Assembly: GCF_946478885.1 (NCBI RefSeq)
Contig: NZ_CAMLDX010000010.1
Span: 1-51,275, forward strand
Length of the DNA: 51,275 nt
Direction of reading: 5' to 3'
Source of the DNA: an uncultured Bacillus sp.
Lineage (GTDB): Bacteria; Bacillota; Bacilli; Bacillales_B; DSM-18226
Shown here: positions 1 through 51,275 of the stretch, one piece after another
Position numbering within the stretch: position 1 is the stretch's first letter
Layout of the letters: every line of letters starts with the position of its first letter
The notes under the pieces: model-generated
Told to the model about the DNA's origin: nothing
The model's database searches: none
Seen by the model: only the letters and a program-made list of their open reading frames with translations
Position numbers and translations under genes: made by a program

Positions 1-15
1 GAAAACCTGCAGATT

Positions 16-54
16 AACCCTGTCAATTAATATATTTAATGACAGGGTTTTTAT
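16..54 (+). terminator. Intrinsic terminator of an upstream gene
   Basis: The arm AACCCTGTCA (16-25) pairs with TGACAGGGTT (40-49). AT-rich sequence can extend the stem inward, and a short T-rich tract follows. It most likely ends a gene lying left of the window. Confidence 0.75.
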
Positions 55-118
55 TTATAATAAGGATATACCGAATCTACGAACAGTTATAAGATAAACA
101 TTGGAAGGGGTTGGCGGA

Positions 119-580
119 TTGATTGTTGTGAGCGCATGTTTAGTGGGTTTTGAAGTAAAGTATAACGGATCACATAATCTGAATGATCAGTTAAAGAAAT
201 GGTTTAAAGAGAAAAAGGCGCTACCTGTTTGTCCAGAAGTGCTAGGGGGATTGTCTATTCCCAGGGAACCGGCAGAAATCGTCGGGGGCAATGGAGAGGA
301 TGTGCTTGATGGAAAGGCTAGGGTTATGACGAAAATGGGAAACGACGTAACCAAGCAATTTATTGCCGGGGCAGAAGAAACATTAAAATTTGTTAAGGAA
401 GCGGGAGCGAATATCATCATTTTGAAGGAAAGAAGCCCGTCCTGCGGGAGCAGTATGATTTATAATGGGAATTTTAATGGGGAAAAAATCATTGGAGAGG
501 GGGTTACGGCTGCCCTGCTGAAAAGAAATGGCATTTTGGTTGTATCGGAAGAGAATTTCCAACAAAAAATAGAAATCTAA
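119..580 (+). CDS. DUF523 family protein (YbbK-like)
   Basis: A small cytosolic protein of about 153 residues from the DUF523 family, whose function is not established. The N-terminus IVVSACLVG, the motif PVCPEVLGGL near residues 36-45 and the C-terminal KERSPSCGSS motif are the conserved cysteine-containing segments of this family. The TTG at 119 is chosen as the start because GGAAGGGG (103-110) sits 8 nt upstream and the family normally begins right before the VVSACL segment. The same frame is open back to another TTG at 101, which would place the RBS inside the gene. It appears monocistronic, between a terminator and the YqhV-like gene. The family call is firm; the biochemical role is unknown. 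Confidence 0.85.
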   Translation: MIVVSACLVGFEVKYNGSHNLNDQLKKWFKEKKALPVCPEVLGGLSIPREPAEIVGGNGEDVLDGKARVMTKMGNDVTKQFIAGAEETLKFVKEAGANIIILKERSPSCGSSMIYNGNFNGEKIIGEGVTAALLKRNGILVVSEENFQQKIEI

Positions 581-714
581 TCTCCACATACATATGATTT
601 ATCTATTTATACTGTTTTTTAGCTACTCTGTTTGTGCGGTTTATTGGAATAACTCGTCCTGCATCAATAGGATGGTGCATATATTGAAGATAGGTACAAT
701 CTGGAGGTGGCGAG

Positions 715-990
715 TTGTTTCACATATTTGAAAAGGCCATTCTAGGAATGGCATTTTTAAGGATCTTATCAGGCTGTATAGAAATTCTGGTGGCACTTAT
801 GATCTTAAAACATAATAATCTTGAAAAAGCCCTCGTATTGAACAGTTCCCTTGCATTGGTCGGACCTCTCATTTTAATTACAACGACAACGATCGGGCTT
901 TTCGGAATGGCCGAAAAGATTTCCTTCACTAAATTGCTATGGATTTTTGGCGGAGTAGCCTGTATCCTTTATGGGATAAAAAGTCAATAA
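715..990 (+). CDS. YqhV-like small membrane protein (DUF2619)
   Basis: A 91-residue, very hydrophobic protein with about three transmembrane segments (roughly residues 8-30, 38-60 and 68-88). Length and pattern match the Bacillus YqhV/DUF2619 family, which has no established function; in Bacillus subtilis yqhV lies next to the spoIIIA sporulation operon. That context is absent here, since the neighbours are DUF523 and an Hsp20 gene. The start is TTG at 715, preceded by a strong GGAGGTGG (703-710). It ends just before an imperfect palindromic repeat at 1001-1095 that may serve as its transcription terminator. Confidence 0.75.
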   Translation: MFHIFEKAILGMAFLRILSGCIEILVALMILKHNNLEKALVLNSSLALVGPLILITTTTIGLFGMAEKISFTKLLWIFGGVACILYGIKSQ

Positions 991-1000
991 GGATGAGGAT

Positions 1001-1100
1001 CTGTCCCATAGGTGTCAGGCATCTACCATTTATCTATGCTCAGTGCAGATGTATGCAAAGTGGTACTAGATAATGAATTGTGATGCCTGGCACCTTTGTT
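1001..1100. repeat. Palindromic interspersed repeat, copy 1 (inverted orientation)
   Basis: GGTGTCAGGCAT (1011-1022) is nearly the reverse complement of ATGCCTGGCACC (1083-1094), and the flank begins CTGTCCCATA. The central GTGCAGAT...ATGCAAAG matches the reverse complement of the copies at 11040-11153 and 12502-12615, so this is the same family in opposite orientation. It lies between the YqhV-like gene and the convergent Hsp20 gene. Confidence 0.7.
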
Positions 1101-1130
1101 TTTGGAGTAATACCTTTGGTGATTTTACGA

Positions 1131-1586
1131 TCAGTCCAACAGAATTCTTTTTCCCTTTGGCTTTGCCACTCTGATCTGCAATAACCCGTTTTCATATGCT
1201 GCATTAATCATTTTTTCATTAATTGGATGAGGAAATGGAATTGTCCGGCTTGTTTTTTGCACAGAATGTTGCTTTTTTACTTTGTTTTGTTTGCTATTTT
1301 CCTTTGTCCATTCTTCTTCATCATGAACGGTAATGATAATGGAACGGTGGAAAATATCTAATTGAATTTGTTCTTTTTTGATACCGGGCAATTCTGCCTT
1401 AACCATGTACTCTGTATCTGTTTCAACCAGTTCCACTCGAAAATAGGAAAATGGAAAGGGATTTTTAAAAAAATCGTCAATGGTTTGTAAAAAGCCTCTT
1501 ACGGGTTCTTCATGAAAAAAGTGATTCATCGACTTCATTAAACTACCGATAGGCAGGTTGTCATCCTCTTTTTTAGGATTATTCAT
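1131..1586 (-). CDS. Small heat-shock protein, Hsp20/alpha-crystallin family
   Basis: An Hsp20-type ATP-independent holdase of 151 residues. The alpha-crystallin domain spans roughly residues 50-150: it starts at FRVELVETDTEYMVKAELPG, includes KKEQIQLDIF and ends with AYENGLLQIRVAKPK, the usual A-x-x-x-n-G-L conserved segment. The first 45 residues are variable and Phe-rich. The start is the ATG at 1586 because AGGAGGA lies just upstream on the minus strand (about 1591-1598); the frame stays open to 1715 but without a better RBS. Spore-coat-associated Hsp20 proteins (CotM/CotP types) exist in Bacillus, and I cannot tell which subgroup this is. No CIRCE element is visible upstream. Confidence 0.85.
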   Translation of the reverse strand: MNNPKKEDDNLPIGSLMKSMNHFFHEEPVRGFLQTIDDFFKNPFPFSYFRVELVETDTEYMVKAELPGIKKEQIQLDIFHRSIIITVHDEEEWTKENSKQNKVKKQHSVQKTSRTIPFPHPINEKMINAAYENGLLQIRVAKPKGKRILLD

Positions 1587-1805
1587 TTTATCCTCCTCTT
1601 TCAAGTTGTTTTTATTACTAATGTATGCTTTAGCGCTGTTGATTGTGCGATTATACAGCCCGTGGCATAAAGGATCATAGTTTGTTTTAATCAAGCATGT
1701 TGTCCTTTGGTTCATGACGGCTTTCCAATAGAAAAATTCATGATCAAACTATCTGACCCCTGTTCTTTATCGGAATTGATGTATGTTCGGAGGGAAAAAT
1801 GATAA

Positions 1806-1831
1806 TATTTAGTTAGTAACAGAACTAAATA
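1806..1831. promoter_or_regulatory. Perfect 9-bp palindrome upstream of hprK-like gene
   Basis: TATTTAGTT (1806-1814) and AACTAAATA (1823-1831) are perfect inverted repeats separated by 8 nt. They lie 33 nt before the ATG of the HprK-like gene. This is a plausible operator; the regulator is unknown. Confidence 0.45.
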
Positions 1832-1864
1832 TAGAGATTGAAAAAGGATAGATAGGGAGTAACT

Positions 1865-2773
1865 ATGAATACGATAACCGTACGAAAATTGGTTGATAAA
1901 TTAAAATTAGAAATTGTGGCTGGTGAGAATGGGCTAGATCAGCTTATTGACAATGATGATATTCATCGCCCTGGCTTGGAATTAACTGGTTACTTTAAAT
2001 TTTTCCCAAAGGAAAGAATTCAATTATTGGGCAGGCAGGAAATCACTTATTTGCACTCATTGACAAAGGCACAGCGTGATGAAAGGATCGGAAACCTTAT
2101 AAAAGAACACCCGCCTTGTATTATTATCACCCGCAACCAGGCAGGGCTTTCTTACTTGATAAAGCACTGTAATGAAGAGGGAGTAGCGCTCTTGCGGGCA
2201 AAGGAAAAAACAACCCGTGTAATAAGCAAATTGAATAATTATTTAGAAAAGGAACTGGCAAAAAGCATCGGAATTCATGCAGTATGTATGAATGTTTTTG
2301 GGGTAGGCTTATTAATCAGAGGGGAGAGCGGGATTGGGAAAAGCGAAACGGCATTGTCACTAATCGAAAAGGGCCACCGGTTGATTGCAGATGATTTAGT
2401 TATCTTAAAACGCATTGACCTAGATACCTTGATTGGCACGCATAATCAGACGAACCGTGACTTTTTATCATTAAGGGGAATCGGAATGATTAATGTTCCG
2501 AGGCTTTATGGCTCTGGAGCCTTTCAGGAAGAAACAACCATTAATTTAGATATCATATTATGTGCTTGGGATGTAAAAAAATACTATGACGGAATGGAAA
2601 CTTCCAAGGAGATAGTGGACTATTTAGATGTTTCGGTTCCCCATATTGAAATCCCGATCCGTCCAGGTCGAGATATCGCCAGCCTAATCGAAGTTGCGGC
2701 GAAAAATTGGCGTCTGGAGCAACAGGGGTACACGGCATTAAATGAGTTTTATGAACGAATCGAGAATCAATAA
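1865..2773 (+). CDS. hprK: HPr kinase/phosphorylase paralogue
   Basis: A 302-residue protein of the HPr(Ser) kinase/phosphorylase family, which phosphorylates Ser46 of HPr or Crh to control carbon catabolite repression. The N-terminal domain (1-130) carries HRPGLELTGYF. The C-terminal kinase domain has H138, the P-loop GESGIGKS (153-160), DD at 176-177, the signature LSLRGIGMINV (201-211) and IRPGRDIASLIEVAA (265-279). Compared with B. subtilis HprK the P-loop and signature are slightly divergent. The canonical gene is followed by lgt and ppaX; here it stands alone. It is therefore probably a second copy (HprK2-like) whose substrate could be HPr, Crh or another protein. The ATG has GGGAG 5 nt upstream. 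Confidence 0.85.
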   Translation: MNTITVRKLVDKLKLEIVAGENGLDQLIDNDDIHRPGLELTGYFKFFPKERIQLLGRQEITYLHSLTKAQRDERIGNLIKEHPPCIIITRNQAGLSYLIKHCNEEGVALLRAKEKTTRVISKLNNYLEKELAKSIGIHAVCMNVFGVGLLIRGESGIGKSETALSLIEKGHRLIADDLVILKRIDLDTLIGTHNQTNRDFLSLRGIGMINVPRLYGSGAFQEETTINLDIILCAWDVKKYYDGMETSKEIVDYLDVSVPHIEIPIRPGRDIASLIEVAAKNWRLEQQGYTALNEFYERIENQ

Positions 2774-2887
2774 GAAGACGTTATTTAATTCCTCCTTTTT
2801 GTGATGAAATAAAGAGAAATCCACTATAATCAGGTAAGAAGTTTACCGGGAGAAAACGATTTAAACATCTTGTTGTGCATGGTTATA

Positions 2888-2950
2888 GGAAGGAGCTGTC
2901 CGAAAAGTGCAAATTCCCTATTCATTCCCGCGATGGAGGACAGCCTCTTT
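2888..2950. terminator. Hairpin with AGGAGCTGTCC/GGACAGCCT ends, between hprK and the flavin oxidoreductase gene
   Basis: AGGAGCTGTCC (2891-2901) pairs with GGACAGCCTCTT (2939-2950) across a long loop. The ends resemble those of the interspersed repeats elsewhere in the window, but the core does not. The rest of the 329-bp gap (2774-3102) shows no gene. Confidence 0.45.
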
Positions 2951-3102
2951 ATGAAGTAAATTTCACAATATAAACTCAGTGAGTACAATCAGATATGAAT
3001 TTCTTTATTCCAAAATGACAAACGTCACTATGAGCGGGAAAAGGAACATGTTAAACTTCGAACTGATTATGTTGAAATAATAAATGAAACGGGGAATAAA
3101 TA

Positions 3103-4077
3103 ATGTGTTTTCCACAATTACAAATAGGACATATGAAGCCAAAGGTTCCAATTATCCAAGGCGGGATGGGTGTTGGGATTTCTTTAAGCAGATTGGCAGC
3201 TGCCGTTGCAAACGCCGGGGGAATTGGCATTATTTCCGGTACTGGCATTAGTGTTCAGGAAATGCGTGATCACATTAGACGGGCGAAAGAAGCCGCTGGA
3301 TTTGGTTATATTGGGGTTAATGTTCTTTTTGCCATGAATGATTTTGCGGAAAAAATGAAAGCGGCTCTCGAGGAGCAGGTTGATTTTATTATTTCAGGTG
3401 CTGGTATTTCCAGAGACATGTATACTTGGGGCAGAGAAGCGGGAATTCCAGTCCTTTCCATTGTTTCCTCAGCAAAATTAGCAAAAATATCAGAAAGGCT
3501 GGGCGCAGCCGCAATTGTTGTCGAAGGGTTTGAAGCAGGTGGACATCTTGGTACGGATAGACCAATGTTCGAAATCCTCCCGGAAGTGATCGAAGCTGTC
3601 AACATCCCTGTAATTGCTGCAGGAGGGATAATGAATGGTGGGGATATCGCGAAGGCCTTACAAATGGGTGCCTCCGGCGTACAAATGGGAACCAGATTTG
3701 TCGCAAGTTTGGAGTGTGATGCACCTGAGGCATTTAAACAAAAATATGTTCATGCAAAGAAGAAGGATACCCTCCTGATCAAAACAACGGTGGGGTTGCC
3801 GGGAAGAATGATCGGCAATGCATTTACTGAAGTACTGCAAACGCAGGATAAAGTGAAAATCAGTCATTGCCAAAACTGTCTGAAAAGCTGTTCTCATCGC
3901 TTTTGTTTATTGGAGGCACTTAATAAAACGATTGCCGCGGACGTCGAGAATGGTGTTGTTTTTGCTGGTGAAAGGGTGCATGAGGTGCAGGATATTCTGC
4001 CGGTTCAGCAAATTATTGACAATCTGACTGCAGAATATGGCAAAGCCGTAAAGCAAAATTGTTCAGCTATAGTCTGA
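3103..4077 (+). CDS. NAD(P)H-dependent flavin oxidoreductase (nitronate monooxygenase / FabK-like)
   Basis: A 324-residue TIM-barrel FMN enzyme of the nitronate monooxygenase (2-nitropropane dioxygenase)/FabK superfamily. Landmarks are the N-terminal PIIQGGMGVGIS (16-27), the FMN-phosphate-binding IAAGGIMNGGDIAKAL (171-186) and GASGVQMGTRF (189-199), and GGHLG (146-150), whose His148 is at the catalytic position of the family. The C-terminal extension holds four clustered cysteines, C256, C259, C263 and C268 (CQNCLKSCSHRFC), suggesting a metal or Fe-S site. Which reaction it performs cannot be decided from sequence. It is apparently monocistronic; the ATG has AACGGGGA upstream. No fatty-acid genes flank it, which weakens a FabK assignment. 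Confidence 0.85.
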   Translation: MCFPQLQIGHMKPKVPIIQGGMGVGISLSRLAAAVANAGGIGIISGTGISVQEMRDHIRRAKEAAGFGYIGVNVLFAMNDFAEKMKAALEEQVDFIISGAGISRDMYTWGREAGIPVLSIVSSAKLAKISERLGAAAIVVEGFEAGGHLGTDRPMFEILPEVIEAVNIPVIAAGGIMNGGDIAKALQMGASGVQMGTRFVASLECDAPEAFKQKYVHAKKKDTLLIKTTVGLPGRMIGNAFTEVLQTQDKVKISHCQNCLKSCSHRFCLLEALNKTIAADVENGVVFAGERVHEVQDILPVQQIIDNLTAEYGKAVKQNCSAIV

Positions 4078-4233
4078 GTGTATTTTTAAAGCGACATTGC
4101 GAACATTGTTTGGATTAGACAGTGATTCTTTTCATGTTGATTAGAAAACATTATAGTAAACAAAATATTATTATGGTAAACTAAGTGCTGTCACATTCAT
4201 CATGTGATGTAGTTACTTTTATCAATAGAACAA

Positions 4234-4270
4234 GCCGTACGCCTTGGAAAAGTATTTTTGGTCGTACGGC
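4234..4270. terminator. Hairpin between convergent genes
   Basis: GCCGTACG (4234-4241) and CGTACGGC (4263-4270) form a perfect 8-bp stem with a 21-nt loop, located just after the stop of the minus-strand DJ-1/PfpI gene. The T-tract is weak in both directions, so the terminator call is tentative. Confidence 0.5.
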
Positions 4271-4282
4271 ATAGAATAAAAT

Positions 4283-4834
4283 TTATTGGTTTAACTGCTT
4301 GATAAATTCCCTCATTAAACCGGGGAGGTCAGGCCATGCATGACCGGAGATAAGATTATTTTCTACATGGAGCGGCGCTGTGATATATTCAGCTCCAAGT
4401 GCCTCAATTTCCGGTTTGCAGGCAATATACCCTGTCATTGCCCGTTCCTTCAATAAATCTCTGATCGTCGTTAAAACCTGTGCTGCGTGACATACTGCTG
4501 CAACGGGTTTATCATGATTGAAGAAATGGGCTACAATTCGTGGTACATGTTCATTTAAACGTATATATTCAGGAGCGCGGCCGCCCGGAATCATTAAACC
4601 GTCAAACTCTTCCGGACTTACATCTTCAAATGCTACATGCGATTCAATTAAATATCCTTTACTTTCGGTATACGTATCCCAACCGATAAAATCATGTACA
4701 ACCGTGTGCAGTTTTTTTACAGTAGGAGATGCAATGGTCACCTCGAACCCTTCTTCTAAACAGCGAAAATATGGATAATAGATTTCTAATGCCTCCACTG
4801 CATCGCCAGCTAAGATTAACACCTTTTTAGCCAT
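4283..4834 (-). CDS. DJ-1/PfpI family protein
   Basis: A 183-residue member of the DJ-1/PfpI (class I glutamine-amidotransferase-like) superfamily. The nucleophile elbow AVCHAAQVL places Cys115-His116 at the expected site, and Glu14 and Glu17 in GDAVEALEI supply the partner acidic residue. FDGLMIPGGRAPEY (77-90) is the usual loop before the nucleophile. Members act as proteases, glyoxalases or deglycase-like stress proteins, and the substrate here is not determinable. Two in-frame ATGs lie close together (4843 and 4834). The RBS GGAGAGG abuts the first and lies 9 nt from the second, so 4834 is chosen. It is a single gene, convergent with the flavin oxidoreductase. Confidence 0.87.
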   Translation of the reverse strand: MAKKVLILAGDAVEALEIYYPYFRCLEEGFEVTIASPTVKKLHTVVHDFIGWDTYTESKGYLIESHVAFEDVSPEEFDGLMIPGGRAPEYIRLNEHVPRIVAHFFNHDKPVAAVCHAAQVLTTIRDLLKERAMTGYIACKPEIEALGAEYITAPLHVENNLISGHAWPDLPGLMREFIKQLNQ

Positions 4835-5047
4835 TTCATTCATCCTCTCCATATTTAAAGTATCTATAATATTAATTCGCAACCACTGAAACATTTCCTT
4901 TTAAATCCTTTCTACTTTCCCAAAAATGTAACATTTTATGTACATAACAAAGCAGATGTATGATTCCGGCAATGTTAGGAATGATAAAAATAACATTTCG
5001 TTCATATTAACCGGAAATCTAACATAGAAGGGGACAATATATATTGT

Positions 5048-5815
5048 ATGGCAGAATTTCAACATAATAAAAAAAGGATTTATTATGAATTAAGTGGAAA
5101 AGGCATACCGGTCGTATTCATTCATCCGCCTGCGATGGGGCGAATGGTTTTCCGTGCTCAGGAGGAGCTTAGCCGTTATTTTACTGTTATATTTCCGGAT
5201 TTAAGCGGAAATGGAGACAGTGAAAGCCCAGATCATGACATTTCTTTTTATCGCTATGCCGAAGAAATCAGAGCATTGTTGAACTTTCTTCATATTGGTA
5301 AAGCAGTGATTTGCGGTTATTCAGCAGGGGGAAGTATTGCCCAAGAATTTGCTTTGAGTTTTCCTGACAGGACATTAGGGTTAATATTAATTAGTGGTTA
5401 TCCAGAGGTTCATTCACTGGGATTTAAATACGAGCATCTGATAGGGATGTATTTAGTTAAGCATTTCCCGGGCTTATTGACAAAACTAATAGCATCCAGT
5501 CATACTGATGATCGCATGCTCCAGACTGAATTGGTACGCCATATGAAAAAAGCAAATCGTGAAGTCTGGTTTCGTTGGTATGAACTGTCCTTACATTACA
5601 ACTGCAAAGACAGGCTTTGGAAAATGAAACATCCTATCCTCCTGATATATGGTGTGAAAGACTTTGCCAATCAGCATATCAGGGAGTATAAAAAACAGAC
5701 AGGATATCAAGCTATCATGATTCCAGGTGTGTCCCATCAATTGCCAATCAAAAAAGGAAAGATTATCAACCAATCCATACTAGGCTTTATCTATAATCAA
5801 ATTCGAGATCTTTAA
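5048..5815 (+). CDS. Alpha/beta hydrolase
   Basis: A 255-residue cytosolic alpha/beta-hydrolase fold protein. The oxyanion region is VVFIHPPAMG (22-31), the nucleophile elbow is CGYSAGG (Ser near 92), the acid is the Asp in YGVKDFAN (near 218) and the catalytic His is in GVSHQLP (near 239). A complete catalytic triad is therefore visible. The length and lack of a signal peptide fit small esterase, lactonase or hydrolase enzymes; the substrate is unknown. It precedes the trp operon leader but is separated from it by a promoter and T-boxes, so it is probably independent. The ATG follows a weak purine-rich region (GAAGGGG near 5027). Confidence 0.85.
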   Translation: MAEFQHNKKRIYYELSGKGIPVVFIHPPAMGRMVFRAQEELSRYFTVIFPDLSGNGDSESPDHDISFYRYAEEIRALLNFLHIGKAVICGYSAGGSIAQEFALSFPDRTLGLILISGYPEVHSLGFKYEHLIGMYLVKHFPGLLTKLIASSHTDDRMLQTELVRHMKKANREVWFRWYELSLHYNCKDRLWKMKHPILLIYGVKDFANQHIREYKKQTGYQAIMIPGVSHQLPIKKGKIINQSILGFIYNQIRDL

Positions 5816-5904
5816 AAAAGTCACATCAGCAAAGGATGAAGCACGAAATGGAGAAGAACATATTTCCATTTAAAACCCAGATTGTTAAAATTATGAAAAT
5901 ATAG

Positions 5905-5933
5905 TTGACGAAGATTCAAAAACATATTAACAT
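5905..5933 (+). promoter_or_regulatory. Candidate sigma-A promoter of the trp operon
   Basis: TTGACG (5905-5910) is followed after 17 nt by TAACAT (5928-5933). It would start transcription near 5940, just before the first T-box leader. Confidence 0.55.
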
Positions 5934-5944
5934 ATATAACAAAT

Positions 5945-6219
5945 AAAGCGTACGGCTGTGATGAAGAGTAGTAGCATTTTTCAACACTACAGAGAGCTGA
6001 TGATTGGTGTAAAATCAGTGTGGGAGAAAATGTGAATGGACTTCGGAGCCTCCAAACCGAACCTTTTTTAAGCAGTAGGCTTTGGCGAACGTCTCATCGT
6101 TACAAGAGACCGATGTTTAAATGATTTTTTGTTTAGATATCTGTAAAGTGAGCTGATTTATCAGCTAATGAAGGTGGCACCACGGGTTTCTCGTCCTTTA
6201 ATGACGAGAGACCCTTTTT
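5945..6219 (+). ncRNA. T-box leader 1 (Trp, UGG specifier) of the trp operon
   Basis: A T-box riboswitch: stem I begins near GATGAAGAGTAGTAG and includes the AGAGAGCTG motif. The specifier loop reads GAA-UGG-A with the codon at 6037-6039. The T-box sequence AAGGTGGCACCACG is at 6171-6184. The competing terminator pairs GGGTTTCTCGTC (6184-6195) with GACGAGAGACCC (6203-6214), followed by five T residues. Uncharged tRNA-Trp should favour read-through. It is followed directly by a second T-box. Confidence 0.9.
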
Positions 6220-6287
6220 GTATTGATACATGATTCATAATTTGAACAATTCCGAAATAGAAATAGATTGAAAAATACATGAAAAAA

Positions 6288-6556
6288 ATTGTTGAGTAAG
6301 AGTAGTACACGATTGGTATTTGTCACAGAGAGCCGGAGAAGCTGTGAACCGGCACAAAACCAGCGTTGGAATGGACTTACGAGAGGCGGCTTGAACCGGT
6401 AGTAGAGCTGCACGGTATTCCTCCGTTATAAGGATAAGGTATACAGTCAATGCTGTAACCGAAAAGAGAGAGCAGTATAGCTCTAATGGAGGTGGCACCG
6501 CGGTAACATAAATCGTCCTCTATTCGCATTATTTCAATGTGAATAGAGGATTTTTT
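6288..6556 (+). ncRNA. T-box leader 2 (Trp, UGG specifier) of the trp operon
   Basis: A second T-box in tandem. Stem I contains AGAGTAGTACACG and CAGAGAGCCGG. The specifier loop reads GAA-UGG-A with the codon at 6372-6374. The T-box GAGGTGGCACCGCGG spans 6489-6503. The terminator pairs TCCTCTATTC (6516-6525) with GAATAGAGGA (6541-6550) and ends in six T residues. trpE starts 26 nt later. I see no convincing promoter between the two leaders, so a single transcript probably passes both. Confidence 0.92.
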
Positions 6557-6581
6557 ATTTTTCGGGAAAGGGAGTTTTATT

Positions 6582-7994
6582 ATGCAACCGTTGATGAACC
6601 AGGCTAAGTTAATTGTGAGAGAAATTGCAGGCGATACATTAACGCCTATCTCGATCTATCAAAGCTTAAAGGGAAAGAAGAAATTTCTGTTAGAAAGCTC
6701 TTTAAAGCACGAAAATTCGGGGAGATTTTCCTTTATCGGAGCAGAACCGTTTATGGAATTAAAGGGGTATGGCAATATGAGTCGAGTGATTAAAGATGGA
6801 ATAACAGAGGTGATTGCAGAAAAGCCATTAGAACTGTTGAAAACTTTATTACCGCAGCAGGAAATAGAAGCAGGTCCTTTATTCCCGTTTGTCGGGGGGG
6901 CAGTTGGCTATGCCGGGTATGATGCAGTTCGCCAATACGAAGATATTGGCAAGGAGCCTGAAGATGAGCTTGGCTTTCCGGATGTGCATTTTTTGTTTTT
7001 TGAGGAATTGATTGTATTTGATCATCTTGAACAGCAGGTCTATTTAGTGGCACTCCCGCTTAGACCTGAATCAACGAAAGACATGCTGCTACATCGGTTA
7101 AAAGAAATAGGACAGGAAATTATGAACTCTTCTTATCAGAATGAACCAGCTGAAGTAAAGCTGACTTCTTTTCAGGCCTCTATGTCAAAGATGGAATTTA
7201 CAAATAATGTACAAAGGGCTAAATCATATATTGAAGATGGCGATATATTTCAAGTAGTCTTGTCGCAACGCTTAAAAGCAAATATTCATGGGGAGCCGTT
7301 CTCGCTCTATCGCAAGCTCCGTGTGAAAAATCCATCCCCTTATATGTATTATTTTGATTTTGATGGATATTCGATTGCAGGTGTTTCACCTGAAAGCTTG
7401 ATAAAAGTGACAGGCAGACAGGTCATTACGAATCCAATTGCAGGAACAAGACCAAGAGGGAAAAGTACAGAAGAGGATTCTGTGATTGTGGCAGGGCTGC
7501 TTACTGATGAAAAAGAATTAGCAGAACATAAGATGCTGGTGGATCTGGGAAGGAATGATTTAGGTCGTGTGTGTAAATTCGGCTCTGTAAAGCTGGATAA
7601 ATTACTTTCGGTTGAAAAATATAAACATGTGATCCATCTTGTTTCAGAAGTTGAGGGTACGCTAAAGGAGCGTTTCACTGCGATCGATGCCCTTACATCC
7701 TGTTTGCCGGCTGGAACAGTATCTGGAGCACCTAAAATTCGTGCGATGAAAATTATCAATGAATTAGAAAAAACAAAAAGAGGAATTTATTCAGGTGCAA
7801 TCGGATATCTTTCCGCAAATGGAAATATGGATTTTGCTTTAACGATACGCACAATGGTGATTAAAGATGAGCAAGCATATATCCAAGCCGGGGCAGGAAT
7901 TGTCTATGACTCAATTCCGGAAAAGGAGTACGAGGAAACACTTCACAAATTAAAAATGTTTTTGGAAGGTGAATTTGATGATTTTATTAGTTGA
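6582..7994 (+). CDS. trpE: Anthranilate synthase component I
   Basis: Converts chorismate to anthranilate using ammonia delivered by TrpG; first committed step of tryptophan synthesis. The 470-residue length is normal. The feedback-inhibition motif LLESS (36-40) is present, so Trp allostery is probably retained. The chorismate-binding domain covers roughly 200-465, with DIFQVVLSQR, SPESLIKV, NPIAGTRPRG, DLGRNDLGRV, PAGTVSGAPK and QAGAGIVYDS. The ATG follows GGGAG. It is the first gene of trpEGDCF behind two Trp T-boxes, and its 3' end overlaps trpG by 17 bp, suggesting translational coupling. Confidence 0.97.
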   Translation: MQPLMNQAKLIVREIAGDTLTPISIYQSLKGKKKFLLESSLKHENSGRFSFIGAEPFMELKGYGNMSRVIKDGITEVIAEKPLELLKTLLPQQEIEAGPLFPFVGGAVGYAGYDAVRQYEDIGKEPEDELGFPDVHFLFFEELIVFDHLEQQVYLVALPLRPESTKDMLLHRLKEIGQEIMNSSYQNEPAEVKLTSFQASMSKMEFTNNVQRAKSYIEDGDIFQVVLSQRLKANIHGEPFSLYRKLRVKNPSPYMYYFDFDGYSIAGVSPESLIKVTGRQVITNPIAGTRPRGKSTEEDSVIVAGLLTDEKELAEHKMLVDLGRNDLGRVCKFGSVKLDKLLSVEKYKHVIHLVSEVEGTLKERFTAIDALTSCLPAGTVSGAPKIRAMKIINELEKTKRGIYSGAIGYLSANGNMDFALTIRTMVIKDEQAYIQAGAGIVYDSIPEKEYEETLHKLKMFLEGEFDDFIS

Positions 7995-8565
7995 TAATTA
8001 TGACTCCTTTACGTATAACCTTTATCAATATATTGGAGAACTTGGTGAAAAGATTATTGTCAAAAGAAATGACAATATCACGATAGAAGAAATTGAAAAG
8101 TTAAAGCCGGAAGCAATTATCATATCTCCCGGTCCGGGAAGACCGGAAAACGCCGGGAATACAGTAGATATTATTAAGCAATTTTATAAAAAGGTTCCTA
8201 TCTTAGGGATTTGTCTTGGACATCAGGCTATCGGCTTTTCGTTTGGAGCGGTGATAGAAAAGGCCGGAAAAATTATGCACGGAAAAGTTTCAAAGATCCG
8301 CCATGCAGAAAAAGGAATATTTTCCTCTATGCCACAACAAATGGATGTCATGCGGTATCACTCGTTAGTGATTAAAAGAGGGACATTGCCATCTTATTTT
8401 GATGTATTGGCAACTTCGGAAGATGATGGTGAAATTATGGCGCTTAAACATTGCCAGTATCCGTTATATGGAATGCAATTCCACCCGGAATCTATTGGCA
8501 CCACTTACGGAAAACAGCTGTTAAATAATTTCTTGAATGAAATGAGAAAGGAAGTGCTCATATGA
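7978..8565 (+). CDS. trpG: Anthranilate synthase component II (glutamine amidotransferase)
   Basis: The 195-residue class I glutamine amidotransferase subunit that supplies ammonia to TrpE. The triad is visible: Cys79 in GICLGHQ and the His-Glu pair in QFHPESI near residues 168-172. The N-terminus MILLVDNYDSFTYNL is diagnostic of TrpG/PabA. The start ATG at 7978 has GAAGGTG about 7 nt upstream inside trpE; an in-frame TTG at 7969 is less likely. It is located inside the trp operon, unlike in B. subtilis, where the shared subunit sits in the folate operon. It might still also serve PabB. The stop overlaps the trpD start (ATGA at 8562). Confidence 0.96.
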   Translation: MILLVDNYDSFTYNLYQYIGELGEKIIVKRNDNITIEEIEKLKPEAIIISPGPGRPENAGNTVDIIKQFYKKVPILGICLGHQAIGFSFGAVIEKAGKIMHGKVSKIRHAEKGIFSSMPQQMDVMRYHSLVIKRGTLPSYFDVLATSEDDGEIMALKHCQYPLYGMQFHPESIGTTYGKQLLNNFLNEMRKEVLI

Positions 8566-9581
8566 AGGAAGTTTTAGAACGATTAGCGCTGAAAAAATCA
8601 TTAACAGAACGTGAAATTGGCATAGCTATGAAACGATTGTTTTCGGAAAATGTGACGGATAGTGAAATTTCTGCTTTTTTAATCGGATTAAAAATGAAAG
8701 GGGAAACCATTGAAGAAATTGCTGGATTGGTTAAGGGAATCCGCGCAAATGCATTGCCATTTAAAAAAATACCCGGTAGCCTGGATAATTGCGGGACCGG
8801 GGGAGATGGGTTAAGAACATTTAATATTAGTACGACTTCCGCTTTTGTTATTGCGGCTGCAGGAATTCCGGTAGCAAAACATGGGAACCGCAGTGTTTCA
8901 AGTAAAACCGGAAGTGCTGATGTCTTAGAAGAATTGGGAATCCAACTAAATCTGACAGAGGAGAGGTTACAGGAGATCATTGATGAAGTGGGTATTGCCT
9001 TTTTATATGCTCCGAATGTCCATCCGAAGATCAAGAGAATTCAGAAGGTTCGTAAGGATTTGGGAATTCCGACTGTTTTTAACCTGCTAGGACCTTTAAT
9101 GAACCCGGTAGATTTAGAGACACAATTTCTTGGGGTGTATCGCCGTGATTTGATTTACATGTTTGCTGAAGTATTACAGGCGTTAGGCAGAAAAAGAGCT
9201 GTTGTCTTAAATGGTGCAGGTTCAATGGATGAGGCATCGCTTCAAGGGAATAATCATCTTGTGATCTTAGAAAATGGTATATTGAAGGAAGTGACGCTTC
9301 ATCCTGAAGACGTCGGGCTGCCGGTATACCCGAATGAAGCGATCGTAGGTGGGGATGCAGCAGAAAATGCCGAAATCTTACGAAATGTCTTAAAAGGAGA
9401 AAAAGGAGCATATCGCGATACGGTCTTGCTGAATGCCGGAATCGGCATTTATATTGGAGGCAAAGCCGATTCGCTTCAGGAAGGGATTGCAGTAGCAAAG
9501 GAAAGTATTGATTCGGGTGCGGCATATGAGCGTCTGCATCGTTTAATTGAAGCAAGTAATGCACAGAAAGAGGTGATTTAA
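8562..9581 (+). CDS. trpD: Anthranilate phosphoribosyltransferase
   Basis: Transfers phosphoribose from PRPP to anthranilate. It is 339 residues, the usual length. The glycine-rich PRPP site DNCGTGGDG lies near 75-83, followed by TFNISTTSAFV, and KHGNRSVSSKTGSADVLEELG (near 106) forms the anthranilate-proximal loop. The N-terminal helical domain (1-70) and C-terminal alpha/beta domain are both complete. The start overlaps the trpG stop by 4 bp and the stop abuts the trpC ATG at 9582, so the genes are tightly coupled. Confidence 0.97.
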   Translation: MKEVLERLALKKSLTEREIGIAMKRLFSENVTDSEISAFLIGLKMKGETIEEIAGLVKGIRANALPFKKIPGSLDNCGTGGDGLRTFNISTTSAFVIAAAGIPVAKHGNRSVSSKTGSADVLEELGIQLNLTEERLQEIIDEVGIAFLYAPNVHPKIKRIQKVRKDLGIPTVFNLLGPLMNPVDLETQFLGVYRRDLIYMFAEVLQALGRKRAVVLNGAGSMDEASLQGNNHLVILENGILKEVTLHPEDVGLPVYPNEAIVGGDAAENAEILRNVLKGEKGAYRDTVLLNAGIGIYIGGKADSLQEGIAVAKESIDSGAAYERLHRLIEASNAQKEVI

Positions 9582-10370
9582 ATGGCAACGATCTTAGACT
9601 TAATTTTATCACAAAAAAGTATTGAGATTGAAAGGCTAAAAATGCTAAAGATGCAAAAGACTACGGCTGAACATAAACATCATTCCTTTATCTCAGTTCT
9701 GAAAAATGCATCAGAATTATCGATTATTGCAGAATTTAAACGGGCAAGCCCGTCAAAGGGAGATATCAATGCCGGTTTAATTCCAGCTGAACAAGCAAGC
9801 AAATATATTCAATTCGGAGCAAATGCGGTTTCTGTCTTAACTGATAAAGTCTTTTTTAAAGGTTGTATTGAAGATTTGGAAGATGTACGGAAAACAATTG
9901 ATGCGCCAATTCTCTGTAAGGATTTTATCATTGATTCGGTGCAAATTGATATGGCAAAACGAGCAGGAGCTGATATCATTTTGCTCATTACCGCTGCTAT
10001 GAGCACAGAAAAAATGCTATCACTTTATCAATATGCCATTGACCAGGGATTGGAAGTATTGATTGAAGTTCATAATGAGACGGAGCTAGAAAGGGCCTTA
10101 AAGACAGGTGGTCGATTGATAGGAGTCAATAATCGGGATTTAAAAACCTTTGAAGTAGATTTAAGTGTAACCGAAAGACTGGCATCAAAAGTAAAAGAAA
10201 GCGGCGCATTCCTGATCAGTGAAAGCGGAATTAGAACATTGGAGGATGTCAAAAGAGTTGTTGACGCAGGGGCAAACGGCATTTTGGTAGGGGAAACCTT
10301 TATGAAATCTGAAAGTCTTGCAGATACAATTCAACAAATGAAGCTTTCTTTGAGGGAGAAGGCTCTATGA
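9582..10370 (+). CDS. trpC: Indole-3-glycerol phosphate synthase
   Basis: Closes the indole ring, giving indole-3-glycerol phosphate from CdRP. It is a 262-residue TIM barrel. Visible sites are IIAEFKRASPSKGDI (catalytic Lys, near 47-61), ILCKDFIID (near 108-116), LIEVHNETEL, IGVNNRDLKTFEVDL and LISESGI, and ILVGETFM near the end. The segment usually reading VLTEPKWFKG is VLTDKVFFKG here, a mild deviation. It is a stand-alone enzyme, not a TrpC-TrpF fusion. The start directly follows the trpD stop, and the stop overlaps the trpF start by 4 bp. Confidence 0.96.
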   Translation: MATILDLILSQKSIEIERLKMLKMQKTTAEHKHHSFISVLKNASELSIIAEFKRASPSKGDINAGLIPAEQASKYIQFGANAVSVLTDKVFFKGCIEDLEDVRKTIDAPILCKDFIIDSVQIDMAKRAGADIILLITAAMSTEKMLSLYQYAIDQGLEVLIEVHNETELERALKTGGRLIGVNNRDLKTFEVDLSVTERLASKVKESGAFLISESGIRTLEDVKRVVDAGANGILVGETFMKSESLADTIQQMKLSLREKAL

Positions 10371-10996
10371 AGGTAAAGATATGTGGATTAATGAGCAGGG
10401 AAGCTGCCTTGTGTGCCGTTCGGCAGGGGGCGGATGCAACAGGCTTTGTTTTTGCGAAGAGCAAACGGGAAATTTCACTGGAATCTGCCAAGAGAATCAT
10501 AGAAGGTCTGCCAGTTGAAATACTGAAGGTAGGAGTCTTTGTCAATCCGACCAAGGAAAGAATTGAAGAAGCCGTATCAGTTGCTGGAATTAATGTGATT
10601 CAGCTTCATGGGGAGGAATCTCCGGAATTTTGTGCATCAATCCAATATCCGGTCATTAAAGCGTTCAGTATTTCATCCCCGTCTGATTTGGCAAACATAC
10701 ATGAGTATTCTTGTGATTATGTCCTGCTGGATGGTCCGAAAGGGAAAAACTATCATGGGGGAAATGGACTGTCTTTTGATTGGAAAATGCTGTCCGGTTT
10801 TGATTTCAAGGATAAAAAGGTGATCTTTGCTGGAGGACTGAATCCGCAAAATGTGGCACAGGCTATTTTGGAGGCTAATCCTTATATGGTTGATGTCAGC
10901 AGCGGAGTGGAAACGGATGGGCAGAAGGATCTGATGAAGATTAAGGACTTTCTAGCCAATGTAAAGGCAGTCAATCAGAAGAATATTCGAATCTAG
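10367..10996 (+). CDS. trpF: Phosphoribosylanthranilate isomerase
   Basis: Amadori rearrangement of PRA to CdRP. The 209-residue barrel is full length. The catalytic Cys is in the N-terminal KICGL (Cys6) and the acid is the Asp in YVLLDGPKG near 122-130. VIQLHGEES and FAGGLNPQNV bind phosphate and substrate. It is the last gene of the operon here: trpB and trpA do not follow. Instead an interspersed repeat begins 44 bp after the stop, and the next gene is convergent. The missing tryptophan synthase genes must be elsewhere or lost. Confidence 0.96.
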   Translation: MKVKICGLMSREAALCAVRQGADATGFVFAKSKREISLESAKRIIEGLPVEILKVGVFVNPTKERIEEAVSVAGINVIQLHGEESPEFCASIQYPVIKAFSISSPSDLANIHEYSCDYVLLDGPKGKNYHGGNGLSFDWKMLSGFDFKDKKVIFAGGLNPQNVAQAILEANPYMVDVSSGVETDGQKDLMKIKDFLANVKAVNQKNIRI

Positions 10997-11039
10997 ACTG
11001 CTTTATTTGAAGAATACTAACATCAGTGCTGTAAAAAAG

Positions 11040-11153
11040 AGCTGTCCCAAAAGTAAAGGTGTCAGGCACCCCCAAACAGTATCTCATATCCCTTTGCATC
11101 AATCTGCACGGGATATCGATCAATGGTGGATCCTGACACCTTACGGGACAGCT
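11040..11153. repeat. Palindromic interspersed repeat, copy 2 (~114 bp)
   Basis: The outer ends AGCTGTCCC (11040-11048) and GGGACAGCT (11145-11153) are perfect inverted repeats. Inside them GGTGTCAGG and CCTGACACC form a second stem. The core is about 90% identical to the copy at 12502-12615. It sits between trpF and the convergent AI-2E permease gene and could terminate both. A short open frame across it is a by-product of the repeat. Confidence 0.85.
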
Positions 11154-11156
11154 TTC

Positions 11157-12257
11157 TTAAGTTTCCTCCGTTTGATGGATGGATTTTTTGGAACGAAGAA
11201 ATCGTACGGTATTTAAGATGATGGTTTTAGATACTGCATAGAATGGAATGGCTAAGATCATTCCTAAAATTCCGGCAAGATTTCCTGCGACAAGGAGCAG
11301 AATAATGATCGTGGCCGGATGTGTGTCTAGTTTTTTTCCTAAAATAAGCGGTGACAGGACATTCCCTTCTATCTGTTGAGCGATTGTGATCACAACAACA
11401 ACCAAGATAGCCTTAGTTGGGGAATCGAATAAGGCGATAATAACAGCTGGGGCACCGCCTAGAAAAGGTCCGACATATGGAATAATATTGGTAACTGCAA
11501 CGATCAAAGACATCACTAACGCATAGGGGAGACCGATAATCAAATAGCCGATAAAAGACAAAGTCCCTACGAATAGGGCAACTGTTACCTGTCCGTGAAT
11601 ATAAGCGGCAAGTGTATCACCAGTTTCCTTTAATGTTTTCAAGCCCTCATTTCGATAAGAAGCGGGGAAAAATTTAGCCACCATTCCTGGGAACTTATTT
11701 CCATCTTTAAACATATAGAACAATAAAAATGGTACAGTTACGATTGTAACGGCGATATTTGCCACAACTCCAAAAAGACCGGAGACACTTTCCGTTATTC
11801 TTGTTGGAAGAGTTGAGGCAAAGTCCTTTAATTCATTGACAATATTGCTAATGGAGATATAATCCTGTGTCATAATCCATTTAAATTGCTCTGTCTTTGA
11901 TAATGTATCAAGAAACTTCATTGTTTTATTATAATAATCAGGAACATCATTCACAAATGCTGTTACCTGTTTTGATATCACCGGGATTAAATTTCCGATT
12001 ACGAGACCAATCAAACCGATGATTACCACATATATAATAATGATGGCCAATGTTCTTGGCAATTTCAGGCGTTGTAGATAGCTGACAAATGGATTTAATA
12101 GAAAATATAAAAAGCCTGAAATGATGATGGGAAAAAACAGAGTGGTCACAAAAATCCCAATCGGTTCAAATAAAAATGATATTTTCGTTGAAATATAAAT
12201 AATGCTGACAATAATAAGAATTTGTAGGAGCCAATATTGAAATTTCTTTTTTGCCAA
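11157..12257 (-). CDS. AI-2E family transporter (UPF0118 permease)
   Basis: A 366-residue integral membrane protein of the AI-2E/UPF0118 family (PF01594). About eight hydrophobic segments are visible: several in 8-85, a central amphipathic stretch (about 90-150), then helices at roughly 150-180, 210-245, 245-275 and 305-345. The conserved VTNIIPYVGPFLGG (near 265) and HPATIIILLLVAGNLAGILGMILAIP (split here as HPATIIILLL and AGILGMILAIP) are typical. Members export autoinducer-2 or exchange ions; the substrate is unknown. The gene lies alone between two same-orientation copies of a palindromic repeat. Confidence 0.85.
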   Translation of the reverse strand: MAKKKFQYWLLQILIIVSIIYISTKISFLFEPIGIFVTTLFFPIIISGFLYFLLNPFVSYLQRLKLPRTLAIIIIYVVIIGLIGLVIGNLIPVISKQVTAFVNDVPDYYNKTMKFLDTLSKTEQFKWIMTQDYISISNIVNELKDFASTLPTRITESVSGLFGVVANIAVTIVTVPFLLFYMFKDGNKFPGMVAKFFPASYRNEGLKTLKETGDTLAAYIHGQVTVALFVGTLSFIGYLIIGLPYALVMSLIVAVTNIIPYVGPFLGGAPAVIIALFDSPTKAILVVVVITIAQQIEGNVLSPLILGKKLDTHPATIIILLLVAGNLAGILGMILAIPFYAVSKTIILNTVRFLRSKKSIHQTEET

Positions 12258-12501
12258 AAGCCTTCACCTTTTTCATAAATGATAGGAATATTATAGCAAA
12301 TAACTACTAGGAATTCATAATCATTCATTTTTATCTTCAGACATTCTATTGCTAATATTATTTTTCCAGCGCTCGAGTGTACCTGGTTAATCGTTATATG
12401 GGCAAGTTGTTAGTTATTTACAGAAAAACTGCGAACACAAATGTTGCGTAGCCTGTTAAATGCTTACTTCTAAATCCGAATGATTGCTAAAGTTTAAAAG
12501 A

Positions 12502-12615
12502 AGTTGTCCCAAAAATAAAGGTGTCAGGCACCACCAAACAGTATCTATTATCCCTTTGCATCAATCTGCAAGGAATATCGATCAATGGTGGATGCCTGAC
12601 ATCTTATGGGACAGC
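12502..12615. repeat. Palindromic interspersed repeat, copy 3 (~114 bp)
   Basis: AGTTGTCCC (12502-12510) and GGGACAGC (12608-12615) bound a core nearly identical to copy 2 and in the same orientation. The inner stem is GGTGTCAGGCACC with GGATGCCTGACATC. It follows the stop of the UPF0210 gene and may act as its terminator. The rest of the gap 12258-12633 shows no gene. Confidence 0.85.
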
Positions 12616-12633
12616 CCTTTTTTAAGGGAAAGA

Positions 12634-13995
12634 TTAGTTAATTAACGATTGAAGCGGTGCAGGTATTCTTCCTCCGCGCCAAATCAATTTTTCTGAACTG
12701 AATGGGTTTACACCCATTACAGGTGCACGACCGAGCAGACCTCCGAATTCAACCATTTCTCCCTCTTTTTTTCCAATAACGGGGATGATTCTGACAGCGG
12801 TTGTTTTCTTGTTGATCATACCGATGGCAGCTTCGTCAGCTATGATGGCTGAAAGTGTGGCAGGAGAAACATCTCCTGTTAGGGCAATCATATCCAGACC
12901 GACGGAACATACACAAGTCATTGCTTCTAATTTTGAAAGTGTCAGAGAGTGGTCGATAATTCCTCTAATCATGCCATTGTCTTCGCTGACTGGAATGAAT
13001 GCACCGCTCAATCCTCCAACATAGGAACTTGCCATGGCTCCTCCTTTTTTTACAGCATCATTCATTAACGCGAGTGCAGCGATCGTGCCGTGTGTACCGA
13101 CTCTTTCCAAACCGATTTCTTCAAGGATCTCGGCGACGCTGTCATTAATTGCATTAGTAGGAGCAAGTGATAAATCCATGATACCAAAAGGAACGTTTAA
13201 TCTTTCGGCAACGACACGTCCAATTAATTCGCCGGCACGGGTAATTTTAAATGCTGTCTTTTTGATAATATCAGCCACTTCACCGAGATCGGCATCCGGA
13301 TATCTTTTTAAAGAATTTAACACAACTCCGGGACCGCTGACCCCAACGTTGATGACTACTTCCCCTTCGCCCGCTCCATGAAAGGCACCGGCCATGAACG
13401 GATTATCCTCAACCGGATTGCAGAACACAACTAATTTAGCGCATGCCATGCCATTATCATTCTTTGTTAATTCAGCCGCTTCCTTCATGATGATTCCCAT
13501 TTGTTTGACAGCATCCATGTTGATGCCGGAACGGGTTGAACCAACTGAAACAGAAGCACAGACTCTGTTGGTTACGCTTAAAGCCTCTGGCAGAGCATCA
13601 AGCAGGGTCTGATCCCCCTTTGATATTCCTTTATGTACAAGAGCAGAAAAGCCGCCGATAAAATCCACCCCGAGTGAAACGGCTGCTTTGTCAAGGGTTT
13701 TTGCCAGTTCAACAGCCTGTTCCTTTGTCGCATTTCCAAGAATTTCAGCAGCAGGTGTAATGGAAATACGTTTGTTAATGATCGGAATACCGAATTCCTT
13801 TTCTGCTTTTTCAACAGTTTCCTTCAAATCCTTGGCTAAAGTCGTTATTTTCTCATAAACTCGTTCTTTCATTTTATCGAAATTGGAATCGGCACAATTA
13901 CGAAGATTAATTCCCATCGTGATCGTACGGATATCTAGATTTTCAACTTGGACCATACGGATGGTCTCCATCATTTCATTTAATGAAAAACTCAT
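12634..13995 (-). CDS. UPF0210 (PFL/DUF711 family) protein
   Basis: A 453-residue protein of UPF0210, a family related to glycyl-radical-type (PFL) folds by annotation only; function is not established. Typical family segments are [18 protein letters not shown] near the N-terminus, [34 protein letters not shown], the glycine-rich [12 protein letters not shown], and [18 protein letters not shown] near the C-terminus. It lies 17 bp downstream of an ACT-domain gene (UPF0237), a pairing seen across Firmicutes. The pair is preceded by a glycine riboswitch, suggesting a role linked to glycine or a related amine. The ATG at 13995 has an AGAGGG-type RBS. Confidence 0.9.
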
Positions 13996-14012
13996 GTTTC
14001 TTCACCCTCTCT

Positions 14013-14288
14013 TTATACACGGTGCATGGATTGGAATATCTCTTCTAGTTGAACATTAATATTTAAGTTTATTGATTTTCCGATCTCTGCTAATTGGTTT
14101 TGCAGAGATTCAAGATCCTTTGCCCCTGTAACATCTACGAGCATCATCATGGTGAAAAAGTCCTGTAAAATAGTCTGGCTGATGTCTAAAATATTAATCT
14201 TATTATCTGCCAAGACATTGGTTACCTTTGCAATGATTCCTACCTGGTCTTTTCCGATTACACTTACAATTGCTCGTCTTTGATTCAT
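14013..14288 (-). CDS. ACT domain-containing protein (UPF0237)
   Basis: A 91-residue stand-alone ACT-domain protein. The fold begins at RAIVSVIGKDQVGIIAKVTNVLADNKINI, given here as its parts VIGKDQVGIIAKV and NVLADNKINI, where the ligand-binding loop of ACT domains lies. A second half runs FTMMMLVDVTG to the C-terminus. ACT domains usually bind amino acids and control partner enzymes. The UPF0210 gene follows after 17 bp, so a regulator-enzyme complex is plausible. The ATG at 14288 has GAGGTG upstream. A glycine riboswitch with terminator lies upstream of the start, which makes glycine a candidate ligand (inference). Confidence 0.9.
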   Translation of the reverse strand: MNQRRAIVSVIGKDQVGIIAKVTNVLADNKINILDISQTILQDFFTMMMLVDVTGAKDLESLQNQLAEIGKSINLNINVQLEEIFQSMHRV

Positions 14289-14353
14289 GTTTTTTCACCT
14301 CGTAAGAAATTGTCTGTTGAACTAAATGATCAAGAAGCGGAATGATGTCTAGA

Positions 14354-14387
14354 CAAATAAAAAGAGATTGGCTCTACTTCCAATCTC
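14354..14387 (-). terminator. Expression-platform terminator of the glycine riboswitch
   Basis: On the minus strand GAGATTGG (14387-14380) pairs with CCAATCTC (14371-14364), followed by TTTTTATTTG. It lies between the aptamer and the ACT-domain gene, so glycine binding presumably allows read-through. Confidence 0.85.
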
Positions 14388-14404
14388 AACAGGCAGGAAT
14401 AACA

Positions 14405-14512
14405 AAATGAATATTCGTTACTCTTCTGTCCTTTTGCCTGAGATTGTGAATCCTTCGGCGCCGTATTTACCCGGTCTCTCCAGAAGCTGCTCCTGCTATA
14501 GTTCCACCCATA
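14405..14512 (-). ncRNA. Glycine riboswitch (single aptamer)
   Basis: Read on the minus strand, the segment contains GGAGCAGCTTCTGGAGAG, then ACCGGG, GGCGCCGAAGG and CTCAGGCAAAAGGACAGA. These are the conserved core blocks of the glycine riboswitch (gcvT motif). Only one aptamer is visible rather than the tandem pair. It is followed by a terminator and then the ACT-domain/UPF0210 operon instead of gcvT. Confidence 0.92.
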
Positions 14513-14682
14513 TCATTCATCGCAAGCTATTATATTTTAAAATAATAAAAATCATATCAATGATTTGCAGAAAGGTCAACATTAATTTCTTGAATAATCA
14601 TCAATTATATCAGAAATGATTATTTTCCCGGAAGTTTGTTATAATCTTCTTAAGAGCTATTTTAATTTCACAGGAAAAAGGA

Positions 14683-15483
14683 GTGCTACAGCGCTATGGG
14701 GTAACTGTATTAGATTTCGATCATACATATATTCCGCAAAAGGCATTTCATAATCATGGCTTTGAATGGATTGATCTATCGGATATTGATTCCGCAAACA
14801 GATATTGCGATAAGAATTCCTTTGAAAAAATTTATAGTAGATTACAAAAACGGCGAAATAGAGGATTTACTTTTATTGGGAGCGGAAATTATCATTATGT
14901 ATCCTTGTTGCTTTTATCAGAAATAAAAGAGCCGTTCACCCTTGTTCTATTTGATCATCACACAGATATGCTGCACAGCCCGAGCGAGTCCATAATAACA
15001 TGTGGTTCCTGGGTATTAGCTGCTTTAGAGCATTTGCCATTACTTAAAAAAGTGATCATGATTGGTGTCGAAGAGGAGTCTTCTGCAGCGATACGAAAAT
15101 TTTTTAAAAAGAAGCTGGCCATTTTTCCAATGCAAATGGTAGGCGGAGATGAGAATCTCCCGGGGAAGATTATTGCTGAAATTGATACCAATGCTGTTTA
15201 TATCAGTGTTGATAAGGATGTTCTTAGTGAATCTGAGGTTATGACAGACTGGGATCAGGGAAAATTAACCCTTGAGAAGCTGGATGCTTTACTTTTTTAT
15301 ATAACCTCTGCGAAAAAAATAATCGGTGAAGATGTATGCGGGGAGTATCCGCGCTCAGCTATCGAATATTATAATGAGGAAATAAAGCAGATTATCCAAA
15401 AAAATGAAAGGGCCAATTTAAATATTTTAAAAATTGCGCTGAAGGCTGAGCGGAGTGCGGAAAGTAATGAATACCGGCCTTAG
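14683..15483 (+). CDS. Arginase/agmatinase-fold (ureohydrolase superfamily) protein
   Basis: A 266-residue protein of the arginase/deacetylase-like ureohydrolase fold. Metal-ligand motifs are recognisable but altered: GSGNYHY (66-72, replacing GGDHS, His71), FDHHTD (90-95, Asp91, His93, Asp95) and SVDKDVL (175-181, Asp177, Asp179). Both metal sites could therefore still form. The substrate may be a guanidino compound, but typical arginase length (about 300) and the DP after the last motif are missing. The GTG start at 14683 is the only reasonable initiator, with AGGAAAAAGG upstream. It is divergent from the glycine-riboswitch operon, so shared physiology is possible but unproven. Confidence 0.75.
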   Translation: MLQRYGVTVLDFDHTYIPQKAFHNHGFEWIDLSDIDSANRYCDKNSFEKIYSRLQKRRNRGFTFIGSGNYHYVSLLLLSEIKEPFTLVLFDHHTDMLHSPSESIITCGSWVLAALEHLPLLKKVIMIGVEEESSAAIRKFFKKKLAIFPMQMVGGDENLPGKIIAEIDTNAVYISVDKDVLSESEVMTDWDQGKLTLEKLDALLFYITSAKKIIGEDVCGEYPRSAIEYYNEEIKQIIQKNERANLNILKIALKAERSAESNEYRP

Positions 15484-15519
15484 CCTCTTGACAGAACAGT
15501 GCTTCATACGGATAATAGA

Positions 15520-15772
15520 TAAAAAATAATGAACGATAACGATGGATTAGTAAGAGAATCTTTTTGTGCCAGAGAGTGAGGTTTGTAGCTGGAAGACCTC
15601 ATCATAGGAAAGCCTCAGAACCTGCCATCTGAGTCCTGTGAAAAACCACAGGCGCTTTAATAGCGTTATCATACCGAGTGGGATGCGGATTGCATCCAAT
15701 GAAGGTGGTACCACGGAAATGTGCTTTAAGCCCTTTTCGTCCTTTATCTATAGGACGAAAAGGGCTTTTTTA
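15520..15772 (+). ncRNA. T-box leader (Pro, CCU specifier) of proBA
   Basis: Stem I contains AGTAAGAGAATC and CAGAGAGTGAGG. The specifier loop reads GAA-CCU-G with the codon at 15621-15623. The T-box GAAGGTGGTACCACGG lies at 15701-15716. The terminator pairs AGCCCTTTTCGTCCT (15729-15743) with AGGACGAAAAGGGCT (15752-15766) and ends in a T run. CCU is a proline codon, matching the downstream proline genes. Confidence 0.93.
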
Positions 15773-15843
15773 ATTGGAAGAAATGAATGATTAAGATTTA
15801 ATGAAGCATAATTTTGTTAAAATACAGGTTGGAGTGCACAAGG

Positions 15844-16950
15844 ATGGAAAAAAAGAGAATTGTAGTGAAGATTGGCAGCAGTTCATTAACGAATTCTAAA
15901 GGAGAAATTGATCAGGAAAAATTCAACGACCATGTTGAAGCTGTTTCTGCAATACGAAAGCAGGGACATGAAGTTTTGTTGGTGTCTTCAGGGGCAGTTG
16001 CTGCAGGATTTGCCCGGCTTGGTTATCCTTCAAGGCCCGTTACGCTTAAAGGTAAGCAAGCTGCGGCAGCAGTAGGACAAAGCATCCTCATTCAAAATTA
16101 TATGGAACAATTTGGCCGATTCGACATTCTTCCAGCGCAAATCTTATTAACAAGAAATGACTTTTCAAAAAAAGATCGGTATCGAAATGCCTTTGCGACT
16201 ATTACGGAACTACTAGAAAGAGGTATTTTGCCTATTATCAATGAAAATGATACGGTGTCGGTAAGAGAATTAACTTTTGGTGATAATGATATGCTTTCTG
16301 CTTTAGTTAGCGGTTTGGTTCATGCTCATGAACTGATTATCCTAACAGACATCAATGGTTTATATGATGCAAATCCGGCTGTAAATCCTGCTGCGAAGAA
16401 ATGGGATCAGATTGACGAAATAACAGATGAAATGATGAATGCGGCAGAGGGATCTGGTTCAAAGGTGGGTACCGGCGGGATGAAGTCAAAGCTTGCGGCA
16501 GCTAAAACGGCATTATCACTTGGAGTTAAAGTATTTATTGGTCGTGGGCAAGGTGACCAAAAACTCCTTGATATTCTCGCAGGTAAAGGAGACGGTACTT
16601 ATATTGGAAATGACTCCTTAACAACTGTCAATACTCCAAAACAATGGATTGCCCTCCATTCGCAGGTTGCGGGACAGATTTATATTGACCGTGGAGCGGA
16701 AATGGCCTTGACTTCTCAAGGCAGTAGTCTGCTTCCTGCCGGCATATATGAAATTAAAGGGTCCTTCAGCAAAGGGGATGTCGTGGAAGTTTTTGGTGCA
16801 GAAGGATTAATTGGTAAAGGTGAAGTCTATTACTCCGCACAGGAATTACGTAAAGTAATGGGGAAGCGAACGGATGAGGTCGAAAAGGAAACGATTGTTG
16901 CAGCAATTGAAGTCATCCATCGCGATAACTGGGTAAAAGCAAAAAAATAG
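15844..16950 (+). CDS. proB: Glutamate 5-kinase
   Basis: Phosphorylates glutamate to gamma-glutamyl phosphate, first step of proline synthesis. It is 368 residues. The amino-acid kinase domain (about 1-255) starts [13 protein letters not shown] and includes [31 protein letters not shown] and [17 protein letters not shown] domain (about 272-365) follows. The start ATG at 15844 has GGAG 9 nt upstream; the frame is open further upstream to 15814 without an RBS. It lies behind a Pro T-box and is followed 12 bp later by proA, so it is the anabolic, starvation-induced copy rather than an osmostress proJ type. Confidence 0.96.
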
Positions 16951-16962
16951 GGGGAACGATTG

Positions 16963-18210
16963 ATGAGTGAGGTAAGAGAAAAAGGGAAACTTGCCAAAAA
17001 AGCAAGTTTTGAATTAATCGGGAAAACAACGGAAGAAAAAAACAAAGCACTTGCGGCTATTGCCGAACAGCTATTGATAGATCAAGCTGCCATTCTGGCA
17101 GAAAATAAAAAAGATCTGCTTGCCGGAAAAGAAAAGGGACTGTCCGACTCGATTCTCGATCGGATTAAGCTGAATGAAAAAAGAATTGATGATATGTCAG
17201 AGGCAATAGGTCAGGTCATTCAACTGGATGATCCGATTGGCGAGACCATCGAAACAATTCATAAAGAGAATGGATTGTTAATTGAAAGCAAGCGTGTACC
17301 GATTGGAGTCATAGGGATGATATATGAAGCCCGTCCGAATGTGACAATTGATGCTGCAACCCTTGCATTAAAGACAGGAAATGCCGTCATTTTAAGGGGC
17401 AGTTCTTCCGCTTACTATTCAAATAAAGTGTTGGTGGATTCTATTTATCGTGCTCTAGAAAAAACATCCATTCCAAATGACGCTGTTCAGTTGCTTGATG
17501 ACACGAGCAGAGAAACTGCGAAAGAGTTGTTCCATCTTAATGAATATTTAGATGTACTGATACCGCGGGGCGGTAAGAACTTAATTGATACGGTTGTGAA
17601 GGAAGCGAGTGTACCGGTTCTTGAAACAGGTGCAGGTAATTGTCATATCTTTATTGATGAAACAGCTCAGCCAGACATGGCCATTCGTATCGCAATTAAT
17701 GGAAAAACGCAGCGCCCGTCTGTATGTAATGCGGTTGAAAGCATTTTGATTCACAGAAACTGGGCTGCCAAATATGGAGTTCAGCTATTGGAGGCCTTAA
17801 GGGCAAAAGATGTAACTGTTATCGGTGATGAAAGTATTTGTGAATTATTTCCAGATTCTGTGCTGGCTAAGGAAGAAGACTGGTACACAGAGTATCTTGA
17901 TTTAATAGTCAGTGTAAAAGTAGTAGAGAATGTGCAGGAGGCAATTGCTCATATTAATCAGTATGGAACAAAGCATTCTGAAGCCATTATTACAGAAGAT
18001 CCAGACCATGTATCTGCTTTTTTGACATATGTGGATGCAGCAGCTGTTTATCACAATGCGTCGACCCGATTTACCGATGGATTTGAATTTGGTTTTGGTG
18101 CAGAAATAGGGATAAGTACACAAAAAATGCATGCGCGAGGGCCTATGGGTCTCAAGGCACTGACTTCAAGTAAATATATTATTCATGGTGACGGACAGAT
18201 TAGAGGATAG
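16963..18210 (+). CDS. proA: Glutamate-5-semialdehyde dehydrogenase (gamma-glutamyl phosphate reductase)
   Basis: Reduces gamma-glutamyl phosphate to glutamate semialdehyde with NADPH. It is 415 residues, normal length. The aldehyde-dehydrogenase fold shows [18 protein letters not shown] (about 115-132), [22 protein letters not shown], and the catalytic-Cys region [15 protein letters not shown]. The conserved [22 protein letters not shown] is present as [11 protein letters not shown] and KMHARGPMG. The start is ATG 16963 with GGGGGA 7 nt upstream. It is co-transcribed with proB. proC is not in the window. Confidence 0.96.
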
Positions 18211-18233
18211 TCACGGACCGGCGCGCGAAGTGC

Positions 18234-18264
18234 AAAGGGGCAGCCTAATCAGCTGTCCTTTTTC
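18234..18264 (+). terminator. Terminator after proA
   Basis: AAGGGGCAGC (18235-18244) pairs with GCTGTCCTTT around a short loop and is followed by TTT. It ends the proBA transcript. Confidence 0.65.
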
Positions 18265-18426
18265 CGATGCAGGGAAATCAGGTTTACGATGTAGGATTTG
18301 AATTTATAAGGAGAGAGGAATAAAATAAAGAAGGAATGTCTCCTATTGGTAATTCCAATGGGTCAATGTTCGAAGAGCAACATTAAGTTTGGAACATACT
18401 TGATGTAATTTTGGGAGGAAAGATCG

Positions 18427-19215
18427 GTGGAAACTCTTGAACAAATTTTAGCAACTTACGCCTCATTTTTTGAATGGAAAATGTGGATTGAGGTATTATC
18501 TGATCCAGTTTCGTGGGGATTTATTGGAACACTCGTTATAATGGAAGGATTGCTGTCAGCAGATAATGCACTTGTATTAGCCATTATGGTCAAACCTCTG
18601 CCTAAAAAACAGCAGCGAAAGGCATTGACCTATGGATTAATCGGTGCTTATTTTTTTCGCTTTTTATTTATTGGAATGGGAGTATTATTGATCAAATTTT
18701 GGTGGATTAAAGTGATCGGTACTCTTTATTTGGCTTATCTGGTTTACAAGCATTTTTGCAAAAATGATGAAAAAACTGAGGAACACACAGTTAAAAAAGA
18801 CAGCTGGCTCATCCGAACATTTGGTGCTTTTTGGGCGACAGTCATTTCTGTTGAACTACTCGATTTGGCCTTTTCAGTCGATAGTATTCTGGCCGCATTG
18901 GCAATATCAGATAAGGTTTGGATCTTATTATTAGGTGGAATGCTTGGAATCCTCATGATGAGGACGGTGGCCAAGCTATTTGTTATATTGATTGAAAAAA
19001 TACCAGAATTAGAAAATACAGCCTATATCCTCATTGCCCTGATCGCTGTAAAAATGTTTGCTAGTATCTTTGGATTTGAGTTAGATCACACGATTTTCTT
19101 TATTGTCATTATTGCCGCGTTTGCTGTGACATTTATCATTCATTTTATGAATAAACAAAAGAAATCACAAAAGTCTGAACCAGCAAAAAAATTGAAAACA
19201 GGAGAAAACCGATAA
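18427..19215 (+). CDS. TerC family integral membrane protein
   Basis: A 262-residue TerC-family membrane protein with about seven helices. The family motifs with membrane acidic residues are visible: IMEGLLSADNALVLAIMV (near 39-56) and VELLDLAFSVDSILAALAIS (near 141-160). Bacillus homologues YceF and YkoY are implicated in manganese export and metalation of secreted proteins, so a similar role is the best inference. A polar loop (about 112-130) and a Lys-rich cytosolic tail are present. I looked for a yybP-ykoY manganese riboswitch upstream and saw none. The GTG start at 18427 has GGGAGGAA upstream; it is monocistronic. Confidence 0.88.
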   Translation: METLEQILATYASFFEWKMWIEVLSDPVSWGFIGTLVIMEGLLSADNALVLAIMVKPLPKKQQRKALTYGLIGAYFFRFLFIGMGVLLIKFWWIKVIGTLYLAYLVYKHFCKNDEKTEEHTVKKDSWLIRTFGAFWATVISVELLDLAFSVDSILAALAISDKVWILLLGGMLGILMMRTVAKLFVILIEKIPELENTAYILIALIAVKMFASIFGFELDHTIFFIVIIAAFAVTFIIHFMNKQKKSQKSEPAKKLKTGENR

Positions 19216-19237
19216 ATATAGCACCATAGAACCCTGT

Positions 19238-19277
19238 AAAACGCCGTTCTTTATCGATGATAAGAGAATGGCGTTTT
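19238..19277 (+). terminator. Terminator after the TerC gene
   Basis: AAAACGCC-GTTCTTTATC pairs with GATAAGAGAAT-GGCGTTTTT, giving a long stem followed by a T run. Confidence 0.85.
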
Positions 19278-19619
19278 TCATTTCATTATTTCTCGGGAAA
19301 GCGCAGAATTAGACATATTCCGGAGTCGGTATGTCGTATTCTGTTAGTTTTTATCATTTTAAAATAGTATTGTCAGATGAAAAGGGTCTGAGAGCCTAAT
19401 AAATCAAAAAAAGATAGAGACTAAGGGATTTACAAGAGCTTTTTTCTTGGAATTAAAATAAATATTCCGATAATTTATAATTTTATCACAAATTTTTGAT
19501 TGTGACTAGATAAGGATTGAAAATGGGTACAACATGAAGCATTTTTATTGAGGAACCTTGGATAAGGGGTTATGATGAAAGTCAATAGTCATTTCGTTAA
19601 TTTTTAAGGAGAATGGGAA
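19278..19619. other. Intergenic stretch with a possible 11-residue leader ORF
   Basis: No substantial gene is visible. A small hairpin, GACATA/TATGTC, lies near 19312-19335. A very short frame, ATG at 19572 to TAA at 19605-19607, encodes MMKVNSHFVNF and ends inside the Shine-Dalgarno of the next small gene. Whether it is translated is unknown. Confidence 0.3.
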
Positions 19620-19754
19620 ATGATTAGGGCAGTGCAGCTATGGTTTGTGGCTTCGTTTTTAGTGATTATCAAAGATTTTATTGGAATTGAACCTTTTATC
19701 AATGTTTGGACGATGAAATTCTTTCTATTTGGAGAGTTGGATACCTCTCCGTGA
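19620..19754 (+). CDS. Small hydrophobic protein (44 aa), unknown
   Basis: A short ORF encoding MIRAVQLWFVASFLVIIKD... and ending FGELDTSP. The first 20 residues form one hydrophobic segment and the rest is amphipathic with aromatic residues. AAGGAG (19606-19611) lies 8 nt before the ATG, a strong translation signal. The gene below (19782) begins 27 bp after the stop with its own RBS, so the two probably form a transcription unit. I do not recognise a family. Its reality rests on RBS spacing and the adjacency. Confidence 0.5.
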   Translation: MIRAVQLWFVASFLVIIKDFIGIEPFINVWTMKFFLFGELDTSP

Positions 19755-19781
19755 GTAGGAATAGCTTGTGGAGGAGAAAAG

Positions 19782-20198
19782 ATGTTGCATACAACAAAAC
19801 AATTAATAAATGAAGCAACCATTACCAATATTTTAAAAGACATTGTCGCGCATTCATACGATGAAATTAAAGAAGAGGACGTGCTTCTTTGTCTAGAATG
19901 CTGCGATGTTGATTTAAGCATTGCTACATCGAATCATTTTGAATTTCAAGAGGCCATTAAGGAGAATTTCGTATTGGACAAATTTGGGGAAATAGAGGAT
20001 CAAGACGAATATCGCAGGCTTATGTGCGAACTCCATGATTTCTTTATTGAATTGCATAAAGAAAGCGGATTATTTGATTTTTTCCCGGAAGGTGAATATC
20101 AAGTAAGCGGAGAAAATCGTTTCTCTGATTCCGATATCATTGCGCCAAAAGGCAGATTTTTTGCACCGTTTGAAGATGCTATGAAGAAAAAGTCATAA
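19782..20198 (+). CDS. Hypothetical protein, 138 aa
   Basis: An acidic, soluble-looking protein with no signal peptide or membrane segment. The N-terminal half is helical with a central LLCLECCDVDLSIA (near 36-49) holding three cysteines. The C-terminal half carries LMCELHDFFIELHKESGLF and a Gly/Pro-rich tail with FAPFED. The RBS GGAGGAGAAAAG before the ATG is very strong. I do not recognise the family and see no catalytic motif. It follows a 44-residue hydrophobic peptide gene, and the two may be co-expressed. Codon use looks like the host chromosome, so there is no sign of transfer. Confidence 0.75.
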   Translation: MLHTTKQLINEATITNILKDIVAHSYDEIKEEDVLLCLECCDVDLSIATSNHFEFQEAIKENFVLDKFGEIEDQDEYRRLMCELHDFFIELHKESGLFDFFPEGEYQVSGENRFSDSDIIAPKGRFFAPFEDAMKKKS

Positions 20199-20779
20199 AA
20201 GGCGTTTTTTAACTTTTTAAGCAAAGTAAACTCCTATGGTTATCTCAGATAAAAATGTTTGAGGGTTAATCTGTTTGACCATAAAGAAATCCTCGGAATA
20301 TAGATTGGAGAGAGAGGAAGTGCTACTTTTTGGCTAAGCGTCTGTTATGATCGGAAAAATAGAAGAGTCAGGATATCTTTCTTGCTTGCAAGAATAAATA
20401 CTGTACAGAAAAGGCATCTGTCTAACCTCTGTGCTTTTTGTGAAAGAACTTAAAGCATAACAGGCTGACAGATGTTTTTTTATTTATTTTGATCCTTTGA
20501 AGATCTCATAAATATAGATTTAGAAGATAAGTCTGCCGTCAATATGCTAAACCATTAAAATGTTTATTCTAAACTATTATAGTAGGATTCGATTACGTTT
20601 CTATGATTAGCGTGAATAAAAAAGTTTTACTAAAAATCAAGATTCATTTTACCCGCTTTCAGTATTCTCAGAATGGTCGTGTCTTCTTTATCAACAAAGC
20701 ATTTGGTAAAAAATTTGAAACTTTGGCCTGCTTCATTCGTATTAGCAATAGAATTAAGTTTTAGAATAGGAGTGTTTGT
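20199..20779. other. 581-bp gap without a recognisable gene
   Basis: Apart from the terminator-like hairpin at 20414-20482, I see only AT-rich sequence. Frames with start codons are short and lack RBSs. A small RNA ending at that hairpin is possible but unsupported. Confidence 0.4.
20414..20482 (+). terminator. Long hairpin terminator
   Basis: CATCTGTC (20415-20422) pairs with GACAGATG, and inner bases CTGTGCTTT pair with AAAGCATAACAG. A run of T residues follows. The preceding gene ends about 215 bp upstream, so it may end that transcript or an undetected small RNA. Confidence 0.7.
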
Positions 20780-21460
20780 ATGGAACATGTAGTAAATGAA
20801 GAACAGGCAAAGCCGAACTTGTTTGCAATGTTGTGGTCCCCTGTAAAACAGTTTGAAAGAATCCGGCAAAAGCCAAAGGTGTGGATCCCTCTCTTGATTG
20901 TTGTGATTCTCTATGCGGCCGTATCTGCAATAAATGCTTTATCCATGACAACGGATGATTTGACAGCGGTGGGGACACCGGTTGACCAAGCAGAGATGAT
21001 ACTTGGGTTTTCGAAAGTAATGGGGATTGTTCAGGGGTTTATTTCACCTATTTTTATCATTTTTATTTCTGCTGCAATTTATTTTATTTTTATTAAAATT
21101 GCCCGGAAAGATACAACGTTTATGCAATTATTGTCAATGACCACGTTTATATTTTTTATATCAACAATTGGTTTTTTGCTCAACAGTCTAATCTCACTAA
21201 TGATTGGCTCATCTTCAGGAATAGGCGATTATAAATATGTTACCAGTTTGGCAACTGTGTTGAACAGTGACTCACCGGTCCTGGATAGCTTCGAATTGTT
21301 CAGTATTTGGCAATTGATTTTAACCGCAATCGGACTACATAAGGTCGGTCAATTATCGAAAACAGCCGTGATCATAATTGCAGTGGTATTCTTCGGCATA
21401 GGCATTGGTATATCGCTGATTTCAGTTGCATTATCGGGATTGGCGGCGGGTATTCAATGA
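20780..21460 (+). CDS. yknW: Yip1-domain membrane protein YknW
   Basis: A 226-residue Yip1-family membrane protein. Five hydrophobic segments are visible at about 33-55, 80-105, 115-140, 168-185 and 195-222, after a short soluble N-terminus. In B. subtilis YknW helps assemble the YknXYZ exporter that protects cells from the SdpC cannibalism toxin. Gene order and lengths here (226, 377, 230 and 397 residues) match that operon closely, so the assignment is by synteny as much as by sequence. The ATG has AGGAG upstream, and the stop overlaps the yknX ATG by 4 bp (ATGA). Confidence 0.88.
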   Translation: MEHVVNEEQAKPNLFAMLWSPVKQFERIRQKPKVWIPLLIVVILYAAVSAINALSMTTDDLTAVGTPVDQAEMILGFSKVMGIVQGFISPIFIIFISAAIYFIFIKIARKDTTFMQLLSMTTFIFFISTIGFLLNSLISLMIGSSSGIGDYKYVTSLATVLNSDSPVLDSFELFSIWQLILTAIGLHKVGQLSKTAVIIIAVVFFGIGIGISLISVALSGLAAGIQ

Positions 21461-22590
21461 AAAAGAAAATCTGGATTGCCATTGGTGTGGTTATACTGAT
21501 TTGTACGATGGCCGGGGTAAGTGTGTACCGTCAGGTATTTGCCAATGGATCCGTTGTTCAAACAGAAAAGGTGAAACAAAAGGAAATTTCCGCGACGCTT
21601 ATGCTCCCTGGAACTTTAAGTCTTCAGGATGAGCAAAAGGTATACATATCTCCAGATATGGGGGAAATAAAAGAAATTCTTGTGGCAGAGGGCCAACAAG
21701 TAAAAAAAGGGGATGTATTGCTTAAATTAGAAAATGATCAGTTGGATTTAGAATTGGAACAAAATAAGCTGGCTGTTGAATCGGGGTATCTAAAGGTGAA
21801 CCAAATCAATAAACAGCTTGATGATTTAACGAAGAAGAAAAATGAGCTTGCGAAGCAAGTGGGGGAAAAGGCAGCAAAAGAGGAGCTTGCCTCAGAATCT
21901 GATCAATTGAATATGGAAAAGAAAATGGCAGATCTAGATTTGAGACAGGTACAACTGCAAAAAGAATCATTAGCCAAAAAGCAACAGCAATTGCAGATTG
22001 TTAGTTTAATAGATGGAACCGTATTTTCGGTGAATTCACAAGCCACATCCGGAACCGTATTGGAGGGAGGCGGTCAGGAACCAGTAATTACCCTCGGTAA
22101 TCTGGGAACGATGATTGCGTCCGGCACATTATCTGAATATGATACATTGAAGGTTGCGGCAGACCAGAAGGTTATATTAACCTCTGATGCTGTACCAGGA
22201 GAAAAATGGGAAGGAAAAGTAGCAAAAATTGGTTTAATTCCAAAAGATAATACCTTAGCTGCTCAGGGGGAAAATCAGGCCGTCCAGTATCCCGTAATAG
22301 TCAATGTGACGAGCAGTAATATACAATTAAAACCAGGCTTTCAACTGATTATGGAAATTGAAACAGAGAAAAAGAAGGGACTGGTGATACCGGTTCAAGC
22401 TGTTTCCAGTGAAGGGAGTCGGTCTTTTGTATATATAGTCAAAGAAGGGAAGGCCAAGCGGAAGGAAGTCCAAACTGGGACCGCATCAGGGAAAAATATT
22501 GAAATCACGAAAGGCTTGAAAGTGAATGATGAAGTGATAGTGGAGCCTATTGAGGAGATTCATGACGGCATGGAAGTGAGAAAGAAATGA
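21457..22590 (+). CDS. yknX: YknX-like membrane-fusion protein of ABC exporter
   Basis: A 377-residue HlyD/MacA-type adaptor. Residues 7-27 are a single N-terminal membrane anchor, with the rest extracytoplasmic. It has a biotinyl-lipoyl-like part (EGQQVKKGDVLLKLENDQL near 81-99), a long coiled coil (about 95-180, many Lys/Glu/Gln), a beta-barrel domain with KVAADQKVILTSD, and a C-terminal membrane-proximal domain with GLVIPVQAVSSEGSRSFVYI. It links the ATPase/permease pair YknYZ to the outside. It overlaps yknW upstream and yknY downstream by 4 bp each. Confidence 0.92.
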   Translation: MKKKIWIAIGVVILICTMAGVSVYRQVFANGSVVQTEKVKQKEISATLMLPGTLSLQDEQKVYISPDMGEIKEILVAEGQQVKKGDVLLKLENDQLDLELEQNKLAVESGYLKVNQINKQLDDLTKKKNELAKQVGEKAAKEELASESDQLNMEKKMADLDLRQVQLQKESLAKKQQQLQIVSLIDGTVFSVNSQATSGTVLEGGGQEPVITLGNLGTMIASGTLSEYDTLKVAADQKVILTSDAVPGEKWEGKVAKIGLIPKDNTLAAQGENQAVQYPVIVNVTSSNIQLKPGFQLIMEIETEKKKGLVIPVQAVSSEGSRSFVYIVKEGKAKRKEVQTGTASGKNIEITKGLKVNDEVIVEPIEEIHDGMEVRKK

Positions 22591-23279
22591 TCCGTTTGGA
22601 GAGTGTAACGAAATCTTATCCAATCGGCAAGGATAAAATTGATGTTTTAAAATCCATCGACTTAACAATTGAAAAAGGTGAGTTTACCGCGATAATGGGT
22701 CCTTCAGGCTCAGGCAAATCAACCATAATGAATATTATTGGATGCCTAGATAAGCCGACCTCGGGCGCCTATTATCTTGATGGTGAAGATGTATCTCACT
22801 ACAGTGAGGCAGACCTTGCAAAGGTCCGCAATGAGTCCATTGGCTTTGTATTTCAGCAGTTCCAATTGCTGCCAAAGTTAAATGCGATTCGAAATGTTGA
22901 ATTACCGATGATCTACAGCGGTATTGGAAAAAAGGACAGATTCTTTAGAGCAAAAGAGATGTTGGCTAAGGTAGGACTGGCAGATCGGATCGAACATCTG
23001 CCAAGTGAACTTTCCGGAGGACAAAAACAGCGTGTAGCCATTGCCAGAGCCGTTGTCAATCGTCCTAAATTAATTCTTGCTGATGAACCGACCGGTGCAT
23101 TGGATACAAAGACGAGCATTTCCATTATGGAAGAATTCAGTCGTTTGAATAAAGAAGGAACAACCGTCGTCATTGTCACTCATGAACTTGACATTGCCCG
23201 GTATGCCGATCGGATCATTTTTGTGCGTGACGGCATCATTATTTCGCATGATTGGGAAAAAAGGGGGCTGGAACCTTGA
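22587..23279 (+). CDS. yknY: YknY ABC transporter ATP-binding protein
   Basis: A 230-residue MacB/LolD-type ATPase. Walker A is GPSGSGKS (37-44), the Q-loop lies in [13 protein letters not shown], the signature is [14 protein letters not shown] (near 140-153), Walker B is [15 protein letters not shown] and the H-loop is VIVTHE. All catalytic elements are intact. It energises the YknZ permease. The start overlaps yknX by 4 bp. Its end overlaps a TTG start for yknZ, giving a tightly coupled four-gene operon. Confidence 0.95.
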
Positions 23280-24469
23280 GTTTGATGGAAAACATCATCA
23301 TGGCAATAGACTCGCTCAAATCTCATAAAATGCGTTCGGTGCTGACGATGCTTGGGATTATTATCGGGGTAGGTGCGGTCATCATTGTCGTCGCAATAGG
23401 GCAAGGCGGCGAAGCAATGCTTAAATCACAAATTATTGGTTCCGGGAATACCATCCAATTATATTACGAACCGAGTGAAGAGGAATTACAGGCAAATCCT
23501 AATATTTATAGTGAAGTATTCTTTACGCAGGAGGATGTTCGTGTCTTGGAACAGATTCCTGAAATTAAGCAGATTGTCACATCCAGTTCAGAATTTGCGA
23601 CAGTACGTTTTCAGGATACTGTACTAGATAGCTCGATTACAGGGATTAATGAAGCCTATCTTCAGGTAAATGATTTAAAGATCCAATCGGGAAAAAGCTT
23701 TTCCTCCTCCGACTTTTTGGGGGGGAGGCGTTCAATTGTCATTAGTGCCTCTCTTGCAGAGGAACTTTTTAAAGAAGAATCTGCAGTAGGCAAAATCATT
23801 CGCATAGGTAGTCAGCCAGTTGAAATTATTGGCGTCCTGGAAAAACCATCCGGCTTGTTGGCCTTTAGTTCTAATGAAGTATATCTTCCCTTTAGCACAT
23901 GGAAAAACATATTTGGTAAAGCGAATATTACTCAGATAACACTTCAGGCCATAACGGCAGATGATATGGAAGTTGCCGGAAATAGGGCTGTGCAGCAGTT
24001 GAATGCCCTTCATAATACAGAAGAGTCCTATAAGGTAGTGAATATGGAAGAAATAGCTCAGGGAATTAGTCAAGTGACGAGAATTATGACTTTAATAATA
24101 GGGAGCATCGCCGGAATCTCACTGCTTGTCGGCGGTATCGGTGTGATGAATATTATGCTGGTTTCAGTAACGGAAAGAACAAGAGAAATTGGGATTCGAA
24201 TGGCCCTCGGGGCAACAAGGAAACAAGTACTGACCCAGTTTTTAATCGAGTCTATGATTTTAACCCTGATTGGAGGCATCCTAGGAATCATCATGGGCTG
24301 GGGAGTGTCCGCTATCGTAGCGGCATTTGCCGGGTGGCCGCCGTTGATTTCCTGGCAGATCGTCATAATTGGTGTTCTTTTCTCTATGATAATCGGTATT
24401 ATTTTTGGTTTACTGCCGGCCAATAAAGCTTCCAAACTCGATCCGATTGAATCGCTGCGCTATGAATAG
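23276..24469 (+). CDS. yknZ: YknZ ABC transporter permease (MacB/FtsX type)
   Basis: A 397-residue permease: an N-terminal helix (about 18-40), a large extracytoplasmic MacB-PCD domain (about 45-265) and three C-terminal FtsX helices (about 275-300, 325-355, 362-385). GGIGVMNIMLVSVTERTREIGIRMALGA, given in part as GIGVMNIMLVSVTER, is the coupling segment. The start is the TTG at 23276, which overlaps the yknY stop (TTGA) and has GGGGG 8 nt upstream. This gives exactly the length of the B. subtilis protein. An ATG at 23285 is a weaker choice. It works with YknW, YknX and YknY. Confidence 0.93.
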   Translation: MSLMENIIMAIDSLKSHKMRSVLTMLGIIIGVGAVIIVVAIGQGGEAMLKSQIIGSGNTIQLYYEPSEEELQANPNIYSEVFFTQEDVRVLEQIPEIKQIVTSSSEFATVRFQDTVLDSSITGINEAYLQVNDLKIQSGKSFSSSDFLGGRRSIVISASLAEELFKEESAVGKIIRIGSQPVEIIGVLEKPSGLLAFSSNEVYLPFSTWKNIFGKANITQITLQAITADDMEVAGNRAVQQLNALHNTEESYKVVNMEEIAQGISQVTRIMTLIIGSIAGISLLVGGIGVMNIMLVSVTERTREIGIRMALGATRKQVLTQFLIESMILTLIGGILGIIMGWGVSAIVAAFAGWPPLISWQIVIIGVLFSMIIGIIFGLLPANKASKLDPIESLRYE

Positions 24470-24525
24470 CCGTTCCTATGGTGTTGAGTAGGGACTCTGC
24501 TTAAATGTAATAAATAAGATAAGCG

Positions 24526-24557
24526 AAAAAAGCACAGTAAGCTTCTGTGCTTTTTTT
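24526..24557 (+). terminator. Terminator after yknWXYZ
   Basis: AAAAAAGCACAG (24526-24537) pairs with CTGTGCTTTTTTT (24545-24557) around a 7-nt loop, with a built-in T run. Confidence 0.92.
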
Positions 24558-24601
24558 CATTCTGTACATTCATCTTTAAAAGAAGAGGAATGTACAGAAT
24601 G
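24558..24601. repeat. Perfect 14-bp inverted repeat before cwlC
   Basis: CATTCTGTACATTC (24558-24571) and GAATGTACAGAATG (24588-24601) are perfect inverted repeats with a 16-nt spacer. They directly abut the yknZ terminator and lie 56 bp upstream of cwlC. It has no T-tract, so an operator or RNA hairpin is as likely as a terminator. Confidence 0.7.
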
Positions 24602-24657
24602 AATTATATAGTCAAAGGCATAGAAAAAAGTATATACAAAAGATGAGGTGATTAATA

Positions 24658-25458
24658 ATGGTGAAAATATTTATTGATCCGGGTCATGGAGGTCATGATC
24701 CGGGCGCAGAGGCAAATGGGATTCAAGAGAAACATCTCACTTTACAGATTTGCTCCATTATTCGTGATATTTTATTGGTAGAATATGAAGATGTTTCTGT
24801 CTTAATGAGTCGGACGGGGGATCAGACGGTAAGCTTAGACGACCGGACGAATGCAGCAAACAGTTGGGGGGCAGATTATTATGTATCAGTCCATATCAAC
24901 TCGGGCGGCGGCAATGGATTTGAAAGTTATGTATATCCTGGCACAGGAAGAAGGACGGCTGCCTGTCAGGAACTGGTTCATCAAAAGATTATGGAACAAA
25001 TTTCTTTCGTTAATCGCGGTATGAAGCAGGCTGCTTTTCATGTGTTAAAAGAAAGCAGGATGGCTGCGATTTTAACAGAAAATGGATTTATTGACCATGT
25101 TGCTGATTCAGCCAAATTAAAGGATATTAAATTCATCAGACAATTGGCGAGAGGTCATGCATTAGGAATAGCAGCAGCTTTTCAATTTAAAGGCAGGAAA
25201 GGGCTATCGCAGCCATATCAGTTAAATCGCTCAGCAGCACGGCTGATTAAGGTGCAAATAGGTGCATTCAAGGCCTGCGATCATGCTGAACAAAAGGCTC
25301 AGCAGGCAAAAGAAAAAGGATTTCAGGTTTATATAAGTGAGGAAAATAATCTATATAAGGTGCAAATAGGTGCTTTTAAAGAGCGAAAACATGCTGAGGA
25401 ATTGGCGAAACAAGCAAAGGCTGCAGGACTGGATACAGTCCTGAGCATGAACGAATAA
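24658..25458 (+). CDS. cwlC: CwlC-type N-acetylmuramoyl-L-alanine amidase with SPOR domain
   Basis: Cleaves the MurNAc-L-Ala bond of peptidoglycan. The Amidase_3 domain (1-175) has zinc ligands in DPGHGG (His10), Glu24, HINSGGG (His79) and the catalytic Glu141 in ILTENGFID. The C-terminal SPOR domain (about 197-262) shows two KVQIGAFK repeats that bind denuded glycan. No signal peptide is visible, as in B. subtilis CwlC, which acts from the mother cell to lyse it and release the spore. Length (266) and architecture fit that enzyme. A sigma-K promoter is expected, but I could not find a convincing one. The ATG follows GATGAGGTG. Confidence 0.92.
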   Translation: MVKIFIDPGHGGHDPGAEANGIQEKHLTLQICSIIRDILLVEYEDVSVLMSRTGDQTVSLDDRTNAANSWGADYYVSVHINSGGGNGFESYVYPGTGRRTAACQELVHQKIMEQISFVNRGMKQAAFHVLKESRMAAILTENGFIDHVADSAKLKDIKFIRQLARGHALGIAAAFQFKGRKGLSQPYQLNRSAARLIKVQIGAFKACDHAEQKAQQAKEKGFQVYISEENNLYKVQIGAFKERKHAEELAKQAKAAGLDTVLSMNE

Positions 25459-25509
25459 ATAGTTGAGAGGTTACATGTTATTTCTTTTTTTGCTCATTAT
25501 TAAGAATGG

Positions 25510-25598
25510 AAGGAGCTGTTCCATAGGGTATCAGCCTCCATAACCTATTGATATATAGTGTTGTGGTGCTGACACCCTTTCTTTTGGGACAGCTCCTT
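25510..25598. repeat. Palindromic repeat, divergent copy 4
   Basis: The ends AAGGAGCTGTTCC (25510-25522) and GGGACAGCTCCTT (25586-25598) are near-perfect inverted repeats. The inner GGGTATCAGC pairs with GCTGACACCC. It shares the outer ends with the repeats at 11040 and 12502 but not their core. It lies between cwlC and the convergent YpzG-like gene and probably terminates both. Confidence 0.75.
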
Positions 25599-25616
25599 CG
25601 TTTCAATCTTGTATCC

Positions 25617-25769
25617 TTACCAACGATGTGCCTTTGCGTTACTTCTCAAAAGGATAACATTTTGAGTGACCTGTGTTTCTCCGTTCACCTGATTCTTTGT
25701 CCGTTTTCTACGAGTATTTGGATAGTGAAAGAGCTCAGAATGCGGATCTAAATGATCTTTGTAACTCAT
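25617..25769 (-). CDS. YpzG-like small protein (50 aa)
   Basis: A 50-residue basic, polar protein starting MSYKDHLDPHSELFHYPNT and ending RSNAKAHRW. The H-L-D-P-x-S-x-L-F-H block and the N-Q-V-N-G-E-T-Q-x-T-Q block resemble the Bacillus YpzG family (PF14139), which has no known function. The ATG at 25769 is preceded by GAGGTGA on the minus strand with 4-nt spacing, a strong signal. It is convergent with cwlC, with a palindromic repeat between them. Confidence 0.7.
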   Translation of the reverse strand: MSYKDHLDPHSELFHYPNTRRKRTKNQVNGETQVTQNVILLRSNAKAHRW

Positions 25770-26062
25770 CGAATCACCTCTGAATTAGGATACATGAAAC
25801 GAATGAATACCCTTTTGTTACAAGGGTTTCATATTTAATTTATCGTTCCTTTACATGTTCTATGTGTAGAGATTTTTGGAAAATGTTCATCCTGATTGAA
25901 CTACAATTTTCAGATATAAAGAAAAATGAGAAATTTGGACACAATTTGCTGAAACCTTTCCTAAAAGAGTGCTAATTGTTACAGAAAGTCGTTACACCTT
26001 TAGCTATACTAACCATAAGAGATAGCTGAAAGTTTGGTTCAATAATCCGGGGGAATTCTATC

Positions 26063-26662
26063 ATGAATATGTATGAAATCATTCTAAATATGATCGACAA
26101 ACATGGTCCTGTTACCATTCCTAGCATCTGTATTGAAATCAACCAAAATCCTGAGTTTATACAGAAAAGGAAAAAGCCGGTGCAACCATCACAAATAAAA
26201 TCGGTGATCAACAGAAAACGAGATCTTTTTTTGCTGGAAAATGAGATTGTATCACTGCTCCCTAATAAAGAATTACTATCACTGACGTTTAATATGGCAG
26301 TCTGCAGGGGACCGTGGGTTCAAGTAAAGGTAGACTTTATCAAAAAGGTATTTACTTATTTCGAGTTAAATTTTGAGTCTGAAAGAACTGCAAAAACTTC
26401 TATTGCTTCCAATCCTAAGATGTATGATATAATAGAGACGGGAAACATCGATGATTTTAAACAAGAGTTGTATCGCTTAAAGATCTGGAACTGGAATTCC
26501 AACTATGAACAAAGCGGTATCATATTAGATGGAGTTAATTGGTCTCTTCGTTTAGAAACAAAGGCTGCAGTATATAAGAGTGAAGGATATCAATGTTTTC
26601 CAAAAAATTGGTTTAGATTTTGCCACTCGCTCAGCATGTATATCGGCAAAAAATTGATTTAA
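26063..26662 (+). CDS. Hypothetical protein, possible N-terminal winged helix
   Basis: A 199-residue protein I do not recognise. Residues 1-68 (MNMYEIILNMIDKHGPVTIP, then an Asn/Gln-rich turn, then SQIKSVINRKRDLFLLENEI) have the layout of HARE-HTH-like winged helices: a helix, the phrase 'hGPVTI', a recognition-like helix and a short beta wing. The C-terminal part has several Trp/Tyr motifs, including WNWNSNYEQSG and GVNWSLRLETKAAVYKSEGYQ, which do not suggest an enzyme. The ATG at 26063 follows CCGGGGGAATT about 7 nt upstream. A DNA-associated role is inference only. Confidence 0.65.
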   Translation: MNMYEIILNMIDKHGPVTIPSICIEINQNPEFIQKRKKPVQPSQIKSVINRKRDLFLLENEIVSLLPNKELLSLTFNMAVCRGPWVQVKVDFIKKVFTYFELNFESERTAKTSIASNPKMYDIIETGNIDDFKQELYRLKIWNWNSNYEQSGIILDGVNWSLRLETKAAVYKSEGYQCFPKNWFRFCHSLSMYIGKKLI

Positions 26663-26748
26663 TAGATGATTCACTATTCATGCAGAGGGATATTAGACAA
26701 AGCTAATATCTCTTTTATTTTCGTCGTAGACATTTTGGAGGATTTACC

Positions 26749-27843
26749 TTGAAGGAAATAACGGTTGAACAATTATTACAATTGGATAAAGCGGTACCGG
26801 TTGACGTAAGATCACCTGGTGAATTTGAAGAAAGCTGTATACCGGGAGCAGTAAATATTCCGCTTTTCTCAAATGAGGAAAGAAAAGAAGTAGGTACACT
26901 ATATAAGCAAAAAGGTTCAGCTGAAGCCAAATGGAAGGCGATGGAGATTGTTTCACCTAAATTGCCTGTCTTATTAAGTGCGATCAGGGATTTACGAAAT
27001 AATGGAAAACAGCCGGTTGTTTATTGTTGGAGAGGAGGAATGCGAAGCGGTTCCGTGGCTATCTTCCTTGAATTTTCCGGAGTAGAATCCGTGCGATTAA
27101 TCGGGGGGTACCGCGCTTATCGCAATTATATTCTTGAGCAGATCCCATTGCATATCCCCAAACAGGCAGTTGTATTGCATGGTTTGACTGGAACCGGAAA
27201 AACGGAACTATTAAAAATACTCGAGGCCAAAGGGTATCCGGTCTTAGATCTGGAGGAAATGGCCGCACATCGAGGCTCGTTATTTGGTTCTATCGGATTT
27301 GCGAAAGACGGGCATAATCAAAAAACATTTGATAGCCTTTTGTTTGAAGGATTAAGGAAGATAAAGGATTCCCATTATTTTATCGTTGAGGCGGAAAGCC
27401 AGCGGATAGGAAAAGCAGGCCAGCCCGACGAACTGTATCAAAGAAAGTTGGAAGGATACAATCTCTTACTTGAGGCTTCACTCGAGACACGGGTAATGCG
27501 CTTATATAATGAGTATGTTTGTCCCAATTTTCATTTTGATTGGTTTCACAATGTTATCTCAGAGAAACTTCAATTGTTAAGGAAACGATTTAAAAACAAT
27601 GTACTTCATGATCAAATGATGGAATTCGCCGGACAAAAACAGTATGAACAGGTGATTCGGATATTGCTTGAATACTATTATGATCCACGATACACGTTTA
27701 AACAGCTTGAATACAAGAATGAATTTGTTACTATCGATGCGAATCATCTTGAGCAAGCCGCTAAGGAAATTGAAGGATTTTTGCAGAAAAAAGGCTTATT
27801 CAAAGCATCCAGTCTTCACAATAAAAAAAGTAGCCCGATGTAA
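26749..27843 (+). CDS. mnmH: tRNA 2-selenouridine synthase
   Basis: Uses selenophosphate to convert 2-thiouridine at tRNA wobble position 34 to 2-selenouridine, via a geranylated intermediate (family knowledge; older name SelU/YbbB). It is 364 residues. The rhodanese domain (1-128) has active-site Cys93 in VYCWRGGMRSG. The P-loop domain has Walker A GLTGTGKT (145-152). Family segments include GGYRAYR and LFGSIGF. The TTG start at 26749 has GGAGG 8 nt upstream. No selD selenophosphate synthetase is in the window, so the selenium source cannot be judged here. Confidence 0.93.
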   Translation: MKEITVEQLLQLDKAVPVDVRSPGEFEESCIPGAVNIPLFSNEERKEVGTLYKQKGSAEAKWKAMEIVSPKLPVLLSAIRDLRNNGKQPVVYCWRGGMRSGSVAIFLEFSGVESVRLIGGYRAYRNYILEQIPLHIPKQAVVLHGLTGTGKTELLKILEAKGYPVLDLEEMAAHRGSLFGSIGFAKDGHNQKTFDSLLFEGLRKIKDSHYFIVEAESQRIGKAGQPDELYQRKLEGYNLLLEASLETRVMRLYNEYVCPNFHFDWFHNVISEKLQLLRKRFKNNVLHDQMMEFAGQKQYEQVIRILLEYYYDPRYTFKQLEYKNEFVTIDANHLEQAAKEIEGFLQKKGLFKASSLHNKKSSPM

Positions 27844-27857
27844 TTCGGGCTACTTTT
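27826..27857. terminator. Bidirectional terminator between mnmH and metH
   Basis: AAAAGTAGCCCGA (27826-27838) pairs perfectly with TCGGGCTACTTTT (27845-27857). A T run on each strand lets it serve both convergent genes. Confidence 0.92.
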
Positions 27858-27878
27858 CCTTGTCATAACGGGTTTCCG

Positions 27879-30800
27879 TCATTTTAATACATTAAAATAT
27901 CTTGCTTCAGGATGGGCAAATACAATAGCGGTTACGCTTGCCTCAGGCTCCATCATAAATCCTTCTGTTAATTCAATACCGATTTCCTCTGGCTTCATCA
28001 GTCTAAACAATTTCGTTTGATCTTCCAGGTCAGGACATGCAGGGTAACCGAAAGAATAACGCTGTCCTTGATACTTTGCTGCAAAGCGGTCCTTCATCGT
28101 AAAGTTTACGGGATCAGGGAAGCCCCAGCGATCACGGACTTGACGATGGATTAATTCTGCTAATCCCTCAGCGGTTTCCAGTGCGAGTGCTTGTAATGCA
28201 TGATTTTCTAAGAAACTGCCTTCCTCTTTTAATTGAGTGGCAATTTCTCTTATACCTCTTCCTGCGGTGACGGCAAAAAGGGCAACATAATCCATTTCTT
28301 TGCTGTCCACTGTTTTTAAATAATCGGCTAAACAAAGATATGGCTCTGATTCTTGTCTTGGAAATTCAAATGTTTCAATAATTTTTCCTGTATGGTCTGG
28401 GTCATAAATGTATATGCGGTTGCCATCCGCTTGCGCAGGGAAGAATTGATAAACAGCTGCCGGATTGATCCATCCATTTCTTTTTGATCCCTGAATTAAG
28501 TTATTGACCATGTCATTTAACTTGATCGCTTTTTCATCGCCTTCTAATAAAAGCTTTTCCAGTTTGCCCTTCAATCCGAGATGATGCCCGATTAATGTTT
28601 GTTTATTAATGTAAGGCTCGACATGTGAAAAGGAATAGGATTTAATTAAATGTCGTTTCGTATCCTGCGGAACACAAACAGGAGCATTCGATACGGCCTT
28701 TTTTCGTTCGGCAATTTGGGCAAAATGATTCTTTCTTTCAAAGAGAGGCAGAGGTGCGGCCATTTCTTTTGCTTTTTTCTCTTGCCATAATTTTTCAAAC
28801 TCGGCAGGATCCTGTACTTGATTAGCCAGTGATAAACCATTCATTGCATCTTTTGCATATAAGACTATTCCATCGTATTCCTTGGCAATTTTCGTGTCGG
28901 TGAATTTACGTGAAAGGGCAGCACCGCCGACCAGTATTGGGATATTAATGCCTGCTTGCTTCATATCATGTGCTGTTACCACCATTTGCTGTGCTGATTT
29001 AACAAGTAAGCCCGATAAGCCGACCATGTCAGGTTTCTCTCTTTTGACGGTTTCAACTAATTCAGCAGGGGCTACTTTAATACCAAGATCAATGACATCG
29101 TATCCATTGTTGCTCAAGATGATATCAACAAGATTTTTCCCTATATCATGCACATCACCTTTTACTGTTGCGAGGACAATTCTTCCCTTTGCTGCAGATG
29201 AATCGCCTTTTTCCATAAATGGCTCTAAATGCGCAACAGCAGCCTTCATGACTTCAGCGCTTTGCAGAACTTCAGCAACAATCAACTGGTTATCATTAAA
29301 TAGGCGTCCGACTTCCTTCATCCCATTCATTAATGGTCCGTTGATAATATCAAGTGGTGCAGGGAATTTTTGCAGAGCGGCATCCAAGTCTTGAATCAAT
29401 CCCTCTTTCGTGCCCTCCACTACATAGTAGGCAAGACGCTCCTCAAGTGACATTTCAGGGATATTGCTTTTTGTTTCTTTTTTCTTATCACGATAAAAAT
29501 CAGTGAAAACAGCCAATGCTTCATCAGTGGTTTCAAAAAGCAATTTTTCAGCCATGGCTACCTCTTCCTCTGTGATGGAAGCAAAACGTTCGAGTTTTTC
29601 TGTATTTACAATCGCATAGTCAAGTCCGGCCAGTGTGCAATGATATAAAAATACAGAATTTAATATTTCACGACCGACAGGAGGGAGTCCGAATGATACA
29701 TTACTTACACCTAGTATGGTTTGTACTTGAGGGAATTTTTCCTTGATTAATCGAATTCCTTCAACTGTGGCTTTAGCTGAACCGATATATTGTTCGTCAC
29801 CTGTTCCGACAGGAAAGACAAGAGGGTCGAAAATGATATCCTGCGGCTGAATTCCGTATTGATTCACAAGCAGTTCATAAGATCTTTCGGCAATCTCGAG
29901 TTTCTTCTCAGCCGTAACTCCCATTCCCTGTTCATCGATTGTACCAACCACAACAGCAGCACCAAATTTCTGAATTAGAAGGCTTATGGTTCGAAAGCGT
30001 TCTTCTCCATCTTCAAGATTAATCGAATTGATAATGGCCTTTCCTTGTGAATAGGAAAGAGCCTTTTCGATGACTTTATCATCCGTAGAATCGATAACCA
30101 ATGGAACTTTTATTTTCTTCACGACTTCCCTGATGAAATTCTCCATATCTGTCATTTCATCTCGATCCGGATCGGCTAGACAAATATCGATGACATGGGC
30201 ACCTTTTCTCACTTGAGCTCTGGCAATTTCAGCTGCCTCTTCGAACTTGCCTTCTGCAATCAGTCGTTTAAATTTACGGGAACCGATGACATTTGTCCTT
30301 TCTCCAACCATAATCGGACGAAGTTGAGGGTCGTCGTAAATAAATGGTTCAATTCCTGAAACCATATGATGATGTATGGTGCTTTTTTGTCTTGGATGAA
30401 AGTTTTTCATTGATTCGGCAATAGCCTGAATATGATCAGGAGTTGTCCCGCAACAGCCGCCGACTATGTTCAGCCATCCTTCTTGGGCAAATCCTGCAAG
30501 TTTTTGCGCCAATGAATCAGGAGTTTCATGATAGTTCCCTTCTTCATCTGGAAGTCCAGCATTGGGATAGCAACTGACTGCGGTTCCAGCAAGGTCAGAC
30601 AGGGAACGAATATGATCCTGCATAAATTCAGGTCCGGTTGCACAATTTAACCCAACGGCGATTGGATGCATATGTTCGACAGAAATATAGAAAGCTTCAA
30701 TTGATTGACCGGCTAATGTTGTTCCCATTGGTTCAATGGTTCCGGATATCATTAACGGGAGGGTAACTCCGGTTTTTTCAAATGCCTGGCGAATGCCAGC

Positions 30801-31322
30801 ATATCCTGCCTTCACATTTAATAAGTCCTGGCTTGTCTCTAATAAAAGGAGATCAACACCGCCGTTGATCAGGCCTCGGGCTTGCTCTTCATATGAATTG
30901 ATGAGTTCTTCAAACGTTGTTCCACCAGTCACACTTAATGTTTTTGTAGTCGGTCCCATTGAGCCTGCGACGAAACGTGGCCAAGAAGAAGTGGAATACC
31001 GTTTGGCTGCTTTTTTAGCGATTTCGCTGGCAAGCTTATTTATTTCATATGCTTTATATCCAAGATCATATTCGTCAAGTACGATTTTTGTAGCTCCGAA
31101 GGTATTGGTTTCAATAATATCTGCTCCGGCTTCTAAGTATTGTTCATGAATGGATTCGATGACATCAGGACGAGTAATATTTAAAATTTCATTACAACCT
31201 TCAAACTCTTCTCCGCCAAAATCATCTGCTGAGAGATTGGCTCTTTGAAGCATCGTACCCATGGCACCATCCATGATGAGAATTTTTTTATTGATTTGCT
31301 CTGCTATTGCTGCTGTTGACAC
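27879..31322 (-). CDS. metH: Cobalamin-dependent methionine synthase
   Basis: Methylates homocysteine to methionine using methyl-cobalamin and 5-methyl-THF. It is 1147 residues with all modules. The homocysteine-binding barrel (about 1-310) has zinc Cys pair [10 protein letters not shown]. The pterin-binding domain (about 335-600) starts [16 protein letters not shown]. The cap domain and cobalamin domain carry GDVHDIGKN with the lower-axial His. The SAM-binding reactivation domain (about 890-1147) has RGIREIA and [15 protein letters not shown]. The GTG at 31322 is preferred over an ATG at 31364 because AGGAGGA lies 6 nt upstream. It overlaps the upstream yitJ gene by 35 bp and is last in an S-box operon. 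Confidence 0.95.
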
Positions 31323-33165
31323 GATGGGTCCTCCTAACTCTCTCTGCTGTTTTCTCTTGTGCATAAATGGATAATTCCACGCTCATTTCATATCGCATGA
31401 AAGGGGTGATTAAATAGATACCATTAAATAATTCGGCTGCTGTATCTATTAATGATTTTGTAATGTTCATCCCTTCACGGGCAGCTTTCATAGGGTCATC
31501 TTTTAAGGCTGCAAGTGATTCGCGGATAGAATCTTCTATCTTAATGCCTGGTACTTCATTATGCAGGAACTCAGCATTTTTGCTGCTTGTGAGCGGCATG
31601 AGACCGATATATACCGGGGTATCCAGATGTTTAGTTTCTTCATAGATGCTTCTAATCTTTTCCTCGGAATAGACCGGTTGTGTAATAAAATAGTCAGCTC
31701 CATAAGCTATTTTTTTCTCCATTCGTTTAACAGCTTTGTCAATTTGTCTGACATTTGGATTGAATGCGGCCGCAACAGAAAAGGCCGTTTTTTGACCTAG
31801 ATCCTTCCCAGAGTATGATTGACCGTTATTGAGCATTTTGATCATTTGAATCAGTTCAAAGGATGAAATATCATATACCGAGGATGCACCAGGGAAATCA
31901 CCGACACGTGCGGGATCACCAGTAATGGCCAATAAATCGTTCAATCCTAGCGTATGAAGTCCCAAAAGATGGGATTGAAGGCCAATGATATTGTGGTCCC
32001 GGCAGGTAAGATGTATTAAAGGACGCATCTTCATCTTTGCTTTTACCAAATATCCTAAAGCGGAATTCGAAACTCTTGGAGAGGCAAGAGAATTGTCAGC
32101 CATTGTTACAGCATCTATTCCTGTAGATTTTAATGCCTTAACCCCTTCAAAAAATTTGGTAGTATCTAATTTTTTTGGTGGATCTAATTCAACAATAACG
32201 GAAGGGTGCTCTTTCACAATTTCTTGAAGCGGGGGATACTCCCGTTTGAATTCTTTGATTTCCACTATCGTTTTTTGTTCTTTGACAGTAATTGTTTTAT
32301 CTTGTACAGGTACGGCACCCTTTAATTCTGAGGCAAAGGCACGAATATGTTCTGGCGTAGTACCACAACACCCACCAAGCAGCCGAACACCCTGCTGACG
32401 AAATGCCTGAGCTGATTTCCGAAAATACTCCGCGTCTCCTTCATACTGGATAATCCCGTCCATATATGCAGGCAGACCGGCATTTGGATAGGCTGACAAA
32501 TAGGCCTTCTTTGGAATGGGTATTTGTTCTAAGGCTAACAGCATGTGGTGCGGACCCAGACGGCAGTTTAACCCAACGACATCAGCCCCGATATCTTCAA
32601 GACGATTTAAAGCCTCGGCAACCGGAGTCTGATCCTGAAGAAAACCTGTTTCCTGAAGGGATACTTGCGCAATAATTGGAAGATTTGTTTCTTTTCGGGC
32701 AATGGCTAGTACAGTTTCTAACTCTTCTAAATCGTAGTAGGTCTCAAGCAGTAATCCATCTACATTTTCTAATAACAGACAATATAATTGCTCTCGAAAA
32801 CTTCGTTTAATTTCTTCTAGGGAAATAGATTGCGGTTTAACTCCGCGGTTTCCGCCCATGCTCCCTAGGACATAGCCGGATATTTTAGTAGCTTGTTTTG
32901 CGAGCTTGACTGCAGCGGTATTGATCTCTTTAACAGAGTCTTCCAATCCATAGCGTGAAAGCTTTAAATAGTTGGCCGCATAAGTATTTGTCTGAATGAT
33001 GTCGGCACCGGCATATAAGTATGCTTTATGAATACCTGCTATTTGCTCAGGATGGGTAAGATTTAACTGCTCATAGCATGTATCCTTACCGTAAGAATAT
33101 AAAAGGGTACCCATTGCTCCATCAGCAATGAGGATTTCGTTTTTCATTCGTTCTAAAAAATTCAT
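31288..33165 (-). CDS. yitJ: Bifunctional homocysteine S-methyltransferase / methylenetetrahydrofolate reductase (YitJ-like)
   Basis: A 625-residue two-domain protein. The N-terminal domain (about 1-300) is a homocysteine S-methyltransferase barrel starting [14 protein letters not shown] and ending with the zinc-binding [14 protein letters not shown]. The C-terminal domain (about 330-610) is a MetF-type reductase with [37 protein letters not shown] and YFITQPVY. In B. subtilis YitJ has this arrangement. It supplies 5-methyl-THF for MetH, encoded next and overlapping. The start ATG at 33165 has GAGGTCG upstream; the metC stop lies 1 bp before it. Confidence 0.93.
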
Positions 33166-33166
33166 T

Positions 33167-34351
33167 CTATCGACCTCGATCATAAATTAAGTTTGATCGC
33201 TTGGCCTCATCAAGGGCATTAGAAAAATCCTGGATTAAATCTTCTGAATTTTCGAGCCCTACAGACAGACGCAAGAGACTGTTTGTAATTCCCCTTTGTT
33301 TCCGTTCGTTTTCTGGCATTGCAGCATGAGACATTTTTGCAGGATAGGAGAGAATCGATTCAACTGCTCCCAGACTTACGGCAAATACAGGGATTTTAAC
33401 GTTTTTTACAAATGAACGCATGATCTCTTCATTGAACAAATCAAATGAAAGAACAGCGCCGCCCGATTTGGCTTGTACCTTTTGGATCTGATATTGCGGA
33501 TGATCTTCCAGGCCAGGATAGTACACTTCATTGACCAGAGGATGCTTCCGGAAGAAGTTTGCAAGTTTCGTAGCCGATTGTATAGACTGTTCGAGCCGGA
33601 CATGAAGGGTTTTAATTCCTCGCATCACAAGCCATGCATCCTGAGGCCCTAAAACAGCGCCAAAGGAATTCTGCAAATAGTACAATCTTTGCGCCAATTC
33701 TGGATCTTTTACAACCGCTAGCCCTGCTACAACATCGCTGTGGCCGGATAAGAACTTGGTAGCACTATGCAATACAATATCTGCACCGAGTGTTAATGGC
33801 TTCTGATGAGCAGGGGTTAGAAATGTATTATCGACAAACGTCAAAGCATTGTGTTCTTTTGCAAGTTCGCAAATTTCCTTAATGTCGGTTACCTTTAGTA
33901 AAGGGTTAGATGGGGTCTCAACATAGAACAGTTTTGTATTTGGACGAATTGCAGCCTTTACCGCTTCAATATCCGTCATATCAACAAATGTATGGCTAAT
34001 TCCAAAGCGTGTCAAAATCTGCGACACCATTCGGAAGGTGCCTCCGTATACATCTTCAGTAATGACCACATGATCGTTTTGCGAAAGAAGCAGGAATGCG
34101 GTAGAAATGGCTGCCATTCCAGAAGAAAAAGCAAAGCCCCTTGTGCCTTCCTCTAATTCTGCAATTAGATCCTCCAACGCTTCTCTTGTTGGATTACCAC
34201 TTCGAGCGTAATCGTATCTTCCAAAAGTGTCAATATTAGATTGATGAAAAGTAGATGCATGTTGAATTGGTACACTCACTGCACCTGTTGTTGGATCTAA
34301 TTTATGTTGATTATGAAGCAAATGTGTTTGAAAAGTAAAAGAATTACTCAT
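33167..34351 (-). CDS. metC: Cystathionine beta-lyase
   Basis: A PLP enzyme that cleaves cystathionine to homocysteine; 394 residues, normal length. The PLP lysine lies in [14 protein letters not shown] (near 205), the phosphate-binding SSGMAAIS is near 77-84, and [16 protein letters not shown] (near 43-58) and [15 protein letters not shown] are family-conserved. The C-terminal [14 protein letters not shown] and [10 protein letters not shown] are typical. Beta-lyase rather than gamma-synthase is chosen from gene order (metI-metC as in B. subtilis). The start overlaps the metI end by 8 bp, giving tight coupling. Confidence 0.92.
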
Positions 34352-35462
34352 GAATAACAGCCCCTTTTTGTGTTTTTTCTAGTGCTTGTGCTAGATCACT
34401 AATTAAATCTTCCACATCTTCAATTCCAACAGAGAAACGCAGTAACCTATTATCTACACCTGTTTCATTTCGCACTTCCTCTGGAATATCGGCATGTGTT
34501 TGGGTGGCAGGATACGTAATAAAGCTTTCGACTCCGCCTAGACTTTCAGCAAACGTGATTAATTGTAAATGCTGTAAGAATGGGTTTATCCAGGTTTCAT
34601 CTAAAATGCGAAATGAAATCATCCCGCCTCTGCCGGGATATAATACATCGGTGATTCCAGCATGATTTTGCAGAAATGGAACAATTTCCTTTGCATTTCG
34701 CTCATGACGTTCCATTCTTAAGGATAAGGTTTTCATGCCGCGTATTAAAAGCCATGAATCAAACGGGCTCAAAACGGCTCCAGCGGAATTTTGTAATCGG
34801 GCTAGTCTTTCACAGAGCTTTTCGCCTTTTGCGGCAATCAAACCTGCCAGAACATCATTATGACCTCCTAAATACTTTGTTGCACTGTGTACAACAATGT
34901 CTGCTCCAAGTCTAATCGGTTGCTGCAGAATGGGTGTATAGAAAGTATTATCAACAATCAGTAATAAGTTATGTTTCTTGGCAATGCGGGATATTTCCGC
35001 TATATCCGTTTCCTCCATCAGCGGATTTGTAGGTGTTTCAATAAAAATTGCCTTCGTTTGCGGGGTAATCTTTTGTTCGACATTTGCTGAATTCCTTGTA
35101 TTGGTGTAACGACATCGAAGTCCCCATTGTTGATAACCTTCTTCCAATAAACGGTACGTTCCGCCATACAAATCCTTTGAAACGATCCATTCATCACCGG
35201 ATTGGAATAAAGATACGATCGTAAATATTGCGGCCATTCCAGAACTAAAGGCAAAGCCTTGATCTCCGCCTTCTAAATCTGCAATCGTATCTTCTAATAT
35301 TTTTCGCGTTGGGTTGCTGGTACGTGTGTAATCATATCCGGTGGATTGCCCGATGCCTTTATGCCGATATGCGGTAGATAAGTAAATAGGGACATTGACA
35401 GTGCCGGTTAGTTCTTCACTTCGATTACCGATTTGGGCTAATTTAGTATTCATTTTCAACAT
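34344..35462 (-). CDS. metI: Cystathionine gamma-synthase / O-acetylhomoserine thiolyase (MetI)
   Basis: A 372-residue PLP-dependent Cys/Met metabolism enzyme that condenses an activated homoserine with cysteine. Its B. subtilis counterpart MetI also has thiolyase activity. PLP Lys is in VVHSATKYLGGHND and substrate residues lie in GYDYTRTSNPTRKILE. The C-terminal YPATQTHADIP and RFSVGIEDVEDLI are typical. The ATG at 35462 is chosen because AGGAG (35471-35475) is 8 nt upstream; the in-frame GTG and TTG above it overlap or abut the RBS. It is the first gene behind an S-box. Confidence 0.92.
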   Translation of the reverse strand: MLKMNTKLAQIGNRSEELTGTVNVPIYLSTAYRHKGIGQSTGYDYTRTSNPTRKILEDTIADLEGGDQGFAFSSGMAAIFTIVSLFQSGDEWIVSKDLYGGTYRLLEEGYQQWGLRCRYTNTRNSANVEQKITPQTKAIFIETPTNPLMEETDIAEISRIAKKHNLLLIVDNTFYTPILQQPIRLGADIVVHSATKYLGGHNDVLAGLIAAKGEKLCERLARLQNSAGAVLSPFDSWLLIRGMKTLSLRMERHERNAKEIVPFLQNHAGITDVLYPGRGGMISFRILDETWINPFLQHLQLITFAESLGGVESFITYPATQTHADIPEEVRNETGVDNRLLRFSVGIEDVEDLISDLAQALEKTQKGAVIHE

Positions 35463-35700
35463 ATTCAACACTCCTTTTAGAAAACGGTATTAAGGAACGA
35501 GTGCAGGCTAAATTCTGCATGGTTCCACGTCAATCGTTTGATTTAACTGAAGTTAACTTATCTTTCACAGTTGTATACTTGGAAAAAAGAATAATCTACA
35601 ATAAATATTTCTCATTTCTGCCAGTTTTGAAAAGGCTATTTTAAACAACGATAAATAATAGGACCGTTAAAAACCTAAATAGGATTTTAATTTCGTCATA

Positions 35701-35734
35701 AAAAAAAGTCTTCTCACAAGAAGAAGACTTTTCG
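35701..35734 (-). terminator. Expression-platform terminator of the S-box
   Basis: On the minus strand AGTCTTCT...AGAAGACT is followed by a T run (35707-35701). It lies between the aptamer and metI, so SAM binding should cause termination. Confidence 0.88.
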
Positions 35735-35756
35735 TTAAACAAATGAACGTTCTTCT

Positions 35757-35868
35757 TCTTATCTTTCAAGTCTCAAAACTTGATGGAATTAGCACCTTTT
35801 CAATGTACAAGACATTGATGGTTGCTGAGGTGTCAAAGGGCCATTCCCTCAACCTCTCTGGATAAGAA
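35757..35868 (-). ncRNA. SAM-I riboswitch (S-box)
   Basis: On the minus strand: CTTATCCAGAGAGGTTGAGG, GGAATGGCCCTTTGA, CACCTCAGCAACC, AAGGTGCTAATTCC and the closing GAAAGATAAG. These are the conserved S-box blocks, with P1 pairing CTTATC and GATAAG. It controls metI-metC-yitJ-metH. Confidence 0.95.
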
Positions 35869-35887
35869 ATGAATAATTATTGATTAA

Positions 35888-35916
35888 ACTTTACTACAAT
35901 AAAGTAAAAGTTTCAA
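35888..35916 (-). promoter_or_regulatory. Candidate promoter of the met operon
   Basis: On the minus strand TTGAAA (35916-35911) is followed after 17 nt by TAAAGT (35893-35888), placing a start just before the S-box. Confidence 0.45.
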
Positions 35917-36114
35917 TCGTTTTTTTATAAATGGGTCATATTTTTTGTCAAAAAGGGATGTAAGCGCTACCTTCGATAAAAACTCGTTGGACTTTCTCTT
36001 TTCTTCGCAGAATAAGTCAAAAAATGTTGGAATTAATTCAGAACATTCCCATCGTATTATCAGAACATTTACTTTATAATTTATTTATAGAAAACCCAAG
36101 GAGGAATAGCGTAC

Positions 36115-36339
36115 ATGCAAGAACATAGTCGTCATCGTCATCACCGTTATATCAGCTCTGAAGAAAATTTTGCCGATACAAAGGAAGATGTAATTGCGGT
36201 TCTTGTGAATAGGGGAGTTTTTCAAAAGTGGTCTGTTAACGGTCATATCGACTATCCGTTTGAGCCAAATATGATGAGTGAGAATTCTGTTTTGGAAGGA
36301 AAAACACAGCCATATATTCAATATAATGAAATATTATAA
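36115..36339 (+). CDS. Small hypothetical protein with His/Arg-rich N-terminus
   Basis: A 74-residue soluble protein beginning MQEHSRHRHHRYISSEENF, where five of the first 11 residues are His or Arg, followed by an acidic-neutral body with VIAVLVNRGVFQKWSVNGH. The His cluster could bind metal, but that is speculation. AAGGAGGA lies about 11 nt before the ATG. Just upstream, CAGAACATT occurs twice (near 36040 and 36060). A terminator follows at 36345. I do not recognise the family. Confidence 0.65.
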   Translation: MQEHSRHRHHRYISSEENFADTKEDVIAVLVNRGVFQKWSVNGHIDYPFEPNMMSENSVLEGKTQPYIQYNEIL

Positions 36340-36344
36340 ATGAA

Positions 36345-36368
36345 TCGGGATTAGCCCGATTATTTTTT
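36345..36368 (+). terminator. Terminator after the His-rich small gene
   Basis: AATCGGG pairs with CCCGATT around a short loop and is followed by ATTTTTTAG. Confidence 0.85.
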
Positions 36369-36382
36369 AGCTCAATAAATAA

Positions 36383-36420
36383 GAGGAGCATAGAGGCGAA
36401 TGTAAACGCCTCTGCTCCTC
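36383..36420 (-). terminator. Terminator of the Sda-like gene
   Basis: GAGGAGC-AGAGGCG pairs with CGCCTCT-AT-GCTCCTC on the minus strand, followed by TTATTTATTG. It is a long GC-rich stem directly after the stop codon. Confidence 0.75.
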
Positions 36421-36424
36421 CCGG

Positions 36425-36562
36425 TTACTCTTTAATTGGTTTCAATCCTCGTTTTTTTAATTCACCTTGCAGCAGTCTAATCCATTCTTTATCAACACCT
36501 GAACCCGACTTCAATGCATCACGATAGGAGACGACTAATTGTTCATTACTCATAATCTTCAT
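36425..36562 (-). CDS. Sda-like small protein (45 aa)
   Basis: A 45-residue protein beginning MKIMSNEQLVVSYRDALK and ending ELKKRGLKPIKE. The pattern S-x-E-x-L-x-x-S-Y-x-x-A, then an aromatic-I-x-L-L-x-x-E-L-K-x-R-x-L helix, resembles Sda, the helical-hairpin inhibitor of the sporulation kinases KinA/KinB. It is two residues longer in the turn than B. subtilis Sda. The ATG at 36562 has GGAGGT 8 nt upstream. No DnaA box is evident upstream, unlike B. subtilis sda. It could be a diverged Sda or another small two-helix family; the call rests on motif spacing alone. Confidence 0.55.
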   Translation of the reverse strand: MKIMSNEQLVVSYRDALKSGSGVDKEWIRLLQGELKKRGLKPIKE

Positions 36563-36744
36563 TGTGCATAACCTCCAAGGTAAAGGATAGAATATACTTT
36601 CAATTGTAAAGGTTTAAGAATTTTTTGTGAAGGAAAATTTAATTTTTTTTCAAAATTGTCAATAAATCAAATGAAATTGATGGTTGCTCTTGACAGGTGA
36701 AATTATATATACTAAAGAATAAATAGAAAAAGGGAGTTATATTC

Positions 36745-36948
36745 ATGATACATATAGACTGGCATGAAAGAAAAACGATCAAACAAGTAAAATGCGTACA
36801 TACTCAAGCAAAAAAGTACATTGTCAATAATGTTTTAACACCGGGAAAGTTGTATGATGTAAAAAATGAAACAGAAGAATTTTATTTTATTATTGACAAC
36901 TCAGGAAAAGTTGGGGGATTTTATAAAGATTATTTTATAGAGGAATAA
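36745..36948 (+). CDS. DUF6501-like small protein
   Basis: A 67-residue protein: WHERKTIKQVKCVHT, then a beta-rich LTPGKLYDVKNETEEFYFII and DNSGKVGGFYKDYF. The layout suggests a small SH3-like beta barrel. I associate it with a conserved Bacillaceae family (DUF6501) of unknown function; the name is from memory. The ATG follows AAGGGAG. A promoter-like TTGACA at 36690-36695 lies 17 nt before TAAAGA. It shares a bidirectional terminator with yidC. Confidence 0.7.
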   Translation: MIHIDWHERKTIKQVKCVHTQAKKYIVNNVLTPGKLYDVKNETEEFYFIIDNSGKVGGFYKDYFIEE

Positions 36949-36984
36949 AGATAAACCATAATAATATTATGTAAACTTTCTATT

Positions 36985-37022
36985 AACATCAAAGCTGCTC
37001 TCAAAGGAGCAGCTTTGATGTT
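36985..37022. terminator. Bidirectional terminator between DUF6501-like gene and yidC
   Basis: AACATCAAAGCTGCTC (36985-37000) pairs perfectly with GAGCAGCTTTGATGTT (37007-37022). A T-rich tract (AATTTTTTTG) follows on the plus strand, and the minus side is A/T-rich. Confidence 0.88.
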
Positions 37023-37803
37023 AATTTTTTTGTAAGTTGGGCTTTGAAGCTGTGTTTTTAGACGGATATAACTTACGACCTAAATAGGTTTGAAATATCA
37101 GGAAAGTTCCACCGACTACCCAGTAGAGAGGCAGTGCTGCAGGTGCATTGAGCGAAAACATGACAATCATAATAGGGGAAAGAAGACCCATGTATTTCAT
37201 TTGCTGTTTTTGCTGTTCTGGCATCGTATGCATGGAAACCTGAAATTGAAAATAATAAACGATTCCAGCAAGTGCTGTAATCCATATATCTGATTCTCCA
37301 AGACTGAACCAAAGGAAGGAATGGCTAGCGATTTCCGCTGAATCGCGAATCGCATGATAAAAGGCAAGTAAAATCGGCATTTGAATAATTAAAGGCAAGC
37401 ATCCCATATTCATAGGGTTAACACCATGTTTTGAATAAAGGCCCATCATTTCCATTTGCAATTTTTGTTGCTCTTTTTTGTCTTTCTCCGCTTTTATTTT
37501 CTTCTGTAGTTCATCCATATCCGGTTTTAGAAGATCCATTTTTTCCTTCATCTCTGCCTGACTTTTATATTGCTTCAGCATAAGCGGCAGCAGTATAAGA
37601 CGGACAAGCAATGTGACGAAAATGATGCCTAACCCATAATTATTATTGAAAAGATGAGATGTCCAAATCAGAAGAGAAGTAAAGGGCTCTACGAAATAAG
37701 TATCGAAAAATCCCCCGCTTTTCCCACCATCGGCTGAACAGGCCGATAAGAGGATGGTCATTAAGAATAAAAAGGCTGTTAAAAAGAATTTTTTATTAAT
37801 CAT
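37021..37803 (-). CDS. yidC: Membrane protein insertase YidC (second paralogue type)
   Basis: A 260-residue YidC/Oxa1 insertase. The N-terminus has a lipoprotein signal with lipobox LLSAC (Cys22). Five helices follow: about 40-62, 62-82, 128-150, 170-190 and 210-235. The hydrophilic-groove Arg lies in LLVRLILLPLM (near 66-76), and MGCLPLIIQMPILLAFYHAI and APAALPLYWVVGG are conserved. The preceding 95-codon ORF and the anti-Shine-Dalgarno stem resemble the B. subtilis mifM-yidC2 (yqjG) unit, so this is probably the inducible backup insertase. The SD GGAGG lies about 11 nt from the ATG, inside the predicted stem. Confidence 0.92.
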   Translation of the reverse strand: MINKKFFLTAFLFLMTILLSACSADGGKSGGFFDTYFVEPFTSLLIWTSHLFNNNYGLGIIFVTLLVRLILLPLMLKQYKSQAEMKEKMDLLKPDMDELQKKIKAEKDKKEQQKLQMEMMGLYSKHGVNPMNMGCLPLIIQMPILLAFYHAIRDSAEIASHSFLWFSLGESDIWITALAGIVYYFQFQVSMHTMPEQQKQQMKYMGLLSPIMIVMFSLNAPAALPLYWVVGGTFLIFQTYLGRKLYPSKNTASKPNLQKN

Positions 37804-37809
37804 CTGTTA

Positions 37810-37859
37810 TATTTCCTCCAAAATGCTCAAAAATTAGGTTTAAGTGAAGTGAGGAAATA
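37810..37859 (-). promoter_or_regulatory. Stem-loop sequestering the yidC Shine-Dalgarno
   Basis: On the minus strand TATTTCCTC (37859-37851), inside the last codons of the upstream ORF, is the perfect 9-nt complement of GAGGAAATA (37818-37810), which includes the yidC SD. A 32-nt loop holds the ORF stop codon. A ribosome stalled near the end of the upstream ORF would prevent this stem from forming. Confidence 0.75.
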
Positions 37860-38127
37860 GATGTACCGGGTCATCTCCGGGATTTTCTTTTCTTCTAATA
37901 AATTTAACAATCCATAATAAATGTGGACAAATATTCACTCTTTTCTTCATTTGAATGGATAAATTTTTAGCCTTTATATGGCATTCGGATGATGTTTGTA
38001 AAGTATCAAATAACAAATACTCAAACTTCCAAATCCAGAGCAACCTCAGGGAAAGACTAATCATAAGCGGGATATACAAAGAATAATCAGGTTGAATATT
38101 TGCAGCATCTAGGATAAATTCTACCAA
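37840..38127 (-). CDS. mifM: MifM-like arrest peptide / YidC-activity sensor
   Basis: A 95-residue protein directly upstream of yidC. The N-terminus is acidic (MVEFILDAANIQPD), followed by one hydrophobic segment (about 15-35) and a Lys/Arg-rich tail, predicting N-out/C-in topology. The C-terminus HLLWIVKFIRRK is followed by ENPGDDP. B. subtilis MifM is also 95 residues with one such helix, needs Trp-Ile and nearby residues plus acidic residues for stalling, and controls yidC2 translation (established). The TTG start has GAGGTG 7 nt upstream. Codons for Leu-Phe-Pro near the end form the anti-SD. Homology to MifM is inferred from position, length, topology and RNA architecture, not alignment. 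Confidence 0.75.
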   Translation of the reverse strand: MVEFILDAANIQPDYSLYIPLMISLSLRLLWIWKFEYLLFDTLQTSSECHIKAKNLSIQMKKRVNICPHLLWIVKFIRRKENPGDDPVHLFPHFT

Positions 38128-38285
38128 TGATTTTCACCTCAAAAAACTGATGCGAAGCAATTTAGTAATTCTTTTCATTGTATGTAAACATACAATTGAT
38201 GAAAGTATATATGAAATAGAAGGAATAAGCAATTAATTAAATAAAACAACTATGGTTCATTTTACCAAGCAGTCGGTCTGCAAAT

Positions 38286-38313
38286 TAGACAAGCAGCAAA
38301 ATAAAGCTATAAT
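38286..38313 (+). promoter_or_regulatory. Candidate promoter of pncB-nadE
   Basis: TAGACA (38286-38291) and a perfect TATAAT (38308-38313) are separated by 16 nt. Transcription would start near 38320, right at a hairpin. Confidence 0.55.
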
Positions 38314-38319
38314 AATAAC

Positions 38320-38358
38320 CAAGAGCAACGCCTATAGGCGCTGTCTTAGGCTCTTTTT
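38320..38358 (+). terminator. Leader hairpin / possible attenuator before pncB
   Basis: AAGAGC pairs with GCTCTT, enclosing the palindrome CGCCTATAGGCG, followed by TTTTTT. No plus-strand gene ends nearby, and it lies just after the candidate pncB promoter. It may therefore attenuate pncB-nadE transcription rather than end another gene. Confidence 0.45.
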
Positions 38359-38401
38359 TACATAAAAGTGCAGCATAAAAGCCTTTCAGGGAGGTTTGAC
38401 A

Positions 38402-39883
38402 ATGGAAAAATATGTGGATGATAGTTTAACACTTCACACAGATCTTTATCAGCTAAATATGATGGAAACGTATTGGGAAGACGGGATTCATGATCGTAAA
38501 GCGGTTTTTGAGGTGTATTTTCGAAAAATGCCGTTTGGAAATGGATTTGCCGTGTTTGCAGGCTTAGAAAAGGTGATTGATTATTTAAAAAATTTAAAAT
38601 TTACAGATCAGGACTTAGCTTATTTACATAATGACTTAGGTTATCAGGATGATTTTATTCAATATTTAAAAACAATACGTTTTACCGGGTCACTGCGTTC
38701 AGTGGAAGAGGGTGAGATTGTCTTTGGAAATGAACCCTTACTGAGGATCGAATCTACATTAGCTGAAGCACAATTAGTTGAAACGGCAATCCTAAATATT
38801 GTTAATTACCAAACACTGATAGCAACGAAAGCAGCAAGAATTAAGTATATTATCGGGAATGAAACGGCAATGGAATTCGGCAGTAGAAGAGCGCAGGAAA
38901 TGGATGCTGCAATATGGGGAACAAGAGCTGCGTATATTGGCGGGTTCAGCGCTACTTCAAATGTCAGAGCAGGTAAACTATTTGGAATTCCGGTGTCCGG
39001 GACCCATGCACATTCGCTTATTCAAGCATATCGCGACGAGTATACTGCCTTTCATAAATATGCCCGTCGCCACAAGGATTGTGTCTTTTTAGTCGATACA
39101 TATGATACCCTTCGTTCAGGAGTGCCGAATGCGATTCGAGTGGCAAGAGAATTAGGAGATTCGATTAATTTTATCGGTATACGGCTTGACAGCGGCGACC
39201 TCGCCTATTTATCAAAAGAGGCTCGGATAATGCTTGATGAAGCAGGATTTCCTCATGCCAAAATTGTTGCATCAAATGACCTTGATGAAGAGACCATTTT
39301 AAATTTAAAGTCTCAAGGGGCCAAAATTGATACATGGGGAATCGGGACAAAGCTTATTACCGGATACGATCAGCCGGCATTGGGGGCAGTTTACAAACTG
39401 GTCTCTATTGAAGATGAGCAAGGAAACATGATAGACACGATTAAAATCAGCGGCAATCCTGAAAAGGTTTCAACTCCGGGTTTAAAGAACGTCTACCGAA
39501 TCATTAATCCGGCAAATCAGAAAATGGAGGGTGATTATATCACACTTCATGATGAGAATCCGAATGAAGAAGAACAACTGCATATGTTTCATCCGGTTCA
39601 TACTTATATTAGTAAAACGGTAACGAATTTTGAAGCAAAGGAACTTCATCGGGACATCTTTACTAATGGTAAATTAGTATATCATTTACCGTCACTCCCG
39701 GATATTCAATCCTTCTGCCGGAAAAATCTCAATTATTTGTGGGATGAGTATAAGCGATCATTAAATCCGGCTGAATATCCAGTGGATTTAAGTCCGAAAT
39801 GTTGGGAAAATAAACGGAGAAACATTGAATTGGTACAGCAACAGGTTAAACAGCAATTAAAAACAATCAATGTCAAATTTTAA
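38402..39883 (+). CDS. pncB: Nicotinate phosphoribosyltransferase
   Basis: Converts nicotinate and PRPP to nicotinate mononucleotide in NAD salvage; 493 residues, the long bacterial form. It begins SLTLHTDLYQLNMMETYW. Active-site segments include EFGSRRAQEMDAA, GTHAHSLIQAY with the autophosphorylated His environment, RLDSGDLAYLSKEAR, SNDLDEETI and DTWGIGTKLITGYDQPALG. The start ATG at 38402 has AGGGAGG 7 nt upstream; an in-frame TTG at 38396 would be too close. nadE follows 18 bp later, a salvage-to-NAD operon. Confidence 0.95.
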   Translation: MEKYVDDSLTLHTDLYQLNMMETYWEDGIHDRKAVFEVYFRKMPFGNGFAVFAGLEKVIDYLKNLKFTDQDLAYLHNDLGYQDDFIQYLKTIRFTGSLRSVEEGEIVFGNEPLLRIESTLAEAQLVETAILNIVNYQTLIATKAARIKYIIGNETAMEFGSRRAQEMDAAIWGTRAAYIGGFSATSNVRAGKLFGIPVSGTHAHSLIQAYRDEYTAFHKYARRHKDCVFLVDTYDTLRSGVPNAIRVARELGDSINFIGIRLDSGDLAYLSKEARIMLDEAGFPHAKIVASNDLDEETILNLKSQGAKIDTWGIGTKLITGYDQPALGAVYKLVSIEDEQGNMIDTIKISGNPEKVSTPGLKNVYRIINPANQKMEGDYITLHDENPNEEEQLHMFHPVHTYISKTVTNFEAKELHRDIFTNGKLVYHLPSLPDIQSFCRKNLNYLWDEYKRSLNPAEYPVDLSPKCWENKRRNIELVQQQVKQQLKTINVKF

Positions 39884-39901
39884 AAAGAAGGAAGGATCTA
39901 T

Positions 39902-40723
39902 GTGAAGCTGCAAGAGAAAATTATGAAGGATTTACATATCCAGCCTATCATAAATGCGAAAGAAGAAGTTAGAAAGCGAATCAATTTTTTAAAGGAATAT
40001 TTATTAATGACAAAGGGTGCCGGCTATGTATTGGGAATCAGCGGCGGTCAGGATTCATCACTCGCAGGCAGGTTGGCTCAATTATCGGTAGAAGAGCTGA
40101 GGGCTGAAGGGTATGAAGCTAAATTTGTTGCTGTCAGGCTGCCATACGGAATTCAAACGGATGAAGCAGATGCCCAAATAGCGTTATCGTTTATTCGAGC
40201 TGATTATGAATATACATTTAATATCGCTAAAGCTGTTGATTCTGTAAAAGAAGAATACGATAAACAGATGAAGGATGCTCCTTTAAGGGATTACCATAAA
40301 GGGAATGTTAAGGCAAGGATGAGGATGATAGCCCAGTATGCAATTGGAGGGCAGGACAATCTTCTTGTGATAGGAACAGACCATGCTGCAGAAGCAGTCT
40401 CGGGTTTTTATACTAAATATGGAGATGGGGGAGCCGATATTCTCCCGTTATCAGGTCTTACAAAACGTCAGGGAAAACAATTATTGCAGGAATTGGGCGC
40501 TGACGAAAGCCTTTATTTAAAGATTCCTACAGCTGATTTATTGGATCAGAAGCCGGGACAAGCGGATGAAACGGAGCTAGGAATTTCTTATGAAGAACTA
40601 GATGATTATTTAGAGGGTAAAAGGGTATCTCCGGAAATCGCAGAGAAAATCGAACGGAGATATGCCACAACAGAGCATAAACGTCAAATGCCGGCCACAA
40701 TGTTTGACGAGTGGTGGAAGTAA
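39902..40723 (+). CDS. nadE: NH3-dependent NAD+ synthetase
   Basis: Amidates deamido-NAD to NAD using ammonia and ATP. It is 273 residues without a glutaminase domain, so it is the ammonia-dependent short form. The PP-loop is [14 protein letters not shown] (near 44-57). [33 protein letters not shown] and [15 protein letters not shown] are conserved, as is [15 protein letters not shown] at the C-terminus. The GTG start has AAGGAAGGA upstream. It forms an operon with pncB and ends at a bidirectional terminator shared with pflA. Confidence 0.96.
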
Positions 40724-40737
40724 GATTATACATGCAG

Positions 40738-40774
40738 AAAAAAGCGTGCTGTCAGATTTTGACTGCACGCTTTT
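40738..40774. terminator. Bidirectional terminator between nadE and pflA
   Basis: AAAAAAGCGTGC pairs with GCACGCTTTT, with T/A tracts on both sides. The pflA stop codon lies inside the hairpin. Confidence 0.88.
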
Positions 40775-41519
40775 CATCTTCCATAAAAGTAACGCTTTTG
40801 GTTAAAATTTTATATGCTTCCGCCACCTGTTCATCACTAGGAGGTTCAATACCTTGAAGAGGATATTCATGTCCAAGTGCTTCCCATTTGTATACTCCAA
40901 GTTTATGGTAAGGCAGTATTTCAACCTTTTTGATATTTCTTAAAGTTCCGATAAAGTCTCCGAGCTGATGTAAATCTGCAGGATCATCTGTCACGGTAGG
41001 GACAAGGACATGACGAATCCAAACAGGGAGTTGAATATTTGATAGGTATCGGGCAAATTCCAAAATATGGTCATTGGCCATACCTGTTAAGCGGATATGT
41101 TTTTGCCGATTAAAGTGTTTTAAATCAAGTAAGATTAAGTCAGTATATTTCAATACTTCCTTTAATTGCTCCTGGAATAAGGGTGCTGTAGAAAAACAGC
41201 CACCGGAGGAATCAATGGTTGTATGAATTCCAGCTTTCTTACATTCTTTGAAAAGCTCCAGTAAAAAGGGCAGTTGTAATAGAGGCTCTCCACCGCTTAC
41301 AGTAATGCCGCCGCCAGACGCTTCAATAAAAGGGAGGTAAGTAAGTAAGTCCTGCATAATTTCATCGACAGACATTGATTTTCCTTTACCAAGCTCCCAA
41401 GTATCCGCATTGTGGCAAAATTGGCAGCGAAGAAGACATCCTTGTGTGAAAATGACAAATCGTATGCCGGGTCCATCAACAGTACCAAAGGTTTCGATGG
41501 AATGTATATTACCATTCAT
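40752..41519 (-). CDS. pflA: Pyruvate formate-lyase-activating enzyme
   Basis: A radical-SAM enzyme that installs the glycyl radical in PflB anaerobically. It is 255 residues. The [4Fe-4S] motif CLLRCQFCHN follows the N-terminal ETFGTVDGPGIRFVIFTQG. ISGGEPLLQ-type (VSGGEPLLQLPFL) and TIDSSGG segments bind SAM. LDLKHFN and RHVLVPTVTDD are typical. The ATG has GGGAG upstream. It follows pflB in the same direction, about 106 bp away with a hairpin between, which suggests lower expression than pflB. Confidence 0.95.
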   Translation of the reverse strand: MNGNIHSIETFGTVDGPGIRFVIFTQGCLLRCQFCHNADTWELGKGKSMSVDEIMQDLLTYLPFIEASGGGITVSGGEPLLQLPFLLELFKECKKAGIHTTIDSSGGCFSTAPLFQEQLKEVLKYTDLILLDLKHFNRQKHIRLTGMANDHILEFARYLSNIQLPVWIRHVLVPTVTDDPADLHQLGDFIGTLRNIKKVEILPYHKLGVYKWEALGHEYPLQGIEPPSDEQVAEAYKILTKSVTFMEDEKRAVKI

Positions 41520-41582
41520 AATGAATATATCTCCCTTCCAAATTGAATCGTCGTCATAGGCAAAACGGCGATATTTTTAAAG

Positions 41583-41613
41583 AAGGAAAAGCAGCTTTAG
41601 CTGCTGCCTTCCC
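41583..41613 (-). terminator. Hairpin between pflB and pflA
   Basis: On the minus strand GGAAGGCAGCAGC pairs with GCTGCTTTTCC around TAAA and is followed by TTCTTTAAAAA. The T-tract is imperfect, so partial termination that reduces pflA relative to pflB is likely. Confidence 0.7.
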
Positions 41614-41625
41614 CAGTACTTCATA

Positions 41626-43854
41626 TTACATGCTTTCGTGGAATGTACGGTTAATAACATCAAGTTGTTGTTCTTTTGTTAATTTAATGAAATTGACCGC
41701 ATAACCGGAAACGCGAATTGTTAATTGTGGATAGTTTTCCGGATGTTCCATTGCATCTAATAATGTGTCACGATTGAATACGTTAATATTTAAGTGATGA
41801 CCTTTTTTCGTAGCGTATCCGTCAAGGATAGAGACTAAATTATGATTACGTGCATCTTCATCTTTACCAAGTGCCTTCGGAACAATGGAGAAGGTATTGG
41901 AAATTCCGTCCATTGAAGATTCATAAGGCAGTTTAGATACGGATGATAGAGAGGCAAGAGCACCTTTTGTATCACGACCGTGCATTGGGTTTGCACCAGG
42001 TGCAAATGGTACTCCAGCTACGCGTCCATCAGGTGTTGCGCCAGTTTTCTTACCATACACGACATTAGACGTAATGGTTAAAATAGATTGTGTTGGAACT
42101 GCATCACGATATGTTTTATGCTTTCTAATCTTGTTCATGATTTCTTTTACCAACATGACAGCGATAGAGTCTACCCGTTCATCATTATTACCATATTTAG
42201 GGAAGTCTCCTTCGATTTCATAGTTAACAACTAGGCCGTTTTCGTCACGAATTGTTTTTACCTTTGCATATTTAATAGCGCTGAGTGAGTCAGCAGCAAC
42301 AGAAAGACCAGCAATTCCGCAAGCCATTGTACGAAGGATCTCGCGATCATGAAGGGCCATTTCAAGTCTTTCGTAGTAATACTTATCATGCATATAATGG
42401 ATGACATTGAGTGTATTGACGTATAATTCGCATAACCAATCCATCATGACATCAAATTTTTTCATTACTTCATCATAATCCAAGTACTCTGAAGTAATTG
42501 GTTGATAAGCAGGTCCAATTTGCTCTTTGTATCTTTCATCTACACCGCCGTTAATAGCGTATAATAAAGCTTTAGCAAGGTTTACGCGAGCACCGAAGAA
42601 CTGCATTTGTTTACCGATTCTCATAGCTGATACGCAGCAGGCAATACCATAGTCATCGCCATAGATTTCTCTCATCATATCGTCATTTTCATATTGGATG
42701 GCACTGGATTTAATAGACATTTTAGCGCAATAAACTTTAAATTTCTCTGGAAGTTTTTTCGACCAAAGTACAGTTAAATTTGGTTCCGGTGCCGATCCAA
42801 GGTTATCTAAGGTGTGTAAGAAACGGAAAGAGTTCTTTGTCACTAAAGGACGTCCGTCAAGCGCCACACCGCCGATTGATTCTGTTACCCAAGTAGGATC
42901 GCCGCTGTAAAGCTCATTATATTCAGGTGTTCTGGCGAATTTAACAAGACGAAGCTTCATAATGAAGTGATCGACTAATTCCTGCGCTTCTTCTTCAGTT
43001 AATGTTCCGTTTCTTAAATCTCTTTCAATATAAATGTCCAAGAAAGTGGAGGTACGACCAAGGCTCATGGCAGCTCCGTTTTGTTCCTTAATAGCAGCTA
43101 AATAGCCAAAGTATAACCATTGAATGGCTTCCTTCGCATTGCTTGCTGGCTGAGAAATATCAAAGCCATAAGATGCAGCCAGTTGTTTTAATTCTTTTAA
43201 TGCACGGTATTGTTCGCTGTATTCCTCACGGTCGCGGATCACATCGTCAGTCATTGTGCGAGAACCAATATAGTTAAACTCTCTTTGCTTTTCTTTCATT
43301 AAGAAATCTACACCGTAAAGGGCAATACGGCGGTAGTCTCCAATAATACGTCCACGTCCGTATGCATCAGGAAGGCCAGTAATAACCCCAGCATGACGGG
43401 CAGCTCTCATTTCTGGTGTATAGGCATCAAAAACACCTTGATTGTGTGTTTTACGATATTTTGTAAAGATATGTTCAATTTCCTCGTCTAATTTATACCC
43501 ATTTGTTTCTAATGCGCTTTTCGCCATACGGACACCGCCGAAAGGCATTAAAGCACGCTTGAATGGCTCGTCAGTTTGAAATCCAACAATTTTTTCAAGC
43601 TCTTTATCTAAAAATCCTGGACCATGTGAAGTGATTGTAGATACATTTTTAGTATCAGCATCCAGTACGCCGCCTGCTTCACGCTCTTTTTCAGATAATT
43701 CCATGACTTGCTTCCAAAGTTTTTTCGTTGAATCTGTTGGACCTTCTAAAAAGCTTTCATCACCAGTATATGGAGTAAAGTTTTTTAAAATGAAATCACG
43801 AACGTTAACTTCTGTATCCCAAACGCCCGTTGTAAAACCTTTCCACTGTTCCAT
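41626..43854 (-). CDS. pflB: Formate acetyltransferase (pyruvate formate-lyase)
   Basis: Splits pyruvate with CoA into acetyl-CoA and formate during anaerobic growth. It is 742 residues, normal length. The adjacent catalytic cysteines lie in [13 protein letters not shown] (near 411-423). The glycyl-radical loop [13 protein letters not shown] is near the C-terminus (about 713-725). [18 protein letters not shown] and [16 protein letters not shown] are typical. It is an oxygen-sensitive radical enzyme, implying fermentative growth. A perfect Fnr-type palindrome lies about 73 bp upstream. The ATG follows GAGGTGA on the minus strand. Confidence 0.96.
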
Positions 43855-43926
43855 TATTAGTCACCTCAATTATATTATCTTGAAACTGTTTAATTAATTT
43901 CTATGAGTCGAGTATAACAGAATAAA

Positions 43927-43942
43927 TGTGAATACAATCACA
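43927..43942. promoter_or_regulatory. Fnr-type anaerobic regulator site upstream of pflB
   Basis: TGTGA-ATACAA-TCACA is a perfect 5-6-5 palindrome matching the Bacillus Fnr/Crp-family consensus. A TATACT at 43916-43911 (minus strand) is a candidate -10, though the spacing is closer than the usual -41.5 position, so the exact start is uncertain. A TTGTGAATCGTT at 43958 resembles half a Rex site. Confidence 0.75.
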
Positions 43943-44339
43943 TTATATATGAACATTTTGTGAATCGTTAATAAATATTGATTTATCAATGTTTATTTGT
44001 GGTATTTTTCTGCGCATTTGTTTGAATTATCATATTTTTAAAAAACAATGTCTATATCTGTACTATAATTATCGAAACGAAAGTTATAACTGTTATATAA
44101 GAACATTTTCCTATATTCCTGTTGTTTTTATTGCTTTCGTTTTTCTAATATAATATTTAACGAATAGAGTAGTGCTATACGATCCTATTATTAGGAGCAT
44201 GCTTTCTTTTTTTCTGTAAAATGAATGGTTATTTTTTGACAATATAGTGGATAAGAGATAATCTTGCATATAAGGCATAAAAAGGAAATGAAATTTGAAG
44301 CCAGTCTACATAGAAATTGAAATTGAAAGGTGGGTTACA
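43943..44339. other. AT-rich divergent region between pflB and nrnB
   Basis: No gene is visible in roughly 400 bp. It holds a possible half Rex site (near 43958) and long A/T tracts. The nrnB promoter should lie near its right end but I could not assign it confidently. Confidence 0.4.
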
Positions 44340-45527
44340 ATGATTCATTTATTTACCCATAACGATTTGGATGGTCTTGGCTGTGGGATTTTGGCAAAGA
44401 TAGCATTCGGAGATAATGTTGAGGTTCATTATAATTCAGTAGCAAGAATTAATTCACAGGTTGAACGATACTTTGATACGATGAAGAGAGAGCAAGTAAA
44501 AGAGGATCTTTTATTTATTACAGATCTGACAGTTAATGAAGCAAATAGTAAGAAAATCGATAAATTTGTAAATGAAGGAGGAAAAGCAAGATTTATCGAT
44601 CATCATAAAACTGCGCTCCATTTGAATGAGTTTAACTGGGCTTCCGTAAATGTGCAATACGAGGACGGGAGACTGACATCTGCCACGTCGCTATTTTATG
44701 ATTATTTATTAGAAAATAATGATGTTGAACATTCTCAAGGTGTAGATGAATTTGTTGAATTAATTCGGCAATATGATACTTGGGAATGGGAGGCAAATCA
44801 GTTAATTAAAGCAAAACAGTTAAATGACTTATTTTCTTTAATTTCCATTGATGAGTTTGAAGAAAAAATGCTAGAGCGTTTAAATTCAAATGAGCCATTT
44901 GTCTTTAATGAATTCGAGAAGCAACTTTTAAAAATGGAAGAAGAAAAAATTAACCGTTACATCAGAAAGAAAAATCGGGAATTAGTGCAAACGTTTATCG
45001 GAGATCATTGTGTTGGAATTGTTCATGCTGAAATGTACCATTCTGAATTGGGAAATGAATTGGGAAAAGAAAACAGTCATTTAGATTATATTGCAATTTT
45101 AAATATGGGTAGTAAAAAAGTTAGTTTTCGTACGATTCATGATCATATTGATGTGTCGGCTGTTGCGGGGAAATTCGGCGGTGGCGGACATGCAAAGGCA
45201 TCTGGATGCTCAATGAATGAAACAGCTTTTAAACTGTTTGTAAATGAAGTATTCCCGCTCGAACCATCAAAATTAGACGCCCCGAAAAATCAGCATAATA
45301 TGAAGAACAATCCCGATGGAGCATTGTATGAAAATCAAAGTCGTGAAAAATGGTTCATTCGCAAATATCTCAATCAATGGGTCGTTGAACATGAAGGAAG
45401 AACACTGCCCATGAGTTTTTCTGATTTTTATGAAGCTGAACATTTTATTAAAAGACAGTATTCGGCTGCATTGTCTAGGGATGATCAGTTCCATGAATAT
45501 ATTAAAAATATGAAAAAGAAATCATGA
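44340..45527 (+). CDS. nrnB: DHH/DHHA1 phosphoesterase NrnB
   Basis: A nanoRNase/oligoribonuclease-type enzyme that degrades very short RNAs and related phosphodiesters. It is 395 residues. The DHH domain has THNDLDGLGCG (near 5-15), FITDLT and DHHKT (near 99-103). The DHHA1 domain carries FGGGGHAKASGC (near 279-290). A C-terminal extension with WFIRKYLNQWVVEHEGR resembles B. subtilis NrnB (YngD, 399 aa). The ATG at 44340 is chosen because AAAGGTGGG lies about 6 nt upstream; the frame is open back to 44295. It appears to be the last host-type gene before the accessory island. Confidence 0.88.
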   Translation: MIHLFTHNDLDGLGCGILAKIAFGDNVEVHYNSVARINSQVERYFDTMKREQVKEDLLFITDLTVNEANSKKIDKFVNEGGKARFIDHHKTALHLNEFNWASVNVQYEDGRLTSATSLFYDYLLENNDVEHSQGVDEFVELIRQYDTWEWEANQLIKAKQLNDLFSLISIDEFEEKMLERLNSNEPFVFNEFEKQLLKMEEEKINRYIRKKNRELVQTFIGDHCVGIVHAEMYHSELGNELGKENSHLDYIAILNMGSKKVSFRTIHDHIDVSAVAGKFGGGGHAKASGCSMNETAFKLFVNEVFPLEPSKLDAPKNQHNMKNNPDGALYENQSREKWFIRKYLNQWVVEHEGRTLPMSFSDFYEAEHFIKRQYSAALSRDDQFHEYIKNMKKKS

Positions 45528-45592
45528 TAAAAAGAAAAACGTGTCGACAGAATGGGATACTCCCATAAGGATGTTTTCGATTTTTTAGATTT

Positions 45593-45625
45593 GCCGTAGG
45601 ATTGTGAAGTCCTACGGCTTTTCTC
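45593..45625 (+). terminator. Terminator at the left edge of the island
   Basis: GCCGTAGGA (45593-45601) pairs perfectly with TCCTACGGC (45610-45618), followed by TTTTCTCTT. It can end plus-strand transcription from nrnB. Confidence 0.82.
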
Positions 45626-45630
45626 TTGTC

Positions 45631-46511
45631 CTAAACCCTGTCCACAAAGTTGAAGTAGACATCAACTTGTTTCGTGTAGTTTTTCTTCTTGTACGGTTCA
45701 GAACGCTCGTGGACAACAATCTTATTGATAAACTCTCGTACAATTTCAGGGGTCAACGCCCGAATATCTGTGTACTTCTCCACGATAACCATGAAACGGT
45801 CAGCGTTCAGCATTTTGTCCTGCTCGGTCTTATTTCCTACTCCAGCTTGCCGGACCAGGGTAAGCAGTTCCTGCTTCTCAACCTCGTAACTTCCGCTCAG
45901 TGCCTTAAACTGTGCTTCGGACAGGTTTTTTTCCAATGCAACTGCTTAAAGGCTTTCCGAAACAGCGTATCCAAATCTACAAGGCGTTTCTGCGTCCGTT
46001 TTAACTCCCTTGTCTTAGCAGAAAGCTCACTCTTCAGTTGGCTTTGGTGCTTATCCATCACCCTCTGCAAAAACTGCTCTGTATGCTCCTTGGCTTCGGC
46101 TGTCACTCGCTGAATTTCCACTAACACAATCTGGTGTAGAGCCATGACCTTGATGGTATGGGGTGTACACTCGTCCTTGTGCGTATTTACCGTAGTACCG
46201 ATGTATTCTTCGTGTTCCAGTACTCCCACAACCGTCCGTCCACACCAGTCAAAGGGCTTATTAGTGTTCAAATGGGCGTGTTCTGCGCCACTCGCCTGAT
46301 ATTCGGAACTGGTGGGCTTTAAGATTTTATCCTGCTTCAAAATCCGTGCAATCTTGCTGGGGCCAAGACCACTGGCACACAAGGCGAAGATACGCCTGAC
46401 AATAGGGGCGGTATCCTCATTAGGTATAATTCGTTTTGGGTCATTCGGGTCTTTCTTGTAGCCGTACGGCGGCTTTGAACCGATACGCTCCCCACACTTC
46501 GCAGCCGCCAT
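45631..46511 (-). pseudogene. Large serine recombinase remnant
   Basis: Two overlapping minus-strand frames form a broken TnpX/Tn4451-type large serine recombinase. The first (46511-45897) contains the recombinase domain (GSKPPYGYKKDPNDPKRII, GPSKIARIL, VVGVLEHEEYIG). It then appears to skip most of the zinc-ribbon region, joining THKDE to CTPHTIKV, before a coiled coil. The second (45936-45631) holds the C-terminal coiled coil and DUF4368-like end (LSEAQFKALSGSYEVEKQEL), reached only by a frameshift near 45905-45935. The N-terminal catalytic Ser domain is absent. It is a non-functional relic of the element that brought in the island. Confidence 0.85.
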
Positions 46512-46528
46512 CTTAACTGCCTTGATTT

Positions 46529-46574
46529 AAGTAAACGGTAGTTCACTATAACATTGGTGAACTACCGTTTACTT
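46529..46574. promoter_or_regulatory. Perfect 18-bp palindrome, probable TetR-type operator
   Basis: AAGTAAACGGTAGTTCAC (46529-46546) and GTGAACTACCGTTTACTT (46557-46574) are perfect inverted repeats with a 10-nt spacer. They lie just before an ORF that begins like a TetR regulator, so it is most likely the operator of that lost regulator. Confidence 0.7.
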
Positions 46575-46592
46575 GCGTGAGGAGGACTTTTG

Positions 46593-46829
46593 GTGGCTGA
46601 CACCAAAGAAAATATTTTATTAACTGCACTCCGCTTGTTCGCAATGGAATATGTTAAAAGCCAAAAGTACAAAAATTCGGGGGATACGGAACTTAAAAAC
46701 TTCCTATTATTCTGTCCGAAGTGTAAACTGGAAACCTTGATAAATGTACGACAACTACATACAACCGTTATCAAAGAGCCAGACGCTAAGTCCAAAAGCT
46801 TTGTGTTTTATATAAGTTCGGAAACTTGA
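46593..46829 (+). pseudogene. TetR N-terminus fused to cysteine-rich KTR C-terminus (deletion chimera)
   Basis: A 78-residue frame. The first ~20 residues (ADTKENILLTALRLFAMEY) match the first helix of TetR-family regulators. From about residue 28 (GDTELKNFLLFCPKCKLET, VIKEPDAKS) it matches the cysteine-rich KTR family, small zinc-finger-like proteins common in clostridial conjugative transposons. A deletion joining two neighbouring genes in frame explains this. GAGGAGGA lies 7 nt before the GTG at 46593, so the chimera may be translated. Only one CPKC pair remains, so function is doubtful. Confidence 0.75.
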
Positions 46830-46845
46830 CATAGTACTTGTCAAG
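46825..46845. promoter_or_regulatory. WYL-type operator, copy 1
   Basis: CTTGACA-TAGTACT-TGTCAAG is a perfect 7-7-7 palindrome. TTAATG lies 13 nt after TGTC, the same geometry as copies at 47797 and 50725. It precedes the first WYL regulator. Confidence 0.6.
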
Positions 46846-46884
46846 TTTTTGTGCTTTAATGGTTGCAATGATAAATCGTTGGGG

Positions 46885-47799
46885 GTGAGGATTATAAAGA
46901 ACGACCGTCTGTTTCAGATACTCTATCTGTTGTTGGAAAAGGGTAAGATGACCGCCCCTGAGCTTTCTTGTGCCTTAGAGGTATCGGTACGCACCATCTA
47001 TCGGGATGTGGAAACGCTCTCTATGGCGGATGTTCCGGTCTACGCCACGGCAGGCAAGGGCGGCGGTATCTCCCTCATGCCTGGCTATACATTTGACAAA
47101 ATGCTCCTCTCTGATGATGAGCAGAACGAATTGCTCTTTGCTATACAGAGCTTGAAAGCGGCTGACCGAAATGTGGATGTCTTGCTGCACAAGCTCGGAA
47201 CGGCGTTCCGAAAACCGCCCCATAATTGGATTGAAGTGGATTTCTCCCGCTGGGGCTTGGGTCGGACGGATGCCGTTCGATTTGAACTGCTCAAGACTGC
47301 AATTATAAGGCGGCAGATGCTGAGCCTCACCTATTGCGGCGTAACAGGCGAAACAACGAATCGCATCATCTGCCCCCTCAAGCTAATCTATAAGGACAAG
47401 CACTGGTACTTGCAGGCGTTTTGCCGCAAGGCTGATGATTTCCGACTTTTCAAAGTGGGGCGAATCATTGAGGTGTCGCCAACGGGCGAGATATCTGCCG
47501 AAGATTATGAGGATGAAATACCGCCTATCGAAGCAGAGTCGCCGCCTTTTTCTGCTGTGCATTTGAAACTGCGTGTGACAGACCGACTTGCCTTTCGAGT
47601 CTATGACGAGTTCGACCGCGCCAGCGTTACGCCGCAGCCGGACGGCAGTTTTGTGGTAGAGGTGAAATTCCCAATGGATAGTTGGGTAATCGGTTATCTG
47701 CTTTCCTTTGGCACTGAGATTGATGTATTGGAACCTCCCGGATTGCGGCAGGAATTATCAGAGTACGCTCAAAAAATTGCTGACCACCATAAAACATGA
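46885..47799 (+). CDS. WYL domain-containing transcriptional regulator 1
   Basis: A 304-residue YafY-type regulator. An N-terminal DeoR-like winged helix (about 5-60) has KMTAPELSCALEVSVRTIYRD. The WYL domain (about 135-215) has CPLKLIYKDKHWYLQAFCR, and a C-terminal WCX domain ends with WVIGYLLSFG. WYL proteins sense small ligands or nucleic acids and act as activators or repressors. The start is uncertain: the GTG at 46885 lies inside GGGGGTGAGG, and an ATA at 46894 sits where homologues have ATG, so the original start may have mutated. GC content is higher than in the host region. It is followed by a zinc-ribbon gene whose promoter carries the shared palindrome. Confidence 0.85.
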   Translation: MRIIKNDRLFQILYLLLEKGKMTAPELSCALEVSVRTIYRDVETLSMADVPVYATAGKGGGISLMPGYTFDKMLLSDDEQNELLFAIQSLKAADRNVDVLLHKLGTAFRKPPHNWIEVDFSRWGLGRTDAVRFELLKTAIIRRQMLSLTYCGVTGETTNRIICPLKLIYKDKHWYLQAFCRKADDFRLFKVGRIIEVSPTGEISAEDYEDEIPPIEAESPPFSAVHLKLRVTDRLAFRVYDEFDRASVTPQPDGSFVVEVKFPMDSWVIGYLLSFGTEIDVLEPPGLRQELSEYAQKIADHHKT

Positions 47800-47812
47800 C
47801 ATACAGTTGTCA
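47797..47812. promoter_or_regulatory. WYL-type operator, copy 2, before zinc-ribbon gene
   Basis: TGACA-TACAGT-TGTCA (5-6-5) overlaps the stop codon of WYL regulator 1. TATTAT (47825-47830) lies 13 nt after TGTC and serves as -10; there is no good -35, consistent with an activator bound at the palindrome. Confidence 0.7.
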
Positions 47813-47861
47813 GCTTTTGTTTGGTATTATAGGACTATCAAAATCAAGGAGGAAGTTTACA

Positions 47862-48134
47862 ATGAACTATGAAAATCAGAAATTCTGCCAGAGCTGCGGT
47901 ATGCCTATGGGAAGCACCGATGAACTGTATGGGTCGGAAGCCGACGGCAGCAAGAGTTCCGACTACTGCAAGTACTGCTATGAGAACGGCGCTTTTACCT
48001 CAGACAGCACGATGGAGGAAATGATTGGAATTAGCGTTGTGCCGATGGTGGAGAACAATCCCGGCATGACCGAGCAGAAAGCGCGGGAAATGATGCGGCA
48101 GTTTTTCCCCATGCTGAAGCGGTGGAAAGTGTAA
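47862..48134 (+). CDS. Zinc-ribbon domain protein
   Basis: A 90-residue protein of the putative zinc-ribbon family (PF12674 type). The ribbon spans about 8-45 with FCQSCGMPMG and YCKYCYENGAF, giving four cysteines in CxxC pairs. The helical C-terminus (MTEQKAREMMRQFFPMLKRW) is typical. Function is unknown. AAGGAGGA lies about 9 nt before the ATG at 47862. It sits under the WYL-type operator and is followed closely by DUF3788, so the three genes probably form a regulatory unit. GC is well above the host average, consistent with transfer. Confidence 0.85.
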   Translation: MNYENQKFCQSCGMPMGSTDELYGSEADGSKSSDYCKYCYENGAFTSDSTMEEMIGISVVPMVENNPGMTEQKAREMMRQFFPMLKRWKV

Positions 48135-48175
48135 TAATTGGGGGAAATATCCATTTGGAGGGGGGACACTACGAA

Positions 48176-48604
48176 ATGAATTGGAATGGGCTTTACACCA
48201 AAGATAACCGCCCGGATTTGTCGGCGGTATCCGCATATATCGGCAGTCCTCTATGGGGAGAGCTGTGCAGCCATCTTGAGGACATCTATGGCGTTTCTCC
48301 CGCGGTGGAATATAGCATCTGTTCCGGTGCGCCCGGTTGGAATCTCAAGTACAAAAAGAGTGGGCGCGCCCTCTGCACCCTCTACCCCGCCGAGGGCTTT
48401 TTCACCTGCCTCGTGTCTGTGGGCGGCAGAGAATCTATGGAAGCGGAATTGTTGCTTTCATCCTGCACCGACTATCTGCGGGAGCTTTACCAAAATACCA
48501 AACCTTTCAACGGCGGACGCTGGCTGATGATTAACGTCACCGAGCCGGAGATTTTGGAGGATGTCAAGGCACTGATTTCCCTGCGTGTGAAGAAAAAGAA
48601 ATGA
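48176..48604 (+). CDS. DUF3788 family protein
   Basis: A 142-residue protein of DUF3788, function unknown. Recognisable parts are the N-terminal W-x-x-L-C/L-x-x-I region (GSPLWGELCSHLEDIYG), then SGAPGWNLKYKKSGRALCTLYP (shown as GWNLKYKKSGRALCTLYP) and FTCLVSVG, and the C-terminal GGRWLMINVTEPEILEDVKALI. It looks like an alpha/beta protein without membrane segments. The start ATG at 48176 has GGAGGGGGG upstream, about 10 nt away. It follows the zinc-ribbon gene by 41 bp in the WYL 1 unit. Such proteins often accompany WYL regulators in gut Firmicutes (general impression, not measured). Confidence 0.82.
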   Translation: MNWNGLYTKDNRPDLSAVSAYIGSPLWGELCSHLEDIYGVSPAVEYSICSGAPGWNLKYKKSGRALCTLYPAEGFFTCLVSVGGRESMEAELLLSSCTDYLRELYQNTKPFNGGRWLMINVTEPEILEDVKALISLRVKKKK

Positions 48605-48622
48605 GAAAGGGGGTTCATCCCC

Positions 48623-48817
48623 ATGCATTATAAAGAAGCAAAGTCCATCCTGTCACCCAAAAACGGGATGAACCTTTACCGTGGCTGTACGCATGGCTGT
48701 ATCTACTGCGACTCTCGTAGTGAATGTTACGGCATGACCTACACCTTTGAGGATGTGGAGGTCAAAAGTAATGCTCCGCAACTTTTAGAGGAAGCCTTAC
48801 GCAAGAAGACATCATGA
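48623..48817 (+). pseudogene. Truncated radical SAM protein (N-terminal fragment)
   Basis: A 64-residue fragment of a SplB-like/Rv2578c-type radical SAM protein: MHYKEAKSILSPKNGMNLYR, then the intact cluster motif CTHGCIYC, then DSRSECYGM. Full proteins of this type are about 290-300 residues, so only the beginning remains. The frame stops at TGA 48815-48817 just after EALRKKTS, where the DNA switches from GC-rich to AT-rich. This marks a deletion or insertion junction. A GAAAGGGGG RBS-like stretch lies upstream. It is probably not functional. Confidence 0.8.
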
Positions 48818-48895
48818 TTTGTAATCTTAATAATTGAACAAGATGAACATAATGAAAACAGGTCAAATTCCAACTTGCTGTATGTCGAGGGGGTG

Positions 48896-49446
48896 ATGAA
48901 ATCAAGTGTGCCGCCAATTTTATTACCATCGGGCGAATTGCAGGCACGGTGGCATTGATGTTGATGGAGCCGCTATCAACATCCTTTTTCGTGGTATATA
49001 CGCTGTGCGGACTAAGCGATATATTGGACGGATACGTCGCCCGAAAAACAAACACCGTCAGCAAACTTGGCGAAGTGCTTGACAGTATCGCCGATTTTGT
49101 TTTCGTTATCACAATGCTGGTCATTTTTATTCTAATAATCTCTTGGGAATCATGGATGCTCTATTGGATTACGGGTGTTGCATTGGTGCGATTTGCGGCA
49201 TTGGGAGTCGGATATTTGAAATACAGTGCCTTCTCGTTCTTGCATACCTATTCCAACAAAGCAACCGGTCTGGTGCTGTTCTGCTTCCCTTTAATTTATC
49301 TCGCCGCTGGGCTTACAATCACGACAGTCATTATTGGCAGTCTTGCAAGCCTGTCTGCACTTGAAGAACTGATTATCACAATCCATTCAAAGCGACTGGA
49401 TAGGAATGTATGTAGCGTTTTTGCATGTGCGCAAGAAAAGGAATAA
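48896..49446 (+). pseudogene. CDP-alcohol phosphatidyltransferase, probable start-proximal frameshift
   Basis: The main frame (from GTG 48949) encodes about 165 residues with the full catalytic motif DILDGYVARKTNTVSKLGEV with LDSIAD after it, matching D-x2-DG-x2-AR-x8-G-x3-D-x3-D. About five hydrophobic segments follow, as in small CDP-alcohol phosphotransferases that make phospholipid headgroups. Codons upstream of 48949 in the same frame read KCAANFITIGRIAGT, the usual N-terminal helix, but have no start codon. An ATG at 48896 with GAGG upstream would enter this frame if one A were added to the AAA at 48898-48900. Either a one-base deletion or sequencing error inactivates it, or it starts late at 48949. 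Confidence 0.65.
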
Positions 49447-49537
49447 GGCGATTTGGTAGTTTATCTTTATGGCGGTAATGCGGATTCCATGGCGTATACA
49501 TAGGTGGGAAAACAGAAATTTGAACAGGAGTGTTGTT

Positions 49538-49789
49538 GTGGATAATGAGGAAGTATTACTCTTAAATTTGGACAAAGTGCATACTACCAAAATGGGCGTT
49601 GACAGAATTAAGAAAAATCTTGGTATAGATGTAGATGACGTAGTTTCTTGGTGTAGAAATAAAATTTCCAATATGAATTGTCAAATTGCGAGAAAAGGGA
49701 AGAACTGGTATGCGGAGATAGACGGTTGCATTATTACTGTGAATGCTTATAGTTATACGATTATTACAGCTCATAAATCAAAGGAATAA
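49538..49789 (+). CDS. DUF3781 domain protein
   Basis: An 83-residue protein of DUF3781, function unknown. It reads NLDKVHTTKMGVDRIKKNLG, then DDVVSWCRNKISN and a beta-rich end ARKGKNWYAEIDGCIITVN and SYTIITAH. The GTG at 49538 is chosen because AGGAG (49526-49530) lies 7 nt upstream and the family begins here. The longer frame back to 49469 has no such signal. It lies between the CDP-alcohol transferase and the second WYL regulator. In homologous clusters it accompanies WYL genes (impression, not measured). Confidence 0.8.
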   Translation: MDNEEVLLLNLDKVHTTKMGVDRIKKNLGIDVDDVVSWCRNKISNMNCQIARKGKNWYAEIDGCIITVNAYSYTIITAHKSKE

Positions 49790-49818
49790 ATTTCAATTTT
49801 CCGCAAAGGAGAGGCATT

Positions 49819-50727
49819 ATGAAAATTGACCGATTGATTGGCATTATTACAATATTGCTGCAAAGCGAAAAAGTAACTGCTCCGGAGCTTGCGGAAAGAT
49901 TTGAAGTGTCAAGAAGAACGATTAACAGAGACATTGAAGACATTTGCACGGCGGGCATCCCCATCGTTACAACGCAGGGTACAAATGGCGGCATTGCCAT
50001 TATGGAAGGATATAAAATTGATAAAGTATTGTTCTCAGATGAAGACCTTCAGGCAATTTTCACGGGGCTATCCTCGTTAGACAGTGTTACACAAAGCAAA
50101 AAGTATAAAAATGTGATAGAGAAATTTGCTTCCAATAAGGATTCGCTTCTTCTGAAAAATAATATTTTGATAGATTTGTCTTCCCATTATAAAGAGACGC
50201 TTGCCCCTAAAATTGAACTATTACAGACAAGTATTGGAAATAGAACTCGAGTTTCCTTCCTCTACCACAACCAAAGTGGTGAGCATTCTGTCATAGCCGA
50301 TCCGTATTTGGTTATTTTCCAATGGTCAAGCTGGTATGTGTTGGGTTTTGATAATGCCTCAAATCAATTTAAGCTTTATAAGCTGAATCGAATTTGTGAT
50401 ATAACGCCGACCGACCAGAGCTTTGAATTGCAGGCTATTCCCGAGGAGAAGTTGAATTTCAGCAACTATTTCACAGATGAAATACAGGCAGTCATACTTT
50501 TTGATGGGAGTGAGAAATATCGCTTGATTGAAGAATATGGTGCAGACAGTTTTGCATCAACGCCGGACGGGAGGCTTCGCTTTTCATTTTCATTTACCAA
50601 TCAGGATTATTTGCTGGCTTGGGTTCTCGGTTTCGGAGATAAAGCAGAACTAATTGAGCCGAAGGAACTGCGCCCTATCATCCAAAGGTGGCTGAAAAAT
50701 GCTGCGGAAAAATATTCTGAATCATGA
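49819..50727 (+). CDS. WYL domain-containing transcriptional regulator 2
   Basis: A 302-residue YafY-type regulator. The N-terminal winged helix (about 1-60) reads KVTAPELAERFEVSRRTINRD, followed by the wing GTNGGIAI. The WYL domain (about 135-210) has DPYLVIFQWSSWYVLGFDN and a Leu/Tyr-rich FKLYKLNRI. The C-terminal WCX domain ends DYLLAWVLGFGDKAELIEP. It shares layout with WYL regulator 1 but is clearly distinct. The ATG has AAAGGAGAGG upstream. The stop overlaps a TGACA palindrome that lies in the promoter of the next gene. Confidence 0.9.
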   Translation: MKIDRLIGIITILLQSEKVTAPELAERFEVSRRTINRDIEDICTAGIPIVTTQGTNGGIAIMEGYKIDKVLFSDEDLQAIFTGLSSLDSVTQSKKYKNVIEKFASNKDSLLLKNNILIDLSSHYKETLAPKIELLQTSIGNRTRVSFLYHNQSGEHSVIADPYLVIFQWSSWYVLGFDNASNQFKLYKLNRICDITPTDQSFELQAIPEEKLNFSNYFTDEIQAVILFDGSEKYRLIEEYGADSFASTPDGRLRFSFSFTNQDYLLAWVLGFGDKAELIEPKELRPIIQRWLKNAAEKYSES

Positions 50728-50740
50728 CATACAGGTGTCT
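50725..50740. promoter_or_regulatory. WYL-type operator, copy 3, before DUF3795 gene
   Basis: TGACA-TACAGG-TGTCT overlaps the stop of WYL regulator 2. TATCCT lies 13 nt after TGTC, as at the other copies. The DUF3795 gene starts 41 bp downstream. Confidence 0.65.
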
Positions 50741-50781
50741 TGTTTGTTGTGCTATCCTGTAACAAAAAGGAGGCATGAGAA

Positions 50782-51042
50782 ATGATTGAATCACGATGCG
50801 GACTCTTATGCAGTGAATGTAGCTATAAGGAGCAGATGAACTGCAAAGGGTGTATTTCTATTGAAAAGCCCTTTTGGGGTGAAAGCTGTCCCGTGAAGGT
50901 ATGCTGTGAGAATAAAGGAAAGGATCATTGCGGTGTGTGTGAAGATTTCCCCTGCGGACTGCTTCATCAGTTTGCTTATGATAAAAACCAAGGGGATAAC
51001 GGCAAACGCATTGAGCAATGCAGAAAATGGTGTAGCAGCTAA
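50782..51042 (+). CDS. DUF3795 cysteine-rich protein
   Basis: An 86-residue protein with 13 cysteines in pairs: CGLLCSEC, CKGC, CPVKVCC, CGVCEDFPC and CRKWC. This matches DUF3795, a small family of unknown function that probably binds metal or Fe-S. The ATG has AAGGAGGCATGAGAA upstream. The gene lies directly behind the third TGACA palindrome and WYL regulator 2. Its stop overlaps the next ATG by one base (TAATG), so it is translationally coupled to the TfoX-like gene. Confidence 0.85.
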   Translation: MIESRCGLLCSECSYKEQMNCKGCISIEKPFWGESCPVKVCCENKGKDHCGVCEDFPCGLLHQFAYDKNQGDNGKRIEQCRKWCSS

Positions 51043-51275
51043 TGGCTATTTCTGCTGATTACATAGAGTTTGTCTACGACCAAATCAAAGGCGTGGGAAC
51101 GATCCGTTTTAAGAAAATGTTCGGTGAATACATGGTATATGTAAATGACAAGCCGATTCTTTTGGTTTGTGACAATATCGTATTTGTAAAAAAGCTGGAC
51201 GAAATAAACGAACAAATGCAGAACGCTGAGGTCGGCTGCCCTTATCATGGCGCAAAGGAGCATTACATATTAGAT
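51042..51275 (+). CDS. TfoX N-terminal domain protein (partial, runs off the window)
   Basis: A 78-residue beginning, continuing beyond the window end. It matches the TfoX N-terminal domain: FVYDQIKGVGTIRFKKMFGE near the start, then YMVYVNDKPILLVCDNIVFVK. TfoX in Gammaproteobacteria controls competence, but stand-alone TfoX-N proteins in Firmicutes are uncharacterised, so no function is assigned. The start ATG at 51042 overlaps the DUF3795 stop by one base, implying co-translation under WYL regulator 2. The frame was open at the edge. Confidence 0.82.
   Translation, partial: MAISADYIEFVYDQIKGVGTIRFKKMFGEYMVYVNDKPILLVCDNIVFVKKLDEINEQMQNAEVGCPYHGAKEHYILD

Follow-up and report, generated by a model that had tools for sequence, protein, structure and literature searches.

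A MifM-like leader with a reduced acidic cluster upstream of yidC in an uncultured Bacillus sp.

The yidC locus and its leader

The DNA analyzed here, called the window, is a stretch of 51,275 nucleotides from an uncultured Bacillus sp. (contig NZ_CAMLDX010000010.1). Its minus strand carries a yidC gene (37021..37803) encoding an insertase of 260 residues, assigned to the YidC2 type from a Pfam match (60KD_IMP, E=1.9e-46), PDB relatives and a tree. The best solved relatives, 3wo6_A and 3wo7_A, are entitled 'Membrane protein insertase YidC 2', and the NCBIfam SpoIIIJ model scores the protein at 241 bits, under its cut-off of 377. The window YidC joins a group of leader-bearing copies, those of Neobacillus among them, at a fork whose support (94/89) falls slightly short of the level starred by the tree tool, and it lies outside the single clade (100/100) formed by the second YidC copies. 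Exactly two YidC matches were obtained in each of 8/8 relatives' genomes searched, which were hand-picked from leader loci, and at the one second-copy locus checked with Pfam (L077) the neighbors are RnpA and Jag. By analogy, we infer that the source organism carries another yidC. A 20-pair hairpin (36982..37025) overlaps the yidC stop; it is terminator-like, with a T run, on the plus strand only, and no terminator-like form was found by the scan on the minus strand of yidC.

Directly upstream of yidC, on the same strand, lies a leader ORF of 95 codons with a TTG start (37840..38127, minus), recognized by ORF call, HMM and a homologue, P0002. The initial annotation had proposed such an ORF, and its interval, 37801-38127, does contain the leader; it further extends across the gap between the two genes to the ATG of yidC (37803-37801). 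The leader stop and the ATG are separated by 36 nt (37804..37839, minus), in which the yidC Shine-Dalgarno (SD) sequence GGAGG occupies 37815-37819, 11 nt before the ATG. The acidic N-terminus and basic C-terminal tail read earlier were both recovered, with a net charge of -3 over residues 1-15 and +6 over residues 61-82. A membrane-spanning segment is predicted at codons 17-35 (38023..38079, minus) by hydropathy alone, this being the best 19-residue stretch, with a modest peak (mean 1.38).

The protein search returned P0002 (94 aa, 62% identical) as the sole homologue besides the window's own ORF. The 95-aa leader matched nothing in Pfam or NCBIfam (E up to 1) or among PDB sequences (E up to 10), and Rfam gave no match at the leader that reached a gathering score, a permissive scan giving sub-threshold matches only, at the 3' hairpin. 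A motif scan produced a weak promoter-like match, TTTACA-18-TAAATT (9/12), at 38159..38188 (minus). The region 36900-38420 holds 9 promoter-like sites vs 6.2 (sd 2.1) in shuffles, which is not significant, and no promoter could be assigned.

Distribution and selection of yidC leaders

A scan of genome contigs using YidC only yielded 68 loci, 51 of them in Bacillales (L001-L051), and a leader was found directly upstream of yidC at 45 of these 51. The six leaderless loci (L029, L046-L050) comprise two from Rummeliibacillus and four from Mammaliicoccus. Among them, L029, L046, L048 and L050 form one clade of the YidC tree (98/94), adjoining leader-bearing Lederbergia-type copies, and the placement of Rummeliibacillus and Mammaliicoccus in the tree is consistent with leader loss.

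A 31-row leader profile (A1) was also run against 299 genomes of the order and gave matches in 106 at E<=0.1. Fifty of these places were examined, 30 among the matches listed and 20 picked from the remainder, weak ones included. YidC lay downstream at 49/50, a figure that carries a mild circularity, as these loci (L085-L134) were found with a profile containing the window, whereas L001-L051 were found by YidC only. The weak matches L115-L117 (E 0.02-0.03) read RITTWISKVIRMKRSSNDDEDH, and a genus-level search started from L115 gave matches in 44/44 genomes.

The leader set was assembled from 101 loci examined, some genomes being reached twice; 92 were kept and, with the window, make 93. Those left out are L029, L046-L050, L108 and L123, without a leader by the script rule, and L097, without YidC in the stretch; L123 was excluded by this rule although an ORF had been listed there. 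Leaders sharing the reading frame of yidC are intact ORFs with ATG, GTG or TTG starts. In 16/16 leader pairs, picked among relatives and not including the window, dN/dS was 0.05-0.44. Since the ratio is below 0.5 in every pair, this class of ORF is coding, and the relatives' leaders evolve under purifying selection.

Departures from this arrangement were seen as well. With yidC starts assigned by a script scoring SD sites, the leader overruns the assigned start by 4-55 nt in 8/93 pairs (L032, L033, L034, L038, L041, L104, L122 and L131), five of them from Paenibacillus, and the yidC SD therefore falls inside the leader. Six of these pairs were folded, and the SD is still in a hairpin; total energies per 120 nt range from -22 to -38 kcal/mol, computed without a shuffle control. 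Completing such a leader would drive the ribosome across the yidC start, which amounts to a different architecture. The Macrococcus-type leaders L043 and L044 (2689-2967) are strongly diverged and hold the same position before yidC; L043 reads WRIKCLSKMSDEVEAAPIY.

Relation to MifM and other yidC leaders

Kinship with MifM was assessed using our own HMM, trained on 61 leaders of the family that included neither the window nor the B. subtilis group. This model found the window ORF at E=1.5e-18 among 165 window ORFs, the next best reaching 0.094. Applied to 19 B. subtilis-group loci with 158 ORFs in all, it ranked the 19 MifM ORFs ahead of every other one, with E values between 9.1e-11 and 1.7e-6, the best non-MifM ORF having E=0.074. 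Profile-profile comparison by hhalign of the window leader plus P0002 against the B. subtilis group gave a gapless alignment limited to the last 24 columns, with E=5.1e-5 and a probability of 67%, and E=2.1e-4 and 46% with a wider group. The identity with MifM, first drawn from architecture, thus acquires a sequence link through the HMM, which ranks both the window ORF and the known MifM ORFs at the top, and through hhalign, and its stem is supported family-wide (below). The motif published for MifM, taken as given in the available text of PMC7897499, is RIxxWIxxxxxMNxxxx with four acids after it, and it occurs in 8/16 loci read (13 fetched plus L152-L154). Locus L162, which has the full published motif, reads RITTWIRKVFRMNSPVNDEEDAG and scores E=1.7e-6 with the HMM.

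MifM of B. subtilis and the window leader have in common a length of 95 codons, a YidC2-type target and, by prediction for the window, an N-terminal hydrophobic segment and an SD-masking stem. In the catalogue of Fujiwara et al. 2024 (PMC10987492), as far as its available text goes, MifM-type uORFs amount to 572 sequences in 592 Firmicutes genomes, and since MifM is already catalogued so widely the window leader would be no new type of system. That catalogue required an N-terminal localisation signal or TM segment followed by at least 30 soluble residues. Like the members of its MifM cluster, the window leader is a Firmicutes yidC uORF in which residues 70-100 include an acidic stretch, and it has the layout of the class, a small same-strand uORF directly upstream of yidC (95 codons, 36 nt). 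For the acidic stretch, the local charge in this region had to fall below -0.3 when taken over 5 residues; the window leader reaches -0.4 in five such stretches starting at residues 81-85, by a simple count of K/R minus D/E as against the R package used by those authors.

A monitoring leader of separate origin, CliM-like or ApcA-like, could also have converged on this place and size. ApcA has a different arrest sequence. It comes from Actinobacteria and resembles the window leader, where a TM segment is predicted here, in being a yidC uORF with such a segment, whereas the predictions reported in the available text of PMC7897499 showed no SD-masking hairpin for ApcA. CliM of Clostridia, as described in the accessible part of PMC13183943, is likewise a yidC uORF with a TM segment and a C-terminal arrest (predicted in the window), and mRNA structure limits yidC2 there, as computed for the window; its arrest sequence is, per the authors, unrelated to that of MifM. 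In favor of such an origin, three yidC-associated arrest peptides are known, of which CliM has no sequence relationship to MifM according to the same source. Against it, true MifM ORFs score E 1.7e-6 or lower with the HMM, and the C-terminal alignment is gapless. A separate origin is very improbable.

The anti-Shine-Dalgarno stem

The initial annotation had noted an anti-SD in the Leu-Phe-Pro codons near the leader stop. This element, TATTTCCTC, lies at 37851..37859 (minus), inside codons 90-93 (L90-F91-P92-H93), and was located by complement search and folding. It is perfectly complementary to GAGGAAATA at the yidC SD and, at 9 nt, the longest leader complement to yidC -25..+3. In the predicted stem-loop (37801..37863, minus), AUUUCCUC pairs with GAGGAAAU, which holds the SD, and CAUCU pairs with AGAUG, which includes the yidC start codon. 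Folding of the RNA 37790-37871, within the region for which the fold had been proposed (37780-37880), gave an MFE of -14.7 kcal/mol (z=-2.57) with SD and AUG paired, and 4/200 dinucleotide shuffles did equally well.

At this single site the statistics do not strongly exceed chance. The 9-nt complement was reached in 1531/20000 synonymous shuffles vs 84/20000 base shuffles, and the synonymous-codon fold test of the window alone gave p=0.033 for energy and p=0.057 for SD-leader pairing. The first of these counts would suit an ORF, and an anti-SD within it, that had both arisen by chance. That reading is refuted by homologues in the same place at 45/51 loci, by dN/dS below 0.5 in 16/16 relatives' pairs and by the HMM match at E=1.5e-18, and we give it next to no credence.

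Support for the stem comes from the family-wide result more than from this single site. The test set was obtained by removing the 8 leaders that overlap yidC, along with 2 for which no SD was recognised, and dereplicating at 70% identity, which left 55 leaders; the peptide was held fixed and synonymous codons were shuffled 300 times. SD-leader pairing averaged 0.85 vs 0.56 in the shuffles (Wilcoxon p=2.6e-9), and fold energy averaged -18.3 vs -13.2 kcal/mol (Wilcoxon p=2.4e-10), both p values being optimistic because the leaders share kinship. Individually, 30/55 leaders reached p<0.05 on energy and 18/55 on SD-leader pairing. Leaders across the family favor codons that hide the yidC SD. Moreover, 11 other leaders among the 93 carry TATTTCCT close to their end, every one in a frame differing from that of the window. 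It is therefore nucleotides and not residues that recur, and the anti-SD is seen to return across different reading frames.

Divergence of the arrest region

By HMM and hhalign, codons 72-91 (37855..37914, minus), which read WIVKFIRRKENPGDDPVHLF, align with the arrest sequence of MifM. In this alignment B. subtilis W73, I74, K76, R79, D86 and E87 correspond to window W72, I73, K75, R78, D85 and D86, E87 being matched as an acid, and B. subtilis R69, I70, M80, N81, E88 and D89 correspond to P68, H69, R79, K80, P87 and V88. The two tails thus agree without gaps at W73, I74, R79, D86 and E87 and differ at R69, I70, M80 and N81, in DDPV for DEED, and in the TTG start. The narrow B. subtilis arrest sequence RIXXWIXXXXXMNXXXXDEED is accordingly absent from the window leader, which keeps its W, its I and two acids and lacks R69, I70, M80, N81, E88 and D89. 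Of the diverged arrest motif suggested earlier, the register proved correct (W72-I73, R78, D85-D86), while several residues mapped as critical in B. subtilis are replaced.

Mapped critical residues of MifM are R69, I70, W73, I74, M80, N81 and DEED, and changes to several acids are needed to abolish stalling, according to the available text of PMC4423224. The same text names E87 as the residue at U2506, whose counterpart in the window is D86. The part of PMC6037786 at hand assigns the key contact to Glu88, the counterpart of which is a proline, P87. The acids of the window leader were compared with those of 67 leaders (dereplicated at 85%, L027 and L128 left out). No 4 consecutive residues of it contain more than 2 acids, which puts it in the lowest class (9/67 leaders), and with 3 in any 6 residues it resembles 23/67.

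Among 63 dereplicated leaders, a set that retains one B. subtilis-group member with the MN-bearing B. subtilis-group loci lying outside it, RMN occurs in 0/63 and three consecutive basic or near-basic tail residues in 48/63; the family therefore does not require MN. Past residue 60, 30/63 have a W with I, L, M or F as the next residue, so W73 itself is not universal. The M80-N81 form of B. subtilis is, to judge from these leaders, one local variant. Within the B. subtilis group, 8 of 18 sequences (L165 left out) have MN and four acids, and 10 have MK and DDED; for the latter reason a strict DEED was set aside as a membership test.

Such divergence could mean that the leader has lost its arrest and serves in translational coupling only, with passing ribosomes opening the SD stem and a peptide that no longer stalls. 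The replacement of DEED by DDPV and of R69, I70, M80 and N81 speaks for this, as does the available text of PMC13183943, according to which no residues other than acidic ones support MifM stalling in that region. However, the pattern WI....RRKE.PG.DP.H is retained in P0002 at 62% overall identity, W, I and R79 persist along with the D86-E87 pair, and the family at large shows no requirement for MN (RMN in 0/63, the basic tail run in 48/63). Coupling without arrest is accordingly rated unlikely.

Proposed mechanism

Taken with its relatives, the window leader looks like a diverged member of the MifM family and not like a system of a new kind, and it is very probably a MifM-family monitoring substrate that controls yidC. 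In the computed mRNA fold, leader codons 89-93 cover the yidC SD and start codon. The acidic N-terminus and single hydrophobic segment suggest that the nascent leader enters the membrane by the YidC route, and residues near W72-I73, R78 and D85-D86, by alignment, would arrest elongation from within the exit tunnel and the peptidyl-transferase center, the places taken by W73-I74, R79 and D86-E87 in B. subtilis. When insertion works, pull on the chain would free the ribosome, the leader would be finished, the stem would refold and yidC would stay low. When insertion fails, the ribosome would be held near codons 88-89, masking the anti-SD, and yidC would be made. Counting against this explanation are the four replaced critical residues, DDPV in place of DEED with its low count of acids, the modest hydropathy peak, the p values of the stem at the window alone, hhalign probabilities of only 46% and 67%, and re-pairing of the AUG in the footprint model.

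To place the stall, opening of the stem was computed with a footprint model in which the ribosome covers 15 nt past the first base of the P-site codon. The unpaired probability of the SD was 0.17 at codons 76-86, 0.12 at 87, 0.34 at 88 and 0.61 at 89, and stayed at 0.50-0.62 across 89-94. The window thus has, by computation, an SD-masking stem that a stalled ribosome would open, with the AUG partly re-paired while the SD is open (unpaired about 0.3 at codons 89-93). B. subtilis MifM stalls mainly at codons 89-92, according to the available text of PMC6037786, which is 88-91 in window numbering. With D85-D86 alone, an acid would stand at the E87-equivalent place relative to P-site D89 only with codons 87-88 in the P site. 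The effective stall is predicted from the model at about codons 88-89.

A tentative and rather doubtful extension is that the window leader, in which D85-D86 is what remains of DEED and R79/K80 replace M80/N81, is a natural reduced MifM, which may stall at one to three codons (about 87-89) and not at four consecutive ones, by way of different contacts at the tunnel constriction. If so, the trigger of the sensor would be narrower, because acid-permitted stalling and SD opening overlap only at about codons 88-89. The new point is this reduced acidic cluster, DDPV, and the narrowing of the effective stall predicted from it; a narrow literature check found no published account of a DDPV-type MifM variant. 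Natural leader variants of this kind offer material for asking which contacts MifM-type arrest requires, and a reading first made from unaided sequence is now backed by tests of homology and selection.

Gene neighborhood

Between the leader and what we take to be a pyruvate-formate-lyase-activating gene, the window carries on the opposite strand a presumed pair of nicotinate phosphoribosyltransferase-like and NAD synthetase-like genes (38396-41519). At L007, L020, L021 and L025 a gene that we likewise assume to be pyruvate-formate-lyase-activating-like ends shortly before the leader. Elsewhere in the window, two tandem T-box leaders (5949-6523; 140 and 126 bits) are followed by genes that we take to be trpE, trpG, trpD, trpC and trpF, and a SAM riboswitch (35756-35868, minus) precedes a run of genes presumably of the methionine pathway. 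A single glycine riboswitch aptamer lies at 14416-14493 on the minus strand.
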